Assembly: GCA_001771575.1 (NCBI GenBank)
Contig: MEUD01000001.1
Location: 1 to 64,000 of the forward strand
Source of the DNA: a candidate division WOR-1 bacterium RIFOXYB2_FULL_45_9
Lineage (GTDB): Bacteria; Margulisbacteria; WOR-1; O2-12-FULL-45-9; XYB2-FULL-48-7
DNA: 64,000 nt
Direction: 5' to 3'
A program made the position numbers and the translations under genes. Shown here piece after piece: positions 1-64,000 of the stretch; position 1 is the stretch's first letter; every line of letters starts with the position of its first letter. The notes under the pieces were generated by a model. It saw nothing but the letters and a program-made list of their open reading frames with translations. It ran no database searches and was not told the DNA's origin.

Positions 1-1593
1 ATGGAATTCAACACTATTTCGATCCTCGTTGTAGCGCTTAGTTCTTTTTTACTTGGTTTAGCCGCGCTGTTTTTTGGCAAAGAAAAAGTGGTAAATCTTA
101 CTCTGGCCATGCTATCGCTCTCTATCGGGGTCTGGTGTTTTGGGCAGTTTATGGGAGCGATTGTCCCCGGCCGGGAGGAGGTCCTTTTTTGGACCAGACT
201 GAATATTGGCGGTGCGGTCCTGATCCCGTTTTTTTTCCTTTGTTTTTCCGTTGCTTTTACCGGCAAATTGCCGAAAGAAAAAAGTCTCATTGGCGCCGCG
301 CTCCTGCTGGCGGCCGCTTTTTTACTCTTCGACCTGACCCGTTATTTTGTCGCTGATGTCGCGCCAATCTTTGGGCTCCGTTATTATCCGGTCGCGGGGA
401 TTGTTTATCCATATTTTGGCATATACGTGATTGTCTTGTTCGCGATCGGATTCACCAAGCTGGTCAAACAACTTCAGGTTACTGTCGGCGAGGCGCGGAA
501 CCAGGTGAAGTATGTCCTGCTCGCTTCGCTGATCGGTTTTTTAGGAGGGATGACCGCGTTTTTCCCGATCCTGGGACTCGATCTTCCGGTCATCAGCCAT
601 TACTTTATGCCCCTTTATCTCGCTCTGATCCTTTACGCCGTCGTGCGCCATAAACTGCTCGATATCAACATCGTCCTGTTTGAGGGGCTGGTCTATTCTT
701 TTCTGACTTTTCTTTTTACCGGGTTTTATCTGTTGGCTCTGATCCTGCTCAACCGTTTATTCGCCAATGTTATTCATCTCAATAATTGGCTCGCGCTGGG
801 AGGGATAGTTTTTGCTTCGGTCATTATTTTCCAGCCGCTCCGGGACCTGGTCCAGAAATTCATTGACCGCTTGTTTTTTAGGGGGGAATATTACTATATA
901 AAAAAGATCAATGACCTGTCGGCGGAAAACGATAAATTGGCCGCACTTGGGACGATGGCGGCTGGGATGGCCCACGAGATTAAAAACCCTCTCGCGGCGA
1001 TCAAAGGGTTGACGCAGGTCCTGCCGGAAAATTTAAGCGACCGGCGGTTTATTGCCGATTACAGCGAGATAGTTCCCCGCCAGCTTGACCGGATCAATAA
1101 AATAGTCGATGATTTGCTCGCCTTTGGCCGGCCTGGTAAAATGGTCTTTCGCGGGACCGGCCTTGGCCGGCTGATAAATGGGACACTTAAGCTTCTGGCC
1201 AGAGAGTGCCAAAACCAGCGGATCAAGATTGAGCTGGAGCCGCTTCCTGATTTAACGGTTGATCTTGATGCCGAACGTTTTGGCCAGGCTTTTTTGAACA
1301 TTTGCCTGAACGCCATCCAGGCGATGCCGGATGGGGGGACGTTGAAGATCAATTTAATGGTTGCCGGAGAAAAGGCGGTAATTGAGATCGCCGATACCGG
1401 CATCGGCATTCCGGCCGATAAACTGGCCCTTATTTTTGATCCGTTCTTTACCACCAAAGGGCGGGGGACCGGTCTGGGTTTGGCGGTTACTTATCGGATC
1501 GTTCAAGAGCACGGCGGCGAGATCGGCGTGACCAGCCGCCCGGGAGAGGGGACAACTTTTAAAATATGCCTGCCTATAAAACAAAAGCGATAA
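1..1593 (+). CDS. Membrane sensor histidine kinase (7TM-type N-terminus)
   Basis: This is a 530-residue two-component sensor kinase. Residues 1-290 hold about eight hydrophobic segments, resembling the 7TM sensor region of bacterial histidine kinases. A short linker leads to a HisKA domain with phospho-acceptor H325 in the motif AHEIKNPLAAIKG. The C-terminal ATPase domain (about 410-528) shows an N box (NICLNAIQAM), a G1 box (DTGIGIP) and a G2 box (GTGLGLA). No PAS or GAF domain is seen. The ATG is the first base of the window, so a longer upstream start cannot be excluded, although the hydrophobic N-terminus looks natural. It overlaps recO by 28 bases. No cognate response regulator is adjacent. 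Confidence 0.9.
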   Translation: MEFNTISILVVALSSFLLGLAALFFGKEKVVNLTLAMLSLSIGVWCFGQFMGAIVPGREEVLFWTRLNIGGAVLIPFFFLCFSVAFTGKLPKEKSLIGAALLLAAAFLLFDLTRYFVADVAPIFGLRYYPVAGIVYPYFGIYVIVLFAIGFTKLVKQLQVTVGEARNQVKYVLLASLIGFLGGMTAFFPILGLDLPVISHYFMPLYLALILYAVVRHKLLDINIVLFEGLVYSFLTFLFTGFYLLALILLNRLFANVIHLNNWLALGGIVFASVIIFQPLRDLVQKFIDRLFFRGEYYYIKKINDLSAENDKLAALGTMAAGMAHEIKNPLAAIKGLTQVLPENLSDRRFIADYSEIVPRQLDRINKIVDDLLAFGRPGKMVFRGTGLGRLINGTLKLLARECQNQRIKIELEPLPDLTVDLDAERFGQAFLNICLNAIQAMPDGGTLKINLMVAGEKAVIEIADTGIGIPADKLALIFDPFFTTKGRGTGLGLAVTYRIVQEHGGEIGVTSRPGEGTTFKICLPIKQKR

Positions 1594-2072
1594 GTATAAG
1601 GAACAAGCCGTTTGCCGAGGCGGACAAACTGGTGACCCTTTTTTCCCGCGACCACGGCAAGATCAGAGTGCTGGCCAAAGGGGCCAGACGGATCCCGTCC
1701 CGTTTTGGCGGACGGGTCGAAACTTTTAGCTACGCCGATTACTTTTTGGCCAAAGGGCGGTCCCTTGATATCGTTTCGCAATGCGAAGTTTTGGAATCGT
1801 TCCAGATCGTCCGGGACGATCCGGCCGGTTTAAAGGCCGGGATCTACTTTCTTCGTTTGATCGACGCGGCAACCGCCGAGGGCCAGCCGAACCCGGAATT
1901 GTTCGATCTGCTCCTGACCGGCCTCTGCCGATTAAAAGAAAAGACCGACGCGCCCAAGGTTGTGGTAGAATTTGAAAAAGCTTTCCTGCGGATCGAAGGG
2001 ATCTATCGGGAAGGGTTTGATCCAAAATATTGCATCAGCGACCACGTGGGGAGAGATATCAGAGAATGGTAA
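1566..2072 (+). CDS. recO: DNA repair protein RecO, short form
   Basis: RecO mediates RecA loading in the RecFOR recombination pathway. The N-terminal OB-fold is clear: residues 1-80 carry the family pattern with ADKLVTLFSRDHGKIRVLAKGA and RIPSRFGGR. At 168 residues it is well short of the usual 230-250. The tail stops where a C-terminal zinc finger would begin, and only one Cys (in FDPKYCISD) is present. The start overlaps the kinase gene by 28 bases. The stop overlaps the start of the MFS gene, so the three genes look co-transcribed. The short C-terminus could be genuine in this lineage or a loss. The family assignment is fairly sure; full function is not. Confidence 0.85.
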   Translation: MPAYKTKAISIRNKPFAEADKLVTLFSRDHGKIRVLAKGARRIPSRFGGRVETFSYADYFLAKGRSLDIVSQCEVLESFQIVRDDPAGLKAGIYFLRLIDAATAEGQPNPELFDLLLTGLCRLKEKTDAPKVVVEFEKAFLRIEGIYREGFDPKYCISDHVGRDIREW

Positions 2073-3262
2073 AAACAGGGTTTGGCGTCATCTTTTCAAA
2101 TCTGGGCTTCATGCTTTTATGGCTTGGCCAGCTCACTTCCCAGCTGGCCGACCGGATCTTTGTTTATGTCCTGATGATCATCATTTACCAGCAGACGCGC
2201 TCCAACCTTGGGGTTTCTCTCCCTCTTCTGGCGTTTGGTATTCCGTCAGTTTTGGTCGGTCCTTGGGCGGGTGTTTTAGTTGATCGGCTGGACCGGAAAG
2301 GGATTCTGGTCGTGACCGCGGTCGCGCGCGGGCTTTTAACCCTGCTGATTATTCCGTTTTTGACCGCCCCTCTGCAGGTCATTTTTTTGATCAGTCTCCT
2401 GCTTTATACCATGGCGCAGTTTTTCGCCCCGGCCGAGACCTCTTCCATACCGGAGCTGGTAGACAAGCACAACCTGATCATCGCCAACGCGCTCTTCATG
2501 ATGACCTGGATGGCCTCTTCGGTGGTCGGTTTTGGCCTTGGGGCGCCGATCGTTAATCTCTTTGCCGAGAAGAACACCCTTATTGTTTCCGCGGCCCTCT
2601 ATTTTATCTCCTCGGCGGCGATCTTGATGATCCCTATTCGTCCCCGGCCGATAACCGGGAAAAGCCATGTTTTAAAAGACCTGCTGGTCGGCTTTGAATT
2701 TATTCGCCGCCATGGCGTGGTCAGTTTTTCCCTTATCCAGCTTTTTACCGCGGCGTCAGCCATTGCCACTCTTTCATTGCTTGCGATCTCCTACGCCGGG
2801 GACGTACTGAAGATCGGAGAGAGAAATTTTGGTTATTTGATCATCGCGGTCGGCGTCGGCATGCTGATCGGGATGTTTACTCTGGAGCGGATCAGGCATT
2901 TCTTAAAGATGGGAACGATCGTGACGGCGAGCTTTCTTCTTTCCGGCGGACTGATCGTCTGGCTGGCCCTGGTCAAGGACCTTCATCTGGCCCTGGTCTT
3001 GATCACCCTCCTTGGGGTCGGCAATATTTATATTACTTCGACGATCCAAACGATCCTCCAGCACCGGATCCCGAGGCAGATCAGAGGGCGGGTCTTTGGC
3101 GTGCAAAATATGCTGGTCAACTCAGCCTTCACTCTTCCGGTCGTCCTCTTTGGCTGGATCGCTGATCTGGCGGGGATAACCAATTCTATGGCGATTCTGG
3201 GGTGGGTTTTGCTTCTCGTCGGCGTGATCGGGCTTTTGCTTCCCAAAATGAGGCCGGCTTGA
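2066..3262 (+). CDS. MFS transporter (EntS/MFS_3-like exporter)
   Basis: This is a 398-residue major facilitator with about 12 hydrophobic segments. The signature loop between TM2 and TM3 is visible as GVLVDRLDRKG. The sequence resembles the MFS_3/EntS group, which exports small molecules. The substrate cannot be read from sequence. I start it at the ATG at 2066, inside the recO stop (ATGGTAA), because the possible start at 2030 adds 12 polar residues before the first membrane segment. It ends at TGATG, where the next gene begins. It lies upstream of a small charged protein and a radical SAM enzyme, so it may export something made by that pair; this is inference only. Confidence 0.88.
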   Translation: MVKTGFGVIFSNLGFMLLWLGQLTSQLADRIFVYVLMIIIYQQTRSNLGVSLPLLAFGIPSVLVGPWAGVLVDRLDRKGILVVTAVARGLLTLLIIPFLTAPLQVIFLISLLLYTMAQFFAPAETSSIPELVDKHNLIIANALFMMTWMASSVVGFGLGAPIVNLFAEKNTLIVSAALYFISSAAILMIPIRPRPITGKSHVLKDLLVGFEFIRRHGVVSFSLIQLFTAASAIATLSLLAISYAGDVLKIGERNFGYLIIAVGVGMLIGMFTLERIRHFLKMGTIVTASFLLSGGLIVWLALVKDLHLALVLITLLGVGNIYITSTIQTILQHRIPRQIRGRVFGVQNMLVNSAFTLPVVLFGWIADLAGITNSMAILGWVLLLVGVIGLLLPKMRPA

Positions 3263-3501
3263 TGGATATAACTGAGCTGGAATTTTCTTTTGAGTGTCTC
3301 CGGCGAAGAGTGCTGGCAAGAATAAAGGACGCGAACGAGCGATGGCGCGAAACCTGGGAAAAAAGCCGGGGGAACATCTGGGCGGAGGAGGAGCTGGTCG
3401 CCCTCAAACTGGAGATCCAACTGCGGGAGAAAGAAGCGATCGCCGAACTTGGCCGTCTTAAGCTGAAGATCGAACGCCAAAAAAAGTGTTGTTTGGATTA
3501 G
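3262..3501 (+). CDS. Small charged helical protein, unknown function
   Basis: This 79-residue protein starts at the ATG overlapping the MFS stop (TGATG) and ends directly before the radical SAM ATG with no gap. It is very rich in Glu, Arg and Lys, probably an alpha-helical hairpin or coiled coil. It ends in a Lys-Lys-Cys-Cys-Leu-Asp tail. No signal peptide or known domain is recognised. Tight coupling on both sides argues that it is a real gene. It might be a partner or substrate of the adjacent radical SAM enzyme, but it looks more like a folded helical protein than a typical leader-core peptide. Confidence 0.6.
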   Translation: MDITELEFSFECLRRRVLARIKDANERWRETWEKSRGNIWAEEELVALKLEIQLREKEAIAELGRLKLKIERQKKCCLD

Positions 3502-4374
3502 ATGTCAAAAACCTGCCACTATTACGTGACCCTGCGCTGTAACGATGCCTGCGAATTTTGCCGCGTCTGGACCGACCAGGAACAATACCAGGAAACGACC
3601 GACCACGAAAAAGTTTTTAAAGAACTGCGGATCCGGGGAGGACGAAAAGTTTATATTACCGGTGGAGAACCTCTTCTCCGGGACGATCTTCCGGATATCC
3701 TTCGCGCGGGGCGGCGGAATAATTTTTGGGTCGGTTTAATGACCAACGGGATCATGTACCAGGAAGTTGGGCGGGAGCTCAAAGGGCTGGCGCACGCCAT
3801 TTTTTTCTCCCTTGATTATCCGACCATGGAGGAGCACGACCGGAGCCGGGGGGTTGAATGCTTTAACCAGGTCGTGCCGGCGATAGAATTTGCCAGGGGC
3901 CTTGGCGAAACGGTCATCATCCAATTTACCATGACCAGGGACAGTGTCCGCTTTCTTCCGGAAATGGTCGATCTGGCGCAACGGCTGGGTGTTTATCTTT
4001 ATCTATCGCCGGTCTATGATTTCTTTGGGACCCAGGGATTTGAAAAAGCGACCATCGCTTACATCCTATATTTTGCCAAACGGAAACATGTCCTGGTCAA
4101 TAGGGCGGCGCTGGAATTTATTAAACGGGGGGGGAATAACCTTGTTTTCCCCCGCTGCAAAGCCGAAGAGACGACCCTGACCGCGATGCCGGACGGCCGG
4201 CTGATCAAACCTTGCTTTTACAACAGGGGAGGAGTGGAGGGGCGGGAGGCGGTCTGCTCGTCTTGCATGCGCTGGCCGTATATGATAGCATCCTTTAGCC
4301 AAATGCCGGATCGCTATTACTGGTTGAATCTTTATTCCAGGTTCGACGCTTGGCGAAAAGGAGCAAATATATGA
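3502..4374 (+). CDS. Radical SAM protein with extra C-terminal cysteines
   Basis: This 290-residue enzyme carries the [4Fe-4S]-SAM motif near the N-terminus as CNDACEFC (C13, C17, C20). The glycine-rich SAM-binding stretch GGEPLLRDD follows at about residue 54. The C-terminal 75 residues hold a second Cys set (FPRC, KPCF, VCSSC), suggesting an auxiliary cluster or a SPASM/twitch-like extension. The overall layout is MoaA/PqqE-like. The reaction is unknown. The stop overlaps the start of the glycosyltransferase gene (ATATGA), so the products may act in one pathway, possibly sugar or peptide modification. Confidence 0.85.
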   Translation: MSKTCHYYVTLRCNDACEFCRVWTDQEQYQETTDHEKVFKELRIRGGRKVYITGGEPLLRDDLPDILRAGRRNNFWVGLMTNGIMYQEVGRELKGLAHAIFFSLDYPTMEEHDRSRGVECFNQVVPAIEFARGLGETVIIQFTMTRDSVRFLPEMVDLAQRLGVYLYLSPVYDFFGTQGFEKATIAYILYFAKRKHVLVNRAALEFIKRGGNNLVFPRCKAEETTLTAMPDGRLIKPCFYNRGGVEGREAVCSSCMRWPYMIASFSQMPDRYYWLNLYSRFDAWRKGANI

Positions 4375-5534
4375 AGATAGTGATGCTTTCCCCTTATTTT
4401 TATCCTCACACCGGCGGTACCGAAAAATATGTCCGGGATCTCTCTACGGCGCTTATTAAAGAAGGTCACGAGGTAACGGTCATCACCAATAACCTGCCAA
4501 AAGCCAAGAACGCGCCGGCTAAGGAAACTTTGCCGGAAGGGATTAAAGTCATCCGGCTTGATGCGATCGACATGTTCAGTTATTTGCCGGTCAGCACCCA
4601 GTTCAATCTTAAGATGCTGGAAGGCTATGACATTGTCCATGTCCATGTCCCGGCGTTTAGTTTCCTTCGTTCGGTCGCCGGCAAGATTAAACAGCCGCTG
4701 GTCGTCACCTATCATTGCGACGTTACCGTTTCCGAAAAATATTTCGGCGTTCCTGTCCCGCAATGGCTTGTTCCATTATTTGAGGGGGCCAACAACCTTT
4801 ACGCCAGGATGTTGCTGGCCAAAGCGGACACGGTCTACAATACGACCGAAACCTACGCTTCAACCTCGCCGGTCATGAGAAATGTTTCCCACCGGGTCAT
4901 TCCGATCGGGATCTTTTTCGATAAGATCGACGAGATCCAGAAAAAACTCAATTTGACCCCGGACAAAAAGAACTCCCGACAGATCCTTTTCCTTGGCCGG
5001 TTAGCGGGGAACAAAGGGTGCGACTATCTGGTCAAAGCGATGCCAAAAGTGTTGGAAAAATTTCCTGACACCAAGTTGGTCATTTGCGGCGATGGGGAAG
5101 AGAAGGCCCATATCCTGGACCTGGTGACCCAATTTAACATCGGTCCGTCGATCACTTTTTTGGGGACAGCGACTTTTGATAAACTGGTTGAACTTTATTA
5201 CACGTCCATCGCTTATATTTTCCCATCGATCAATCGGTTGGAAGCCTTCGGCATCGTCCAATTGGAAGCAATGGCCAATTATACCGCGATTGTCGCTTCT
5301 GATATCCCTGGCCCGAACGCGGTTATGGATGTCGGTCAGTCCGGCTTGCTTGTGCCGAAACAGGACCCGGAGGCGCTGGCCGCCGCGATCTGCCAGATCC
5401 TGGCTGACCCGGAAAAAGCCAAAGCTATGGGGCGCCATGGCCGCCAGCAGGTTGAAACCAAGTACAACTGGAAGACCATTGTTCAACAAGTCATAGGGAT
5501 CTACAACGAACTTTTGGCGAAAAAAAGTAAATGA
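4371..5534 (+). CDS. GT4-family glycosyltransferase
   Basis: This 387-residue GT-B glycosyltransferase has the N-terminal acceptor-domain signature PYFYPHTGGTEKYVRDLS. The donor domain shows FLGRLAGNKGCDYLVKA, and the nucleotide-sugar-binding EX7E-type region appears as SINRLEAFGIVQLEAMA. The start at 4371 is preferred because AAAAGGAG lies 8 bases upstream and the family begins with MKIVMLSPYF; the upstream in-frame ATG at 4350 would add seven residues. It probably acts at the cytoplasmic face of the membrane in LPS, glycolipid or exopolysaccharide assembly. It is coupled to an epimerase gene by a 4-base overlap. Confidence 0.9.
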   Translation: MKIVMLSPYFYPHTGGTEKYVRDLSTALIKEGHEVTVITNNLPKAKNAPAKETLPEGIKVIRLDAIDMFSYLPVSTQFNLKMLEGYDIVHVHVPAFSFLRSVAGKIKQPLVVTYHCDVTVSEKYFGVPVPQWLVPLFEGANNLYARMLLAKADTVYNTTETYASTSPVMRNVSHRVIPIGIFFDKIDEIQKKLNLTPDKKNSRQILFLGRLAGNKGCDYLVKAMPKVLEKFPDTKLVICGDGEEKAHILDLVTQFNIGPSITFLGTATFDKLVELYYTSIAYIFPSINRLEAFGIVQLEAMANYTAIVASDIPGPNAVMDVGQSGLLVPKQDPEALAAAICQILADPEKAKAMGRHGRQQVETKYNWKTIVQQVIGIYNELLAKKSK

Positions 5535-6448
5535 GGGTACTGGTTACCGGCGGGGCCGGTTTTATCGGCTCCAACATAGTCGATCGTTATCTGGAAGCGG
5601 GCCATGAGGTCGCCGTATTGGACGATCTTTCGACCGGCAAGCGTGAAAACCTCAATTCGAAAGCGACTTTTTTTCAGACCGACCTGCGCGATCTCTCTTT
5701 AACCAAATTGATCGCCGATTTTAAACCGGAGATCATTACTCATCTGGCGGCCCAGATCGACGTTAGAAAGTCGGTCGCCGACCCGATCAACAACGCGGAG
5801 ATCAACGAGCTGGGGACCCTTAACCTGCTGAACGCCGCCCGGGACGCGAAAGTCAATAAGATCATTTTTTCATCGACCGGCGGCGCGCTTTACGGCGAGG
5901 TCAAAGGGTCAAGCGGGGCGGCGGAAGATCATCCGATGGAGCCGATCTCCCCTTACGCCATTACCAAACGCTCGGTCGAAATGTATCTCCACGCTTACTT
6001 CCAGCTTTATGGATTAAAGTACACGGTCCTTCGTTACGGTAATGTCTACGGGCCGCGGCAGGACCCTTTGGGAGAAGCCGGGGTGATCGCTATTTTTTGC
6101 GGCAAGTTGATGAAGAAAGAGGTCCCGACCATTTATGGGGACGGCGAGCAGTTGAGGGACTATATCTACGTTGCCGAGGTCGCCGATGTTAATTTGATCG
6201 CTTTGACCAAAGGGGATAACCGTGTTTTTAATGTCGGCACGGGAGAGGGGACGTCGGTCAACCAGCTTTACGCTATTCTTAAAGAGCTGTTTAAATTTGA
6301 TCAGGAAGCTGTCTACTTGCCGTCGCGGGCGGGAGAGCTTTTCCGGAGCGTTCTTGATTGCCGCCTGGCGAAAAATGAGCTGGGATGGCAGGCCAACTGC
6401 GATATCAAGGAAGGGTTGAGGCGAACGGTCGCCTGGTACTACGCTTAA
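5531..6448 (+). CDS. NAD-dependent sugar epimerase/dehydratase (GalE-like)
   Basis: This 305-residue extended short-chain dehydrogenase has the NAD-binding GGAGFIGS at the N-terminus. The catalytic YxxxK is in SPYAITK, with an upstream SSTGGALYG that supplies the Ser/Thr. It resembles UDP-glucose 4-epimerases, although specificity for a particular sugar cannot be decided from sequence. It overlaps the upstream glycosyltransferase by 4 bases, so it probably supplies that enzyme's nucleotide sugar. The gene converges with the histidine kinase on the other strand, with a 4-base overlap of the 3' ends. Confidence 0.9.
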   Translation: MRVLVTGGAGFIGSNIVDRYLEAGHEVAVLDDLSTGKRENLNSKATFFQTDLRDLSLTKLIADFKPEIITHLAAQIDVRKSVADPINNAEINELGTLNLLNAARDAKVNKIIFSSTGGALYGEVKGSSGAAEDHPMEPISPYAITKRSVEMYLHAYFQLYGLKYTVLRYGNVYGPRQDPLGEAGVIAIFCGKLMKKEVPTIYGDGEQLRDYIYVAEVADVNLIALTKGDNRVFNVGTGEGTSVNQLYAILKELFKFDQEAVYLPSRAGELFRSVLDCRLAKNELGWQANCDIKEGLRRTVAWYYA

Positions 6449-8898
6449 GAAAGCGGCAAAGTAAAAATAAATTTTGATCCATGCCCCATTCCTTCCGATT
6501 CCGCCCAGATCCTTCCCCCGTGCGCTTCCACGACCTCTTTGGCGATAGCGAGTCCCATGCCGATCCCACCTGTCGCCCTGGTATATGAACTGTCTACCTG
6601 GAAGAAGCGCTCGAAGACCTTAAAAAGGTTCTTGCCGTCCAGTCCGATCCCGGTATCGGAGACAGAGATCTTGACCGATTGCTCTTCTCTGGCCATGACG
6701 ACGTTGACCTTTCCCCCCGTCGGCGTGAACTTGAGGGCGTTCCCCAGCAGGTTGTCCATCACCCGGACCAGCTTTTTTCGGTCGCCGATCACGGCGATGT
6801 TGCCGTCGCCGTGGTCAAAAGAAAAAGCGACCCCCCTGGCGGCAAACAAAGAAGCGGCGTTGTCAACGCTCTCTTTGATCATTTTCTCCAAAAAGAAGGG
6901 CTCTTTTTCAGTTTCCAGCGGCTTTCCCGCTTCAATGCGGGAGATATCAATGATCGATTCGATCAGGTCTTGCAGATGGTTGGCGTTCTTGAGGACCGTT
7001 TCGAGCGCGTTCTTTTGCCGTGGTTCCAGCGGGCCGATATTTCCCTGGAGAAGGATGGCGACGTATCCTTTGATCGGGGTAAGCGGGGTGCGGAGTTCGT
7101 GGCTGACGATCGAAAGAAACTCCCGCTTGGTCTGGTCGACCTTCTTGAGCTCGCTGATATCCTTAAGGATCAGGGAGGCGCCGATCATTTTTCCCTCGGC
7201 CCCCTTGATCGGGGAGCAGGATAAAAGCAGTTCGACCCGGCCCCTCTCTTTGGTGTTAATGCCGATCTCCAGCGCCTTGATCTCTTCACCGGCGCTGATC
7301 CGGCCGACGAACTCCCGGGTCTCGCTTTTGCCTAAGAAAACCGGGGGATGGCCGAAGATCTTTTCCGCTCCAGTGTTCCAGGTGAGAAGGGCGCCGTCCA
7401 GATCAAGGGTAAAGATCGCGTCGTCGCTGTTTTGGATGATGGAATTGAGATAATCCTTGGTTTCAACGATGTCGCGGTAGAGCTTGGCGTTCTCAATGGC
7501 GATCCCGGCTTCGGCGGCCATGGTCGAAATGAGCTCGATATCTTCAGGGCTGTACGGTTCTTCCGACATTTTTTCTCCCAGTGTTAAGATCCCGACCAGT
7601 TTGTTCTTGACGAACGCCGGGACCGCGATCGCGGCGGAGAGGCCTTCCAGTTCTTTGACGATCTCGGCCAGTTTTTCCCTTTCTTCTTTTTCGTGGCGGT
7701 TGCTGAATTGTTCCCGCAGTTCATCCAGCAGGACCGGTTCTTTGGTTTCGCTTAGGTGAATGATGAGCGGATTGTCTTTTGCCAGGGCGAGCCCCTCAAT
7801 TGTTTTGGGGAGACCGTTGGTCTTTTCGACGACGTAATGGTTTTGTTTTTCTTCCAGAAGCATGACCGAAGCGGTTTTAATACACATCACCCTGACGATC
7901 GTCTGATCAATGAGCCGAAAAAGAACCTTTAGATCAGTGACCGAGGAGAGGGCATGGGTCACATCTTTTAAGACCTTTCGGTATTCGATGGTCTTTCGGA
8001 AGAAGATCTGGTCGGTAATTTCCTGGAAATAGCTGCGCATCGGGATAAAAGTGATGGCGATGATCAGCGCGGCCGGCAGGGCCATCCAGATCGAATACTG
8101 CCCGTTAATGATGCTCCGGAAAAGTAGTTCAAAGGTCAGGATGATCGCCAGATAAACGAACGTTATGCCGGTGGTAATAATCGAGTAAGCGGTGGTTTTT
8201 TTGATGACCAGAGAAAGCTCCATTAAGCGATATTTTAGGATTGCGTAAGCGATGATCAGCGCGTAAATGGAGTTGGTGATTGTCCAGAAAGGATAGATTT
8301 TTATCCCGATAAGATTCGGAAAAGAAGAGAGCCCTCCGAGCGTTGCCACAAAAGAAGCGAGTAAAATGTATTTAACTTGATTTTTTTTATGGGTGGTTGA
8401 AGATCGGGCTCTGTAAGCGATAAACAAACGGAGATGTCCCCAGGCGACTAAAACGACAAAAAATATGAGCCAAACCGGGAAAAGTGGGCCGGGTATGGCA
8501 AAATAGCCAAAATCAAAGAGCCGTAACCCCTTAGTGAAAAGCGCGGTCGGGGATATGAGAAAAAAGAATAGGGAGATCAAATATGAGGTGGCTAAAAAGA
8601 AGTTGTCGCTTTTTGTCGTGCCGACGGTCAATAAGACGACCTGAACAAACAGGATCGGGATTGAGATTATCGCGATGTTTAGAAATCTTATCCAGATAAA
8701 GGCTGTGTTGATGCCTTGGGGTAAACTGAGGCCGAAGACGCAAAAACTCCAGACACCTAAGCTTAAAATATATAAGGCCAGTGAATAAATGATTGTTGTG
8801 CGTTTTGTTTTATCCCCGGCCGCAATTACCATGATTATGATTACAAGCAACGTGCTGAAGACTGTGGCGATCAGGGATGAAATCTCGATAAAGCTCAT
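6445..8898 (-). CDS. Hybrid-sensing membrane histidine kinase (7TM-GAF-PAS-HisKA-HATPase)
   Basis: This is an 817-residue sensor kinase. Residues 1-300 carry about eight membrane segments, followed by a GAF domain (about 315-480) and a PAS domain (about 485-590). The HisKA domain has phospho-acceptor H600 in SHELRTPLTPIKGY. The ATPase domain has DNLLGNALKFTP, DTGIGLDG and GIGMGLA. GAF plus PAS suggests that cytoplasmic small-molecule or redox signals are integrated with a membrane signal. It starts 4 bases after the fabF-like gene and has AAGGAATG as ribosome-binding site, so the two are probably one transcript. No response regulator lies next to it. Confidence 0.92.
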   Translation of the reverse strand: MSFIEISSLIATVFSTLLVIIIMVIAAGDKTKRTTIIYSLALYILSLGVWSFCVFGLSLPQGINTAFIWIRFLNIAIISIPILFVQVVLLTVGTTKSDNFFLATSYLISLFFFLISPTALFTKGLRLFDFGYFAIPGPLFPVWLIFFVVLVAWGHLRLFIAYRARSSTTHKKNQVKYILLASFVATLGGLSSFPNLIGIKIYPFWTITNSIYALIIAYAILKYRLMELSLVIKKTTAYSIITTGITFVYLAIILTFELLFRSIINGQYSIWMALPAALIIAITFIPMRSYFQEITDQIFFRKTIEYRKVLKDVTHALSSVTDLKVLFRLIDQTIVRVMCIKTASVMLLEEKQNHYVVEKTNGLPKTIEGLALAKDNPLIIHLSETKEPVLLDELREQFSNRHEKEEREKLAEIVKELEGLSAAIAVPAFVKNKLVGILTLGEKMSEEPYSPEDIELISTMAAEAGIAIENAKLYRDIVETKDYLNSIIQNSDDAIFTLDLDGALLTWNTGAEKIFGHPPVFLGKSETREFVGRISAGEEIKALEIGINTKERGRVELLLSCSPIKGAEGKMIGASLILKDISELKKVDQTKREFLSIVSHELRTPLTPIKGYVAILLQGNIGPLEPRQKNALETVLKNANHLQDLIESIIDISRIEAGKPLETEKEPFFLEKMIKESVDNAASLFAARGVAFSFDHGDGNIAVIGDRKKLVRVMDNLLGNALKFTPTGGKVNVVMAREEQSVKISVSDTGIGLDGKNLFKVFERFFQVDSSYTRATGGIGMGLAIAKEVVEAHGGRIWAESEGMGHGSKFIFTLPLS

Positions 8899-8902
8899 TA
8901 AA

Positions 8903-10159
8903 TCATTCCTTATATTTTTTTACAATGGTTGATGCGTTCTTTGATCCGAAGCCGATGGAGTTGACCAGGGCGTAATTAACGATCCGGGTTTCTCCCTTAT
9001 TGGGTGTATAGTAAAGGTCGCATTCCGGGTCAGGGTTGTCGTAATTAATGGTTGGCGGGATAAAATCTTCTTTTGCGGCTAGGACTGCTGTGGCAAAATT
9101 CCCGGCGGCGGCGGCGCCGACCGCGTGGCCGATCATTGATTTAATTGAACTGATCGCGAGTTTTTTGGCGTGGTTGCCAAAAGCCTTTTTAATGGCCAAG
9201 GTTTCATTCCGGTCGTTGAGCGGGGTCGACGTGCCATGCGCGACGATGTAATCGATTTGCTCTGGTGCCAGACCGGCTGTCCTAAGCGCGACTTGCATGG
9301 CCCGGGCAGTTTGTAGCGAGTCCGGGGCGGGAGCGGTCATATGGTAAGCGTCGCTGGTCGAACCATAACCGACGACTTCGGCGTAAATCGGCGCCCCTCT
9401 TTTAAGGGCGTAACTAAGGTTTTCAAAGACAAACAGCCAGGCTCCCTCGCTCATGACGAACCCATCGCGGTCAAGATTGAATGGTCTTGAGGCTTTCTTA
9501 GGATTGTCGTTCTTTTTCGTGGAAAGGGCGTTGATTCGGCAGAAGGATCCGACAATTGCCGGCGTAACGCAAGCGTCTACCCCTCCAGTTAAAACGGCGT
9601 CTATGCTACCGCTTTTAATGGCGTTGAAAGCCAGGCCGATCGCATCGTTCGCGCTGGTACAGCCATTGGAAACGGCGATATTTGGCCCTTTTATTCCCAA
9701 CTGGATAGCGATTTCGCCGGGAATCGCCCCGCAGAAGACGGAAACTGCCGCGTAAGGATTTACCTTTTTTAACCCTTCCTTAAAATAAACGGACATTTCA
9801 TGTTCGGCAAACCCCATGCCGCCTGCTCCGGTCCCGATAATACAGCCGATATTCTCGGCCGTATGGGGATTGATCGGCAGCCGGCTGTCAGCGACAGCTT
9901 CCAGGCTGGCGGCGATTCCCATATGGGTGGAACGGTCCATTTTTTTTATTTTTTTGAGCGGGACATAATCTTCGGCTTTAAAATTCCTTATTTCAGCCGC
10001 GACTTTGGAAGGGTGTTCAGAGGTGTCAAAGAAGGTGATATTATCAACGCAATTCAAGCCGTTTTTTAGATTTTGCCAAAAAATACTTTTTCCGATCCCG
10101 TTTGGGGCGACGACTCCGATTCCGGTTACCACGACGCGGTGCCCATTTAGCGAACTCAT
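8903..10159 (-). CDS. fabF: 3-oxoacyl-ACP synthase II (FabF-type ketosynthase)
   Basis: This 418-residue condensing enzyme extends acyl chains with malonyl-ACP. The Cys-His-His triad is visible: C167 in SNGCTSANDAIG, H308 in VAHGTSTPLND, and H345 in KSMIGHAVGAAAAG with K340 close by. Length and motif order match FabF rather than FabB or FabH. It is not in a fab cluster; its only co-transcribed neighbour is a histidine kinase downstream. A promoter with a -10 at 10198-10203 and a -35 at 10221-10226 lies upstream. It could be the housekeeping FabF or a specialised ketosynthase; the isolated context leaves that open. Confidence 0.88.
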   Translation of the reverse strand: MSSLNGHRVVVTGIGVVAPNGIGKSIFWQNLKNGLNCVDNITFFDTSEHPSKVAAEIRNFKAEDYVPLKKIKKMDRSTHMGIAASLEAVADSRLPINPHTAENIGCIIGTGAGGMGFAEHEMSVYFKEGLKKVNPYAAVSVFCGAIPGEIAIQLGIKGPNIAVSNGCTSANDAIGLAFNAIKSGSIDAVLTGGVDACVTPAIVGSFCRINALSTKKNDNPKKASRPFNLDRDGFVMSEGAWLFVFENLSYALKRGAPIYAEVVGYGSTSDAYHMTAPAPDSLQTARAMQVALRTAGLAPEQIDYIVAHGTSTPLNDRNETLAIKKAFGNHAKKLAISSIKSMIGHAVGAAAAGNFATAVLAAKEDFIPPTINYDNPDPECDLYYTPNKGETRIVNYALVNSIGFGSKNASTIVKKYKE

Positions 10160-10197
10160 TAATTATTTCCCTTTCCGCATGAACAAATTATTGTGCA

Positions 10198-10226
10198 AGC
10201 ATAATTGATCTCTGTTTGTTTTTCAA
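10198..10226 (-). promoter_or_regulatory. Promoter for fabF-kinase operon
   Basis: On the minus strand TTGAAA (10226-10221) is followed after 17 bases by TATGCT (10203-10198). Transcription would start near 10191, giving a leader of about 32 bases with an AAAGGGA ribosome site before the fabF ATG. It is a sigma-70-type match by eye. Confidence 0.6.
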
Positions 10227-10234
10227 TGGCCTTT

Positions 10235-11800
10235 CTATAAACTGTTGATTGGCAGGGTAAAGGTGAACTTGCTCCCTTTTCCGAGGCCGGACGATTCGGC
10301 CATGATTTTTCCGCCGTGCAGTTCGACCAGTTCTTTGGCGATCGCCATTCCCATTCCCATCCCGCCGGCCGTGCGGGTAATGGAGCTGTCCGCCTGAAAG
10401 AATTTATTGAAAACTTTAGCCAGGTTTTCCTGGCTGATGCCGATGCCGTTGTCGATCACTTCCACTTTGATCTGTGAATCCTCGACGAACGCGTTGACCG
10501 TGACCTTTCCTCCCTCGGGGGTGAACTTGAGTGCGTTCCCCAGGATGTTGCTGAAGATCCGGTTGATCTTGGTCTCATCGCCGATTATCGTCGGCAGAAA
10601 ATCGGAGATATTCGCCGCCAGCTCGATCTTTTTTCCTTCAGCCTGCAATTTCAGCGCTTCGACAGTTTTCTCCAGAACGGTCTTGATCGACATTGGGGTT
10701 TTGGAGAGGGGGATCGATTTGCCGACCTCAAGTCGGGAAATGTCGAGGATGCTTTCGATCAGCGTTTGCAGATGATCGCTTTGCCGGGTAATGATCCCGA
10801 CAGTTTTTATCTGTTCCGGAGCCAGGGGGCCGATCTTTCCGGTAAAAAGAAGGGAGAGATAGCCTTTGACCAGTGTAAGAGGGGTCCGCAGTTCGTGTGA
10901 GATCATGGAGAAGAACTCGGTCTTGATCTGGTCGACCTCGCGGAGTTTTTTTATGTCTTCTTTCAGGTCTTTCATCATGTGCAGGATCGCTTTCCGGCTG
11001 TTTTCCAGATCAGCGGTCCGATTCCTGACTTTGCTTTCCAAATCGGCCTTAGCTTCTTCCAGAGAAGCGGTTCTCTCTTTGACCCGGGCTTCCAGTTCCT
11101 GCTGGGCGTTTTTCAGGTCGCTGGCGATATTCATCAGGGCCCGGCGGGAGTTGTCCGATTCCTGCTGGGCAAGATTGGCTTTTCGCAGGCTTTCTTCCAG
11201 CTGATGGCTTAAAAGACTGCCGGCAAAGGCGGTTAAAAAATACAGAGCGAAAAAGCTGACGAACCGATCGATAAAAAATCCCTGGGTGCGCCACGGAAAT
11301 TCCGTGTGCGGGACCAGCAGATGATGCGGAATAAAGCCAAAAAACAGCAACAGAAAGTAAACGACAATAGTCATAAAAGCGAAGGTCGCGTAAGCGAGGC
11401 TGGTGTAAAGATCAAAGACCATGCTGACGATCAGGATAAAGATCGCCGGGAGATAGAGCCAGCCGCTCTCGATCCCGCCGGCGTAGTTGGTCGCCAGCAG
11501 GATCAAAAACATATCGATGAACAGCGCCAGGCGCAAGACTCCTTGATTGTGTTTTTTTGCTCTTTTCAAATAGGAGAAGTATATATTTATCGCCGAACTA
11601 AAAAACACTATAACCAGGATCAATAATAATTCGTCAATCGAGATCGAGCCGATAAAAAAGCCGAAGAAGAGGGCCGGAGTTGATATCAGGATCAATCCCC
11701 ATTTAATAATGATGTAAGCTTGAAGCTTTTCGAGTTGATTTTGCATAGGTTCTTGTTCATGGGATTTTACCTTGGCCTGATTATTATTACAAGTCGTCAT
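10235..11800 (-). CDS. Membrane sensor histidine kinase with coiled-coil linker
   Basis: This sensor kinase is about 521 residues from the ATG at 11800. Five to six membrane segments occupy roughly residues 30-200. A long coiled coil (about 200-290, many Glu/Lys/Arg) then transmits the signal. HisKA has its His in SHELRTPLTLVKGY, and the ATPase domain shows NILGNALKFTPEGG, DNGIGIS and GMGMGMA. A GTG at 11815 and an ATG at 11746 are alternative starts; no clear ribosome site favours any. Its C-terminal catalytic half closely resembles that of the 817-residue kinase nearby, suggesting duplication. It is divergent from the glycosyltransferase gene at 11821, with overlapping promoter regions. Confidence 0.88.
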   Translation of the reverse strand: MTTCNNNQAKVKSHEQEPMQNQLEKLQAYIIIKWGLILISTPALFFGFFIGSISIDELLLILVIVFFSSAINIYFSYLKRAKKHNQGVLRLALFIDMFLILLATNYAGGIESGWLYLPAIFILIVSMVFDLYTSLAYATFAFMTIVVYFLLLFFGFIPHHLLVPHTEFPWRTQGFFIDRFVSFFALYFLTAFAGSLLSHQLEESLRKANLAQQESDNSRRALMNIASDLKNAQQELEARVKERTASLEEAKADLESKVRNRTADLENSRKAILHMMKDLKEDIKKLREVDQIKTEFFSMISHELRTPLTLVKGYLSLLFTGKIGPLAPEQIKTVGIITRQSDHLQTLIESILDISRLEVGKSIPLSKTPMSIKTVLEKTVEALKLQAEGKKIELAANISDFLPTIIGDETKINRIFSNILGNALKFTPEGGKVTVNAFVEDSQIKVEVIDNGIGISQENLAKVFNKFFQADSSITRTAGGMGMGMAIAKELVELHGGKIMAESSGLGKGSKFTFTLPINSL

Positions 11801-11801
11801 A

Positions 11802-11810
11802 TGATATAAT
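11802..11810 (+). promoter_or_regulatory. Extended -10 promoter, leaderless start
   Basis: TGATATAAT gives a TGn-extended consensus -10. Only 10 bases separate it from the ATG at 11821 and no purine-rich ribosome site is present. Transcription should begin at or within a few bases of the start codon. No good -35 is visible at the usual spacing, as expected for an extended -10. Confidence 0.6.
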
Positions 11811-11820
11811 GCCACCGGTC

Positions 11821-12918
11821 ATGAAAAAGAAGGTCCTTTATCTTTTTTCCGATACCGGCGGTGGACACCGTTCCGCCGCCAACGCCATTATCAAAGCGGT
11901 CGAGTACCTGCGGCCGGGGCGTTATAATCAGGAGATGGTCGATGCTTTCGCCCAGTGTTCCAGCTTTCTCAATGTTTTTGCCAAACTTTACGCCCCGGTG
12001 ATCAAATATTCCCCCGAACTTTGGGGTTTGCTGTATTACTGGCTTGACGATCAAAAGAAGCTCGCCCAGCTGGAAAAGATCTCCCGACCATTTATCTTGA
12101 AGGATCTCACTAAGCTGATCACCGCCCGCAGGCCGGAACTGATCGTTTCGGTCCATCCCATGGTCAACCATTTGACCGTTCAGGCGATCCGGGCGAGCGG
12201 GCTAAAGATCCCGTTCGTTGTGGTCATTACCGATCCGGTCACCCTGCATCGGGCCTGGATCAAGCCGGAGACCGACCTGGTGATAGTCGGGACAAAAGAA
12301 GCGCGGCAGAACGCCGTTTCTTACGGTATGCCGGAGAAAAAAGTTAAAGTGATCGGTATGCCGATCGACCCGAAATTTCTTATCGCCCAAAAAACTAAAA
12401 GGACCAAAGAAGATAAATTCACGATATTATTGATGGGGGGAGGGGAAGGGGCCGGCAAAATGGGGGAGATCATCAAAGAGTTCGGCAAGGCGCGTTTTGA
12501 CGGCCGGCTGATCGCGATCTGCGGGCGGAACAAGAGCCTGGAAGAGGAGCTGAAAAAAAAGGCCGCTGGTTTTAGTTTTGAGCTTGAAGTGATCGGTTTT
12601 ACCGACCAGGTGCCGGAGATCATGGGACGGTCCGACCTGATCATTACCAAGGCCGGCCCGGGGACGATTGCCGAAGCGCTGGCAAAAAATTTGCCGATCA
12701 TCATTACTTCCTGGCTGCCGGGTCAGGAAGAAGGGAATGTTGATTACGTTGTCAAAGAAAAAGTCGGCAAGGTCAGCAAGGACCCGAAAAAAGTCGTTGA
12801 GCTGGTCAATCGGATCAGGGTGAGCGGTGAATTTGAGGCGATGAAAAAAAATATCAAACGGGTCAGCCGGCCGGACGCGGCGCTGGGGATCGCCAAAGAG
12901 CTTTTCAAGTATCTGTGA
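11821..12918 (+). CDS. MGDG-synthase-like glycosyltransferase (GT28/UgtP family)
   Basis: This 365-residue protein resembles monogalactosyl/processive diacylglycerol glycosyltransferases, a MurG-related GT-B family. The N-terminal acceptor motif is YLFSDTGGGHRSAANAI. The C-terminal donor-binding region reads DLIITKAGPGTIAEALA. The likely role is to make a membrane glycolipid from diacylglycerol and a UDP-sugar at the inner membrane. I chose ATG 11821 over 11809 because the family starts directly before the KKKVLYLFSD strand and because 11809 lies in the -10 box. The stop overlaps the ATG of the first SLH gene, suggesting coordinated envelope assembly. Confidence 0.85.
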   Translation: MKKKVLYLFSDTGGGHRSAANAIIKAVEYLRPGRYNQEMVDAFAQCSSFLNVFAKLYAPVIKYSPELWGLLYYWLDDQKKLAQLEKISRPFILKDLTKLITARRPELIVSVHPMVNHLTVQAIRASGLKIPFVVVITDPVTLHRAWIKPETDLVIVGTKEARQNAVSYGMPEKKVKVIGMPIDPKFLIAQKTKRTKEDKFTILLMGGGEGAGKMGEIIKEFGKARFDGRLIAICGRNKSLEEELKKKAAGFSFELEVIGFTDQVPEIMGRSDLIITKAGPGTIAEALAKNLPIIITSWLPGQEEGNVDYVVKEKVGKVSKDPKKVVELVNRIRVSGEFEAMKKNIKRVSRPDAALGIAKELFKYL

Positions 12919-14192
12919 TGGACAAAAAATTTCTGATCGTTTTTATTGCCGCTGTTTTTCTCCCGGTTTCTTCGGTCGCTTATGAAAATGACGAAGTTTA
13001 TCGTCTTAAGGATGTTCCGTACGGACATTACGCCTACGGCGCGGTCTCCAAACTGCTTGATCTTGGCGTGACCAAGGGCTTTCCCGACGAAACTTATCAG
13101 GGCCATAAGTCGCTCTCCCGCTACGAGGGGGCCGCGTTCTTAACCAAGTTTGTCACTTCGGAAGACAAGGTCAAAGCCGAACACGAGAAACTTTTGGCGG
13201 AGCTTCGCGCCGAGGTTAATCTGCTTAAAACTCCCAAAAAGGAGAATCCTGTTTCGATTAAAGGGGTGTTTGACGGCGGGACCAGGGTGGGTTTTGCCAA
13301 TGGAAACTCCGACGGCCAGTTCAGCTACCGTCTGGCCCTGGACCTTAACCAGCGGTTTGACGAAAATTCCGGTTTGAAGATCGGTTTTGACACGATGGAC
13401 GCCGGATTTAACAACGCCCAGCGGGACCTGGTCCGGGAGATGCTGGCCGTTGAAGGGTGGATGAAGTTCAATGGATCGACCCTGACCGTGAGTTCCGGTC
13501 CCGGGGATGTCGTTCATTTTAGCGGCCCGTTATTTCCGTCGGAAAACGGCATGGTCTACCGGCGCCCGCCCAGAGGAGCCAGGTTTTTCACGAGCTGGCG
13601 CAACACCTCGTTCGGGGTGGAATACCAGGCAAGGAGTGACGATCCGACCGGTTTGGTCTCCGAGGAAGAGCTTTCCTTCCCACTCCTGCAAAACTTTCGA
13701 GGCTTTAAGGTCGGTTTAAATCCCAGGATCTTTATTAACGGTGGAGAGCGGGGAGCCCACCTTGATCTGACGGTCCGCTTCGCTCCGACTGCCAATTTTC
13801 GCTATGAACTGCTTGCCGGAGCGGGGAGCCTGACCGATTTTGATCGCGGCTTGTATCTAAAAGGCACGGTCACTTTTTGGGAGAAACTGGTCTTGATCGG
13901 ACAAAAGATCGGCGGCCTGCACCGGGAAAAGGGGTATTACCCGATCTACGACGCGTTCAGCCATCCCCTTAGCGACGGAGCGTATGAGATCGGGTTCCGT
14001 TATTGGACCGAGTTCAATAATTATTATTTATTGCTGGCCGGTGACCAGGTCGGGCCCGGGTCCAATCAGATAGCGGAATTGACCCTGGGGAATAAAATAT
14101 CGGCTTATTCGATGCTGGAACTTAAATACCGATCGGCCGGAGGATCGATCGATTCTTCTATCGCGCAATTAGGGTTGAAAACAGTCTTTTAA
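12918..14192 (+). CDS. SLH-domain outer-membrane porin-like protein (OmpM type), copy 1
   Basis: This 424-residue envelope protein has a signal peptide at 1-21 (cleavage after SSVA). One SLH domain follows at about 28-80, including LGVTKGFPDETY and SRYEGAAFLTKF. A short coiled segment spans about 82-105, and the remaining 310 residues look like an outer-membrane beta-barrel with alternating polar/hydrophobic strands and a C-terminal Phe. This SLH-coil-barrel layout is known from OmpM/Mep45 and Omp-alpha/SlpA-type proteins, which tie the outer membrane to the cell wall. The start is the ATG overlapping the glycosyltransferase TGA. A GTG one codon earlier is possible. Confidence 0.85.
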   Translation: MDKKFLIVFIAAVFLPVSSVAYENDEVYRLKDVPYGHYAYGAVSKLLDLGVTKGFPDETYQGHKSLSRYEGAAFLTKFVTSEDKVKAEHEKLLAELRAEVNLLKTPKKENPVSIKGVFDGGTRVGFANGNSDGQFSYRLALDLNQRFDENSGLKIGFDTMDAGFNNAQRDLVREMLAVEGWMKFNGSTLTVSSGPGDVVHFSGPLFPSENGMVYRRPPRGARFFTSWRNTSFGVEYQARSDDPTGLVSEEELSFPLLQNFRGFKVGLNPRIFINGGERGAHLDLTVRFAPTANFRYELLAGAGSLTDFDRGLYLKGTVTFWEKLVLIGQKIGGLHREKGYYPIYDAFSHPLSDGAYEIGFRYWTEFNNYYLLLAGDQVGPGSNQIAELTLGNKISAYSMLELKYRSAGGSIDSSIAQLGLKTVF

Positions 14193-14203
14193 GCGACTAT
14201 ACT
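14175..14203 (+). promoter_or_regulatory. Promoter for second SLH gene, leaderless
   Basis: TTGAAA (14175-14180), 17 bases, TATACT (14198-14203). The ATG at 14215 lies 11 bases beyond the -10, with no ribosome site between. The promoter sits in the last codons of the upstream SLH gene. Confidence 0.6.
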
Positions 14204-14214
14204 GAAAAATTGGT

Positions 14215-15615
14215 ATGAATAAAAGAACAACTGCAATTTTCATTGTTTTAGGCTTGCTGGCCGGCGCCGCGCTGGGGCAAACCGATGAGGTCAAGATCAA
14301 AGATCTGCCGGCCGATCATTGGGCCAACTCGGCGGTCTATGACCTAATTAGGCTTGGCGTGACCAAAGGCTTTCCCGACGGGACTTATCGTGGAGACCAA
14401 CCGATCACTCGCTACGAGACCGCGCTTTTTCTGTCAAAAATCGCCGACTCTTTGGAAGGGAAGGATTTTGAAAAAGAACTGGCCAACCTTCGCGACCAGA
14501 TCGTCGAATTGCGTCGGCGGCCGCGATCAAAAGATGAGGTTGAGGTCGTTGGACAATACGCCAGCAGGTGGGAAGCGGGGAACGTGCTGGCGACCAAAGG
14601 GGCAAAACCGGGGACCCTTGGGAACTACCGCCTGGTGGTGACCGCCTCCCGCGAGTTTAGCGAAGGGGCGGGGATAAAGGTCAACCTTGACACGATGGAT
14701 TATGGATTTTACGACGATGGGACCGGAGCGGCCGGCCACGGGAAACTGGTGCCGGAGCTTATGGACGTTGAATCAAGGATCAAGTTGGAACCGGTCGAGG
14801 TCAAGGTCCTCTTTGGTCCGGGGCCAAAGCGGCGGATCGCCGATCCAACCGGTTCTATTCCCAGTGACATTGGAATGACCTATATCCGGCCTGACAGCGG
14901 GGTAATGGCGATAACCCAACTGTATGGCGCCGAGATCAAAGGAGGGTTCTTTTCCCGTCAAATTAACGACGGCGATTATTCCCGGAACGATTTTTCCGGA
15001 AAAGTTAATTCCAGCCTGCTGACCGGGTCGGTCGGTTTTGATCTTAATGTCGTTAAGCTGGAACTGACCGGCGATTATCTCTCTTCGGGGTATTTTACCT
15101 CCGCCGACCGGACCGCCCGGGCCAAGGTCGCGGTCACCGCGCCGTTAGGTGAAAAAATGACCGCCAGCGGATCAGTCGGCTTTGGGACCGAAAGAAAGAA
15201 AATGATGGTCGCCGGAAGCGTCTCTTTGAACGATCCGTGGGATACCGGGACGGTCTTTACCGTGCAGGCGGCCAAGATTGGCGCCGAATACATCAGTCCG
15301 GCCTTTGTTCAGGACCGCTTCGATTTTGCCGGTTACGATAATTTTAACCGTCCGCTGGAGAACGGGACCGTCAACTTTGGCGGCAAGCTGGTCCAGATGG
15401 TGGCCGAGAACGCCAAACTTTTCGGCCGGGGAGATATCCGGATGGGGAGCGACTTGAAGTATGCCGGCGACCTGGCCCGCTTTACCGCGGAAGGGGGGAT
15501 CGTCTACAGCCTTTCATCCAATATCGACCTTGACGCCGCTTACCGTGTCCATCAGGACATGCAGCTTGGCGACGCCTCCGACCTGGCCGCGGTCGGATTG
15601 ATGTATAGATTTTAA
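14215..15615 (+). CDS. SLH-domain outer-membrane porin-like protein, copy 2
   Basis: This 466-residue paralogue of the preceding gene has a signal peptide of about 21 residues. Its SLH domain (about 25-75) includes LGVTKGFPDGTY and TRYETALFLSKI. A charged coil (about 78-103) and a long barrel ending in Phe follow. The barrel is more divergent than the SLH part; both copies share a DTMD segment in an early strand. It has its own promoter, so the two copies can be expressed separately. The expected role is outer-membrane attachment and diffusion pore. It is followed after 6 bases by the biotin ligase gene. Confidence 0.85.
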   Translation: MNKRTTAIFIVLGLLAGAALGQTDEVKIKDLPADHWANSAVYDLIRLGVTKGFPDGTYRGDQPITRYETALFLSKIADSLEGKDFEKELANLRDQIVELRRRPRSKDEVEVVGQYASRWEAGNVLATKGAKPGTLGNYRLVVTASREFSEGAGIKVNLDTMDYGFYDDGTGAAGHGKLVPELMDVESRIKLEPVEVKVLFGPGPKRRIADPTGSIPSDIGMTYIRPDSGVMAITQLYGAEIKGGFFSRQINDGDYSRNDFSGKVNSSLLTGSVGFDLNVVKLELTGDYLSSGYFTSADRTARAKVAVTAPLGEKMTASGSVGFGTERKKMMVAGSVSLNDPWDTGTVFTVQAAKIGAEYISPAFVQDRFDFAGYDNFNRPLENGTVNFGGKLVQMVAENAKLFGRGDIRMGSDLKYAGDLARFTAEGGIVYSLSSNIDLDAAYRVHQDMQLGDASDLAAVGLMYRF

Positions 15616-15621
15616 CCTCTC

Positions 15622-16167
15622 ATGATCATCGGCAGAAAGATCGTTCATTATCCGGAGATCGACTCAACCAGCGACGAAGCGCGTCGGTTGGTTAAATTGG
15701 GAGAGAGGGAAGGGCTTGTGATCGTTGCCGACCGCCAGACCGGCGGTCGCGGCAAGCCGGGGAGCGGCTGGTTTTCTCCCGAGGGGAATTTATATTTTTC
15801 CACTCTTCTTAAGCCTTATCGCAATCCTCCCGCTCTTGCTCCGATCACTCTGTTCTCCGCTCTGGCCGCCCGGTCCGCGCTGTCGCGATTGGTCGACCTG
15901 CCGATCATGATCAAATGGCCGAACGATCTTTTGGTCCGCGGGCGCAAGATCGCCGGGGTATTGGTCGAGGGGATGGGCGGATATTTGATCGTCGGGATCG
16001 GGATCAACGTTAATATGAGCGAGGAGACTCTCCCAATGGAATTGCGGGGGAAGGCAACTTCCCTAATAATGGAGACGGGAACCAGTCATGATCTTAAGCG
16101 ATTATCGCGGTTGCTGATCAAAGAATTGAACGATTACTATTCGATGTTCCTGGGGGGGGACAAATGA
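15622..16167 (+). CDS. birA: Biotin--[acetyl-CoA-carboxylase] ligase
   Basis: This 181-residue enzyme activates biotin with ATP and transfers it to a lysine of biotin carboxyl carrier proteins. The biotinyl-AMP loop reads GGRGKPGSGWFSPEGNLYFS, and the core strand IKWPNDLLVRGRKIAGVLVE is present. It lacks the N-terminal winged-helix of bifunctional BirA, so it should not act as a biotin repressor. It is also shorter than usual at the C-terminus, lacking much of the small SH3-like domain. It overlaps the next gene by 4 bases. Confidence 0.9.
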   Translation: MIIGRKIVHYPEIDSTSDEARRLVKLGEREGLVIVADRQTGGRGKPGSGWFSPEGNLYFSTLLKPYRNPPALAPITLFSALAARSALSRLVDLPIMIKWPNDLLVRGRKIAGVLVEGMGGYLIVGIGINVNMSEETLPMELRGKATSLIMETGTSHDLKRLSRLLIKELNDYYSMFLGGDK

Positions 16168-17927
16168 GAAATAAGATCGCGGCGGTGCTGGCGCTTGTTC
16201 TGCTGATCGGCGCCGCTTATTTCCCTTCGCTCGGCAACCAATTCATTGATTGGGACGATGACGTCATGATCTATAATAACCGGACGATCGCTTCTTTTTC
16301 CTGGGAGAACGTCCGGCAATGGTTTGTCTCTTCGCATTACGGTATGTATCATCCGCTGGTCCAGCTTTCATACGCGGTCGAATATCGGTTGTTCGGCTTA
16401 AACCCGTTTGTTTTCCACTTTGACAACTTACTTTTACACATCGGCAATTCTTTGTTGGTTTTTCTTTTTATCCGCTTGCTTGTTGGCGGCTGGCTTTCGG
16501 CCTTTATTGTCGCCATGTTGTGGGGGATCCACCCGGTCCATGTCGAGTCGGTCGCCTGGGTGACCGAACGAAAAGATCTCTTGTTCGCGTTCTTTTATTT
16601 AGGGGCGCTTATTTATTATGTTCGCTATTTAAAGGGGAACCGGACCGATCTGTTAAAAGCGCTGGCCGCTTTTTTTCTGGCTTTGTTGGCCAAACCGATG
16701 GCCCTTTCTTTGCCTCTTGTCCTCCTTCTGCTGGACTATTATCAGGGGAGAAGACCGGCGGTTAAGCTGGTCAAAGAAAAATGGTCCTTTTTTATTTTGG
16801 CCGCGGTCTTTGGCCTGATCTCCCTTTGGGCCAAACAGGCGACCGGCGTCCTGGTCGTTCCAGAACCCCCCTTTACCTTCGCGAACATATTTGTCGCCGC
16901 TTATCGGATAGTTTTTTACTATTTGCCGCGGACCATTTTTCCCTTTGGATTCAACCAGCTTTATCCGCTCGGCTCTTACGTGGTCGAAAGCCTGACCCCG
17001 CTCCCTCTGATCTTTTTGGTTTCGCCCATCGTCTTTCTCCTGCTTTTCGGCTTATTATTATATTTGGGCCGGAAACACCGGGTGGTCGTTTTTGGCTTGT
17101 TCTTTTTTTTGGTTTCGATCGCTCCGGCGATCATGTTGATGGTCCCTGGAATATTTGCCGATCGTTACGCGTATCTTCCTTCGCTTGGAATCTATTTGAT
17201 CGTCGGCTGGGGCGCCGCCTTGTTTTTTGAGGATCGATGGAAAACGGCGTTGATGATCGGCGGCGCGATCGTCATCCTCCTGCTTGGAGCGGTGACGTGG
17301 CAGCGCTGTCACGTTTGGCGCGACACGATCAGCTTGTATGATGAGGTTTGTCTCTGGTATCCAAAGGTCCCCGCCGCTTTTCAGCATCGGGCGCAGGCGC
17401 GCCTTGAAAGGCGGGAATACCAGATAGCTCTGGCCGACCTTGACCGGGCGCTAAAACTAAATCCTAACTTTTCCGCCGCCTACAATACCCGGGGGAACCT
17501 TTATTTTTCCATGGGCCAGCCCGGCCCGGCGCGCGCTGATTTTCTGGCGGCGGTCAGGATCTCTTCCCAGGATGCCACCGCGCACAATAATCTTGGCTAT
17601 CTCCTGACCCAAATGGAAGATTATCCCGGGGCTCTGCGGCACTTAAACGAAGCCCTTCGGCTCGACCCGAAGAGCGCCGAAGCTTATCATAACCGGGGAA
17701 ATTATTGGCTTGCCAGGCGGGATTACCAGCTAGCGGTCGCCGATTATACCGCGGCGCTCAAGATCAAGCCCGAGCTGGCCTTGACCTATTTTAACCGGAG
17801 CGTTGCTCGCTACAATATGGAAGAGTATCGCCAGGCTTATGATGACGCGCTGGCGGCCCAGCGGCTCGGCTTTCGCCTCAACCCGAATGACATGCGGCTT
17901 CTGCTGGAAAAGATCGGCAATTTTTGA
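16164..17927 (+). CDS. GT-C-like multispanning membrane protein with C-terminal TPRs
   Basis: This 587-residue protein combines about ten membrane segments (residues 1-390) with five or so TPR repeats (about 400-580; typical turns include LNPNFSAAYNTRGNLYF and LDPKSAEAYHNRGNYWL). The first external loop carries an acidic FIDWDDD followed by NN, as in GT-C glycosyltransferases and the TMTC O-mannosyltransferases. HPVHVESVAWVTERKDLL is a further hallmark of this group. It probably transfers a sugar from a lipid-linked donor to proteins on the outer face of the inner membrane, with TPRs for protein contact. The substrate is unknown. It overlaps birA by 4 bases. Confidence 0.8.
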   Translation: MRNKIAAVLALVLLIGAAYFPSLGNQFIDWDDDVMIYNNRTIASFSWENVRQWFVSSHYGMYHPLVQLSYAVEYRLFGLNPFVFHFDNLLLHIGNSLLVFLFIRLLVGGWLSAFIVAMLWGIHPVHVESVAWVTERKDLLFAFFYLGALIYYVRYLKGNRTDLLKALAAFFLALLAKPMALSLPLVLLLLDYYQGRRPAVKLVKEKWSFFILAAVFGLISLWAKQATGVLVVPEPPFTFANIFVAAYRIVFYYLPRTIFPFGFNQLYPLGSYVVESLTPLPLIFLVSPIVFLLLFGLLLYLGRKHRVVVFGLFFFLVSIAPAIMLMVPGIFADRYAYLPSLGIYLIVGWGAALFFEDRWKTALMIGGAIVILLLGAVTWQRCHVWRDTISLYDEVCLWYPKVPAAFQHRAQARLERREYQIALADLDRALKLNPNFSAAYNTRGNLYFSMGQPGPARADFLAAVRISSQDATAHNNLGYLLTQMEDYPGALRHLNEALRLDPKSAEAYHNRGNYWLARRDYQLAVADYTAALKIKPELALTYFNRSVARYNMEEYRQAYDDALAAQRLGFRLNPNDMRLLLEKIGNF

Positions 17928-17933
17928 TAAAAT
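17925..17933 (+). promoter_or_regulatory. Extended -10 promoter, leaderless start of aroH
   Basis: TGATAAAAT (TGn plus TAAAAT) overlaps the stop of the TPR gene and lies 8 bases before the aroH ATG, with no ribosome site between. TGGAAA at 17905-17910 could serve as a weak -35. Confidence 0.45.
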
Positions 17934-17941
17934 TAACCATT

Positions 17942-18292
17942 ATGGCAACACGAGGGATCCGCGGCGCGACGACGGTGGAGAGCAATTCCCGGGAAGAGAT
18001 CCTGGCGGCGACCAAAGAATTGCTCCGGGAAATGGTCGCGGCTAACGCCCTGAAGATCGAAGATATCTCCTCGATCCTTTTTACTCTGACCGCGGACTTG
18101 AACGCGGAATTTCCAGCGGTCGCGGCCAGGGAGATCGGCTGGCAGGAGACCCCTCTGATCTGCGCGAAAGAGATCGAGGTGCCCGGCAGTCTTCCCAAAT
18201 GCGTTCGGGTCTTGATGCACGTTAATTCCAATAAAGAGCAAAAAGATATCCGGCATGTTTATTTAAAGCAAGCGGTTAACCTTAGGAGGTAG
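17942..18292 (+). CDS. aroH: Chorismate mutase, AroH type
   Basis: This 116-residue monofunctional chorismate mutase converts chorismate to prephenate for Phe/Tyr synthesis. The AroH-fold signature is [15 protein letters not shown] at the start and [19 protein letters not shown] mid-protein, with conserved active-site Arg residues and a C-terminal VRVLMHVN strand. I start at 17942, not at the in-frame ATG 17924, because the family begins here and the upstream codons lie in the promoter. It is followed after 7 bases by aroF, with AGGAGG between, so the two form an aromatic amino-acid operon. Confidence 0.92.
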
Positions 18293-18299
18293 TTGGTCA

Positions 18300-19319
18300 A
18301 TGATCATTATAATGAATAAGGACGCGACCGAGGCGCAGGTCAGCGCGGTCGCGGAAAAATTAAAGAACAAAGGCTTTGGGGTCCATCTTTCCAAAGGAAC
18401 GGAGCGGACGGTAATCGGAGCGATCGGCGATAAAGCGGCCATTCAACTGGAAACGATCCAGATGCTCCCCGGGGTTTCGGAGATAGTTCCGATCCGCAAA
18501 CCGTACAAGCTGGTCAGCCGGGAGTTTAAAGCGGAGGACACGATCATTAGGATCGGAGACAAACTTAAGATCGGGGCCGGAGAAAAGATCGCGATCATGG
18601 CCGGTCCCTGTTCGGTTGAAGGAAAAGAAGAGATCATGGAAGTGGCGGAGGCGGTCAAGAGGGGAGGGGCCGCGATATTGCGCGGCGGCGCTTTTAAACC
18701 GAGGACTTCTCCCTACAGTTTCCAGGGAATGGGAGAAGAAGGATTAAAATTGCTGGCCGAGGCGAGGAAAAAGACCGGACTGCCGATCGTGACCGAAGCG
18801 CTCGATACCAGGGACGTTGAACTGGTTGCCCGCTACGCCGACATTGTCCAGATCGGGGCGCGCAATATGCAAAACTTCAGTCTGCTCAAAGAAGTCGGCA
18901 AAGCGGGAAAACCGGTCTTGCTTAAGCGGGGAGCCGGCTCTACTATTGAAGAGTTGCTGATGTCCGCCGAATACGTTATGTCCGAAGGGAACCGTGAGGT
19001 GATGCTGTGTGAGAGAGGGATCAGGACGCTGGAGACTTACACCAGGAATACTTTGGACCTGGCGGCCGTTCCGGTCATCAAAAAACTTAGCCATCTGCCG
19101 GTGATCGTTGATCCGAGCCATGGGACCGGCAAGCGGGACCTGGTCGGGCCAATGGCCAAGGCGGCGATCGCCGCCGGAGCCGATGGTTTGATCATTGAGG
19201 TCCATCCCCACCCGAACGAGGCTTTGTCAGACGGGCCGCAATCGCTTACCCCGGAGATGTTTAACTCTCTGATGCCGGAATTGAAGGCGGTAGCTTCGGC
19301 AGTAGGGCGTCGAGTTTAG
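18300..19319 (+). CDS. aroF: 3-deoxy-7-phosphoheptulonate synthase (type I, with ferredoxin-like N-domain)
   Basis: This 339-residue DAHP synthase joins phosphoenolpyruvate and erythrose-4-phosphate, the first shikimate step. Residues 1-70 form the regulatory ferredoxin-like domain of the Thermotoga/Bacillus subclass. The barrel contains [31 protein letters not shown], and the metal-site region [12 protein letters not shown]. In Thermotoga this N-domain mediates feedback inhibition by Tyr/Phe, so similar control is likely. It is paired with chorismate mutase. Its last 59 bases overlap the 3' end of hflX on the other strand. Confidence 0.95.
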
Positions 19320-20406
19320 CTATTAGCTGCTCGAGCCCGGTCTTGCGGCTGGCCGAGGCCTGAACGGATGGTTCAAACTTATTTTTTAAATCTTCGCTGA
19401 TCGGGGTTGCCAATTTATCTTCTTTGTTAAAAACCGTCAAGATCGGTTTGTCATGGCTTTTCAACTCTCTCAATACCTGATAAACGGCGCTGATCTGCTT
19501 TTCAAAATACGGGCTGGAAGAGTCAACTACGTGGATGAGCAGATCGGCCTCGGTCACCTCTTCCAGCGTCGCCTGAAAAGCGGTGACGAGAGAGTGGGGG
19601 AGCTTTTGGATAAACCCGACCGTGTCGGTCAGCAGAACGGTCCGGGCGGAAGGGAGATAGAGCCTGCGGGTGGTCGGATCGAGCGTGGCGAAGAGCTTGT
19701 CTTCGGTCAAAACGTCCGACCTGGTCAGCGCGTTGAGCAGGGTTGATTTTCCGGAATTAGTGTAACCGACCAGGGCAACGGTCGGGAGCTGGCTCCCCCG
19801 TCTTTTTTCCCTGTTGCGCTGCCTTTCGGCCCGTAATTTTACGATCCGTTTTTTTAGCTCGGCGATCTTGGAGCGGATCTCCCGACGGTCGTATTCCAGC
19901 TTGGATTCTCCCGGTCCCCGGGTGCCGATCCCGCCTCCCAACCTGGACATTGTTTCTCCCTGACCGACCAGATGGGTCAGGCCAAAGGTTGCTTGAGCGA
20001 GCTCAACCTGGAGCTTGCCTTCCCTGCTTTTCGCGTGCTGGGCGAAAATGTCGAGGATCAGCGCGGTCCGGTCAATGACCTTGACCCCGAGCGCTTCGGC
20101 CAAATGATTTTCCTGGGAAGGAGAGAGCTCGTGATCGAAGATCACAAGATTTGCCCCGGAGCCGGCGACCGCGGTGGTCAGTTCTTCCAGCTTGCCGGTG
20201 CCGATAAAATATTTTGGGTCGACCTTTGCTCTTTTTTGGACCAGAGAGCCGACGATCATCGCTCCGGCGGTCCTGGCCAACTCGCCCAGTTCCCCCAGGC
20301 TGATCTCAAGAGGGATCGGCTCGCTTGGAAAATCGACCCCGACCAAAAATGCCTTTTCTTCAACGGGTTGCATGAATTCGTTTGGACTAAAAAATGGTTT
20401 TTTCAA
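19261..20406 (-). CDS. hflX: GTPase HflX
   Basis: This 381-residue GTPase splits stalled or hibernating ribosomes. The N-terminal HflX domain (about 20-180) includes [21 protein letters not shown] and the glycine-rich [15 protein letters not shown]. The G domain follows with P-loop [15 protein letters not shown] and NKED. The start is TTG at 20406, placed 8 bases after AGGAG. A TGn-extended -10 (minus strand 20442-20434) lies upstream and divergent from the response-regulator promoter. It converges on aroF with a 59-base overlap. Confidence 0.93.
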
Positions 20407-20433
20407 TGTTCTCCTAATATTTAACTATTCCCT

Positions 20434-20442
20434 ATTTTAGCA
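20434..20442 (-). promoter_or_regulatory. Extended -10 promoter for hflX
   Basis: The minus strand reads TGCTAAAAT, a TGn-extended -10. Transcription would begin near 20427, giving a leader of about 20 bases that includes AGGAG before the TTG start. It is back to back with the promoter of the receiver gene. Confidence 0.45.
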
Positions 20443-20446
20443 TATA

Positions 20447-20455
20447 TGTTATAAT
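20447..20455 (+). promoter_or_regulatory. Extended -10 promoter, leaderless start of receiver gene
   Basis: TGTTATAAT is a TGn-extended consensus -10, 10 bases before the ATG at 20466, with no ribosome site. This is the same geometry as at 11805. Confidence 0.6.
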
Positions 20456-20465
20456 CAGCGCAGTC

Positions 20466-20870
20466 ATGGCGGAAGAAAAGTTAAAAATTAAAGCCTTGGT
20501 CGTTGACGACGAACCGGATGTCCTCTCTTTGCTTGAGGTCTTGTTGACATCTTACGGATATTCGGTCATTACCGCTTCCGACGGACAGCAAGCGCTGGAA
20601 AAAGCAAGGGTCGAGCATCCCGATATCATCCTTCTTGACGTCATGCTTCCGAAGCTCGATGGTTATAAGGTCGCCAGAATGCTGAAATTCGATGAGAACT
20701 TTAAACATATCCCGATAATCATGCTGACCGCCAAAGTTACCGATAGAGACAAGGAAATGGGGATAGAAACCGGAGCGGACATCTATCTGACCAAACCGTT
20801 TGAAGCGGAAAACTTATTGTCGGCGATCGAAAGGGCGTTGCAAAAGTACAAAAAAAACCATGATCACTAA
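20466..20870 (+). CDS. Single-domain response regulator (CheY-like receiver)
   Basis: This 134-residue protein is a receiver domain only. It has the acidic pair D14/D15, phospho-acceptor D58 in ILLDVMLPKLDGY, T88 in MLTAK and K110 in LTKPF. There is no output domain, so it probably works by protein contact. It sits 17 bases before the pilB gene and on the same strand, suggesting control of the pilus or secretion motor. The partner kinase is not identifiable; three orphan kinases are in this window. Confidence 0.93.
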   Translation: MAEEKLKIKALVVDDEPDVLSLLEVLLTSYGYSVITASDGQQALEKARVEHPDIILLDVMLPKLDGYKVARMLKFDENFKHIPIIMLTAKVTDRDKEMGIETGADIYLTKPFEAENLLSAIERALQKYKKNHDH

Positions 20871-20887
20871 GGATTAGGAACCATCAA

Positions 20888-22561
20888 ATGGTCGACAGAA
20901 GCAAATCACTTCGTGAAAGTTTGGTTAAAAGCGGTCTGCTGACCGAAGCGCAGATCCAGGAAGCCGTTGAAGACGCCCGGCACAACGGCGAAACTTTGAT
21001 CCGGACCATCCTCAAGAACAACATGGTCGCCGAGGAATTGATCGCCTCTTTTCTTGAAAAAGAGATGGATTTTCCCAAGGTCGACCTTGCCTCATACCTG
21101 GTCGACCAAAAAGCGGTTGACCTTCTGCCGATAAATATCGCCAAAAAATATCACATTATTCCCCTGTTTAAAGTCGGCGACGTTCTGACCATCGCGATGG
21201 TCGATCCTTTTGATGTCGTTGCTTTGGACGAGGTTCGGTCCAAAACAAAGTGTGACGTCGAACCGATGGTCTCGACCCCCAGGGATATCGACGCCGCTAT
21301 TACCCAGTATTACGGGGTTGCCGGTTCCGTCGATGACCTGATCAAGGGGATCTATCCGGGAGCGGAAAACAGCTCCGCGATCCCCAAAGCGGTCAAGGAC
21401 GAAGAAGGGCCGATCTCCAAGCTTGTTAGCTTGCTTATCTTTCGGGCGATCGCGGAGAAAGCTTCCGATATTCACATTGATCCGACCGAGCGGAACGTCC
21501 GGGTCCGCTATCGGATCGACGGCATACTGCACGACGTATCTTCCGCTCCGGCATATCTGCAGTCGCTTATCATTACCAGGATCAAGGTCATGGGGAAAAT
21601 GGACATTGCCGAATCCCGTGTTCCCCAGGACGGTCGCTTTGAACTGAAAATGGAGACCAAGGCGGTCGATGTCCGCGTTTCGTCTTATCCGACGATTTAC
21701 GGCGAAGCGATCGTCATGCGTTTGCTTGATAAAAGCAAGGTGCTGTACAATTTGGAGGACTTGGGATTTTCCTCAAAAATGCTGGAGCAGTATAAAGTCC
21801 TGGTCGACCGCCCGTACGGGATCATCCTGGTGACCGGGCCGACCGGATCAGGAAAAACGACCACCCTCTATTCCACCTTAAACAATATTATTACTTCAGA
21901 AAAAAACATCATGACGATCGAGGACCCGGTGGAATATGAACTGGCGGGAACGAGGCAGTCGCAGGTCAATGTCAAAGCGGGGATGGATTTTTCCCGCGCT
22001 CTCCCTTCGATTTTGAGGCAGGACCCGGACGTTATTCTGGTCGGCGAGATCCGCGACCTTGACACCGCGAAGATCGCGATCCAGGCGGCGCTGACCGGCC
22101 ATCTAGTTTTTTCGACCCTCCACACTAACGATGCTTCCGGCGCGCTCAATCGTTTGACCGACATGGGAATTGAGCCGTTCCTTGTCTCTTCGGCGGTTGC
22201 GGGGATCATTGCCCAACGTTTGGTCCGGCTGATCTGTACCCACTGCAAAACTCCATTCGTCCCTTCGCCCGAAGTTTTGCAAAGGCTTGGGCTGGAAGTG
22301 AACTCCGGACAAACCTTCTTCCACGGCAAGGGGTGTAAGTCATGCCACAATACCGGATATGAAGGGCGTTTTGGGATTTATGAGATCCTGACCATGAACG
22401 ATAAGATAAAGGACTTCGTGATTTCAAAAGCGGCGAGCCACGAGATAAAAAAAGCGGCGATCGAAGGGGGAATGAAGACCCTGCGTGAGGATGGAATGGA
22501 AAAAGCGATCGCCGGTAAAACCACTGTTGACGAGGTGTTGAGGGTGACCCAGCTTGATTGA
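20888..22561 (+). CDS. pilB: Type IV pilus/type II secretion assembly ATPase (PilB/GspE)
   Basis: This 557-residue secretion ATPase has a MshEN-type N-domain (about 1-150). The ATPase core carries Walker A GPTGSGKTTTLYS from residue 317, an Asp box, Walker B ILVGEIRDLDTA, and His box GHLVFSTLHTND. A zinc-binding tetracysteine is seen as CTHC and CKSC. It powers pilin polymerisation at the inner membrane. The next gene (pilC) starts within its end by an 8-base overlap. Whether it drives a type IV pilus or a type II secretion system cannot be settled from this segment. Confidence 0.94.
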   Translation: MVDRSKSLRESLVKSGLLTEAQIQEAVEDARHNGETLIRTILKNNMVAEELIASFLEKEMDFPKVDLASYLVDQKAVDLLPINIAKKYHIIPLFKVGDVLTIAMVDPFDVVALDEVRSKTKCDVEPMVSTPRDIDAAITQYYGVAGSVDDLIKGIYPGAENSSAIPKAVKDEEGPISKLVSLLIFRAIAEKASDIHIDPTERNVRVRYRIDGILHDVSSAPAYLQSLIITRIKVMGKMDIAESRVPQDGRFELKMETKAVDVRVSSYPTIYGEAIVMRLLDKSKVLYNLEDLGFSSKMLEQYKVLVDRPYGIILVTGPTGSGKTTTLYSTLNNIITSEKNIMTIEDPVEYELAGTRQSQVNVKAGMDFSRALPSILRQDPDVILVGEIRDLDTAKIAIQAALTGHLVFSTLHTNDASGALNRLTDMGIEPFLVSSAVAGIIAQRLVRLICTHCKTPFVPSPEVLQRLGLEVNSGQTFFHGKGCKSCHNTGYEGRFGIYEILTMNDKIKDFVISKAASHEIKKAAIEGGMKTLREDGMEKAIAGKTTVDEVLRVTQLD

Positions 22562-23780
22562 GTATAAATATATCGGCCGTGATCATGTCGGGGTTCAGGT
22601 GACCGGCCAGATCGGGGCCGATAGCGAAAAACAGGCGGCCCGCCTGCTTGAAGGGCAGGGACTTACCCCGATCAGCATTATCGACCCTCACGCCGTAGAC
22701 ATTGGCGGGCAAATTGAATCATTGTTGTCTTCTTTTCAAAAGATCAAGACCGACGACATGATCTCACTGACCAGACAGCTTGCTTCGGTTATTGATGCCG
22801 GTATTCCCCTGATCGAAGGGTTAGAGGCGGTTTCCGAGCAGATCGTTCGTCCCAGATTAAGACTCTCCCTGCAAAGGGTTCGCAAGCAAATCGAGGGAGG
22901 GGATACCTTTTCCGAAGCGCTCGCCAGAGACAAGGGAGTCTTTTCTCCTCTAATGATCAACATGGTCAAAGCGGGGGAGCGGGCAGGTATTTTACCGGAC
23001 GTTCTTGACCGGATCTCCAACCTTTTGGAAAAAGACGCGGAAACACTGGACAAGATCAAAGCGGCGACCCGTTACCCGATGATCGTTATTATTACTTTGG
23101 CGATCGCGTTTGTCGTTCTCAACATGGCCATTATTCCCAAGTTCGCGGCGTTTTTCGCTTCTTTTAAGCTTGAGCTCCCCTGGGCGACTAAAATTTTAAT
23201 CTTATCTAACCAGTTAATTATGATGTATTGGCCGTTCGTCATGGCCGGCATTGTTTTGCTGGCATTTGGTTTTAAACGGTATGTCTCCACGGAAAAGGGG
23301 AGATACCAGTTTGATAAGTTAATGCTTTCGGCGCCGATCTTTGGTCCGTTGTTCATTAAGATATATTTATCCCGTTTTGCCAGGACCTTTTCCGCAATGC
23401 TGGCGGCCGGGGTCCCGATCCTGGAGGGTTTAATGATCGTCTCGTCGACCATTGGCAACGCGGTCATCGCCAAAGTGATCCTTGAGGTTCGCGAGCAGGT
23501 CAATCAAGGGAAGAGCTTGTCCGAGCCGATGAAGAGCAGTCATCTCTTTCCGCCGATCGTAACGTCGATGATCTCGATCGGGGAAAAGTCGGGTACGCTG
23601 GAAAAAATGCTCAATAAAATGGCCGATTACTTTGACCGAGAGATCAATTATACGATCGCGAACTTGACCCCTTTAATTGAGCCGATCTTGATCTTTGGGC
23701 TGGCCGGGGTATTGTTGATCTTTGCGCTCGGGATCTTCCTGCCGATGTGGGATATCGTGAGGATCACGAAATCGTTCTAA
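22554..23780 (+). CDS. pilC: Type IV pilus/type II secretion inner-membrane platform protein (PilC/GspF)
   Basis: This 408-residue platform protein has the two repeated GspF domains: the first with LTRQLASVIDAGIPLIEGL, the second with FARTFSAMLAAGVPILEGL. Each is followed by helices ending in membrane segments, plus a final hydrophobic segment near LLIFALGIFLPMWDIV. It couples PilB to the pilin-assembly machine. The start is TTG at 22554, overlapping pilB by 8 bases, and gives the usual EYKYIGRD N-terminus. No pilT, pilM-Q or gsp genes are in the window. Confidence 0.94.
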   Translation: MIEYKYIGRDHVGVQVTGQIGADSEKQAARLLEGQGLTPISIIDPHAVDIGGQIESLLSSFQKIKTDDMISLTRQLASVIDAGIPLIEGLEAVSEQIVRPRLRLSLQRVRKQIEGGDTFSEALARDKGVFSPLMINMVKAGERAGILPDVLDRISNLLEKDAETLDKIKAATRYPMIVIITLAIAFVVLNMAIIPKFAAFFASFKLELPWATKILILSNQLIMMYWPFVMAGIVLLAFGFKRYVSTEKGRYQFDKLMLSAPIFGPLFIKIYLSRFARTFSAMLAAGVPILEGLMIVSSTIGNAVIAKVILEVREQVNQGKSLSEPMKSSHLFPPIVTSMISIGEKSGTLEKMLNKMADYFDREINYTIANLTPLIEPILIFGLAGVLLIFALGIFLPMWDIVRITKSF

Positions 23781-23791
23781 AAATTAGTATA

Positions 23792-23819
23792 TTGACAACG
23801 GGTCAGGGTGGAATATAAT
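23792..23819 (+). promoter_or_regulatory. Near-perfect consensus promoter
   Basis: TTGACA (23792-23797), 16 bases, TATAAT (23814-23819): both hexamers match the sigma-70 consensus exactly. The transcript would start near 23826, with an AGGAGG ribosome site at 23848-23853 before ATG 23862. Confidence 0.75.
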
Positions 23820-23861
23820 TACCGCACGTGATCGATTTTAGGTTTTTAGGAGGGCAATTTA

Positions 23862-24284
23862 ATGGTTTGGTTATTGGCGATTAGCGTTATTGGTCTGATC
23901 TTTGGTATTTTATTGCTATGGAACGGCTGGCTGTTAAGATTGATCGAACAGCTGGACAAACCGGTTATGGTACTGGACGAGAAAGCGCTTCAATACAGGA
24001 TAATTTGCGGTCTGGTCCTGTTGATCGTGTCGATCGTTTTGTTGGCCGAAGCGGTCGTTTATCCTGACCTGATTTTTTTCTATGTTCCTGGTGTTTTTCT
24101 GGTCATTGTTTGTTTTCTTCTGCTTTTTCTACCGGGAACGCTCGCTCGCCTGTGCGAACTTCTTGATACGGTAGTCATGCCGGTCGATGGACTTGTCCTT
24201 GGCATGCGCAAACTGATCGGGGCCTTGTTAATCATCGCGGCCGGATATATATTTTATCTGGTCTATGCTTCCGGAGCGAAATAG
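23862..24284 (+). CDS. Small four-helix membrane protein, unknown function
   Basis: This 140-residue protein has four hydrophobic segments (about 2-25, 48-65, 70-90, 115-136) and short charged loops. The two halves look like a weak internal repeat (LIEQLDKPVMVLDEKAL versus LCELLDTVVMPVDGLVL). No known family is recognised. It has a consensus promoter and a strong ribosome site (AGGAGG, 8-base spacing), so it should be well expressed. It sits between pilC and a prepilin, which suggests but does not prove a link to pili. Confidence 0.7.
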   Translation: MVWLLAISVIGLIFGILLLWNGWLLRLIEQLDKPVMVLDEKALQYRIICGLVLLIVSIVLLAEAVVYPDLIFFYVPGVFLVIVCFLLLFLPGTLARLCELLDTVVMPVDGLVLGMRKLIGALLIIAAGYIFYLVYASGAK

Positions 24285-24337
24285 CCAATAAGGCGCGGAG
24301 CCTTCAAAAATATAAAAACAAGGGGGTGAGTATTATT

Positions 24338-24715
24338 ATGCGAAAAGGTTTTACACTAATCGAATTAATAATGGTGATTGTTATCCTTGGTATCTTAGCG
24401 GCGACGGCGCTGCCGAGGTTTGTTAATTTGTCCGATCAGGCAAAGTTAGCCGCTTCCCGCGGCTCGCTCGGCGCGATCCGCGCGGCGGTAGCCATTCAAT
24501 ATGCCGAGAATGCGGCGAACAATGTTTCTCCGCTTCTCCCGGTATCGGTTGAGGCTGTCATGTTTGCTGACGGTCAAATCCCGATCGAACCGATATCTGA
24601 CAGCAGGGTAGTGACTGTAGGTACAGGTGAGCCGACGGGATCGAACTCTGGCTGGAAATATGATTCATCGAACGGCCGGGTTTACATTAACGACGTCAAT
24701 TACTCATCGTACTAA
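24338..24715 (+). CDS. Type IV prepilin/pseudopilin-like protein
   Basis: This 125-residue prepilin starts at ATG 24338, which follows a long Shine-Dalgarno match (AAGGGGGTGAG) at the right distance; the in-frame GTG at 24326 is part of that match. The leader is only MRKG. Cleavage would fall before FTLIEL with Glu at +5, followed by the long hydrophobic helix VIVILGILAATALPRF. The C-terminal half has a small GW/NGRVYIN globular domain typical of GspG/PilA-like proteins. It is likely polymerised by the PilB/PilC genes upstream. A strong terminator follows directly. Confidence 0.9.
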   Translation: MRKGFTLIELIMVIVILGILAATALPRFVNLSDQAKLAASRGSLGAIRAAVAIQYAENAANNVSPLLPVSVEAVMFADGQIPIEPISDSRVVTVGTGEPTGSNSGWKYDSSNGRVYINDVNYSSY

Positions 24716-24731
24716 TATTTGACTGTTTTTG

Positions 24732-24770
24732 AAGAGCCCCCTGAGACGATCAGGGGGCTCTTTGCTTTTT
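24732..24770 (+). terminator. Rho-independent terminator after prepilin gene
   Basis: A 13-bp perfect stem (24732-24744 with 24750-24762) closes on a 5-base loop (GACGA). It contains a run of five C:G pairs and is followed by TTTGCTTTTT. This is the clearest intrinsic terminator in the window. Confidence 0.92.
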
Positions 24771-24791
24771 AAAGAGGAATCAGGCTATACT
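24762..24791 (+). promoter_or_regulatory. Promoter for recJ, near-leaderless
   Basis: TATACT (24786-24791) lies 8 bases before the recJ ATG. TTGCTT (24762-24767) in the terminator tail is a possible -35 with an 18-base spacer. No ribosome site is visible. Confidence 0.5.
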
Positions 24792-24799
24792 CCAAGATC

Positions 24800-26500
24800 A
24801 TGAAAAAATGGGTATTAAGCTGCTTTGATGAGCCGCGAATTGATGAATTATCCACTCGGCTAGGCACCAGCCGCTTGATTGGATCACTCCTCCTTGCCCG
24901 TGGGACAAGCGATCTGGAAGGCGCGGCCGCTTTCTTGGCCCCAAAAATCTCTTCTCTTCGAGATCCGTTTGATATTTCCGGCATCAAAGAAGCGTCTCAA
25001 CGCGTTCTAATGGCTGGGCAAAGAAAAGAGAAGGTCGTGGTTTTTGGCGATTATGACGTTGATGGAGTGACCGGAACGGCGATCGCCTCTCAAGCTCTTA
25101 AAGCCATTGGCGTTTTGACTTCATATTACATTCCTCATCGATACGACGAAGGATACGGCTTGTCGCTTGCGGCGGTAAAAAAGCTGGCGGATGAAGGGAT
25201 CAAATTGATCATTACCGTTGATTGCGGGATCTCTAACTTCAAGGAGATCTCTTACGCGAAGGAGCTGGGAGTGGACGTGGTGGTGACCGATCACCACAAT
25301 TTGCCTTTGGCTCTGCCGCCAGCGGCCGCGATCGTTAATCCCAAGTCGCTTCCCCCAGGACACCCGTCGAGAGAATTGTGCGGGGCCGGTGTCGCTTTCA
25401 AGTTTGCCTGGGGATTGCTAAGGACCGCCGGGCTCAAAGACAGCCTCTTTTTGACCTCCTTGCTCGATCTGGCCGCGCTGGGGACCCTGGCCGATGTTGT
25501 GCCGTTGACCGGGGAGAACAGAGTGCTGGCCGCAGCCGGATTAAATCTTATAAACAAGCGACAGCGGTTGGGGATCAAAAAACTGGCTGAAGCGGCCGGT
25601 TTAAACGGGGTGATCGCCGCCGATCAGATCTACTTTGGACTGGCGCCGCGGCTGAACGCGGCCGGGCGGCTGGAACACGCGGGAAGATCGGTCGATCTGC
25701 TGTTGACCGAAGATCCGGCCCGGGCCGGCGAGCTGGCGGCGGAAATCGACAAGATCAACGATCGGCGAAAAGATATCGGTTCGCGGATCAAAGAGGAGGT
25801 CTTTTCCCGTTTAGCCGATGAGAAAAAAGGGAAAGCGATCGTGATGTCGGGAGACGGCTGGAGTCCCGGTGTAATTGGGATTGTCGCTTCCCAGGTTGCT
25901 GAAGCCCATAACCGGCCGGCGGTCTTGATCGGGGTCAGCGGCGGATTTGGCCGGGGATCGGCCCGATCGATCGGCAAGCTGAACATCTATAATTATTTGG
26001 CGAAATGCAGTGACCTGTTCGTTGATTTTGGCGGCCATGCCGGGGCGGCCGGTTTTAAGATCGCGGTGGAAAATATCCCGCTCTTTGAGCGGCGATTCAT
26101 CGAAGAAGCTAACCAGGGGATAACGGACGACGATCTGGTCCCCATCCTGGCGATCGACGCGGAAGTTTTAATAGATCAGCTTTCCCTGGCCCTGGTCAAG
26201 GAAGTGGCCAGGCTTGCTCCCTTTGGCGAAGGGAATCCGGTCCCGGTTTTAATGATGAGGGATCTGGCGGTTTCCAATTTCAAGACGCTGGGAAAAGGGA
26301 ACAAGCACCTTAAGATAAAATTTAATCGCGGCGGGGCCGAGATCGAAGCGATCGGCTTTGGCTTGGGCAGACTGGCGGAACAGCTTGATTACGCCAAACG
26401 CTACGATCTCGCTTTCAATCTGGAGAGCAATGAATGGAACGGTTTTGAAACGGCCCAGCTCCGCGTTGTCGACATGAGGGAAGCGGAGGGCGTGATATAA
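24800..26500 (+). CDS. recJ: Single-stranded-DNA exonuclease RecJ
   Basis: This 566-residue 5'-3' exonuclease of the DHH superfamily acts in recombination and mismatch repair. Motif I is VFGDYDVDGVTG, motif III is VVTDHHNLP, and a later metal/phosphate motif GGHAGAAGF lies in the DHHA1 domain. A C-terminal OB-fold with PFGEGNPVPVLMM is present. Length matches the RecJ core without long extensions. The gene has its own promoter after the prepilin terminator. Confidence 0.95.
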   Translation: MKKWVLSCFDEPRIDELSTRLGTSRLIGSLLLARGTSDLEGAAAFLAPKISSLRDPFDISGIKEASQRVLMAGQRKEKVVVFGDYDVDGVTGTAIASQALKAIGVLTSYYIPHRYDEGYGLSLAAVKKLADEGIKLIITVDCGISNFKEISYAKELGVDVVVTDHHNLPLALPPAAAIVNPKSLPPGHPSRELCGAGVAFKFAWGLLRTAGLKDSLFLTSLLDLAALGTLADVVPLTGENRVLAAAGLNLINKRQRLGIKKLAEAAGLNGVIAADQIYFGLAPRLNAAGRLEHAGRSVDLLLTEDPARAGELAAEIDKINDRRKDIGSRIKEEVFSRLADEKKGKAIVMSGDGWSPGVIGIVASQVAEAHNRPAVLIGVSGGFGRGSARSIGKLNIYNYLAKCSDLFVDFGGHAGAAGFKIAVENIPLFERRFIEEANQGITDDDLVPILAIDAEVLIDQLSLALVKEVARLAPFGEGNPVPVLMMRDLAVSNFKTLGKGNKHLKIKFNRGGAEIEAIGFGLGRLAEQLDYAKRYDLAFNLESNEWNGFETAQLRVVDMREAEGVI

Positions 26501-26501
26501 T
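26493..26501 (+). promoter_or_regulatory. Extended -10 promoter for beta-barrel/purD unit
   Basis: TGATATAAT spans the end of recJ. The start of transcription near 26508 leaves a 14-base leader, in which AAGGAGAG lies 6 bases before ATG 26522. Unlike the leaderless cases, this start has a ribosome site. Confidence 0.5.
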
Positions 26502-26521
26502 TAGACCAAGGAGAGTGCGAG

Positions 26522-27373
26522 ATGAAAAAAATATTCACGGTCTTGATCGCGGCCCTCTTGTTCCAGGGGATCGTTTCGGCTAATACGATCCTGGTTGAAG
26601 AAAATAATTTCCCGGCGAAGAACCATTTCGGGTATTACGGCATCTACCAGGCTTCTTTATATACCCGCGGTTACGGCGCCGGCGGATCGATCGTCGATAA
26701 TTATGGCGGTTATGATGCCCAGCTGAACCAGGAATTTTATTTTGGCCTTTTTGACGATCAGGTACTGCGTATCGTCGCCCCATATTATTTGACCCCGGGG
26801 GCCGGGACCGACAACCAGATCGCGACCAATAGCGGGCTTTTTAATTTTGGCGTGAAGTATCAGTATCTATTGTTTAAGGAGAATGACGACCGGCCATCTC
26901 TCTCATTGATCGCTTCGGCCAAGTCTCCTTCGCAAAATTACCAGTTGGGCCAGGGTGTTGGCTATTCCCAGTTTGGCGTGATGGGGGTCCTTGAAAAACG
27001 GATGGGAGTGTTAATCACCCATCTCAATCTTGGTTTTGTCTACACTTCTTCTTACAACTATTACTCCAGCGGAACTTTGCAAACCATCGATCCCGGAGAC
27101 CAGCTTCAGTTTAACCTGGCGGCGGAATACCCGATAAACGGCAGGGTCAACCTTTCTTATGAGCTCCTGGCCGGGTATTCAGGTGCTGACATCGTCAACG
27201 GGACGCAATCCGGCGGCTCGGAAAAAACGATCGTTTCCAGTCTTGTCGGAGTGACCTTCTCGCTCGATGGCAATGCCTATTGTTTTGGCGGCCTGCAGGT
27301 CCCGATCTACGTCAAACAAAATAGCGGCCTGTCCGCGGTCATTCCATTGCTTGGTGTTTACTACGAATTTTAA
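26522..27373 (+). CDS. Secreted beta-barrel outer-membrane protein, unknown function
   Basis: This 283-residue protein has a signal peptide of about 20 residues (cleavage after VSA). The body is rich in Tyr, Gly and alternating hydrophobic residues and ends in YYEF, with a terminal Phe as usual for outer-membrane barrels. The look is that of a transporter-like barrel of the MetA-pathway phenol-degradation/DUF family, but I do not recognise a specific one. An AAGGAGAG ribosome site supports the start. It is followed after 9 bases by purD, on the same transcript, although no functional tie is evident. Confidence 0.7.
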   Translation: MKKIFTVLIAALLFQGIVSANTILVEENNFPAKNHFGYYGIYQASLYTRGYGAGGSIVDNYGGYDAQLNQEFYFGLFDDQVLRIVAPYYLTPGAGTDNQIATNSGLFNFGVKYQYLLFKENDDRPSLSLIASAKSPSQNYQLGQGVGYSQFGVMGVLEKRMGVLITHLNLGFVYTSSYNYYSSGTLQTIDPGDQLQFNLAAEYPINGRVNLSYELLAGYSGADIVNGTQSGGSEKTIVSSLVGVTFSLDGNAYCFGGLQVPIYVKQNSGLSAVIPLLGVYYEF

Positions 27374-27382
27374 AGGAGAAGT

Positions 27383-28660
27383 ATGAAAGTCTTAGTCATT
27401 GGTTCCGGCGGCCGGGAGCATGCGCTGGTCTGGAAGATCGCGCAAAGCCCGTTAGCTGAAAAGATCTATTGCGCGCCCGGAAATCCCGGGACCGCTCAAT
27501 TTGCCGAAAGTGTTCCCCTCGCGGCTCACGACATTGCCGGCTTAAAAAAGTTTGCTCTTGAAAAAAAGATCGGCTTGACCGTGGTCGGCCCGGAAGTGCC
27601 GCTGGTCGCCGGGATCGCCGACGAATTTGCCGCGGCCGGTTTGAAAGTTTTCGGTCCGGGACGGCAGGGGGCGCAAATCGAAGGGAGCAAGGTTTTTTCC
27701 AAGAACTTCATGACGAAATACGACATCCCGACAGCCCAGTCGGGAACATTCCGCCGTTTGGACGAAGCGGTCGCATATGTTAAAGAAATGGGGGCGCCGA
27801 TCGTCGTTAAAGCTGATGGTTTGGCCGCCGGCAAGGGGGTCGTTGTTTGCCGGACGGAGAAGGAAGCGATCGAAGCGCTTAAGCTGATCATGGAGAAAAA
27901 AGAGTTTGGCGCCGCCGGCGATCAGGTCGTAGTCGAAGAGTTTTTAGACGGTGAGGAGGCTTCGATCCTCGCTTTGACCGATGGGATATCGATCCTGCCG
28001 CTGGCTTCAGCGCAGGACCATAAACGGGTTCAAGACGGTGACATGGGGCCGAACACCGGTGGGATGGGGGCTTATTCGCCGGCGCCGATCGTGACCGATC
28101 ATTTAATGTCGGAGATCGATGTAACGGTCCTTAAGCCATTTATCGACGGGATGCGGCAGGAAGGGATCAGCTATAAAGGGGTTATTTACGCCGGGATCAT
28201 GGTCACGAAAAAGGGGCCAAAAGTCCTGGAATTTAATTGCCGCTTCGGTGATCCGGAAACCCAGCCGATCATGATGCGGATGAAGTCCGACCTGGTGCCG
28301 ATCATGGAAGCGATTATTGATGAGAAATTAGATGGAAAAATGATCGAGTGGCACGAGCAGGCGGCGGTTTGCGTCGTTCTGGCGGCCGGGGGATATCCCG
28401 GCAAATACGAAAAGGGGATCCCGATCACCGGTCTCGACCGGATCGATCAGCTGGAAAATGTGATGGTTTTCCACGCAGGGACAAAAGAAGAGAGCGGGAA
28501 AATTGTTTCAGCTGGAGGACGGGTACTTGGCGTGACCGCGCGGGGCGATTCGATCAAGTTCGCGATTAAGAAAGCCTACCAAGCGGTTGACCTGATCAGC
28601 TTTAAAGGAATGCATTACCGGAAAGACATCGGTAAAAAAGCGCTCAAGTATGAACGGTAG
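27383..28660 (+). CDS. purD: Phosphoribosylamine--glycine ligase
   Basis: This 425-residue ATP-grasp enzyme joins glycine to phosphoribosylamine, step 2 of purine synthesis. The N-domain begins VLVIGSGGREHALVWKI. The ATP-grasp core has KADGLAAGKGVVV, DHKRVQDGDMGPNTGGMGAYSP and EFNCRFGDPETQP. Length is standard. AAGGAGAAG upstream gives a good ribosome site. It is separated by about 6 kb from the main purF-purM-purN-purH cluster. It overlaps rdgB by 11 bases. Confidence 0.96.
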   Translation: MKVLVIGSGGREHALVWKIAQSPLAEKIYCAPGNPGTAQFAESVPLAAHDIAGLKKFALEKKIGLTVVGPEVPLVAGIADEFAAAGLKVFGPGRQGAQIEGSKVFSKNFMTKYDIPTAQSGTFRRLDEAVAYVKEMGAPIVVKADGLAAGKGVVVCRTEKEAIEALKLIMEKKEFGAAGDQVVVEEFLDGEEASILALTDGISILPLASAQDHKRVQDGDMGPNTGGMGAYSPAPIVTDHLMSEIDVTVLKPFIDGMRQEGISYKGVIYAGIMVTKKGPKVLEFNCRFGDPETQPIMMRMKSDLVPIMEAIIDEKLDGKMIEWHEQAAVCVVLAAGGYPGKYEKGIPITGLDRIDQLENVMVFHAGTKEESGKIVSAGGRVLGVTARGDSIKFAIKKAYQAVDLISFKGMHYRKDIGKKALKYER

Positions 28661-29252
28661 ACGCCCTCACCCCCAACCCCTCTCTCAGAGGGAGAGGGGC
28701 GAAAAAATTATTGTTGCGACGACTAACCAGCATAAACTGCGCGAGATTGGGGAAATTCTGGGGAGACGGGTTACGGGACACGGGATAAGGGTAAGGGAAA
28801 ACGGGAAGACCTTTGAAGCGAACGCGATCAAAAAAGTTAAAGCGATCAAGATAAAACCAGGGGAAATTGCCATTGCCGATGATTCCGGGCTAATGGTCAA
28901 TTGCTTGAACGGCAAACCAGGGGTCAAATCAGCCCGTTTTGCCACGCCGCCGACCCCGGAGAACCTTTGCCGCAAGCTCCTTAACGTGATGAGGGCTTGC
29001 CGGGCACGGGGGGCAAAGTTTGTCTGCGCGATCGCGGTCGCTTTTCCGGACGGCCGGATCAGAGTGGTCAAAGGGATCGTTCACGGCCGGATCGTTGCGG
29101 AAATTAGAGGTGGGAAAGGTTTCGGCTACGACCCGGTTTTTCGCCCGTGCGGCTATCAAAAAACCTTCGCGGAAATGTCACCAGCCATGAAAAACCGCTT
29201 ATCTCATCGAGGCTTGGCCCTGAAGAAGTTGAAACAATTGCTTTCTAATTAA
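28650..29252 (+). CDS. rdgB: Non-canonical purine NTP pyrophosphatase (RdgB/HAM1) with repeat-derived segments
   Basis: This 200-residue enzyme hydrolyses ITP/XTP/dITP to keep deaminated purines out of nucleic acids. Conserved parts are IIVATTNQHKLREI, ADDSGLMVNCLNGKPGVKSARFA and GFGYDPVF. The usual N-terminus would be a Met directly before KIIVATTN. Here no start codon exists there, and the frame runs back through a palindromic repeat (28665-28700) to ATG 28650, inside purD, giving about 17 extra residues. A second insert of six tandem 7-base units (28766-28807) encodes residues about 40-53 between two conserved blocks. It is probably functional, but the N-terminus should be checked. Confidence 0.88.
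   Translation: MNGRRPHPQPLSQRERGEKIIVATTNQHKLREIGEILGRRVTGHGIRVRENGKTFEANAIKKVKAIKIKPGEIAIADDSGLMVNCLNGKPGVKSARFATPPTPENLCRKLLNVMRACRARGAKFVCAIAVAFPDGRIRVVKGIVHGRIVAEIRGGKGFGYDPVFRPCGYQKTFAEMSPAMKNRLSHRGLALKKLKQLLSN
28665..28700 (+). repeat. GC-rich palindromic repeat forming rdgB N-terminus
   Basis: A CCTCACCCCCAACCCC arm is followed by a hairpin (28677-28684 with 28692-28699, 8 bp plus an inner G:U and C:G). It resembles one limb of the cloverleaf elements at 37445, 39717 and 56590. It is translated as residues about 6-17 of RdgB. Confidence 0.75.
28766..28807 (+). repeat. Six tandem heptamers within rdgB
   Basis: Six consecutive 7-base units fill 42 bases: acgggtt, acgggac, acgggat, aagggta, agggaaa, acgggaa. 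Six units of seven bases keep the reading frame. They code for a Thr/Gly/His/Arg-rich stretch where the family normally has a short variable loop. Confidence 0.8.
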
Positions 29253-29276
29253 CCGCGCACTTAAGTGCGCGGTTAA
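29249..29276. repeat. 28-base perfect palindrome after rdgB
   Basis: A perfect inverted repeat centred between 29262 and 29263 (AACCGCGCACTTAAGTGCGC core) starts inside the rdgB stop codon. It has no T-tract, so it is not a normal terminator. It could act as a cruciform, an mRNA 3' stabiliser or a dimeric-protein site. Confidence 0.7.
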
Positions 29277-29309
29277 ATCAAACCAGCGGTTGTAAGCTCG
29301 TAAAATTTA

Positions 29310-29338
29310 TTGCTAAACAATATTTCTTTTGTTACAAT
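29310..29338 (+). promoter_or_regulatory. Promoter for polyamine operon
   Basis: TTGCTA (29310-29315), 17 bases, TACAAT (29333-29338). This predicts a leader of nearly 80 bases before the homospermidine synthase ATG, one of the longest leaders in this segment. No riboswitch is recognised in it. Confidence 0.55.
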
Positions 29339-29422
29339 GGGAAAAATTAAGGCAGGTGTTTATTTTCTGTATTTATTGATGAATTTTCGTCTATAAAAAT
29401 ACCGTTGGAGGATAGTAATAAA

Positions 29423-30880
29423 ATGAAAAAGCACGTTAAGTTTAATGGAAAAATATTAATTATTGGCTGTGGGTCGGTTTCCCAATGTGCCATCCCGATC
29501 GTCTTGAAATTGATCGACGTTCCGGCAAAAAATGTTACCATTATGGACTTTGCCGATAACCGCAAAAGGGTCAAGGACTCTTTGAAAAAAGGGGTCAAGT
29601 ATGTTATTGACAGAGTGACCGAGAAGAATTACAAAAAATTGCTGGCTAAATACGTCGGCCCGGGGGACCTGATAATCGATCTCGCCTGGAACATCGACTG
29701 CCGCGCCATTACCACCTGGTGCCGCGATAATCAGGTCCTTTACGTCAATACTTCAGTTGAAGAATGGGATCCTTACAAAGATGAACAGCGGAATGACCCG
29801 ACTAAATATACTCTCTACGCCCGTCACATGGAGATCCGCAAAATGATCGAAGGGTGGGGGGATAACAATGGGACGACCGCGATCGTCGATCATGGCGCCA
29901 ACCCGGGGTTGGTTTCTCATTTTACCAAGAACGCGTTGATCGATATTGCCAATAAGATCATCGAGGAAAAACCGAAAGATAAAAGAGTTCCGCAATTGAA
30001 AGAACTACTGCAGGTCAAGGATTTCTCCCGCCTGGCGATGCTGACCGGCGTGAAAGTTATTCATATTTCGGAGCGGGACACCCAGATCACCGATCAGCCG
30101 AAACAGGTCAATGAATTCGTCAACACCTGGAGCATTGAAGGTTTTTATGAAGAAGGGGTCGCGCCGGCCGAACTGGGCTGGGGGACGCATGAAAAGTATG
30201 TGCCGGAAGGGGCGTTCTTTCATGAGACCGGTCCGCGCAACCAGATCTGCCTCCGTACTTTGGGGATGAGGACCTGGGTCCGTTCCTGGGTCCCTTGCGG
30301 TGAAATTACCGGAATGGTTATCCGTCATGGGGAAGCGTTCAGCATTTCCGACCGGTTGACCGTTTGGGAAAATAGCGAAGCGATCTATCGCCCAACCGTT
30401 CATTACGCCTATTGTCCGAGCGATTGTGCCATCGTTTCACTGCGCGAATTGGAAATGCGCCAGTTCAAGATGCAGGAAAAACAGCGGATCATGTCGGATG
30501 AGATCATATCCGGTCGGGACGAGCTGGGGGTCCTGCTGATGGGGCACGACTTTAATTCATGGTGGTGCGGCAGTCTGCTTGATATTCATACTTCCCGGAA
30601 GCTGATCCCCCACCAGCAAGCGACTACCATGCAGGTGGCGATCTCGGTCGTGGCCGCGTCGATCTGGATGATCAAGAACCCGAAACGGGGCTTCCTGATG
30701 CCCGATGACATCAATCATGAGGAGATCCTCAAGATCGCCAAACCGTTCATTAAACCGTTCGTTTCCAAGCCGGTCGATTGGACCCCGCTTAAGAACCTGA
30801 ACATCAAATTCACTAAGTTCGATATGGAACTGCCTAAGGAAACCGATGTCTGGCAGTTCAAGACCTTTTTGGTGAAGTAG
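29423..30880 (+). CDS. hss: Homospermidine synthase
   Basis: This 485-residue NAD-dependent enzyme is of the bacterial homospermidine synthase family (saccharopine-dehydrogenase-like fold), which condenses two putrescines. The N-terminal Rossmann motif is ILIIGCGSVSQCAIPI. Conserved segments NTSVEEWDPY, VDHGANPGLVSHF, ELGWGTHE and CPSDCAIVSLREL match my memory of this family. I start at ATG 29423, which has GGAGG 11 bases upstream; an in-frame TTG at 29405 overlaps that site. It is paired with a downstream PLP decarboxylase that would supply putrescine. Confidence 0.85.
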   Translation: MKKHVKFNGKILIIGCGSVSQCAIPIVLKLIDVPAKNVTIMDFADNRKRVKDSLKKGVKYVIDRVTEKNYKKLLAKYVGPGDLIIDLAWNIDCRAITTWCRDNQVLYVNTSVEEWDPYKDEQRNDPTKYTLYARHMEIRKMIEGWGDNNGTTAIVDHGANPGLVSHFTKNALIDIANKIIEEKPKDKRVPQLKELLQVKDFSRLAMLTGVKVIHISERDTQITDQPKQVNEFVNTWSIEGFYEEGVAPAELGWGTHEKYVPEGAFFHETGPRNQICLRTLGMRTWVRSWVPCGEITGMVIRHGEAFSISDRLTVWENSEAIYRPTVHYAYCPSDCAIVSLRELEMRQFKMQEKQRIMSDEIISGRDELGVLLMGHDFNSWWCGSLLDIHTSRKLIPHQQATTMQVAISVVAASIWMIKNPKRGFLMPDDINHEEILKIAKPFIKPFVSKPVDWTPLKNLNIKFTKFDMELPKETDVWQFKTFLVK

Positions 30881-32023
30881 TTGAACAGCCAGGAGCTTCT
30901 TAAGCTGGCCAAAAAACACGGGACCCCGGTCTTTCTCCTTGATCACGAGGTGATCAGAGAAAATTATCGCCGGATGCGGCGTTTCCTGCCGCGGGTCGGT
31001 CTTTATTACGCGATCAAAGCGAATTCCGATCCGGAGATCATCAGGACCCTTTATCCTTTGGACTGCGGGTTTGATGTGGCTTCGCTGGAAGAGTTTAATC
31101 TTGTTTTAGAAAATATGCCCAAAAAGGAACTCCGGGGCAAGAGGAAGTCCTCCTTTATCTGGGACCGGATAATCGTTGCCAATACCATTAAACCGGTCGA
31201 AACCCTTAAAAAGATCAAGAATTACAATACGCTCATGACTTTCGATAACGCGGAAGAACTGCTCAAGATCAAAAAATATTGTCCCGACGCCGGCTTGATC
31301 TGCCGGATCAGGGTGCAGAACGTCGGTTCTATGGTCGAGCTGTCGAGTAAATTTGGGATCGAGCCGGGGGATGCCCCCAATTTGATCGAGCAAGCCTTTG
31401 ATCTGGGGTTGTCGGTTGAGGGGGTCAGTTTCCATGTTGGGAGCCAGTGCTGTAATATTGACAACTACATTACCGCGCTTGAAGCTTCGGCCGAGATCTT
31501 TAAAGAGACCGCCTCTCGCGGCCATCAAATGAAGGTCTTAAACATAGGTGGCGGTTTCCCTGTCCCCTACGATGACGCTGTTCCCGATTTTGAAGAGTTT
31601 TCCGGCAAGCTTCGCAAAGAGCTGGACCGCCTTTTTCCAAAAGAAGTGGAGATCGTGGCCGAACCCGGCCGTTATTTGGTCGCGACCGCCGCCAAGCTGG
31701 TGGTCAAGATCATCGGCAAAGCGGTCCGTGACGGCAAGACGGTCTATTACGTCAACGACGGCGTTTACGGGACCCTGTCCGGAGTGGTCTTTGATCATTG
31801 TCCGTACCATTTTAACTCGTTCAAGAAAAGAGGAGAGAAAAAGATCTGCGCGGTGGTCGGGCCGACCTGCGATGCTTTTGACACGGTCTCGACCAGCGAA
31901 ATGCTCCCCGACCTGGCGATCGGGGATCTTTTATACGTCGATAATATCGGCGCTTACAGCATCGCCTCGGCGACCAATTTTAACGGATTTCCCAAAGCTA
32001 AAGTCGTTCATCTCAATCAGTAG
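30881..32023 (+). CDS. PLP-dependent ornithine/lysine-type decarboxylase (fold III)
   Basis: This 380-residue decarboxylase is of the eukaryotic-ODC/alanine-racemase fold. PLP-lysine K46 lies in YYAIKANSD. HVGSQC, GGGFPVP and EPGRYLV build the cofactor site, and C330 in GPTCDAFD with the C-terminal IGAYSIASATNFNGF matches ornithine decarboxylases closely. It should make putrescine (or cadaverine if lysine is used) for the preceding homospermidine synthase. The start is TTG, directly after the hss stop, with no stronger alternative. Carboxynorspermidine decarboxylase and diaminopimelate decarboxylase are less likely given the C-terminus. Confidence 0.85.
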   Translation: MNSQELLKLAKKHGTPVFLLDHEVIRENYRRMRRFLPRVGLYYAIKANSDPEIIRTLYPLDCGFDVASLEEFNLVLENMPKKELRGKRKSSFIWDRIIVANTIKPVETLKKIKNYNTLMTFDNAEELLKIKKYCPDAGLICRIRVQNVGSMVELSSKFGIEPGDAPNLIEQAFDLGLSVEGVSFHVGSQCCNIDNYITALEASAEIFKETASRGHQMKVLNIGGGFPVPYDDAVPDFEEFSGKLRKELDRLFPKEVEIVAEPGRYLVATAAKLVVKIIGKAVRDGKTVYYVNDGVYGTLSGVVFDHCPYHFNSFKKRGEKKICAVVGPTCDAFDTVSTSEMLPDLAIGDLLYVDNIGAYSIASATNFNGFPKAKVVHLNQ

Positions 32024-32027
32024 AAAT

Positions 32028-32101
32028 GCGCCCGTAGCTCATTTGGATAGAGCGATTGCCTTCGAAGCAATAGGTAGCAGGTTCGATCCCTGCCGGGCGC
32101 A
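32028..32101 (+). tRNA. tRNA-Arg (anticodon TCG)
   Basis: The 74-base cloverleaf is complete. The acceptor stem GCGCCCG pairs with CGGGCGC, the D-stem is GCTC/GAGC, and the anticodon stem ATTGC/GCAAT has loop CTTCGAA (anticodon at 32062-32064). The T-arm is GCAGG-TTCGATC-CCTGC and the discriminator is A. CCA is not encoded. It begins 4 bases after the decarboxylase stop, so it may be cut from that mRNA. Confidence 0.95.
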
Positions 32102-32104
32102 GTT

Positions 32105-33010
32105 TTATTCTTTGATGGCGGTCAGCAGTTCATTGGCGGAGAATGGTTTTGGCAGGCAAACCTGCGCGCCGTTTACTCTGGCGGTTTCCCTCCTGGCCGA
32201 ATCAAGCATGCCGCTCATGACAATAACCTTGATTGCTCCGCCATGAAGGTCCCGGATTTTTCCGGCCAACGTCAGGCCGTCCATCTCCCCCATGTCGATA
32301 TCGGTAATAACAATGGAAAATCTGGTCAAATTCATGGCTAAAGCTTCCTCGGCGCCAGCGGCGAGGGCTACAGTATGGCCTTGCCTGGTCAATATTCTTT
32401 CGACCAATAAACGGTTATTATGATCGTCGTCGACGACCAAAATAGTTTGCGGCTGGACCTTGTTCGGGTTAGATAATTTGGTGATTTCCTTCGGTTCGGC
32501 GACCACGATCCCGCGAAGATCAACCAAGCTTTGGACAATGGCCCTGCCTGATTTTTGGATAGCCAGGCTGAAGGCAATAATTGCCCGCGAGTCTTCGTTT
32601 GGAACGCCCAGATCCTCAACAATAAAAGCCGATGTGTTGCTGACAACGGAAAAGTGGTTGTTTATGTCATGAATAATCTTTCCAGTCATTTTTTCCACAT
32701 TTGCGCCAACCGGTTTTAAGGAAAATATTTTTACAAGCTTGTTGAATTCACTGCGTATTTTAGCGACCGCTTCTTTTATACTATTGATATCTCCGCCTAA
32801 TGTTTCCGGGGCCGCCGCGGGAAGAGGTTGCGTGCCGGCAAGCAAGCTGCAGTAATGTTCTAAAGCCAGCAATTCACCGCTAGTAGTCTTAATTACCTCT
32901 TTGCCTAATTGAAGTTTTCTGTGCCCCCCGGCATAAAGACGTACCGGCCTTTTTAAGTGTGAGCTGACAGCATAGGTAGAAACCGGGCCATGACGGCGAA
33001 TAGTACTCAT
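32105..33010 (-). CDS. Receiver protein with HisKA-like domain but no ATPase domain
   Basis: This protein is about 301 residues. The C-terminal 120 residues form a complete receiver (acidic residues in VVDDDHNN, phospho-acceptor in ITDIDMGEMDG, MSG, LPKPF). The middle part (about 95-165) looks like a dimerisation/histidine domain with IIHDINNHFSVV, reminiscent of the HDxxN H-box of kinases. No N, G1 or G2 boxes follow, so it cannot bind ATP in the usual way. It may be a phosphotransfer or scaffold protein. The ATG at 33010 is preferred over TTG 33055, which adds 15 unconvincing residues. Its 3' end abuts the tRNA. Confidence 0.75.
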   Translation of the reverse strand: MSTIRRHGPVSTYAVSSHLKRPVRLYAGGHRKLQLGKEVIKTTSGELLALEHYCSLLAGTQPLPAAAPETLGGDINSIKEAVAKIRSEFNKLVKIFSLKPVGANVEKMTGKIIHDINNHFSVVSNTSAFIVEDLGVPNEDSRAIIAFSLAIQKSGRAIVQSLVDLRGIVVAEPKEITKLSNPNKVQPQTILVVDDDHNNRLLVERILTRQGHTVALAAGAEEALAMNLTRFSIVITDIDMGEMDGLTLAGKIRDLHGGAIKVIVMSGMLDSARRETARVNGAQVCLPKPFSANELLTAIKE

Positions 33011-33106
33011 GAATAATTTTCGACCGTAATTGATGAAAATTTCAATGTTTAGCAATAAAACCTATAAAAAGGCTAAAAACTATGGTTATTTGACGATTGA
33101 ATCAGG

Positions 33107-33135
33107 TTGAAAAGAGCTTGTTTTTGGGGTATAAT
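33107..33135 (+). promoter_or_regulatory. Promoter for proS-purine operon, leaderless
   Basis: TTGAAA (33107-33112), 17 bases, TATAAT (33130-33135). A start site 7-8 bases later falls on the ATG at 33143. It probably drives proS and, through tight spacing, purF onwards. Confidence 0.7.
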
Positions 33136-33142
33136 AATGGTA

Positions 33143-34852
33143 ATGAGAATGTCGCAGGTGGTGGCGCCGACCCTTCGTGAGGACCCATCCGAAGCGGAAG
33201 TCGTATCCCATAAACTGATGCTCCGTGGCGGCTTTATAAAGAAGCTGGCCGCCGGGGTCTACACCTTTTTACCTCTTGGTTACCGCGCGCTTCGCAATGT
33301 TATTGGCATAATAAGGGAAGAAATGGACCTCTCCGGCGCCCAGGAAGTCTGCATGCCGACCATTATCCCGGCTGAACTCTGGCAGGAATCAGGCCGTTGG
33401 CCCTTATATGGTAAAGAGCTGTTTAGGATCAAAGACCGCCACGATCGTGAATTTTGCCTTGGTCCGACCCACGAAGAGGTCATAACTGACCTGGTCCGGG
33501 ATTCGATCCGTTCTTACAAACAACTTCCGGCCAACCTCTACCAGATCCAGACCAAGTTCCGGGACGAAGTCCGTCCCCGCTTTGGCCTGATGCGCGGTCG
33601 CGAGTTCCTGATGAAAGACGCCTATTCCTTCCATACCAGCGAAGAGAGCCTGGAAAAAGAATATCAAAATATGTACCAAACCTATTGCCGAATATTTGAC
33701 CGGATGGGGTTGAAATATCGGGTGGTGGAAGCTGATTCCGGATTGATCGGTGGCGGCTTTTCCCAGGAGTTCATGGTTTTAGCCGAGACCGGTGAAGAGG
33801 AGATCTTTCACTGTAACAAATGTAATTATTCGGCGAGTCGGGAATCGGCGGGGGTGGGGAAATACAAGGCACAGGCGAAGGCGCAGGCAGAGGCAAAGGT
33901 GACGGAAATCCATACGCCGAACGCTAAAACGATTGAAGAATTAATCGCTTTTCTGAAAATATCACCTGATCAGATGATCAAGACATTGATCTATGAAACA
34001 GAACAGGGGGCGGTTGCCGCCCTGGTCCGGGGGGATCACGCGATCAATGAGCCGAAGCTTAAGAAAGTCCTTGGGGTGGAAGACCTTCGCCTCGCTGATC
34101 AGGCGGTCATTAAGAAGGTGACCGGCGCGCCGGTCGGATTTGCCGGACCGGTTGGGCTCAAAGGGGTCAAGATCGTCGCCGACCACGCGGTCGAGCTAAT
34201 TCCTTTGTCCGTCTCCGGCGCCAATAAAGAAGATTTTCACCTGATAAATATTGTTTACGGCCGGGATTATAAGGCTGATCTGACCGGAGACCTCCGTTTC
34301 GCCGTTAAAAATGACAATTGCCCCCGTTGCGGAGAAGGGATTTTTGATGTCTCCCGGGGCATTGAAGTCGGCCATATCTTTAAGCTGGGGACCAAATATT
34401 CGGACAAAATGCGCTGTGTCTACCTGGACGAGAAGAACCAGGAGCAAGTCATGATCATGGGATGCTATGGGATCGGTGTTTCCCGGACCGTTGCCGCGGC
34501 GATCGAGCAGAACAATGATAAGGACGGAATGATCTGGCCGGTCCCGCTCGCTCCTTTTAAAGCGGCAATCGTTCCCGTTAACGCGGAAGAACCGGAGCAA
34601 AAAGCGGTGGCCGAGAAGATCTACCATGAATTACAGGCCAAGGGCTTGGACCCCTTGCTTGACGATCGGATCGATCGGATTGGAGTAAAGTTAAAAGACA
34701 TCGACCTGTTCGGCATTCCCTTTAAAGTTATTGTTGGTCCTAAAGGATTGAAAGAAGGGAAAGTTGAAGTTAAACAGCGCCGGACCGGTGCGATGGAGCT
34801 GGTCCCGCTAGATCAGGTTTCGGAAAAGTTGGTTCAGTTAATAGGGGGCTAA
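33143..34852 (+). CDS. proS: Prolyl-tRNA synthetase (bacterial type, with editing domain)
   Basis: This class II synthetase is 569 residues. Motif 1 region TLREDPSEAEVVSHKLMLRGG, motif 2 RDEVRPRFGLMRGREFLMKDAYSF and motif 3 GCYGIGVSRTVAA are clear. The inserted YbaK-like editing domain spans about 225-385. The MRMSQ start at 33143 fits the family and the promoter; in-frame ATGs at 33107, 33137 and 33149 also exist. Just before the editing domain an alternating Lys/Gln/Glu-Ala run (33866-33901) replaces the usual linker; it is encoded by six 6-base repeats. The gene is 1 base from purF. Confidence 0.95.
   Translation: MRMSQVVAPTLREDPSEAEVVSHKLMLRGGFIKKLAAGVYTFLPLGYRALRNVIGIIREEMDLSGAQEVCMPTIIPAELWQESGRWPLYGKELFRIKDRHDREFCLGPTHEEVITDLVRDSIRSYKQLPANLYQIQTKFRDEVRPRFGLMRGREFLMKDAYSFHTSEESLEKEYQNMYQTYCRIFDRMGLKYRVVEADSGLIGGGFSQEFMVLAETGEEEIFHCNKCNYSASRESAGVGKYKAQAKAQAEAKVTEIHTPNAKTIEELIAFLKISPDQMIKTLIYETEQGAVAALVRGDHAINEPKLKKVLGVEDLRLADQAVIKKVTGAPVGFAGPVGLKGVKIVADHAVELIPLSVSGANKEDFHLINIVYGRDYKADLTGDLRFAVKNDNCPRCGEGIFDVSRGIEVGHIFKLGTKYSDKMRCVYLDEKNQEQVMIMGCYGIGVSRTVAAAIEQNNDKDGMIWPVPLAPFKAAIVPVNAEEPEQKAVAEKIYHELQAKGLDPLLDDRIDRIGVKLKDIDLFGIPFKVIVGPKGLKEGKVEVKQRRTGAMELVPLDQVSEKLVQLIGG
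33866..33901 (+). repeat. Six tandem hexamers within proS
   Basis: Six 6-base units (aaggca, caggcg, aaggcg, caggca, gaggca, aaggtg) encode a dipeptide repeat of Lys/Gln/Glu-Ala ahead of the editing domain. The frame is kept. Confidence 0.75.
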
Positions 34853-34853
34853 A

Positions 34854-36236
34854 TTGAAAGAAGCGTGCGGCGTCTACGGGATCTATTCCTATAATGGTGA
34901 TCCTCTGGCCAAACTGGTCTATTACGGCTTGTATGCCCTTCAGCATCGAGGGCAGGAATCGGCCGGGATCTTTGCTTCAGACGGAAAAGAATTTCTCGGC
35001 CACGTCGGTATGGGACTGGTCAACGTTGTTTTTAACGAAGAGATCATCAGCAAGATCACCGGTCACATCGCTTTGGGCCACGTCCGTTATTCAACCACCG
35101 GGACCTCGACCCTCTGCAACGCCCAGCCGATAATTGTTCAGTCCAAATGGGGGCCGTTTGCTCTGGCCCACAACGGCAACCTTGTCAATACCGATGAGCT
35201 TAAAGGTGGACTGTCCGGTTATAAGCTCAAAGGGACGACCGATTCGGAGCTGATCGCCGGGCTGATCGCTTGTTCTGAAGAGAAAAGTTTTGAGGAGGCT
35301 CTACTCGCTACGATCAATAAATGCCGGGGTGCTTTTTCAGTGGTGGTCATGACACTCGATAAGCTTTACGGCTTCCGTGACCAGCAGGGGATGCGGCCGC
35401 TTTGTCTTGGTCGTCGCGGCGATTCCTATATTATTTCTTCGGAGACTTGCGGTTTAGATGTCATTGGGGCCGAGTTTGTCCGCGAGATCAGTAACGGCGA
35501 GCTGGTGATCATTGACCAGAACGGCCTGCAGTCTAAGACCTGGTGCCGCGGCGAACGCCCGGCCCTCTGTGTGTTTGAGTTTATTTATTTTGCCCGGCCG
35601 GACAGTTTGATCGACGGCAGGAGCTTTCATGACGTCCGGGTCCATCTTGGAAAATATTTGGCCAAGGAACAGCCGGCGGAGGCGGAGATGGTCATTGCCA
35701 TTCCCGATTCAGGCATTCCGGCGGCGATCGGTTTTTCCAAAGAGGCCAAAATCCCGTTTGCCGATGGATTGATCAAGAACCGCTATATCGGGCGGACCTT
35801 TATCCAGCCGACCCAGAGCTTGCGGGAGATCGGGGTTAAGATGAAGCTCAACCCGATCCGCGACGCGATCCGCGGCCGAAAAATGGTCGTGATCGACGAT
35901 TCGATCGTTCGGGGGACAACCTCGCGGCAGATCGTCAGGCTGCTGCGCGATGCCGGCGCGCGGGAGATCCATTTTCGGGTCTCGTCGCCTCCGATCACCT
36001 GTCCTTGTTTTTACGGGGTCGACATGGCGACCCGGTCCGAACTGATCGCCGCCAATTTGTCGGTCGAAGGGATCCGCAAATACATTGAGGCCGACAGTCT
36101 GGGATATCTTAGCATTCACAGCTTGGTCAGGGCGGTTAATTTACCAAAGGAAAGGCTTTGTCTGGCCTGTTTGAATGGGGAATATCCGGTCAAAGTCCCG
36201 GAGCGTCTGGAGAGCTTAAAGCTTGTTTTTAAATAA
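34854..36236 (+). CDS. purF: Amidophosphoribosyltransferase
   Basis: This 460-residue enzyme performs the first committed step of purine synthesis, using glutamine and PRPP. The start is TTG at 34854. The nucleophile would be Cys5 in KEACGVYGIY, exposed after removal of a 4-residue propeptide. The glutaminase half has LGHVRYSTTGTS and LAHNGNL; the PRPP site reads VVIDDSIVRGTTSRQIV. Late Cys residues (CPCF, CLACLNG) suggest the B. subtilis-type [4Fe-4S] form, which is oxygen-sensitive. It is followed by a zinc-ribbon gene and purM. Confidence 0.96.
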   Translation: MKEACGVYGIYSYNGDPLAKLVYYGLYALQHRGQESAGIFASDGKEFLGHVGMGLVNVVFNEEIISKITGHIALGHVRYSTTGTSTLCNAQPIIVQSKWGPFALAHNGNLVNTDELKGGLSGYKLKGTTDSELIAGLIACSEEKSFEEALLATINKCRGAFSVVVMTLDKLYGFRDQQGMRPLCLGRRGDSYIISSETCGLDVIGAEFVREISNGELVIIDQNGLQSKTWCRGERPALCVFEFIYFARPDSLIDGRSFHDVRVHLGKYLAKEQPAEAEMVIAIPDSGIPAAIGFSKEAKIPFADGLIKNRYIGRTFIQPTQSLREIGVKMKLNPIRDAIRGRKMVVIDDSIVRGTTSRQIVRLLRDAGAREIHFRVSSPPITCPCFYGVDMATRSELIAANLSVEGIRKYIEADSLGYLSIHSLVRAVNLPKERLCLACLNGEYPVKVPERLESLKLVFK

Positions 36237-36254
36237 TTTAAGGAGGTGACGGCG

Positions 36255-36449
36255 GTGAGCGAACAAACATTTCCTAGGTGCGAAAAATGCGAAAAAGGGG
36301 TCCTGGTCCCACTGTCTGATTTCAGTAATAACGCGGTTTCTATCAAGTACAAGGCCTGGGCTTGTACGAATAAAGAGTGCCGGTTCTTCATTGTTCTGCG
36401 GGGTGGCGACGTCTACTACGGAACAGCGACGGCGGAAGCGGCCAGATAA
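36255..36449 (+). CDS. Small zinc-ribbon protein between purF and purM
   Basis: This 64-residue protein starts at GTG 36255, 8 bases after a full-length Shine-Dalgarno match (AAGGAGGTGA at 36240-36249). An earlier GTG (36246) falls within that match. Two Cys pairs (CEKC near residue 9 and CTNKEC near residue 36) form a likely zinc ribbon. No known family is recognised. The strong ribosome site and its position inside the purine operon argue for a real gene. It may bind RNA, a ribosome or another protein; no role can be assigned. Confidence 0.75.
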   Translation: MSEQTFPRCEKCEKGVLVPLSDFSNNAVSIKYKAWACTNKECRFFIVLRGGDVYYGTATAEAAR

Positions 36450-36460
36450 AGGGGTTTAAA

Positions 36461-37444
36461 ATGATCACATATAAACAGGCTGGAGTCGATATCGAAGCCG
36501 GATACGAAGTCGTCCGCCGGATCAAAAAGGTGGCTAAAGGGATTGGCTCGTTCGGCGGGCTTTTTCCGTTCGGCAAGCAGTATTTGGTTGGAGCGACGGA
36601 CGGAGTAGGAACTAAATTAAAACTGGCATTCATGCTTAACAAGCATGATACGATCGGTATTGACCTGGTGGCGATGAACGTTGACGACGTGGTGGCGATG
36701 GGGGCAAAACCTCTTTTTTTCCTGGACTACATCGGGACCCAAAAAGTTGAGCCCGGGGTGATCGAAAAGATCGTGAAGGGGATCGTTGAAGGGTGCCGCC
36801 AATCCGGAGTGGAGCTGGTCGGCGGCGAAACGGCCGAACTTCCCGACATGTACCATAAGGGAGAATACGACCTGGCCGGCTTCGCGGTCGGAGTGGTCGA
36901 CAAGAACAAGGTGATCAACGGATCGACGATCAGGGAAGGGGATAAGATCATCGGGCTGGCGTCGTCGGGACTGCACAGCAACGGGTATACTCTGGCCCGG
37001 AAAGTGATCTTTGAAAAAGCCAGTCTTGGCCCGGGCGATAAGATCGATGACTTTAACAAGTCGATCGGCGAAGTCCTTTTGACCCCGACCCGGATCTACG
37101 CCGCGCTGATCCTGGAGCTGATCAATAAGTTCACCATCAAAGGGATCGCTCACGTGACCGGCGGCGGCATCCCGGAGAATCTGGGGCGGGTTATTCCGCC
37201 CAAAAGACAGGCGGTCATTGAGCTCAACTCCTGGGAGATTCCCAGGATCTTCAAGCTGATCAAAAAACTTGGTGAGGTCGACCATGCCGAAATGTACAAG
37301 ACCTTCAACATGGGGATCGGTATGATCCTGGTCGTTCCGGCTAAAGAGACCGACAAGCTTCTTGATCTCCTGGCGAAGAAAAAGGAAAAAGCGTTCTTGA
37401 TCGGTGAGATCTCGAAGGGGAATCAGGAAGTTATTATAATTTAA
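36461..37444 (+). CDS. purM: Phosphoribosylformylglycinamidine cyclo-ligase
   Basis: This 327-residue AIR synthetase closes the imidazole ring in purine synthesis. ATP/substrate motifs GATDGVGTKLKLAF, GIDLVAMNVDDVVAMGAKPLFFLDYI, GGETAELPDMY and HVTGGGIPENL are all present. The ATG at 36461 matches the family start (ITYKQAGVDIEAG) and has AAAGGGG upstream; the open frame upstream is a shadow of the zinc-ribbon gene. A cloverleaf repeat separates it from purN. Confidence 0.96.
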   Translation: MITYKQAGVDIEAGYEVVRRIKKVAKGIGSFGGLFPFGKQYLVGATDGVGTKLKLAFMLNKHDTIGIDLVAMNVDDVVAMGAKPLFFLDYIGTQKVEPGVIEKIVKGIVEGCRQSGVELVGGETAELPDMYHKGEYDLAGFAVGVVDKNKVINGSTIREGDKIIGLASSGLHSNGYTLARKVIFEKASLGPGDKIDDFNKSIGEVLLTPTRIYAALILELINKFTIKGIAHVTGGGIPENLGRVIPPKRQAVIELNSWEIPRIFKLIKKLGEVDHAEMYKTFNMGIGMILVVPAKETDKLLDLLAKKKEKAFLIGEISKGNQEVIII

Positions 37445-37508
37445 ACCCCCTCTGCCTCCATTTCGTTTCGGCTTCTCCCCCTTAGCAAGGGGGAGATCGA
37501 GAGGGAGT
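37445..37508 (+). repeat. Cloverleaf palindromic element, copy 1 (purM-purN)
   Basis: The outer arms ACCCCCTCT (37445-37453) and AGAGGGAGT (37500-37508) pair at 8 of 9 positions. Inside is a 9-bp hairpin with a 3-base loop (37475-37483 with 37487-37495, CTCCCCCTT/AAGGGGGAG). Between the left arm and this hairpin lies a CGTTTCGG-containing segment shared with the other copies. Confidence 0.85.
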
Positions 37509-37525
37509 CAAGAAGGATTGAGTAA

Positions 37526-38128
37526 ATGCTTAAATTAGGAATTTTAATTTCAGGGGAAGGCTCGAACCTTCAGGCGATAATTAACGCTTGCGAAAGCGAC
37601 AGGATACCCGGCAAGGTCGTTGTTGTTATCTCCAACAACCCAGATGCGCATGGTTTGGAGAGAGCCAAAAAACACAATATTCCGGTTTTCGCGATCGACC
37701 ATAGGAGCTACTCCGACCGAAATACCTACGAATTGGAGATCGTGAAAGTTCTCCAGCAACACGAAGTGGAACTGGTCTGCCTGGCCGGTTATATGCGGAT
37801 CGTTGGAGAGGTCCTGCTCCAGCGCTACCGCGGCAAAATGATCAATATTCATCCCTCGCTTCTCCCTTCATTTCCCGGACTTCACGCCCAACGACAGGCG
37901 CTTGAGCACGGCGTCCTGATCACCGGCTGTACCGTTCATTATGTCGACGAGGGGTGCGATACCGGGCCGATTATTATTCAATCCGCTGTGCCAATTATGG
38001 AAAAAGACGACGAAAATACTTTGGCGGAAAGGATCCTTGCGCAGGAACACGCGATCTATCCGGAAGCGATCAGGCTGATCGCTGAAGATAAATTGAAAAT
38101 AGAGGGGAGAATAGTGAAATTGAAATGA
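37526..38128 (+). CDS. purN: Phosphoribosylglycinamide formyltransferase
   Basis: This 200-residue enzyme transfers a formyl group from 10-formyl-THF to GAR. The family N-terminus LGILISGEGSNLQAII, the catalytic region CLAGYMRIV, NIHPSLLPSFPG and the GCTVHYVDEGCDTGPIIIQ segment are all present, with Asn-His-Asp catalytic residues in place. It overlaps purH by 4 bases (ATGA). The purM-purN gap holds a cloverleaf repeat, so the operon may be structured there. Confidence 0.96.
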   Translation: MLKLGILISGEGSNLQAIINACESDRIPGKVVVVISNNPDAHGLERAKKHNIPVFAIDHRSYSDRNTYELEIVKVLQQHEVELVCLAGYMRIVGEVLLQRYRGKMINIHPSLLPSFPGLHAQRQALEHGVLITGCTVHYVDEGCDTGPIIIQSAVPIMEKDDENTLAERILAQEHAIYPEAIRLIAEDKLKIEGRIVKLK

Positions 38129-39714
38129 AAAAGAAAAAACGAGGCACGAGAAACGGGATACGCGAGAAGAGATACGCTTTAATTTCAGTATGGGAAAAGA
38201 CAGGGCTTGATAAATTTGCCAAAGAATTGATCGATCTTGGGTTTGAGCTAATCTCTTCGGGTGGGACTGCGGAATACTTGAAGAACGTCGGGATCAAAGC
38301 GACCGAGGTCTCCAAACTGACCAAATATCCTCATATGCTCGGCGGCCGGGTCAAGACCCTTCATCCGATCATTCACGGGGGGATCCTGGCCGATCGGACC
38401 AATCCGGAGCATTTAAAGGAGCTTAAGAAATTCAAGATCGATCCTTTTGATCTGGTGGTCTGCAACCTTTATCCGTTCGAGAAGGTTATTTCCAGGAAAA
38501 AATTCACTCATGACGAAGCGATCGAGAACATCGATATCGGTGGACCGTCGATGGTCCGCGGCGCTGCCAAAAACCATAAGAACGTCGGGATCGTCGTTGA
38601 TCCGGCCGACTATGGGAAAATAATTGAAGAATTAAAGAATACCGGGGTGCTTTCCCTGTCGACCAAAGAAAACCTGGCGCTTAAAGCTTACAAACATACC
38701 GCTCAATATGACGCGCTGATCGCCCAATATTTATCGGGTCGGGCCAAAGGGGAGGAGAAATTCCCCAAAGGGCTTTCAATTCAATTGGAAAAGATCCAGG
38801 ACCTCCGCTACGGGGAGAACCCTCACCAGCAGGCGGCGCTCTACAGGGAGAGGGGTGGGAGGGATGAGGGGCGAGTGACGGATGGCAAACAACTGCACGG
38901 CAAAGAGCTCTCGTTCAATAACATCGTTGACATGGAGTCGGCCTGGAGTGCCGCCAATTATTTTGTCGAGCCGACAATTTGCATCGTCAAGCACAGCAAT
39001 CCCTGCGGTTTGGCCAAGGCCAAACTTTTGGTCGACGCTTATAAGCTCGCTCTGGCGTCGGATCCGGTCTCGGCTTTTGGCGGGATTATCTCGGCTAATC
39101 GCCGGATCGATGAAGCGACGGCCAAAGAGGTCGCCAAGCTGTTCGTGGAAGTGATCATTGCCCCGGCTTATACCCCGCAGGCCCTTGCCATCCTGAAAGT
39201 GAAGGCGAACCTTAGGATAATTGAAATGGGGACGGGTTCGGTCAATAAACCGTTCCAGGGGCTTGATTATAAACGGGTCAGTGGTGGCCTGCTGGTGCAA
39301 GACGCCGACCTGGCCCAGCTGGCGGTCAACGAGGTTAAAGTGGTTACCAAGCGCCAGCCGACGGTTGCCGAACTTGACGATCTCTTTTTTGCCTGGGGAG
39401 CGGCCAAATACGTTAAATCCAACGCCATTGTCCTGGTCAAAGATGGCGCGACGGTCGGAGTCGGCGCGGGACAGATGTCGCGCATCGATTCGACCGAGAT
39501 AGCGGTCAAAAAAGCGGGAGATAAGGCCAAGGGGTCGGTTCTGGCGTCCGACGCGTTTTTTCCTTTTTCCGACGTGGTGGAAGCGGCGGCAAAGAACGGG
39601 ATTACTGCCATCATTCAGCCTGGAGGGGCCAAACGAGATCAGGAATCGATCGACATGGCGGACAAACATAAAATTGCTATGGTCTTTACCGGACGGAGAC
39701 ACTTTAGGCATTAA
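38125..39714 (+). CDS. purH: Bifunctional AICAR transformylase/IMP cyclohydrolase
   Basis: This 529-residue enzyme catalyses the last two steps to IMP. The MGS-like cyclohydrolase domain has KTGLDKFAKELIDLGFELIS and GGRVKTLHPIIHGG. The transformylase half has the KHSNPCGLA motif, ASDPVSAFGGIIS, and the C-terminal TGRRHFRH. Residues 1-17 precede the usual start of this family and are encoded by tandem 7-base repeats (38139-38173). A second unusual Gly/Arg/Asp-rich stretch lies at 38849-38883 between NPHQQAALYR and KQLHGKELS. Confidence 0.96.
   Translation: MKKKKRGTRNGIREKRYALISVWEKTGLDKFAKELIDLGFELISSGGTAEYLKNVGIKATEVSKLTKYPHMLGGRVKTLHPIIHGGILADRTNPEHLKELKKFKIDPFDLVVCNLYPFEKVISRKKFTHDEAIENIDIGGPSMVRGAAKNHKNVGIVVDPADYGKIIEELKNTGVLSLSTKENLALKAYKHTAQYDALIAQYLSGRAKGEEKFPKGLSIQLEKIQDLRYGENPHQQAALYRERGGRDEGRVTDGKQLHGKELSFNNIVDMESAWSAANYFVEPTICIVKHSNPCGLAKAKLLVDAYKLALASDPVSAFGGIISANRRIDEATAKEVAKLFVEVIIAPAYTPQALAILKVKANLRIIEMGTGSVNKPFQGLDYKRVSGGLLVQDADLAQLAVNEVKVVTKRQPTVAELDDLFFAWGAAKYVKSNAIVLVKDGATVGVGAGQMSRIDSTEIAVKKAGDKAKGSVLASDAFFPFSDVVEAAAKNGITAIIQPGGAKRDQESIDMADKHKIAMVFTGRRHFRH
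38139..38173 (+). repeat. Five tandem heptamers at purH 5' end
   Basis: Five 7-base units: acgaggc, acgagaa, acgggat, acgcgag, aagagat. They encode a basic stretch before the conserved RYALISVWEK start of PurH. The acgggat unit is identical to one in the rdgB array. Confidence 0.75.
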
Positions 39715-39716
39715 GA

Positions 39717-39780
39717 ACTCACCCCCTGTCCCCCTCTCTTTTTATGAGAGGGGTGCCGAACGAAGTGAGGCGGGGTGAGT
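39717..39780 (-). repeat. Cloverleaf palindromic element, copy 2 (after purH)
   Basis: Outer arms ACTCACCCC (39717-39725) and GGGGTGAGT (39772-39780) pair perfectly over 9 bp. An inner hairpin pairs CCCCTCTC (39731-39738) with GAGAGGGG (39746-39753). A CGAACGAAGTGAGG segment is the reverse complement of the corresponding part of copy 3, so this copy is in the opposite orientation. Confidence 0.85.
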
Positions 39781-39801
39781 TAATAGGAGGAAAAAGGAAA
39801 T

Positions 39802-40998
39802 ATGAAAAAGCTTCTTATTCTTTGGTCATTATTGTTATTAGTAGTTAGTTACTCTTCCGCCCAAACTATTCCGGTGACTACGACAATTAATTCGTCCAGC
39901 ACTGGCCCGACCACCTTTAATTCCGACATTGGAGGGATCAGCATCAGTTATACCAGGGTCGGGACCAGTGATGTTATGTCTTTGACCTGGCGGCCGGACT
40001 TTAAATATGGTTTTTGGTCTACCGGTTTTGACGTCAATGTCGCTCTTGGAGCGAACAAGACCACTGATTACCAGAACGTCGTTTTTCGCTATGTTGAATA
40101 CGATGATACCCAGAAAGGGTTGCGCTACGGCGTCCTTGACGGTGTGACCATTGGTCACGGCTTGATCATGAAGAATTACACTACCCGGAAAGGTCCGGCG
40201 ATCATGTTGAATAACGACCAACTGGGCTTTAAGGGACATCTTGATTTTGACCGGTATGTGGTCCGCGGGATGGCGACAAAATCCAACCTTTATTATGCGA
40301 GGGTGGAAGAGCGGATCAATCCAATGCTGACCCTGGGCCAATACTACGTGACCGACACGACCGGCCGAACGATTAGCTTAAGCGGGAGCGGCGTCAAACA
40401 GTATCCGTCTGTTTCCGCAGTTGGCCTCGATGCCTTGATGCCTTTACCCTTGAATTTTGAAGGTTATGCTGAAGCGGGCCAGATTCTCAATCATGGCTCC
40501 GGGGTATCGGCCGGTCTCTCCTGGGCGTATGACCTGATGGTCGCTAACGCGTCGTTAAGTGTTGAATACCGGATCTTTGACAAAGGTTTTGTCCCCGGTT
40601 ATTTCGGTTCGGAATATGAATTTAATCCGATCGACCTTGCTTCCGTTGAAGCGGCGTCTAAGCCGCGCAACGGCTTCCTGGCGCAATTTGGCTTGAACGC
40701 TCTTGGCCTGGCCAAGCTTGGCGTAGCTTATGAAAGCTATACCGACAGCAACTCCGCTCTTTCGGTTGACCTCACTGCGAAATTAAACGAACAGGTCTTT
40801 GTCAGGGGGTATTGCAGTCAGCCGAACTTTGTTGATTTCCGCTCGCTCTCTCTCGAGCAGGGGGCGGTAATGGGGGCAGACGTCGCTTATAAACTTAACG
40901 CCAATACCAGTCTGATCACTCACTTCAAGAAGCAGTTTAATTCTTCGACCGGGCAAGTGGAAGAAGCGCAGTATTACGAAATTTCGTTGAGTTTCTGA
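39802..40998 (+). CDS. Secreted beta-barrel outer-membrane protein, unknown function
   Basis: This 398-residue protein has a signal peptide of about 20 residues (cleavage after SSA). Alternating hydrophobic/polar strands run throughout (for example ISISYTRVGTSDVMSLTW), and the C-terminus is EISLSF, typical for insertion by BamA. No named family is recognised. AGGAGG lies upstream of the ATG. Its stop is next to the stop of the opposite-strand gene. It is one of four putative outer-membrane barrels here. Confidence 0.7.
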   Translation: MKKLLILWSLLLLVVSYSSAQTIPVTTTINSSSTGPTTFNSDIGGISISYTRVGTSDVMSLTWRPDFKYGFWSTGFDVNVALGANKTTDYQNVVFRYVEYDDTQKGLRYGVLDGVTIGHGLIMKNYTTRKGPAIMLNNDQLGFKGHLDFDRYVVRGMATKSNLYYARVEERINPMLTLGQYYVTDTTGRTISLSGSGVKQYPSVSAVGLDALMPLPLNFEGYAEAGQILNHGSGVSAGLSWAYDLMVANASLSVEYRIFDKGFVPGYFGSEYEFNPIDLASVEAASKPRNGFLAQFGLNALGLAKLGVAYESYTDSNSALSVDLTAKLNEQVFVRGYCSQPNFVDFRSLSLEQGAVMGADVAYKLNANTSLITHFKKQFNSSTGQVEEAQYYEISLSF

Positions 40999-41925
40999 TT
41001 AATTAAGGATCGCCTTGCTGATAGCGTCAAGATAAGCTTTGACGGCAAAGGCTTTTTCCGGAGAATTCTCTTCAAGCCGCCTTAAAACGATCTTCCTTTC
41101 AGCCCGTTCCATGACGCGGAGGCTTTCGGCGATCGACTCGCAGTCGACTTCAGCCAGACGGGACGAAAGCGCTTCTTCGGTCACCCGCCAATTGGTACCG
41201 GACAGGTAAAAATTCAAAAAACTCCCGGTAAAAAACACGAATAAAACTCCGGATAGGACGGTTTGCGCGGTCGAAGCGCTCCCAAAATATAGCAAGACGC
41301 TGATAATTGTGCCGGTTGCCAAGCCGCGGTAAATGATCGGTAATGATTTTTTTGTTTGGATTCGTTCCCGTCGTTGCCGGCAATATTGTTCAAAATATAA
41401 ATGTAACTCATCGATGTTGGCCGCTTTTTCGGCCGGTTCCGCCGGAGGAACATAAGGCGAAACGGAGCATGGGAGGCTTCTTAGCCAGGGAGAAACGGGG
41501 AGCGATGTTCTTGTTAGGACCAATGAGACCGTCGCCAGGGAAAGAGCGTGATTTGATGTTGTCGTGGCCCAGGTGGATATCCCAATAGTATATTTGCTTT
41601 CCTGGTCGGATATTTTACATTCGAATAAATGGGGGATTGGGGTTACGATTTTTCCAGTTTCATCAATGGTTATTTCAAGATAGGTCGATTTGTCGGCCAT
41701 TGTTGGAAAATAAATGTCGCAATTCTTTAACCCCCCGACCAGGATCGTTGCTCCCTTTGGGAGGGGAAAAGATCTTGCTCCTAAATTGATGGCCCAATCG
41801 CCGCGGCTTTCCGGTTCCCGCAATCGTTTGCTGATCACCGCCGGCAGGTTGATCTTTCCTTGCCGCGAGCCGGTCGCTCGTATTAATATTGGTTTACCGC
41901 TCGAAAGAGGAGGAAGGTGTTTCAT
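40999..41925 (-). CDS. Membrane protein with two C-terminal helices, unknown function
   Basis: This 308-residue protein is not recognised. Residues 1-180 are soluble and beta-rich; a stretch around ILVGGLKNCDIYFPTMADKS recalls an FHA or similar beta-sandwich, but the match is weak. Two membrane segments lie at about 213-230 and 232-250. A charged helical tail (about 255-308, many Glu/Arg) would be cytoplasmic. It lies 35 bases downstream of tsaC on the same strand. No ribosome site is obvious, so the start is uncertain. Confidence 0.6.
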   Translation of the reverse strand: MKHLPPLSSGKPILIRATGSRQGKINLPAVISKRLREPESRGDWAINLGARSFPLPKGATILVGGLKNCDIYFPTMADKSTYLEITIDETGKIVTPIPHLFECKISDQESKYTIGISTWATTTSNHALSLATVSLVLTRTSLPVSPWLRSLPCSVSPYVPPAEPAEKAANIDELHLYFEQYCRQRRERIQTKKSLPIIYRGLATGTIISVLLYFGSASTAQTVLSGVLFVFFTGSFLNFYLSGTNWRVTEEALSSRLAEVDCESIAESLRVMERAERKIVLRRLEENSPEKAFAVKAYLDAISKAILN

Positions 41926-41960
41926 GTCAATATGTCGGCGATCAGAGGGGAATATTTCAA

Positions 41961-42476
41961 CTATGTTCTTAAAATAATCTTCTTTTTGCCGGTAAGATCA
42001 ATTACCCGGGATGCTTTTCCCTTCTTTGCTTTGCCGCCATCGATCACCAGATCGAGGGTGGGGAGGGAGGCGACGACTTCCAGCGCGGTTAAAGCCGGTT
42101 TCTCCCCCGATTCGTTAGCCGAGGTTGCGGCCAGCGGGCCGGTTTTTCTCAAAAGCTTAAGCGTTAAAGGGTGTTTCGGAATTCGTATCCCAATTGTCTT
42201 TTTCCCTTTAAGGGTCGGCAGTACCAGGGTTAAGGGGCCAGGCCATGATTTTTTTGCGCACGAGAGCGCCTGGGGACTGAATTTTGCCAGTTTTCTGGCT
42301 TCAGCTAATGAGGAAACGAGTACTTGTAGTGGCTTGTTTTTAGGTCTTTTCTTGAGCTTATAGACCTTGTTGATCCCTCTGCGACTGCCGATCAGCGCGC
42401 CGATCCCGTAGACGGTTTCGGTCGGAAAAGCGATCACCCCGCCTGACTTTAAAATAGTTAACGCCTCTTTGAGCAT
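41961..42476 (-). CDS. tsaC: Threonylcarbamoyl-AMP synthase (TsaC/YrdC)
   Basis: This 171-residue enzyme makes threonylcarbamoyl-AMP from Thr, bicarbonate and ATP for the t6A modification of ANN-decoding tRNAs. The family signature is GGVIAFPTETVYGIGAL, followed by VYKLKKRPKNKPLQVLV, SWPGPLTLVLP and ATSANESGEKPA. It is the short YrdC form without the Sua5 C-terminal domain. A TATACT box 6 bases upstream suggests a leaderless start. Confidence 0.93.
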   Translation of the reverse strand: MLKEALTILKSGGVIAFPTETVYGIGALIGSRRGINKVYKLKKRPKNKPLQVLVSSLAEARKLAKFSPQALSCAKKSWPGPLTLVLPTLKGKKTIGIRIPKHPLTLKLLRKTGPLAATSANESGEKPALTALEVVASLPTLDLVIDGGKAKKGKASRVIDLTGKKKIILRT

Positions 42477-42482
42477 GATATC

Positions 42483-42488
42483 AGTATA
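42483..42488 (-). promoter_or_regulatory. -10 box for tsaC, leaderless
   Basis: The minus-strand TATACT ends 6 bases before the tsaC ATG (42476). No ribosome site is present. It lies within 15 bases of the divergent -10 for the deacetylase gene. Confidence 0.45.
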
Positions 42489-42491
42489 ACA

Positions 42492-42500
42492 TGATAAAAT
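42492..42500 (+). promoter_or_regulatory. Extended -10 for deacetylase gene, leaderless
   Basis: TGATAAAAT (TGn plus TAAAAT) ends 9 bases before ATG 42510, without a ribosome site. It is divergent from the tsaC -10. Confidence 0.5.
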
Positions 42501-42509
42501 ATCAAAACT

Positions 42510-43373
42510 ATGCGTTTGCTTGTCTCTTCTATTATTGTCTTAAACTTAATTATTGGGGCGCCTGAAGCTAAAATTGTCGCTCGAGGGAGCGTTCCGAAGC
42601 TGATCGCCTTGACCTTTGACGACGGGCCTTCCGACCCTTATACCCTCAAGGTGATCGAGGAGTTGAAGAAAGAAAAAATTAAAGCGACTTTCTTTTTAGT
42701 GGGGAAAAAGGTCGTGGCCAAGCCGCATGTCCTGGACGTGTTGGTCGCCAGCGGGCAGGAGATCGGCAATCACACCTACTATCATTCCCGGCTTAACTGG
42801 GTGACAGAGAGAAAAATGCTTGATGAGCTTAAGCTGTCCAGCGATATTATCAGCGGTTATACCAACGGCAGGGTCAAACCGACCTTGTTCCGCCCCCCCC
42901 ATGGATTTCTTCCGCAGTCCAAGAGCCAGGCGATCCAGAAAGCCGGTTATACGATAGTCATGTGGTCGGTCAACGGGGACGATTTTTATCACTCAAAAAC
43001 AGGGATCAGGAGCCCGGTCTCCATCGCCGAGCGGGTCCTGTCGCGGATCAATGGTGGGGATATTATTCTATTGCACGATATCAGTCAGCAGACGGTCGAT
43101 TCGCTTTCCTACATTATCCGGCCGCTCAAAAGGAAGGGATACAAGTTTGTTACTGTTTCGGAATTAGTTCGTTTAAGCGGCCGATACGCGCTGGCCTTGA
43201 AAAAGCGACCGCCGGTTACCGAAGAGGTTAATAGCGTGCTAGTCCTCCCGATGCAGAAGATCAAGCCCGAATCGTCTTATTTTGAGAGCCAGCCAAACTA
43301 CGGATTACCTCTGCCGGGCCCTGAAGATCGGTCGGCAATCCAAACGTGGCCGCGTCGATTGTTTGATAGATAA
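42510..43373 (+). CDS. Polysaccharide deacetylase (NodB-type)
   Basis: This 287-residue carbohydrate esterase 4 protein has a signal peptide (about 1-19). The NodB core contains motif 1 LTFDDGPSDPYT (catalytic base and metal Asp), motif 2 GNHTYYH (metal His pair), motif 3 RPPHGFLPQ and the late ILLHDIS. It probably removes acetyl groups from peptidoglycan or an envelope polysaccharide in the periplasm. The last 35 residues are low in conservation and overlap the 3' end of the opposite-strand SDR gene for 113 bases. Confidence 0.92.
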   Translation: MRLLVSSIIVLNLIIGAPEAKIVARGSVPKLIALTFDDGPSDPYTLKVIEELKKEKIKATFFLVGKKVVAKPHVLDVLVASGQEIGNHTYYHSRLNWVTERKMLDELKLSSDIISGYTNGRVKPTLFRPPHGFLPQSKSQAIQKAGYTIVMWSVNGDDFYHSKTGIRSPVSIAERVLSRINGGDIILLHDISQQTVDSLSYIIRPLKRKGYKFVTVSELVRLSGRYALALKKRPPVTEEVNSVLVLPMQKIKPESSYFESQPNYGLPLPGPEDRSAIQTWPRRLFDR

Positions 43374-44199
43374 AATGTTTTTTCTCGAAGCAATAAAGGT
43401 CCCAGGGATGGAGTTTTTTTCCTAAGATCCCGGCCGCTCCTTTGACGAGCCAGGCGGGAATGGGGAGCTGGAAATAGACCGGAATTTTATAATGTTCGCA
43501 GACAGCTCTTAAAAAAGCGCTGGCGCTGATAGGCTTATTCCCCAAAACAAGCGCTTTTTCTTTGACCTCATTTTCAAGGACAAATTTCGTTATCCTGGCG
43601 ATATCCCGCGCATGAATAAAATGGAAAGTCGCGTCAACCGTGAAAAACCTGATAAGTTTGAGCCATTTGGCCAGTCCTAATATTCCGCTGGAAGCGTGAG
43701 AATAGGGATGGCGCGAGTCTCCACCCAGGACCCAGGTGGGGAAGAGGGTGTGGCACTTATTATAGATCGCCAGATCGGGAAGCCGCTTGAAGAGCTGATA
43801 TTTTCCCCGAATATAATGGGTCCCGATCTCGCCGGCGAGAGGGTTGAGCTGGTTGTCGTCCCCCAATATGCTGGCGGTCGAAAATACGATCACTTTTTTG
43901 CATTTATTTTGATCAAGAGCGTTCAGCATGTCGACGGTAAATTCATAGTTGGATTGGTTCCCTCCCCAGTCGGCGGCGAGATGGATCACCGTGTCCATCT
44001 CGCCCAGAAGTTTGGCGTAGGTCAAGACGCTGATCATTTCACCTGGAAGAATGGTAATTCGGGGGTCGTCTTTATAGGAAAAGCGAAGCTTTTTGGGGTC
44101 CCTGACCAAAAGATAAAAATGATAATTCGGGTTGCTTCGCAGTTCATCGAAGAGATAATGTCCGACGCATCCGCTGATCCCGGTAATAAAGATCTTCAT
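43261..44199 (-). CDS. NAD(P)-dependent epimerase/reductase (extended SDR)
   Basis: This 312-residue protein has the Rossmann motif TGISGCVGHYLFDEL. It also has a VIHLAADWGG segment and an HFIHARDIARITKFVL domain typical of extended SDR sugar epimerases or cinnamoyl reductases. The usual YxxxK is not in the classic place; HYIRGKYQ may supply it. The substrate is unknown. It follows hldD by 5 bases in the gmhA-hldD unit, so a role in LPS sugar chemistry is likely. Its 3' end overlaps the deacetylase gene. Confidence 0.8.
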   Translation of the reverse strand: MKIFITGISGCVGHYLFDELRSNPNYHFYLLVRDPKKLRFSYKDDPRITILPGEMISVLTYAKLLGEMDTVIHLAADWGGNQSNYEFTVDMLNALDQNKCKKVIVFSTASILGDDNQLNPLAGEIGTHYIRGKYQLFKRLPDLAIYNKCHTLFPTWVLGGDSRHPYSHASSGILGLAKWLKLIRFFTVDATFHFIHARDIARITKFVLENEVKEKALVLGNKPISASAFLRAVCEHYKIPVYFQLPIPAWLVKGAAGILGKKLHPWDLYCFEKKHFIYQTIDAATFGLPTDLQGPAEVIRSLAGSQNKTIRA

Positions 44200-44204
44200 A
44201 TGCG

Positions 44205-45179
44205 CTATAGATACCGCATCCCCGGCTCAAGATACGCCCGTACATAGTCGGCGACCGCTTCTTCAAGAGGGGTAGCGGTGAAATTAATCCCGGCCGTGGC
44301 CAATTTGTCCATTTTTGCTTCGGTGAAATACTGGTACTTTTCTTTTAAAATATCCGGCATTTCAATGTATTCCACGTGCGGCTTGGTTCCCAGCGCGTTA
44401 AAGATCGCGCCTGCCAGGTCGTTCCAGCTTCGGGCGGCGCCGCTTCCCAGATTGAAGACCCCCCTGACCTTATTGTTTAGATAAAGCTGGTACATCAGGT
44501 TGACGACGTCTTTGACGTAAATAAAGTCGCGCTTTTGCTCTCCGTCGGCGAATTCGTTCCGGTAGGACCTGAAAAGCTTGATCTTGCCGTCTTTTTTGAT
44601 CTGTTCGTACCCTTTTAAGACCACGCTCCGCATCTCGCCCTTGTGGTATTCGTTCGGTCCGAAAACGTTAAAGTATTTTAGGCCGACGACCTTATGGACC
44701 AGGTTGTTCCTGATCAGCCATTGGTCGAACAGGAGCTTGGAATAGCCGTAAACGTTGAGCGGCTGGAGTTTGAGCGAGACAGCGTCTTCGTCCGAATAAC
44801 CGAGCGAGCCGTCGCCGTAAGTGGCCGCCGAGCTGGCGTAGATGAACGGGATGTTCTTGGCCAGTGCCCACTGGGCCAGGCGTTTGGAATAATGATAGTT
44901 ATTCTCCATCATATAGGTGGCGTCAGCTTCGGTGGTCGAGGAACAGGCGCCGATGTGGAAGACCGCTTTAAAGACGCTGCCAAACTTCCCCGCCAGTAAT
45001 TCCTCGAGGAATATGTCTTTTTCCAGATAGTCGGCAAAGACTTTGCCGTTCAAGTTTTGCCATTTTTCCGATGATCCTAAATGATCGGCGACCAGGATGT
45101 CGCTTTCTCCGGCCTGGTTCAGCTTCCAAACCATAGCGCTGCCAATAAACCCTGCTCCCCCGGTAACGATAAATTTCAT
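44205..45179 (-). CDS. hldD: ADP-L-glycero-D-manno-heptose 6-epimerase
   Basis: This 324-residue epimerase completes ADP-heptose synthesis for the LPS inner core. It has GGAGFIGSAMVWKLN at the N-terminus, HIGACSSTTEADATYMMENNY, the catalytic pair in YGYSKLLFDQ, and KYFNVFGPNEYHKGEMRSV, all hallmarks of RfaD/HldD rather than GalE. It starts directly after gmhA with no gap, which together points to an LPS-bearing outer membrane. Confidence 0.93.
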   Translation of the reverse strand: MKFIVTGGAGFIGSAMVWKLNQAGESDILVADHLGSSEKWQNLNGKVFADYLEKDIFLEELLAGKFGSVFKAVFHIGACSSTTEADATYMMENNYHYSKRLAQWALAKNIPFIYASSAATYGDGSLGYSDEDAVSLKLQPLNVYGYSKLLFDQWLIRNNLVHKVVGLKYFNVFGPNEYHKGEMRSVVLKGYEQIKKDGKIKLFRSYRNEFADGEQKRDFIYVKDVVNLMYQLYLNNKVRGVFNLGSGAARSWNDLAGAIFNALGTKPHVEYIEMPDILKEKYQYFTEAKMDKLATAGINFTATPLEEAVADYVRAYLEPGMRYL

Positions 45180-45755
45180 TTATTCCCTCCCAAAAAGTTC
45201 GTTCTCGATGAGGCCGCAAATGATGTGGCCGATAGTGATGTGGCTTTCCTGGACACGGGCGGTGATCTTGGAGGGGATAGTGATCGGGACATCGACCGCT
45301 TCGGTGATCTGTCCGCCGTCACCTCCTAAAAAGCCGATCGTCGCACAGCCAAGCTCCTTGGCTTTTTCCAGCGCGACCAAGACGTTGCGGGAGTTGCCTG
45401 AAGTCGAGAGCCCGACCGCGACATCTCCTTTCCGCGCCAGGCCTTCAACTTGTTTTGAGAAGACAACTTCATAGCTATAGTCGTTGGAGATCGACGTAAT
45501 GATCGAAGTATCGGTGGTCAGCGCGATGGCCGGAAGGGAACGGCGGTCCTTGCGGTAGCGGCCGATCAATTCGGCCGCCAGGTGCTGGGAATCGGCGGCC
45601 GAGCCGCCGTTGCCGAATATGAGTATTTTATTTCCCGCCTTAAGAGCGGAGATCATTAGTCTGGCGGCCGCTTCAATCTGCGGGACCAGCTGTTTGCTTG
45701 CTTGTTTTTTGACCTCAATGCTTTCATGTAACTCCGCGATAATGAAGTCCTTCAA
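45180..45755 (-). CDS. gmhA: Sedoheptulose-7-phosphate isomerase
   Basis: This 191-residue SIS-domain enzyme makes D-glycero-D-manno-heptose 7-phosphate, the first step of ADP-heptose synthesis. Key segments are GNGGSAADSQHLAAELIGRY, TSIITSISNDYSYEVVFSKQ, GLSTSGNSRNVLVAL and the late ESHITIGHIICGLIE with the metal/catalytic His. It begins 1 base after the V-ATPase subunit D stop and so appears to be transcribed with the ATPase. hldC/hldE and gmhB are not in the window. Confidence 0.94.
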   Translation of the reverse strand: MKDFIIAELHESIEVKKQASKQLVPQIEAAARLMISALKAGNKILIFGNGGSAADSQHLAAELIGRYRKDRRSLPAIALTTDTSIITSISNDYSYEVVFSKQVEGLARKGDVAVGLSTSGNSRNVLVALEKAKELGCATIGFLGGDGGQITEAVDVPITIPSKITARVQESHITIGHIICGLIENELFGRE

Positions 45756-45756
45756 A

Positions 45757-46356
45757 TCAATTCCCTCCTTTGGAGATCTTCAGCAATACCACCCGAGTGC
45801 TTCTTTCCCGTTCTGAAAGCTTCATTCCGATGGAGCGGGAGCTTCTTTCCAGTTCCGGAACAACGACATATTCCAGCGCGTTGACCCGGCGCCTGGTCTC
45901 TCTGACCTGGGCGGCTAATTGCCGCAAGGATTGATGGAGCGCGGCAAAGGTGACCAGGTCCGGCAGAAGCCCGGCAAAGCCCTGGGCCGCTTCCTTATAT
46001 TCTACCGTAGTTTTGAGGTCGGAGTATAGAGTTTCTCCTTCGATGTTCAAGTTGTAGGAGGGCAATTTGACCCCCATCATATTCTTGACGGTCGTCTTGA
46101 CCCTGGCCGTTGGCCGGCTGGAGATGAGCTTGCCCGGCTGGGAGAGGGCGGTGGCAAAGATCGCCTTGGTGAAAACGGCGACAAGTTTTTTCTCCAGATC
46201 GGCGTGGAGAGCGAGATATTTCTTTTTGGTCGTGAGGAAGTGCTGCATCAGCCCGTCCAGCTTGTCTTTAAGCAGTTTGTGTCCTCGTTTTGCCAAAGAG
46301 ACCCTCCGCCGGAGGCGGAGGAGCTCCATTCTGGTGGGATTAACCTTGATCCGCAT
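45757..46356 (-). CDS. atpD: V-type ATPase subunit D (central stalk)
   Basis: This 199-residue rotor shaft subunit is a long antiparallel coiled coil. It has [34 protein letters not shown] at the N-terminus (positions 1-34) and the C-terminal [19 protein letters not shown] segment, both diagnostic for subunit D. It overlaps atpB by 17 bases. It is the last ATPase gene of the operon; gmhA follows. Confidence 0.94.
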
Positions 46357-47701
46357 ATTTGTCGATTATCTCATCCTTGATCCGCTTGAGCTCTTCGCGC
46401 GGCAGGATCTTAAGCAGGGACCAGGCCAGTTTAAGCGTGGTTTCAATGGTCCGGTTCTCGCTCTCGCTCTGGCGGATAAACTTATCTTCGAATTCGTCGG
46501 CGAAATGAAGGTACTTTTTGTCGACCTCGGATAGGGCCGCTTCACCCAGGATAACGACCAGCTCTCTTACCTCTCGGCCGCGGGCGTAAGCGGCAAAGAG
46601 CTGGTTGGCCACCCCGGCATGGTCTTCGCGAGTTCGCCCGGAGCCGATCGCCTTATCGCGTAAACGAGAGAGCGAGGGGAGAGGATCGATCGGCGGGTAG
46701 ATCCCTTTGCGTTCCAGGTCCCGTCCCAGGATGATCTGGCCCTCGGTTATATAACCGGTCAGGTCGGGGATCGGATGGGTTTTGTCGTCGTCCGGCATGG
46801 TCAGGATCGGCAGGAGGGTGATCGAACCGTTCTTTCCCTTGATCCGTCCGGCCCTTTCGTAGAGGGTCGCCATGTCGGTGTAAAGATAGCCCGGATAGCC
46901 CCGGCGCCCTGGAACCTCGCGCCGGGCGGCCGAGACCTCGCGCAGACTTTCGCAATAATTGGTCATGTCGGTGATGATGACCAGGACGTGCATCTCCAGG
47001 TCAAAAGCGAGATATTCGGCCGCGGTCAGCGCCAGCCTAGGGGTCGCGATCCTCTCGATCGCCGGGTCGGAGGCAAGGTTGATGAAAAGGACGGAATTTT
47101 CGATCGCCCCGGTCTTGCGGAAGTTGGCGATGAAGAACTCCGATTCTTCGTAGGTGATACCCAGCGCGCCGAAAACCACTGCGAACTTTTCGTCCTTGTT
47201 CTTAACGCTTGCTTGCCGGGCGATCTGCGCGGCGATGCGCGAGTGGGGGAGGCCGGAGCCGGAGAAGATGGGGAGCTTTTGTCCGCGCGATAAGGTGTTG
47301 AGCCCGTCAATGGTCGAGATCCCGGTCTGGATAAAGTCGTCCGGATAATCGCGGGCGAAAGGATTGATCGGCGAGCCGTTGACGTCGAGCTTTTTTTCCG
47401 GCAGGACCGGCGGCGCACCGTCCAGCGGCCGGCCAAGGCCGGAAAAGATCCGGCCTAAGATGTCGCGAGAGACCGGGAGTTCCAGTCCTTTGCCTTTGAA
47501 ACGAAAAGTTAAATTCTTGATCTCCAGCCCTTCCGTCCCTTCAAAGACCTGGATCAGCGCCTTGTCGTCGCTGACTTCCAATACTTTTCCCGACCTGACC
47601 TCTCCGGTCGGCAGAACGACTTCGACCAATTCATCAAAAGCGACCCCGCTAACTCCCTGGACCAGGACCAGCGGTCCGGCGATCTCGTTGACTTTAACCA
47701 T
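46340..47701 (-). CDS. atpB: V-type ATPase subunit B (regulatory, non-catalytic)
   Basis: This 453-residue head subunit has the N-terminal barrel with [20 protein letters not shown]. The nucleotide fold contains [28 protein letters not shown], in which the P-loop is replaced by the B-type SGSGLPH, and [14 protein letters not shown]-like [17 protein letters not shown]. It alternates with A in the A3B3 head. It overlaps atpA by 8 bases. Confidence 0.96.
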
Positions 47702-49421
47702 TTTTCCCGCTCCTTAAATTATTAAATTCATCGGTCAGCAGAGGCCCGATTGCCAGGATCTCCGCTTCGGTCGAGAAGCGGGCACGGGCGATCTTTTCCA
47801 TGACCCCGATCTTCCTAATCGATTCGATCTCAACTCCAAGGCCCAAGGCCTTTTCTCCAAGCTGGTAGAGGTCCAGGATCGTTTGCAGGATCAGATGTTG
47901 TTTGCCAAGGGAGGAATATTGATCGACCGGGTCAAAAGCGCTCTGGTAGAGAAAATCTTCGCGAAGCGATTTGGCGACGAATAGGACCAGCTGTTCTTTC
48001 GGGGAGATCGACTCAAGCCCGACCAGGCGGACGATCTCTTCCAGGTCGGCCTCCTGGGCCAGGAGTTTCAGCGCTTGCTGGCGGAGCCGGCTGAAATTTT
48101 CGGAGACCTTTTCGTTGAAATAGCGGCCCAGGTTATCCGCGTAAAGAGAATAGGAAAGGAGCCAGTTGATCGCCGGGAAATGCCGTTTGTGGGCCAGCGT
48201 CTCGTCCAATCCCCAAAAGACCTTGGCGACCCGCAGAGTGTTTTGCACGACCGGTTCCGAAAGGTCCCCTCCCGGAGGGGAGACCGAACCGATAATGGTC
48301 AGCGAACCGTCGCGTTCCGGTTTCCCCTGACAGCGGCCGCCGCCGGCCCGTTCGTAGAAATCGGCCAGACGGGAACCAAGATATGCCGGATAGCCTTCTT
48401 CGCCCGGCATTTCTTCAAGACGGCCTGACATTTCGCGCAAAGCTTCGGCCCAGCGGGAGGTGGAGTCGGCAAAAAGGGCGACGTGGTAGCCCATGTCGCG
48501 GAAATATTCGGCGATCGCGGCGCCGGTGTAAACCGATGCTTCGCGGGCGGCGATCGGCATGTTGGATGTGTTGGCGATGAGAATGGTCCTCTCCATCAGC
48601 GGCCGGCCTGATTTGGGATCTTTTAATTCCGGAAATTCCTTGAGAACGTCGGTCATCTCGTTGCCGCGCTCGCCGCAGCCGACGTAAACGATGATATCGG
48701 CGTCCGACCATTTGGCGAACTGGTGCTGAATAACTGTTTTGCCGGCGCCAAACGGTCCCGGGACGCAGGCGGCCCCTCCCTTGCCGATCGGGAAGAGGGT
48801 GTCGACCACGCGCTGGCCGGTGACGAGCGGGACCGAGACCGGTTCTTTTTTGCCTAGCCGGCGCCTTCTGCGGACCGGGCTTTTTTGCAGCATCGCAACC
48901 GGTCTGCCGGAGACGACGGCGATCGTTTCCTCGATCGTGAAATCGCCGCTGTCAAGCTTTTCTATTTTTCCCGAGATTCCCGGCGGGACCATGATCTTGT
49001 GGCTGACGAGAGCGGTCTCCTGGACGGTTCCCAGGATATCCCCTTCCTTAACCTCATCGCCGATGGCGGCGAGTGGGACAAAGGGCCATTTCTTGGTCCG
49101 GGAGAGCGGATCGACGTAAAGGCCGCGCGGAATAAACGCCCCGGCTTGAAGCATTAGCTTATCAAGCGGCCTTTGGATCCCGTCAAAGATCGCGCCGATC
49201 ATGCCGGGGCCAAGCTCGACCGAAAGCGGGGCGCCGGTCGATTCGACCGGATCGCCGACCTTGAGGCCGGCGGTCTCTTCATAGACCTGGATCGAGGCGC
49301 TGCTACCGCGAAGTTCGATCACTTCGCCGATCAGCCGCTGTTTTCCGACAAAGACCAGATCGGCTTTTTTCGCTTCAGTTAATTCGGCAATGACCAGGGG
49401 CCCGGCAACTTTTTTTATCAT
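47694..49421 (-). CDS. atpA: V-type ATPase catalytic subunit A
   Basis: This 575-residue catalytic subunit has Walker [18 protein letters not shown], the arginine/Glu region [15 protein letters not shown], Walker B-type [22 protein letters not shown] and the A-type non-homologous insert (about 110-185) with [17 protein letters not shown]. It hydrolyses or makes ATP, coupled to ion flow through Vo. It overlaps atpF by 4 bases. There is no intein, unlike some archaeal A subunits. Confidence 0.97.
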
Positions 49422-49705
49422 GTTATTAATCCTTCCGCTAGTTCTTTAAATAGTCCGATGCTTCCCCGGTGGTCGGGGAGCAAAACGACGTTGATCTCTT
49501 TCTTTTCGGCTTCTTTGATCATTTCCGGCATCTCGGCCGCCAGCCTTTCGGTGATAAAAATGATGCCGTGTTCCCGTTTGCCAAGTAAAACTTCAAGTTT
49601 CTCACAGGTGTGGCTGACGGAATCACACGGGAAAATATCGATCCCGCTGGCCGCCAGCGGCTCCGCGATCTCTTTTGGCCCGAGAAAAGCGATCTTCTTA
49701 GACAT
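49418..49705 (-). CDS. atpF: V-type ATPase subunit F
   Basis: This 95-residue central-stalk subunit has a Rossmann-like fold with [18 protein letters not shown] at the start, [16 protein letters not shown] in the middle and [19 protein letters not shown] at the end, all typical of NtpG/AtpF. It joins subunits D and C/d. It overlaps atpC by 8 bases. Confidence 0.92.
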
Positions 49706-50408
49706 AGGTCAGCCGCAGTCTTTCTTTGAGCTGGCCTCCTTTGGTCTGAAGATGCTTGCCGGTCAGGATCAGGCGGAGCATTTTGACCTCCAGCTCTCTC
49801 GCGAACAAATAGCCAAGCAGAGGTTCAATACCAAAGGTCAAGTATTTCGCGTGTTTCATGATCGACATTAAATAATTGTCCGTTTCTCTTTCCAGAGCGA
49901 ACAGGCTGCCGCTTTTTTTGTATTCTTCCAGTCCGATTGCGACCGGCCGGGCGTAAGCGGTGAAACGGAACCGTTCAATCAAGGCGCTGGCGTCACCGGA
50001 GCCGGATAAGACCTCGAGTTTCAGGCGGTTTAGCGCGGCAAAAGCGCCGGCATACCTGACAAAAAGAGGGCTTCCCGAGCGGACCGAGGCCTTTTCTAAT
50101 AGTTCAAGATAATCGATTAGCGCCATGTCGGAAAAGTTCTTTAACCACATTGCTTCGATGAGCTCTTCTCCCGGGGCTAAAGAGTCAAGGAGAGACTTGG
50201 TCGCGGCTAGTTCATTCTTTAGCAATGACTCAAAATCGAAGGAGTTTTCGAGCTTATCGATCTCGGCGGCGTGAAAGGGGATCTCCCGCAAAATGAGAAA
50301 AGCGGCGTTAAGGTCGGGAGCGTCTGCCAGGCGGAGCAGACGGCTTTCATCGAGCAATTGCGTTTCCAGCGATCGAATGCGGCCGATCGCGTAAGCGAAT
50401 TTAACCAT
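49698..50408 (-). CDS. atpC: V-type ATPase subunit C/d (short form)
   Basis: This 236-residue protein occupies the slot of the subunit linking the stalk to the membrane ring. Helical segments such as KFAYAIGRIRSLETQLLD at the start and the C-terminal GIEPLLGYLFARELEVKMLRLILTGKH (about 193-219) are characteristic of AtpC/NtpC. It is shorter than the usual 320-350 residues, so one of the three helical repeats may be missing. The gene order supports the assignment. Confidence 0.85.
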   Translation of the reverse strand: MVKFAYAIGRIRSLETQLLDESRLLRLADAPDLNAAFLILREIPFHAAEIDKLENSFDFESLLKNELAATKSLLDSLAPGEELIEAMWLKNFSDMALIDYLELLEKASVRSGSPLFVRYAGAFAALNRLKLEVLSGSGDASALIERFRFTAYARPVAIGLEEYKKSGSLFALERETDNYLMSIMKHAKYLTFGIEPLLGYLFARELEVKMLRLILTGKHLQTKGGQLKERLRLTYV

Positions 50409-50723
50409 AGAGGATTTTAATGACCTCGCTCTCTTTTTCTTCCCTGACCGACGGGTCGATACCGGAAAAGAGCCGATCGAGCTGGCGATGTTTTTCTTCC
50501 AGCAGGCGCTGTTTAAGCAGAAGCCTGGCCGGAACGACGATCCCCTTTTTTTCTTCCTCGGCCTGTTGTCTGGCCTGGCCCAACATTTCTTCCCGGATCG
50601 CTGCTGACCGTGCTTTTGCCGCGGCGATGATCGCCGCCGCTTCCTTGTCCGCTCCGGTCTTTATTTCTCCGGCCTTTGCTTCGGCTTCGCCAATGATCTT
50701 GGCTTCTATTTCCAAAAGACCCA

Positions 50724-50724
<1 letters not shown>
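50401..50724 (-). CDS. atpE: V-type ATPase subunit E-like peripheral stalk protein (short)
   Basis: This 107-residue protein is a Lys/Glu/Ala-rich helix (residues 1-85, with EAKIIGEAEAKAGEIKTGAD) followed by a short segment ending SEVIKILYG. Subunit E is usually about 200 residues with a C-terminal globular domain that caps the head; here that domain is largely absent. Position between atpK and atpC is the normal slot for E. Together with the 99-residue helical protein at the operon start it should form the peripheral stalk. Confidence 0.75.
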
Positions 50725-53149
<2,425 letters not shown>

Positions 53150-53163
<14 letters not shown>

Positions 53164-53449
53164 GTTTTTTTGCCGTTTCAAATTTTGAGTCGATCCCGTG
53201 GCGAAGCTCTTCCAGTAATCGGCCGGTTTCGGCTTCAAGGGCCGCTTTTTCCTTATGTCCCGATAATTTTGCCTCTTCGATTATGGCGGCCGCTTCATCT
53301 TTAGCGGTTTTTCTTGCCTGGTCGATAAGCTCATCTGCCTGTTTTTTAGCCATGAGCAGGGCGAGGTTTTTTTCTTTTTCGGCTGAAGCGACGATTTGGC
53401 CGGCTTTGTCTTCGATTGTAGTTAGTTTCGAGAAGATTCCCAAGGACAT
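53150..53449 (-). CDS. atpH: V-type ATPase peripheral stalk subunit G/H
   Basis: This 99-residue, almost wholly helical protein (Ala/Glu/Lys-rich, heptad-like, with KQADELIDQARKTAKDEAAA) corresponds to the small G/H subunit that pairs with E in the peripheral stalk. It is the first gene of the V-ATPase operon. The promoter immediately upstream predicts a leaderless transcript. Sequence of this class is poorly conserved, so the assignment rests partly on gene order. Confidence 0.82.
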
Positions 53450-53458
53450 AACCAGACA

Positions 53459-53487
53459 AGCTTAGCAAAAAAAAAGCCGGTTGACAA
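53459..53487 (-). promoter_or_regulatory. V-ATPase operon promoter, leaderless
   Basis: The minus strand has TTGTCA (53487-53482), 17 bases, TAAGCT (53464-53459), with a TGC directly before the -10 (extended form). Nine bases separate the -10 from the ATG at 53449 and no ribosome site is seen. The spacer has a run of nine T. Confidence 0.55.
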
Positions 53488-53508
53488 GCGGAGTGGCTAA
53501 GTACGATC

Positions 53509-54363
53509 TTATATTGTTGCTTCCTTTTTGGGCAGCTGGCGCCTTAAGCCCCAGAAGATGACCGCCAGCATGACAAAGATCACCGATAAAATGATCCCTG
53601 ATTCGCCGATCATGTACTTTGAGAGCGGCACGGTCTCGAGGGTCAGGGGATCGAAAAACCTCTGGATATAAAGATTGTGGCTGGCGTGCAGCAAGGCTGC
53701 GGCCCACACACTTCCCGACTTGAGCCTAAACCAGCTGATCGGAAAGGTCATGGCGGTCACGGTCAGCACCAGCAGAAAAAGCTGGGCCGGCAGGGGCATG
53801 CTGGCCAGATAGACGCCGGAGATGATGAGGGGGAAATGCCAGACCGCCCAGATAATGCCGGTGATCAAACAGGTCGCGGTAAAATTAAAGCGCTGGTAGA
53901 GCTGCGGCACCAGGAACCCGCGCCAGCCGATCTCTTCGCCCGCGGCAAAAGCGACATTGAGCAAAGTCCCGAAAATGACCAGCTTGGTAAAATTGAATTG
54001 ATATGCCGGGTTGATCGCTCCCCAACCGAACAGCCAGATGATTAAATAGGCCGCGCCGGCATAGGCGAGCGGCAGTAGATAAGCCGCGGCCAGCCATTTT
54101 AGCTTGCCTGATCCCCAGCCGATACCTTTCAGGCTCTTTTCGTAGACCAAAGAAGTAATCATCCCCGACAGGGCTGGGCACCACATCAGATAGAACATGC
54201 AAAACAGAGGATTCAGTCCCAGGGCTTTGGCGTTGATCACCAGATAGTAGCCGATGGAGCTGAGCAGAAAAACAATGACCACATAAGTTATGCTCTTTTT
54301 TATATTAATTTGCCTCCAGGGTTGAATAGCCAAGCAGGTTTTTGATCGCGTGGCTGGTATCAT
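53509..54363 (-). CDS. CPBP-family intramembrane glutamic protease
   Basis: This is a protein of up to 284 residues with about eight membrane segments. The CPBP/Abi motifs are present: motif 1 AAGEEIGWRGFLVPQL (paired Glu and Arg), motif 2 IIWAVWHFPLII (His) and a later ALLHASHNLY (His/Asn). It may process prenylated or membrane peptides, or act in self-immunity. The start is uncertain: ATG 54363 overlaps the upstream hydrolase gene by 59 bases and adds a basic tail. A GGAGG near 54314 precedes only non-standard start codons at about 54306. Confidence 0.85.
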   Translation of the reverse strand: MIPATRSKTCLAIQPWRQINIKKSITYVVIVFLLSSIGYYLVINAKALGLNPLFCMFYLMWCPALSGMITSLVYEKSLKGIGWGSGKLKWLAAAYLLPLAYAGAAYLIIWLFGWGAINPAYQFNFTKLVIFGTLLNVAFAAGEEIGWRGFLVPQLYQRFNFTATCLITGIIWAVWHFPLIISGVYLASMPLPAQLFLLVLTVTAMTFPISWFRLKSGSVWAAALLHASHNLYIQRFFDPLTLETVPLSKYMIGESGIILSVIFVMLAVIFWGLRRQLPKKEATI

Positions 54364-55504
54364 AAAGGCAGGTTATTTCGCTCCCCAGGTCGTCCCAGTT
54401 GATGACGGAAGCCGACATGACGACCGTTACATCCTGGGCCGGGTCGCAGAAGGCGGTGGTGACATAGCCGTTATGGGCGCCGTTATGGCCGAAGCCGATT
54501 CCCGTCACTTTAAATATTCCGAGCCCGTAATTCCTTACGGTCGCTTCGGTGGTCATCAGAGCGACGGTGGCCGCGGACAGGCCGGCTTGCCCCTTGATCA
54601 GAGCCCTTATCCATTGCGCCAGCTCCGCCGGGGTGGTGATGACGTTCCCCTCGGCAACATGCGGCGACATGTTGTCAACGGTCACGTCGGTCAAAGTGCC
54701 GGCAATATACTGGTAGCCGGTTTCATAAGGCAAGGGGATGGTCCGGTCGTTCCCCAGATAAGGGAAGGTGGTTGCGGTCAGCGTGTTTGGGGCCATTAAA
54801 TTTGTTTGCAGGAACTGGTCATACCGCTGGCCGGAGACCCGCTCGATGATCTTGCCGAGCAGCGAATAGCCGGTATCGCTGTAATGATATGAGGTATCGG
54901 GGGCAAAATAGCTCAATTCACAGGTTGCTACGACGCCGGCCAGCTCTTCGCAGGTGAAGGTGTGCTCGGGGGCCAGCGCTTTGATGTATTCGACATAGTT
55001 TTGCCCGGCATACGCCACCGCTTTGTCCGACGGAATATTGGAATTGGATACATCCCACACGCCCGCCCGGTGGTTGAGCAGCATTTTAATGGTGATCTGA
55101 CCTTTGTTGGGGATGTTGTACTCAATGGTGTTCGGGATATAAGGCTCGCTGGAGCCGGGGATGCCGGCAGTAATCAGATCGTCAATATTAAGTTTTCCCT
55201 GCTGGTGCAGGAGCATGATCGCGGCGCCGGTGTAGCTTTTGGTGGTACTGGCCCCGCGGAAGTGAGTGTTCTCGGTACCACCCGGCATGTTAGCTGAAGC
55301 GTAGAAGTTGCCCTTGGGGGAAATAATGTACATCGCCAGCCCGCCGCCGAAATTTGTCCTGCCCGATCCATAACTTGCCCATTTGGAGGCGAGCAATTTG
55401 TTTAATTCAGCATCCGTCTGGTCGTGCCAGAGTGGTTCATTGCAGCCGGAGAGAGCGCTACCCAGAAACGCGACAAGTGTTAGCAGAAAAAATATGTTTT
55501 TCAT
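54305..55504 (-). CDS. Serine hydrolase lipoprotein (class C beta-lactamase/DD-peptidase family)
   Basis: This 399-residue protein of the serine beta-lactamase-like superfamily starts at ATG 55504, giving a lipoprotein signal peptide ending in ALSGC, so it should be lipid-anchored. The catalytic SxxK is in GASTTKSYTG, the second motif is YSDTGYSLLG (Tyr), and the third HNGAHNG replaces KTG. It may act as a D-alanyl-D-alanine carboxypeptidase, esterase or amidase; true beta-lactamase activity is unlikely on this evidence. It is followed by, and overlaps, the CPBP gene. Confidence 0.88.
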   Translation of the reverse strand: MKNIFFLLTLVAFLGSALSGCNEPLWHDQTDAELNKLLASKWASYGSGRTNFGGGLAMYIISPKGNFYASANMPGGTENTHFRGASTTKSYTGAAIMLLHQQGKLNIDDLITAGIPGSSEPYIPNTIEYNIPNKGQITIKMLLNHRAGVWDVSNSNIPSDKAVAYAGQNYVEYIKALAPEHTFTCEELAGVVATCELSYFAPDTSYHYSDTGYSLLGKIIERVSGQRYDQFLQTNLMAPNTLTATTFPYLGNDRTIPLPYETGYQYIAGTLTDVTVDNMSPHVAEGNVITTPAELAQWIRALIKGQAGLSAATVALMTTEATVRNYGLGIFKVTGIGFGHNGAHNGYVTTAFCDPAQDVTVVMSASVINWDDLGSEITCLYDTSHAIKNLLGYSTLEAN

Positions 55505-55593
55505 TTTAACCCATTTGGTAAAGTATCGGTATTCTCCCATTGTTGGTCCGGCGGTGTCAATATACATATATATGACCTCAGTCCGTGCCGTGC

Positions 55594-55622
55594 TTGTGCA
55601 GTACTCCGCGATAGGATATAAT
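55594..55622 (+). promoter_or_regulatory. Promoter for wecA-like gene, leaderless
   Basis: TTGTGC (55594-55599), 17 bases, TATAAT (55617-55622). The ATG at 55634 is 11 bases beyond the -10 with no ribosome site. A divergent TTGACA on the minus strand (55560-55555) may belong to the hydrolase promoter. Confidence 0.6.
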
Positions 55623-55633
55623 GCTTTTCCAAG

Positions 55634-56590
55634 ATGCATATTTTTTTTCCCAGCTTCCTTATCGCTCTGCTAGTTACCGTTTTTTGCACGCCGGTCGCTA
55701 GAAAAGTAGCCTTTAAAATAGGAGCGGTCGACCACCCCAACGACCGGAAGATCCATTCGACGGATATTCCCAGGATCGGTGGAGTAGCGATTTACGCCGG
55801 TTTTATTGCCGCTGTCGTTTTTGGCCTGGCGCTTGGATATTTTACCGGGGTCCATCTTAACCCCCGCCCGATCATTGGGATCCTGATTGGTGGAACCATC
55901 GTTTTTCTTTCCGGTCTCAAGGATGACCTGCGGGGATCGCGCCCGTTGACCAAACTCGCCTGGCAGACTTTAGCTGCGATTGTCGCGATCTATTTTGGGA
56001 TCGAGATCTCATTTTTTTCCAATCCTTTTAACGGGATCATCCCGCTCTTTGGTTTTATCGCGATCCCTTTAACTATTCTCTGGCTGGTTGGGATGACCAA
56101 CGCCATCAATCTGATCGATGGTTTGGATGGCCTGGCGACCGGGGTGATCGCGATCTCGGCCGGGACCCTGTTTTTCGTTGCGTTGCGGACCCACCAGATC
56201 GAAGCGGCCCTTTTTATTATCGCGATCGCCGGTGCCGCTCTTGGCTTTTTACGGTACAATTTTTTTCCTGCCTCGATCTTTCTGGGAGACTCCGGGAGCT
56301 ACCTGCTTGGTTTTATCGTTGCCGCCGCGTCAATTATCGGAGTGTTCAAGACTACTTTAGTGGTCGCCTTGATCGTCCCTCTCTTGATCCTGGGGGTGCC
56401 GATTTTTGACACGACCTTCGCGATCCTGCGCCGGATCAAAGAGAAAAAAAACCCATTCGCCGCGGACAACAGGCACATTCATCATGTTTTGATCCGGGCC
56501 GGCTTGACCCAAAGGGAAGCGGTCATGTCGATCTACATTGTTTGCTTTTTATTGAGCGCGACCGCGCTGATCATGTCGTTGCAAAAATGA
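55634..56590 (+). CDS. Undecaprenyl-phosphate N-acetylaminosugar 1-phosphate transferase (WecA-like)
   Basis: This 318-residue polytopic enzyme is of the MraY/WecA family. Catalytic motifs are the early LKDDLRGSRPLT (Asp pair), NAINLIDGLDGLATG, LGDSGSYLLGF and the late HIHHVLIRAGLTQREAV. It links a UDP-HexNAc phosphate to undecaprenyl phosphate to start an O-antigen, enterobacterial-common-antigen-like or wall polysaccharide. It is followed by wecB, separated by a cloverleaf repeat, which supports WecA rather than MraY. Confidence 0.92.
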   Translation: MHIFFPSFLIALLVTVFCTPVARKVAFKIGAVDHPNDRKIHSTDIPRIGGVAIYAGFIAAVVFGLALGYFTGVHLNPRPIIGILIGGTIVFLSGLKDDLRGSRPLTKLAWQTLAAIVAIYFGIEISFFSNPFNGIIPLFGFIAIPLTILWLVGMTNAINLIDGLDGLATGVIAISAGTLFFVALRTHQIEAALFIIAIAGAALGFLRYNFFPASIFLGDSGSYLLGFIVAAASIIGVFKTTLVVALIVPLLILGVPIFDTTFAILRRIKEKKNPFAADNRHIHHVLIRAGLTQREAVMSIYIVCFLLSATALIMSLQK

Positions 56591-56653
56591 CCCACTCTGC
56601 CGTCACTTCGTTCCGGCATCTCCCCCTTGGCAAGGGGGAGAACGAGAGGGGGT
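56590..56653 (+). repeat. Cloverleaf palindromic element, copy 3 (wecA-wecB)
   Basis: Outer arms ACCCACTCT (56590-56598) and AGAGGGGGT (56645-56653) pair at 8 of 9 positions. The 9-bp hairpin (56620-56628 with 56632-56640, loop GGC) is nearly identical to that of copy 1, and a GCCGTCACTTCGTTCCGGC segment can form a third stem. The element starts in the wecA-like stop codon. Confidence 0.88.
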
Positions 56654-56667
56654 AAAGAGGAAGGATT

Positions 56668-57822
56668 ATGCCAAACAGAAAGAAAGTGATGTTTGTTTTT
56701 GGGACCAGGCCGGAAGCGATCAAAATGGCCCCGGTCGTTAACGAGTGCCGTAAATTTCCGGAATTTCTGGAAACCCTGGTAGTGGTCACCGGCCAGCATC
56801 GCCAGATGCTCGATCAGGTCTTGCGGATATTTAAGATCGAACCCGACTATGACCTTGGCATTATGGAAGCGAACCAGACCTTGACCAGCATTGTTACTAA
56901 AACATTGACCGGGGTCGAGGAAATAATTTTGAACGAGCGGCCCGATATCCTGCTGGTCCAGGGGGACACCTCGACGGCGTTCGCGGCCGGCTTGTCCGCT
57001 TTCTATTATAAGGTGCCGTTGGGCCATATCGAAGCTGGGCTTAGGACATTCGATAAGTGGCAGCCGTATCCGGAAGAGATCAACCGCAAGCTTTTGACTT
57101 CCCTGGCAGATCTCCATTTTCCACCGACCACGATCTCCCTTGAGCACCTGTTGGCCGAAAAGGTCAGCCGGGAAACGATCTGCCTGACCGGCAATACCGT
57201 GATCGACGCATTGCTGGACGTTGCCGGCCGAAAATACGACCTGGCCCAGACCGGGATCAAATTGACCCCGGGGAAAAAACTGATACTGGTCACTACCCAT
57301 CGCCGGGAAAATTGGGGTGGGCCGCTGCGCGGGATCTGTTCCGCGGTGAAAACGATCGCGGAGCGCTTTCATGATCAGGTCGAGGTCGTTCTTCCCGTCC
57401 ACAAGAACCCGACCGTCGCCAACGTGGTCAATGAGCTCCTGGGGAGCTTGCCGAACGTCTTCCTGACCGAACCATTGGAATACGAGCCTTTCATTCACCT
57501 TATGAAGGCGAGCTATTTGGTCTTAACCGATTCGGGCGGCGTCCAGGAAGAGGCCCCGTCGCTGGGCAAACCGGTACTGGTGTTGAGGGATAAGACCGAA
57601 CGTCCGGAAGCGGTCGCGGCCGGGACGGTCAAACTGGTTGGGGCTAATGAAGAGCTCATTGTTAATGAAACTACCAAGCTCCTGGTTGATAAGAGCGAAT
57701 ACGACAAGATGCAGAGGGCGGTCAATCCTTACGGCGATGGCCGGGCGGCGTCGAGAACGATCTATTTCCTGCTAAAATATTTTGGCTCGGCCGACAGCAA
57801 TCCAGAGGAATTCAATGCATAA
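56668..57822 (+). CDS. wecB: UDP-N-acetylglucosamine 2-epimerase (non-hydrolysing)
   Basis: This 384-residue enzyme interconverts UDP-GlcNAc and UDP-ManNAc. It has FGTRPEAIKMAPVV at the start, VQGDTSTAFAAGLSAFY, HIEAGLRTFDKWQPYPEEINRK (about 112-133), TTHRRENWG and LTDSGGVQEEAPSLGKPVLVLR (about 287-308). AGAGGAAGGA provides the ribosome site. ManNAc is then available for envelope polysaccharides begun by the upstream transferase. It overlaps murA by 8 bases. Confidence 0.95.
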   Translation: MPNRKKVMFVFGTRPEAIKMAPVVNECRKFPEFLETLVVVTGQHRQMLDQVLRIFKIEPDYDLGIMEANQTLTSIVTKTLTGVEEIILNERPDILLVQGDTSTAFAAGLSAFYYKVPLGHIEAGLRTFDKWQPYPEEINRKLLTSLADLHFPPTTISLEHLLAEKVSRETICLTGNTVIDALLDVAGRKYDLAQTGIKLTPGKKLILVTTHRRENWGGPLRGICSAVKTIAERFHDQVEVVLPVHKNPTVANVVNELLGSLPNVFLTEPLEYEPFIHLMKASYLVLTDSGGVQEEAPSLGKPVLVLRDKTERPEAVAAGTVKLVGANEELIVNETTKLLVDKSEYDKMQRAVNPYGDGRAASRTIYFLLKYFGSADSNPEEFNA

Positions 57823-59074
57823 ACTGATCGTTTCCGGCGGTCGGCCGCTTGAAGGGGAAGTCACCGTTTCCGGCTCCAAGAATGCCGCTCTCCCCATACT
57901 GGCCGCCGCGATCATGCTTCCCGGGCGCTCCGTCATCCGCAACATACCCAACCTCTCCGATGTGACGACCATAGTCCGGGTCCTCCGGGCGCTTGGCTTG
58001 CGGGCCGAGTATTCGCAGTCGAGCCCCAACACGGTCAATGTTTGGAATTTCCAGGTCCGCCACGTTGCCCCATATGAACTGGTGACCAAAATGCGTGCCT
58101 CATTTTTTGTTATTGGCCCGATCCTGGCGGTCAAAGGCCTGGCGAAGATCCCGCTCCCCGGAGGATGCGCCATCGGTTCACGGCCGGTCGACATTCATAT
58201 AAAAGGGTTGACCGCTTTGGGGGCCGATGTTGAACTGGAACACGGGTTTGTGATCGCCAAGACAAAAAAATTGCGCGGCGGCAAGGTCTATCTTGATTTT
58301 CCTTCGGTCGGGGCGACAGAAACGGTGATGATGGCGGCGGCGCTGGCCGAAGGGGACTCGATCATTGAAAATGCCGCACGCGAGCCGGAGATCCTGGACC
58401 TGGCCAATTTCCTTAATCGGGCCGGCGCGAAGATCGAAGGAGCGGGGACGGAAGTGATCAAGGTTTCCGGGGTCAACACCTTGATGCCGGTCGATTATAA
58501 AATAATTCCCGATCGGATCGAAGCGGGGACCTTGCTGGTGGCTGGAGCGATAACCGGGGGGAAGGTTTTGGTCAAAGGAGCGGAGCTAGGCCATATGGAA
58601 GCGACCCTGGTCAAGCTTAAGGAGTGCGGGGCGGAGATCGAATGCGGACCTGATGGGATATTGGTGACGGCGCGGCGGGGGATCAACGCGGTTGATATTA
58701 AAACTCTTCCGTATCCGGGATTTCCGACCGACATGCAGCCGCAATTTGCTTCTCTTTTGTCCCTGGCAAACGGGACCTCGGTCATTACCGAGACGGTCTT
58801 TGAAAACCGTTTTATGCACGTCAATGAATTAAAAAGGATGGGAGCCAATATCCGCCTTGAAGGGCAAAGCGCGATCATTACCGGAGTGCCAAAACTTTCC
58901 GGGGCGCCGGTCAGGGTTTCCGACCTGCGGGCCGGGGCTGCTTTGATCCTGGCGGGGCTCGCGGCCGAGGGTGAGACGATCATTGAAGACCGCGATCACC
59001 ATATTCGTCGCGGTTATGATAAGATAACCAGTAAACTGACCGGCCTGGGAGCGGAGATCAAAGATCACCAATGA
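57815..59074 (+). CDS. murA: UDP-N-acetylglucosamine 1-carboxyvinyltransferase
   Basis: This 419-residue enzyme adds enolpyruvate to UDP-GlcNAc, the first committed step of peptidoglycan synthesis. The N-terminus GGRPLEGEVTVSGSKNAALP is typical. The active-site loop reads LPGGCAIGSRPVDIH, keeping the Cys that fosfomycin alkylates, so the enzyme is expected to be fosfomycin-sensitive. FPTDMQPQFASL and the C-terminal RGYDKI segment are also present. ATG 57815 is chosen for its AGAGGAA site and family fit; an upstream frame to 57782 is possible. Confidence 0.96.
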   Translation: MHKLIVSGGRPLEGEVTVSGSKNAALPILAAAIMLPGRSVIRNIPNLSDVTTIVRVLRALGLRAEYSQSSPNTVNVWNFQVRHVAPYELVTKMRASFFVIGPILAVKGLAKIPLPGGCAIGSRPVDIHIKGLTALGADVELEHGFVIAKTKKLRGGKVYLDFPSVGATETVMMAAALAEGDSIIENAAREPEILDLANFLNRAGAKIEGAGTEVIKVSGVNTLMPVDYKIIPDRIEAGTLLVAGAITGGKVLVKGAELGHMEATLVKLKECGAEIECGPDGILVTARRGINAVDIKTLPYPGFPTDMQPQFASLLSLANGTSVITETVFENRFMHVNELKRMGANIRLEGQSAIITGVPKLSGAPVRVSDLRAGAALILAGLAAEGETIIEDRDHHIRRGYDKITSKLTGLGAEIKDHQ

Positions 59075-59409
59075 AGTTTTCCGCCCTGGTCAAAGCGATC
59101 ATAAAAAAGGAAGGCTTTAAAGGGACGATCGATGTTTCGGTGGTTGATGACCGGACGATCAGGGGGCTTAATAAGAAGTTCAGAGGGCTCGACAAACCGA
59201 CCGATGTTTTGTCTTTTCAGCTCGATGAGACCGGATTTTTGGGAGATGTTATAATTTCCGAAGAGACGACCAGGAAGAACGCCAAACGATACGGGGTCAG
59301 CTATGAAGCGGAGTTTAAGCGACTGGTCATTCACGGCGTACTGCATATTTTATGTTATGACCATGGAAGGAAAATGAGAGATGCCGAAGCGCTTTATTCG
59401 CAGTTATAA
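59071..59409 (+). CDS. ybeY: rRNA maturation endoribonuclease YbeY
   Basis: This 112-residue metalloprotein is needed for 16S rRNA 3' processing and ribosome quality control. The zinc motif HGVLHILCYDH gives the three His, and the preceding LNKKFRGLDKPTDVLSFQ and GDVIISEET are conserved. It is slightly shorter than most family members. It overlaps murA by 4 bases and dgkA by 29 bases. Confidence 0.94.
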   Translation: MKFSALVKAIIKKEGFKGTIDVSVVDDRTIRGLNKKFRGLDKPTDVLSFQLDETGFLGDVIISEETTRKNAKRYGVSYEAEFKRLVIHGVLHILCYDHGRKMRDAEALYSQL

Positions 59410-59737
59410 ATACGCCCAGGATGGGATTAAATATGCCCTGCAATCGCAGAGGAATATGTGGATCCATTCGATAATGGCCTTCGCGGTCCTGACCGCGGCG
59501 GTCTCTCTTAGGATCAGCATCCTGGAGTGGCTGATCGTCATCATCCTGATCTCGCTGGTTTTTGCTTTCGAATTGATCAACACCGCAATGGAAGAAGTGG
59601 TCAATATGCTCAAGCCGGAGCCTCATCCTCTGGCTGCGCTGGCCAAGAACGCGTCGGCCGCGGCGGTTTTGGTGGTTTCTGGGGGAGCGGCGATCGCCGG
59701 TTTGATCATATTTTTGCCCAAGATAATCAATTTATGA
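59381..59737 (+). CDS. dgkA: Diacylglycerol/undecaprenol kinase
   Basis: This 118-residue membrane kinase has three hydrophobic helices and the family motif FELINTAMEEVVNML. It phosphorylates undecaprenol in Gram-positive-like members, or diacylglycerol in Proteobacteria; sequence alone does not decide. It sits in a murA-ybeY-dgkA-CBS order common in many phyla. The start within ybeY is supported by the RSYKYAQDGIKYAL N-terminus of the family. Confidence 0.92.
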   Translation: MPKRFIRSYKYAQDGIKYALQSQRNMWIHSIMAFAVLTAAVSLRISILEWLIVIILISLVFAFELINTAMEEVVNMLKPEPHPLAALAKNASAAAVLVVSGGAAIAGLIIFLPKIINL

Positions 59738-59744
59738 GGTCAAA

Positions 59745-61025
59745 ATGTTAGAAGCGTTATTATTAATAATATTATTAATGCTGTCGGCCTTCTTTTCGGC
59801 GTCGGAGACTGCGATCACCAGCCTCAATCGGCATAAGATCAAAGGCTTACTTGAACGGAAAGTGCGCGGCTCAAAATCACTTAGCCAATTAAAGGAAAAA
59901 CCTGGGGATTTCCTGTCAACGATCTTGATCGGCAATAATTTTGTTAATACCGCTGCCGCAGCGGTGGCGACCTCGTTGACCATAAACTTTTTTGAAAGAA
60001 CAGGGACCGGTGAAATGGGGTATGCCGTTGGGATAGCGACCGGCATTATGACCTTTCTTTTGCTGGTCTTTGGCGAGATCACCCCGAAGACCGTGGCAAT
60101 CCACAACGCCGAAAAAATCGCTCTCCTGGCCTCGCCGGTAATTATTACTTTGAAAGTCGTCTTTCATCCGATCGCTTTGTTGACCAATCTATTCAGTCGC
60201 CCTTTGATCTATATTTTTGGCGGTGGGAAAGTCGGCAAGGGGGGCTTTTTGACCGAAGAAGAGATCGAAATGGTCCTGGCCGAAGGAGAAAAAGAAGGAT
60301 TGATTGAAGAAGAAGAGCGGGCGATGATCACTTCAATCTTCGAATTTGGCGACACGATCGCCAGGGAAGTCATGACCCCGAGGCCCGACATGATCGCTTG
60401 CGTGGTGGACAAACCGATCAAGGAGCTGACTAAGCTGATCATCGAAAGCGGGCATTCCCGGATTCCGGTCTATGAAGGGACCCTGGACAATGTTGTTGGA
60501 GTGGTTTACGCGAAAGACCTGCTAAAAAGAAATAAAGCCCAGATCACGATCAGGGAAATGATGCACCCTCCGTTTATCATCCCTGAATCCAAGAAGGTGA
60601 CCGACCTCCTGCATGAAATGCAGGCGGCCAGGACCCACCTGGCGATCATTGTCGATGAATACGGCGTTACTTCCGGTATCGTGACCATGGAAGACCTGGT
60701 GGAAGAGATCGTTGGGGAGATCCACGACGAATTTGAGCGCGAAGAAAAGCGCTACGAGCACGTCGAGGACGGCGCGGCTATCATCGACGGTAAATTGTCG
60801 ATCGCCGACCTCAACGAAAAGTTGGGTGTCGAGATCCCGGAAGGGGACTACGACACGGTCGGCGGTTTTGTTTTCAGCCAGCTGGGAAAAGCCCCTTCGG
60901 TGGGGGACGCGGTGCATTACGAGAACCTGTTGATCAGCGTGGAGCGGGTCCACCGCCGCCGGATTGCCAGGGTCAAGATCGTGAAATTTCCAGATAAATT
61001 AGCGGAAGAAGGTGTTGGAGGATGA
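59745..61025 (+). CDS. CNNM/CorC-family membrane protein with CBS domains
   Basis: This 426-residue protein has an N-terminal DUF21/CNNM membrane domain (about 1-190, four helices, with [18 protein letters not shown]). Two CBS domains (about 205-330, including [12 protein letters not shown] and [17 protein letters not shown]) and a C-terminal CorC/HlyC domain (about 345-425, with [18 protein letters not shown]) follow. Members export Mg2+ or control divalent metals; CBS domains bind ATP-Mg. The name hemolysin in some annotations is historical. Confidence 0.93.
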
Positions 61026-62659
61026 CCACTAAATATATTTTTGTTACCGGAGGAGTTGTGTCCTCGTTAGGGAAAGGGATCGTGGCCGCTTCGCTCGGCC
61101 GGATCTTAAAGAGCCGCGGTATCTCCGTTACCATCCAAAAACTTGACCCCTACATCAATGTCGACCCCGGAACAATGAACCCTTACCAGCATGGAGAAGT
61201 CTTCGTGACCGAAGACGGGGCCGAGACCGACCTTGATTTGGGGCACTACGAGCGCTTCATCGACGTCAATCTTGGCAAATCTAACAACGTGACCACCGGC
61301 ATGGTCTACTGGAACGTCATTACCCGGGAGCGCCGCGGCGATTATCTGGGAGGGACGGTCCAGGTGGTACCGCACATCACCAACGAGATCAAGGACCGAA
61401 TTCGCCAGGTGACCAAGAACCAGCATTTTGACGTGGTGATCTGCGAGATCGGCGGGACGGTCGGCGATATCGAGGGGTTGCCGTTTTTAGAAGCGATCCG
61501 CCAGTTCCGCAAAGAGGTGGGACGGGACAATTGCGTCAACCTGCACGTTACCCTGATCCCGTTCCTTGATACGACCCACGAATTCAAGACCAAGCCGACC
61601 CAGCACAGCGTCCAGAAACTGCGGGAGATCGGCATCCAGCCCGACATCATCGTCTGCCGCTCTCGCGATCCGATCAGCCAGGAGATGAAGGAAAAGATCT
61701 CGCTTTTTTGCGACGTCGCCAAGGAAGCGGTCGTCGGTTTGCCCGACATGCCGTCGATCTACGACGTGCCGCTGGCGATCGAGAAGGAGAACGTCGGCGA
61801 GATAGTCGTCAAATACCTGGACATGGAATCAAAGAAGGTTGACCTGGCCGAATGGGAAAAGATCGTCCGGGAGTGGCATTCGCTCCGGCATTCGGTCAAG
61901 ATCGCGATCGTCGGCAAATATACCGAACTGGAAGACTCGTACCTTAGCATTGTTGAGTCGCTCAAGCACGGCGGGATCGCCAATCAGGCCAAGATCGAGC
62001 TTAAGTGGATCAACGCCGAGAAGCTGGAAGAGGAAGAAGATATCGACGCGGTCCTGCGCGACGTGCAGGGGCTGCTCATTCCCGGCGGTTTTGGGGCGCG
62101 CGGCGTTGAAGGTAAGATCAAAGCGATCCGCTACGCCAGAGAGAACAATATCCCTTTTCTCGGTTTATGCCTGGGGATGCAATGCGCGGTGATCGAGTTC
62201 GCCCGCAACGTTTGCAAGCTCAAAGGGGCCAATTCCTCGGAGTTCGATCCCGAGACCAAATACCCGGTCATCGATTTTATCCCGGAACAGCGCGGCTTGA
62301 TCGATAAGGGTGGGACGATGAGACTGGGAGCGTATCTCTGCCGGATCAAGAAGGGGACGACCCTTCATAAGCTCTACGACCGGGACGAAGTTGAGGAGAG
62401 GCACCGCCACCGTTATGAATTCAACAACGATTTTCGCAAACAGCTGGAAGAGTGCGGCCTCATCTATTCGGGGATCAATCCTGATGCCGATCTGGTGGAA
62501 GTGATCGAATTGCCGACCCACCCGTTCTTTTTAGCGACCCAGTATCATCCGGAGTTTAAGTCCCGACCCAATCGGCCGCATCCGCTCTTCGCTGGTTTTG
62601 TGAAGGCGGCGGTAGACCGGCTGGCGGAGCAAGTGGCGCTATTTAAAGAGAAAGCCTAG
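61022..62659 (+). CDS. pyrG: CTP synthase
   Basis: This 545-residue enzyme aminates UTP to CTP. The synthetase half begins [17 protein letters not shown] with the P-loop-like segment, and includes [20 protein letters not shown]. The glutaminase half has [13 protein letters not shown], nucleophile Cys in GLCLGMQ, and the His/Glu pair in YHPEFKSRP. The ATG overlaps the upstream stop (ATGA). Its 3' end overlaps larC on the other strand by 21 bases. Confidence 0.97.
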
Positions 62660-63802
62660 TCTTTTGACATTTTGATCGACAATATTTATAGGGAGACGGT
62701 GTTTTCTGGCCAGCTTCTTTAACTCCTCATATTCCGGGGCGGCGGTTATAACCTGACCGGCTAATAAACCTAATTTAATTTTTACTTTTCCATACTTAGT
62801 TTTAACTTTAATGAGTTTTCGTCGTAAAACTTCCCTGGTGGCCAAGAAAATTCTGACTCCAAGAGTTGTGGTCAGTTTATAAACTAATTCTAACAGCCGG
62901 TCTTTATCTTCCAGCCGGCAAAGAATGATCAGCTTATGGGCGGCGCGCTCCTTTTTCATCAGGATCGGTTCGATAAAGGCATCGAGGGCACCCGCTTTCA
63001 TCAGGGTCACGATCGCCTTATTTAAGTATTTTATGTCCATGTCATCGATATTCGTTTCGATTTGGAGGATCGCCTCGTTTTCCGTCGGCAAATTAGCTTC
63101 GCCAATATAGACCCGGAGCATCCCGAGAGTGGGGAAGGATTTACTGCCGGCGCCGTTGCCGATTTTCTCTACCGCCATTTTCGGCGCCGGTCCAAAGCCG
63201 CTGGCCAAAGTGCTGATTATTGCCGCGCCGGTCGGGGTGACGACCTCCCCTTTAACCTCAATTCCATAAGTTGGGATCCCTTTCAACAATTCCGCGGTCG
63301 CTGGAGCCGGGTTTGGCAGGATGCCATGCGCGTGTTGGATAAAGCCTTGTCCATGAGGGATTGGCGAGGCATAGATCGCCTCGATCCCCAGCTTTTCAAT
63401 AGCGATCGCTGCGCCGACTATATCGATGATCGCGTCGACCGCGCCGACCTCATGGAAATGGATTTTGTTAACAGGGACGCCGTGGACCTTAGCTTCCGCC
63501 TCGGCCAGTCGGCGGAAGATCTTGGTACTAAGTGTTTTGACTGTTTTCGATAGCTTACTTTTGTTGATGAGTTTAAGTATGTCAGCGAGATTGCGATGAT
63601 GTTGTTCGCTGGTAAAGACCTCGAAATAAGTTCCATTAATATGGTGTTTCTTAATAGCTTTAAGCTTTAAGCTGTAAGCTTTTAGCTTAAGATGTTTTAA
63701 CTCTTTTTTGAGCTCTTTATAATCCAGCCCGGCGTCAAGTAATGCTCCCAGTACCATGTTGCCGGCCAGGCCGGAAGAACAGTCAAAATAGGCGATCTTC
63801 AT
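62639..63802 (-). CDS. larC: Nickel-pincer cofactor nickel insertase LarC
   Basis: This 387-residue CTP-dependent cyclometallase inserts Ni into the pincer cofactor of LarA-type racemases and epimerases. The N-terminus [22 protein letters not shown], the [16 protein letters not shown] region and [10 protein letters not shown] are typical. It is one continuous frame, unlike Lactiplantibacillus plantarum where a frameshift joins larC1 and larC2. Near the start, residues 38-49 are coded by tandem 7-base repeats. It overlaps larB by 3 bases (ATGA). Confidence 0.93.
63655..63689 (-). repeat. Five tandem heptamers within larC
   Basis: On the plus strand five 7-base units occur in a row: tagcttt, aagcttt, aagctgt, aagcttt, tagctta. 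On the coding strand they give a Leu/Lys/Ala-rich repeat near residues 38-49 of LarC, where the family is normally variable. Confidence 0.75.
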
Positions 63803-64000
63803 TTCTCATTACCGGCAATATAATGCGCGCAGACGGCGGCGCCAAAGCCGTTGTCGATATTTACCACGCTGATCCCGGGGGCGCAGGAGTTCATCATGGT
63901 GAGGAGGGCGGAGAGCCCTTTAAAGCTCGCGCCATAACCGACGGAAGTTGGGACCGCGATGATCGGCTTGTCGATCAATCCGCCAACGACCGAGGCGAGG
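63799..64000 (-). CDS. larB: Nickel-pincer cofactor synthase LarB, 3' end (partial)
   Basis: The last 66 codons of a gene running in from the right edge. The visible residues include [18 protein letters not shown] and [12 protein letters not shown], which match the C-terminus of the LarB/AIR-carboxylase-like family. LarB carboxylates and hydrolyses nicotinic acid adenine dinucleotide at the start of pincer cofactor synthesis. The stop overlaps the larC ATG by 3 bases. The start is outside the window. Confidence 0.9.

Follow-up and report, generated by a model that had tools for sequence, protein, structure and literature searches.

A palindromic element between purM and purN of a WOR-1 bacterium is probably a gene-less derivative of a one-gene DUF559 unit

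What is the 64-bp palindrome that lies between purM and purN in this candidate division WOR-1 genome, and from what kind of mobile unit could it derive? In the window (the whole stretch of 64,000 nucleotides that was analyzed), the element occupies exactly the positions given by the first-pass annotation and begins directly after the purM stop codon, which ends at 37444; purN starts at 37526. The parts of the element and its two relatives in the window are as follows.

37445..37508, plus strand: solo BoxC-like palindromic element of the CTCCCCCTT type, between purM and purN
37445..37453, plus strand: 5' outer box ACCCCCTCT, pairing with 37500-37508 (direct reading, pair count)
37454..37472, plus strand: short hairpin hp1, four pairs in the model and an 11-nt loop, with one pair not formed in this copy
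37474..37496, plus strand: long hairpin hp2, TCTCCCCCTT-AGC-AAGGGGGAGA
37500..37508, plus strand: 3' outer arm AGAGGGAGT
56590..56653, plus strand: solo element of the CTCCCCCTT type, 83% identical to the 37445 copy, with the same order of parts
39717..39781, minus strand: solo element of a second type, with outer box ACTCACCCC and hp2 CCCCTCTC, after purH

Folded as single-stranded DNA, the 37445 copy forms an outer stem and two hairpins, that is, a three-way junction, and this fold was matched by 1 of 200 dinucleotide shuffles (z -3.2). For the copies at 56590 and 39717, none of 200 shuffles folded as well (z -3.8 and z -5.6, respectively). The folded-palindrome design proposed at first sight is therefore retained with two corrections: the long hairpin has a stem of 10 to 11 bp with a 3-nt loop instead of a 9-bp stem, and the supposed third segment with CGTTTCGG actually belongs to the short hairpin, as its loop and 3' arm. 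Recurrence at 39717 and 56590 had likewise been claimed, and both copies were found; the one at 39717 has the opposite orientation and different stem sequences and represents a second sub-family, similar to ends that DUF559 units have in other genomes (L079, L081, and L132). The 56590 copy begins on the final base of the TGA that terminates the gene upstream. At 37445-37508, Rfam at its gathering scores gave no family and the terminator or promoter search gave no hit, and a literature search with strings of the element sequence returned nothing useful.

A covariance model built from four copies of the same genome was used to search its 1,668,697 bases. This search yielded six full copies at E values of at most 1.4e-13, two diverged full-length copies (39717 and 1651509), and, at 1.589 Mb, a pair of end-halves; further copies are thus present, contrary to what the first-pass annotation had named as its refuting outcome. 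The match at 1651509-1651556 is to a shorter relative of the element, with 40 bits on one strand and 32 on the other. The four own copies alone gave no covariation beyond that of shuffles. In an alignment of 58 rows from six genomes (all kept, 56 distinct, with two duplicates and three second-strand readings of the same site), 16 of 24 pairs showed two-sided changes and 95.1% of the cells were paired, which none of 500 shuffles reached.

Among the copies whose position was checked, the three in the window adjoin, and do not lie inside, the genes annotated from open reading frames, and two others in the genome are located within the hemW frame. The hemW frame (104644-105828; L017:2142-3329, minus strand) reads through a full element near its 3' end (TPSSFPPLAKGENVERSETRGG) and also runs through a second element at its 5' end. 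At the 3' place, HemW of the sister species is gapped and its residues differ, and the protein starts after the 5' place. Judged from these frames, the palindrome can be translated, given its in-frame copies in hemW.

The sister species, whose PurN is 87% identical, also has a short purM-purN junction without the element. This orthologous junction and the further genome copies bear out the view of the first-pass annotation that the element is dispersed and MITE-like, and we take the 37445 element to be an insertion of such a palindrome. To describe the target, we used 52 of the 58 rows, leaving out the two duplicates, the three second-strand readings, and the one weakest row. None of these 52 copies is directly flanked by four or more shared letters, as a target-site duplication would be, but the flanks are biased: T stands at position -2 in 29 copies and at -3 in 26, and TG directly precedes the element in 16 copies, against 3.0 expected. 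A rule that the element always inserts at stop codons was rejected, holding in only 9 of the 52 copies when we asked for an open frame of at least 80 codons whose stop ends just before or at the first base of the element.

A candidate parent is found in the same genome. The two end-halves at 1.589 Mb are in inverted orientation and bracket one gene of 143 amino acids with a DUF559 domain; the inverted end, with both hairpins, is present on each side, and the DUF559 gene is the sole gene inside. By direct reading, this unit spans 514 bp between an M50 peptidase gene and folC, with the junction reading TAA, unit, ATG. In the sister species the site is closed (..CTGGTCTAATGGACC..), the M50 stop and the folC start overlap (TAATG), and there is no palindrome. 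Genome G067 holds another DUF559 gene, flanked on the left by a full element and on the right by an end, so that the element has terminal parts in common with gene-bearing units in both genomes, as the definition of a MITE asks. In genome G047, the element adjoins a broken DUF559 copy with stops (L125:1263-1584); there the gene has decayed and the palindrome has been kept.

Against DUF559 as the mover, an element match adjoins a DUF559 gene, by coordinates, in only 3 of the 19 genomes that have the element, one of these genes being a remnant, and genome G069, with 43 element matches, has two DUF559 genes that both carry ends of another type. This scarcity may reflect gene loss, incomplete assemblies, or a different mover. 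Also in G069, two inverted element copies at locus L304 enclose two open reading frames that resemble genes for secreted proteins. In two species of one genus (L080 in G031 and L083 in G032), the right end of one DUF559 unit differs by end repetition, a sign of end turnover.

The protein encoded by the own-genome unit matches DUF559 (PF04480) with an E value of 1.2e-25 and 89.9 bits, against a curated cutoff of 20.6; in Pfam, DUF559 is still a domain of unknown function. A structure predicted from 18 sequences (pLDDT 83) matched NGO0050 (E = 1.4e-5), the I-Bth0305I homing endonuclease domain (3r3p; E = 8e-5), and, weakly, Vsr (1vsr; E = 0.03). NGO0050, the best structural match of the model, comes from the gonococcus. 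The invariant columns of the 18 sequences include E, D, E-x-D-G, and H, as would be expected for an active nuclease. The DUF559 protein is thus probably a PD-(D/E)XK nuclease similar to Vsr and I-Bth0305I, with DNA cutting as its predicted activity. At E = 1.5e-7, PADLOC matched part of the protein to a model of type II methyl-directed restriction enzymes and to DpdF. Two publications bear on the family: in Caulobacter, a damage response is caused by a DUF559 protein with a predicted role in mismatch repair (PMC12907096), and in Legionella, three repeated segments with a part in recombination carry DUF559 next to a transposase (PMC12308824).

The association with hairpins extends far beyond this genome. 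We counted hairpins no more than 260 bp from the domain that had a perfect stem of 8 bp or longer, a loop of 3 to 5 nt, and a GC content of 40% or higher, a rule that accepts any GC-containing hairpin, and we give the counts in the order left side, right side, both sides, and shared stem 7-mer. Among 78 loci of the phylum (79 of 100 DUF559 places, the 21 weakest, many of them fragments, being left out, and one lost for a short flank), the counts were 49, 42, 38, and 34, leaving 29 left and 36 right sides without a hairpin by the rule. At a distance of 600 to 860 bp from the same genes, they dropped to 2, 2, 0, and 0 of 69, and Markov shuffles gave 0.45, 0.7, 0, and 0. When the right flanks were dealt at random, 9.0 loci on average (maximum, 16) shared a stem 7-mer.

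A set of loci with named records, the best 80 of 362 relatives, of which 41 are cyanobacterial by title and three were lost for short flanks, behaved similarly, with 60, 58, 46, and 39 of 77 near the gene, 2, 1, 0, and 0 of 65 away from it, and, in the random deal, 14.8 loci on average (maximum, 21) with a shared 7-mer. The two sets overlap by up to four loci, since at least L204 and L265 repeat phylum sites and L214 and L234 are identical or extremely close to L080 and L083. Going by record title, hairpins on both sides occur in Cyanobacteria, Margulisbacteria, Nitrospirae, the Ignavibacteria/Chlorobi group, Patescibacteria (Buchananbacteria), Chthonomonadaceae, Actinomycetota, and Planctomycetes. 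One of the 46 double matches, L263 from Bacteroidetes, is two-sided by the rule with unrelated hairpins, and the loci from Spirochaetes, Neomarinimicrobiota, and Gracilibacteria have a hairpin on one side only. The Neisseria gonorrhoeae DUF559 locus (L387) has a C/T-rich hairpin on its right side only.

Other DUF559 genes in 27 genomes of the named loci, from other phyla, gave 12, 11, 9, and 6 of 19 (30 loci, 11 of them already used), with 0 of 16 away from the gene. Records of a plasmid collection gave 12, 11, 7, and 7 of 21, with one left, three right, and no two-sided hairpins away from the gene. These 21 records (12 Proteobacteria, 6 Cyanobacteria, and 3 Deinococcus), taken from 36, leave out nine that are relatives of included ones or E. 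coli and six unlisted ones; both DUF559 genes on Picosynechococcus plasmids had no palindromic end. PurN control loci gave 2, 1, 0, and 0 of 13 (20 loci, of which four were absent and three too short). GxxExxY genes, another small PD-(D/E)XK family, gave 1, 1, 0, and 0 of 23 (25 of 32 places, 23 usable) and were rejected as another partner, with hairpins on both sides at none of the 23.

Stem sequences vary among DUF559 genes (CTCCCCCTT, CCCTCTCCC, CCCTCTCCAT, CCCCTCTCTT, CCTTCCCTT, CCCTCCCCTT, and others), and this variation follows the protein. We built a tree of 157 DUF559 domains over 106 columns, with 73 of 153 inner branches open, leaving out L204 and L265 and keeping L214 and L234. For the 123 genes with a palindrome label, the stem class changes 42 times on the tree, compared to at least 82 times in 200 label shuffles. 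When labels were shuffled only within genomes (11 genomes), the minimum was 43 and none of 500 shuffles reached 42; the palindrome type therefore goes with the DUF559 protein clade and not merely with the host. On one deep branch, 19 of 28 rows have no palindrome label.

The boundaries of the units can be read where similar ones occur at unrelated sites. Genome G067 holds two units at unrelated sites that are 92% alike over 500 bp and end exactly at CCTCACCCC and GGGGGTGAGG, and in genome G029 two units, 81% alike over 527 bp, end at TAATCCCCC and GGGGGAT. These are the 2 of 16 compared pairs of similar units that have clean boundaries at the outer box, the remaining pairs being at orthologous sites, having truncated ends, or giving alignments that end elsewhere. 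In both, the boundary boxes lie outside the hairpins, so that the unit would consist of box, spacer, hairpin, gene, hairpin, spacer, and box, and, given these boundaries, a solo element would correspond to one end plus the far box.

This architecture recalls a known repeat family. BoxC, later found again as PIT elements and as TM motifs, is a family of triplex-forming repeats that dates back to the early 1990s and has been counted in more than 260 genomes (PMC4666352). According to this 2015 study, triplex formation occurs in vitro, the motifs are markers of variable loci in E. coli, and all 23 motifs of strain MG1655 are intergenic. It reports that remnants of a transposase or integrase are lacking in the vicinity of the E. 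coli motifs, and neither DUF559 nor ycjD is mentioned in the text (PMC4666352). In the full-text literature searched, which has most subscription journals and all preprints outside it, we found no link of DUF559, YcjD, COG2852, or PF04480 to BoxC or triplex repeats.

In our element, the outer box ACCCCCTCT agrees with the mirrored arm of the long hairpin, TTCCCCCTCT, at 8 of 9 letters by direct reading; in the window copies, the small hairpin separates this box from the long hairpin. For the outermost hairpin of 187 asymmetric DUF559 ends, the mirrored arm fitted better than the direct one in 92, worse in 35, and equally in 60, and the large classes CCCCCCTT, CTCTCCTT, and CCCTCCTT showed no mirror advantage. 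With all arms of the hairpin nearest the gene, the contrast was weak (0.725, versus 0.702 direct and 0.658 shuffled), in part owing to the many arms that almost equal their own mirror image. Overall, the outer box would thus be a mirror of the hairpin arm, as a triplex requires, if not in every class.

E. coli itself provides a case. In strain K-12, the DUF559 gene ycjD adjoins fabI, also called envM. It was the envM region in which BoxC was first reported, going by the reference list of PMC4666352. An imperfect BoxC-type end (..CCCTCACCCTAACCCTCTCCCCAGAGGGGCGAGGGG..) was seen by eye on the right side of ycjD only, reading CCCTCACCC-TAA-CCCTCTCCCC-AGA-GGGGCGAGGG, and neither side of the gene passes the hairpin rule used for the counts. 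The 40-mer from this copy occurs at 75,370 places in 5,375 of 5,426 E. coli genomes, with a median of 15 per genome.

The observations that call for a common explanation are the anatomy, the association with DUF559 genes, its clade specificity, one unit at a site empty in the sister species, and one repeated unit. We consider it probable that the element is a nonautonomous BoxC/PIT/triplex-repeat derivative of a one-gene DUF559 unit, and we infer that DUF559 moves the repeats and recognizes and cuts ends of its own type. The parent unit would be composed of an outer box, a spacer or small hairpin, a pyrimidine/purine hairpin, the DUF559 gene, and the same end inverted, and a solo copy would be the unit minus the gene, with one full end and the outermost box of the other. 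The nuclease may recognize folded ends of its own type, in hairpin or triplex form, and cut or nick either them or the target. Host replication or repair could then place a copy of the folded strand at sites with a frequent TT(G/C) sequence and with no target duplication, such sites being intergenic or, in at least one case, located in frame within a gene. PD-(D/E)XK nucleases form no covalent intermediate, so strand joining would need host enzymes. This point speaks against the reading, as do the few element-bearing genomes with a DUF559 gene next to an element, the ends of another type in G069, the DUF559 loci that have no hairpin by the rule, the imperfect and one-sided end at ycjD, and the small share of unit pairs with clean boundaries.

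The main rival, which we regard as unlikely, is that the palindromes pre-exist and spread otherwise, with DUF559 acting as a stand-alone homing nuclease that targets them. The homing endonuclease domain among the nearest solved structures fits this idea, as do the solo copies in genomes that have no DUF559 gene of the same type beside them, and a palindrome serving as the target would also produce the clade specificity. A gene homed into a palindrome, though, should be flanked by its halves, whereas the own-genome unit carries both hairpins, inverted, on each side; moreover, the empty site of the sister species has no palindrome to be targeted, and the unit copies of G067 have their common boundaries at the outer boxes, beyond the hairpins.

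Still less probable is that the tracts arise and move through their structure, by replication stalling and template switching, and that DUF559 is a repair or defense nuclease kept alongside. The triplexes formed in vitro by BoxC/TM motifs and their variable E. coli loci (PMC4666352) would agree with this, as would the Caulobacter damage response and predicted mismatch-repair role (PMC12907096), but such a process gives no reason to expect a gene flanked by inverted ends, a palindrome type that tracks the protein clade within one genome, or the presence and absence of a 514-bp unit containing a gene.

The mover proposed by the first-pass annotation was a RAYT/TnpA-REP transposase, that is, a Y1 (HUH) enzyme. 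The size, palindromy, intergenic position, and lack of target duplication of the element fit it, and RAYT genes flanked by REPs or TIRs are described in passages of PMC3733652. The proposal fails on the gene itself: our genome has one Y1_Tnp gene, with no element copy in its flanks, the nearest match of the covariance model lying some 700 bp upstream at chance level (16 bits, E about 1). This single gene, Y1/IS200-like (154 amino acids; 234737-235081; L016:1456-1920), has surrounding repeats of its own, CGCAGGTTTCCATGC twice and GGAAGCC..CGACGAT on both sides. Across 74 genomes, inspection by eye found no Y1_Tnp gene and element near each other among the matches listed, the closest pair on one contig among these being about 20 kb apart, in G069. 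Hairpins do occur beside Y1 genes (left 9, right 9, both 8, and shared 7-mer 4 of 27 usable loci, from loci for 30 of 69 places), but they differ in sequence from the element, e.g., CCCCACAC. With a single Y1 gene devoid of the element, other hairpins beside Y1 genes, and no proximity in 74 genomes among the matches listed, we rejected RAYT/Y1 as the partner, and its involvement is very improbable.

For the derivation from a DUF559 unit, the meaning would lie in the pairing, which gives each side a testable role, the repeat family gaining a candidate enzyme and the nuclease family a candidate substrate, with the DUF559 gene and the BoxC repeat side by side in E. coli K-12. If it is true, a widespread family of bacterial repeats gains a partner gene, and the task that RAYT performs for REPs has a second, unrelated solution. 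Taken alone, the repeat belongs to a known kind, and the DUF559 unit would be of a new kind if the nuclease were shown to move it. We lean slightly toward the wider claim that, unlike in known mobile units, a small Vsr-like DUF559 protein mobilizes triplex-forming ends of its own clade, without duplication, and is the source of BoxC/PIT/TM and related pyrimidine-rich palindromes across bacterial phyla, including those of E. coli.

Compared to known systems, the closest likeness of the repeat itself is to BoxC/PIT/TM, with which it shares the C/T-rich, short-loop hairpin, the outer box mirroring its arm, and the dispersed, multicopy occurrence in many bacteria; unlike these, the copies in the window also contain a second, small hairpin and a 3' arm that closes the structure, and their stem sequences are different. 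Like REP/BIME repeats with their RAYT genes (REPtrons and TIRtrons), they are dispersed palindromes that are paired with and bracket a gene family, here without target duplication, but the partner is a PD-(D/E)XK DUF559 protein and not an HUH Y1 enzyme, and the hairpin sequences differ. Stand-alone EDxHD Vsr-like homing endonucleases such as I-Bth0305I share the predicted nuclease fold, whereas DUF559 genes have inverted palindromic ends and gene-less solo copies, neither of which homing endonucleases are known to have. As in classical MITEs of DDE insertion sequences, internally deleted derivatives would keep the terminal inverted repeats, in contrast to which there is no target-site duplication here and the own-genome unit has DUF559 as its only gene. 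Finally, Rickettsia palindromic elements occur as translated in-frame copies inside protein genes, and the copies in hemW are alike in lying in frame within a protein gene.
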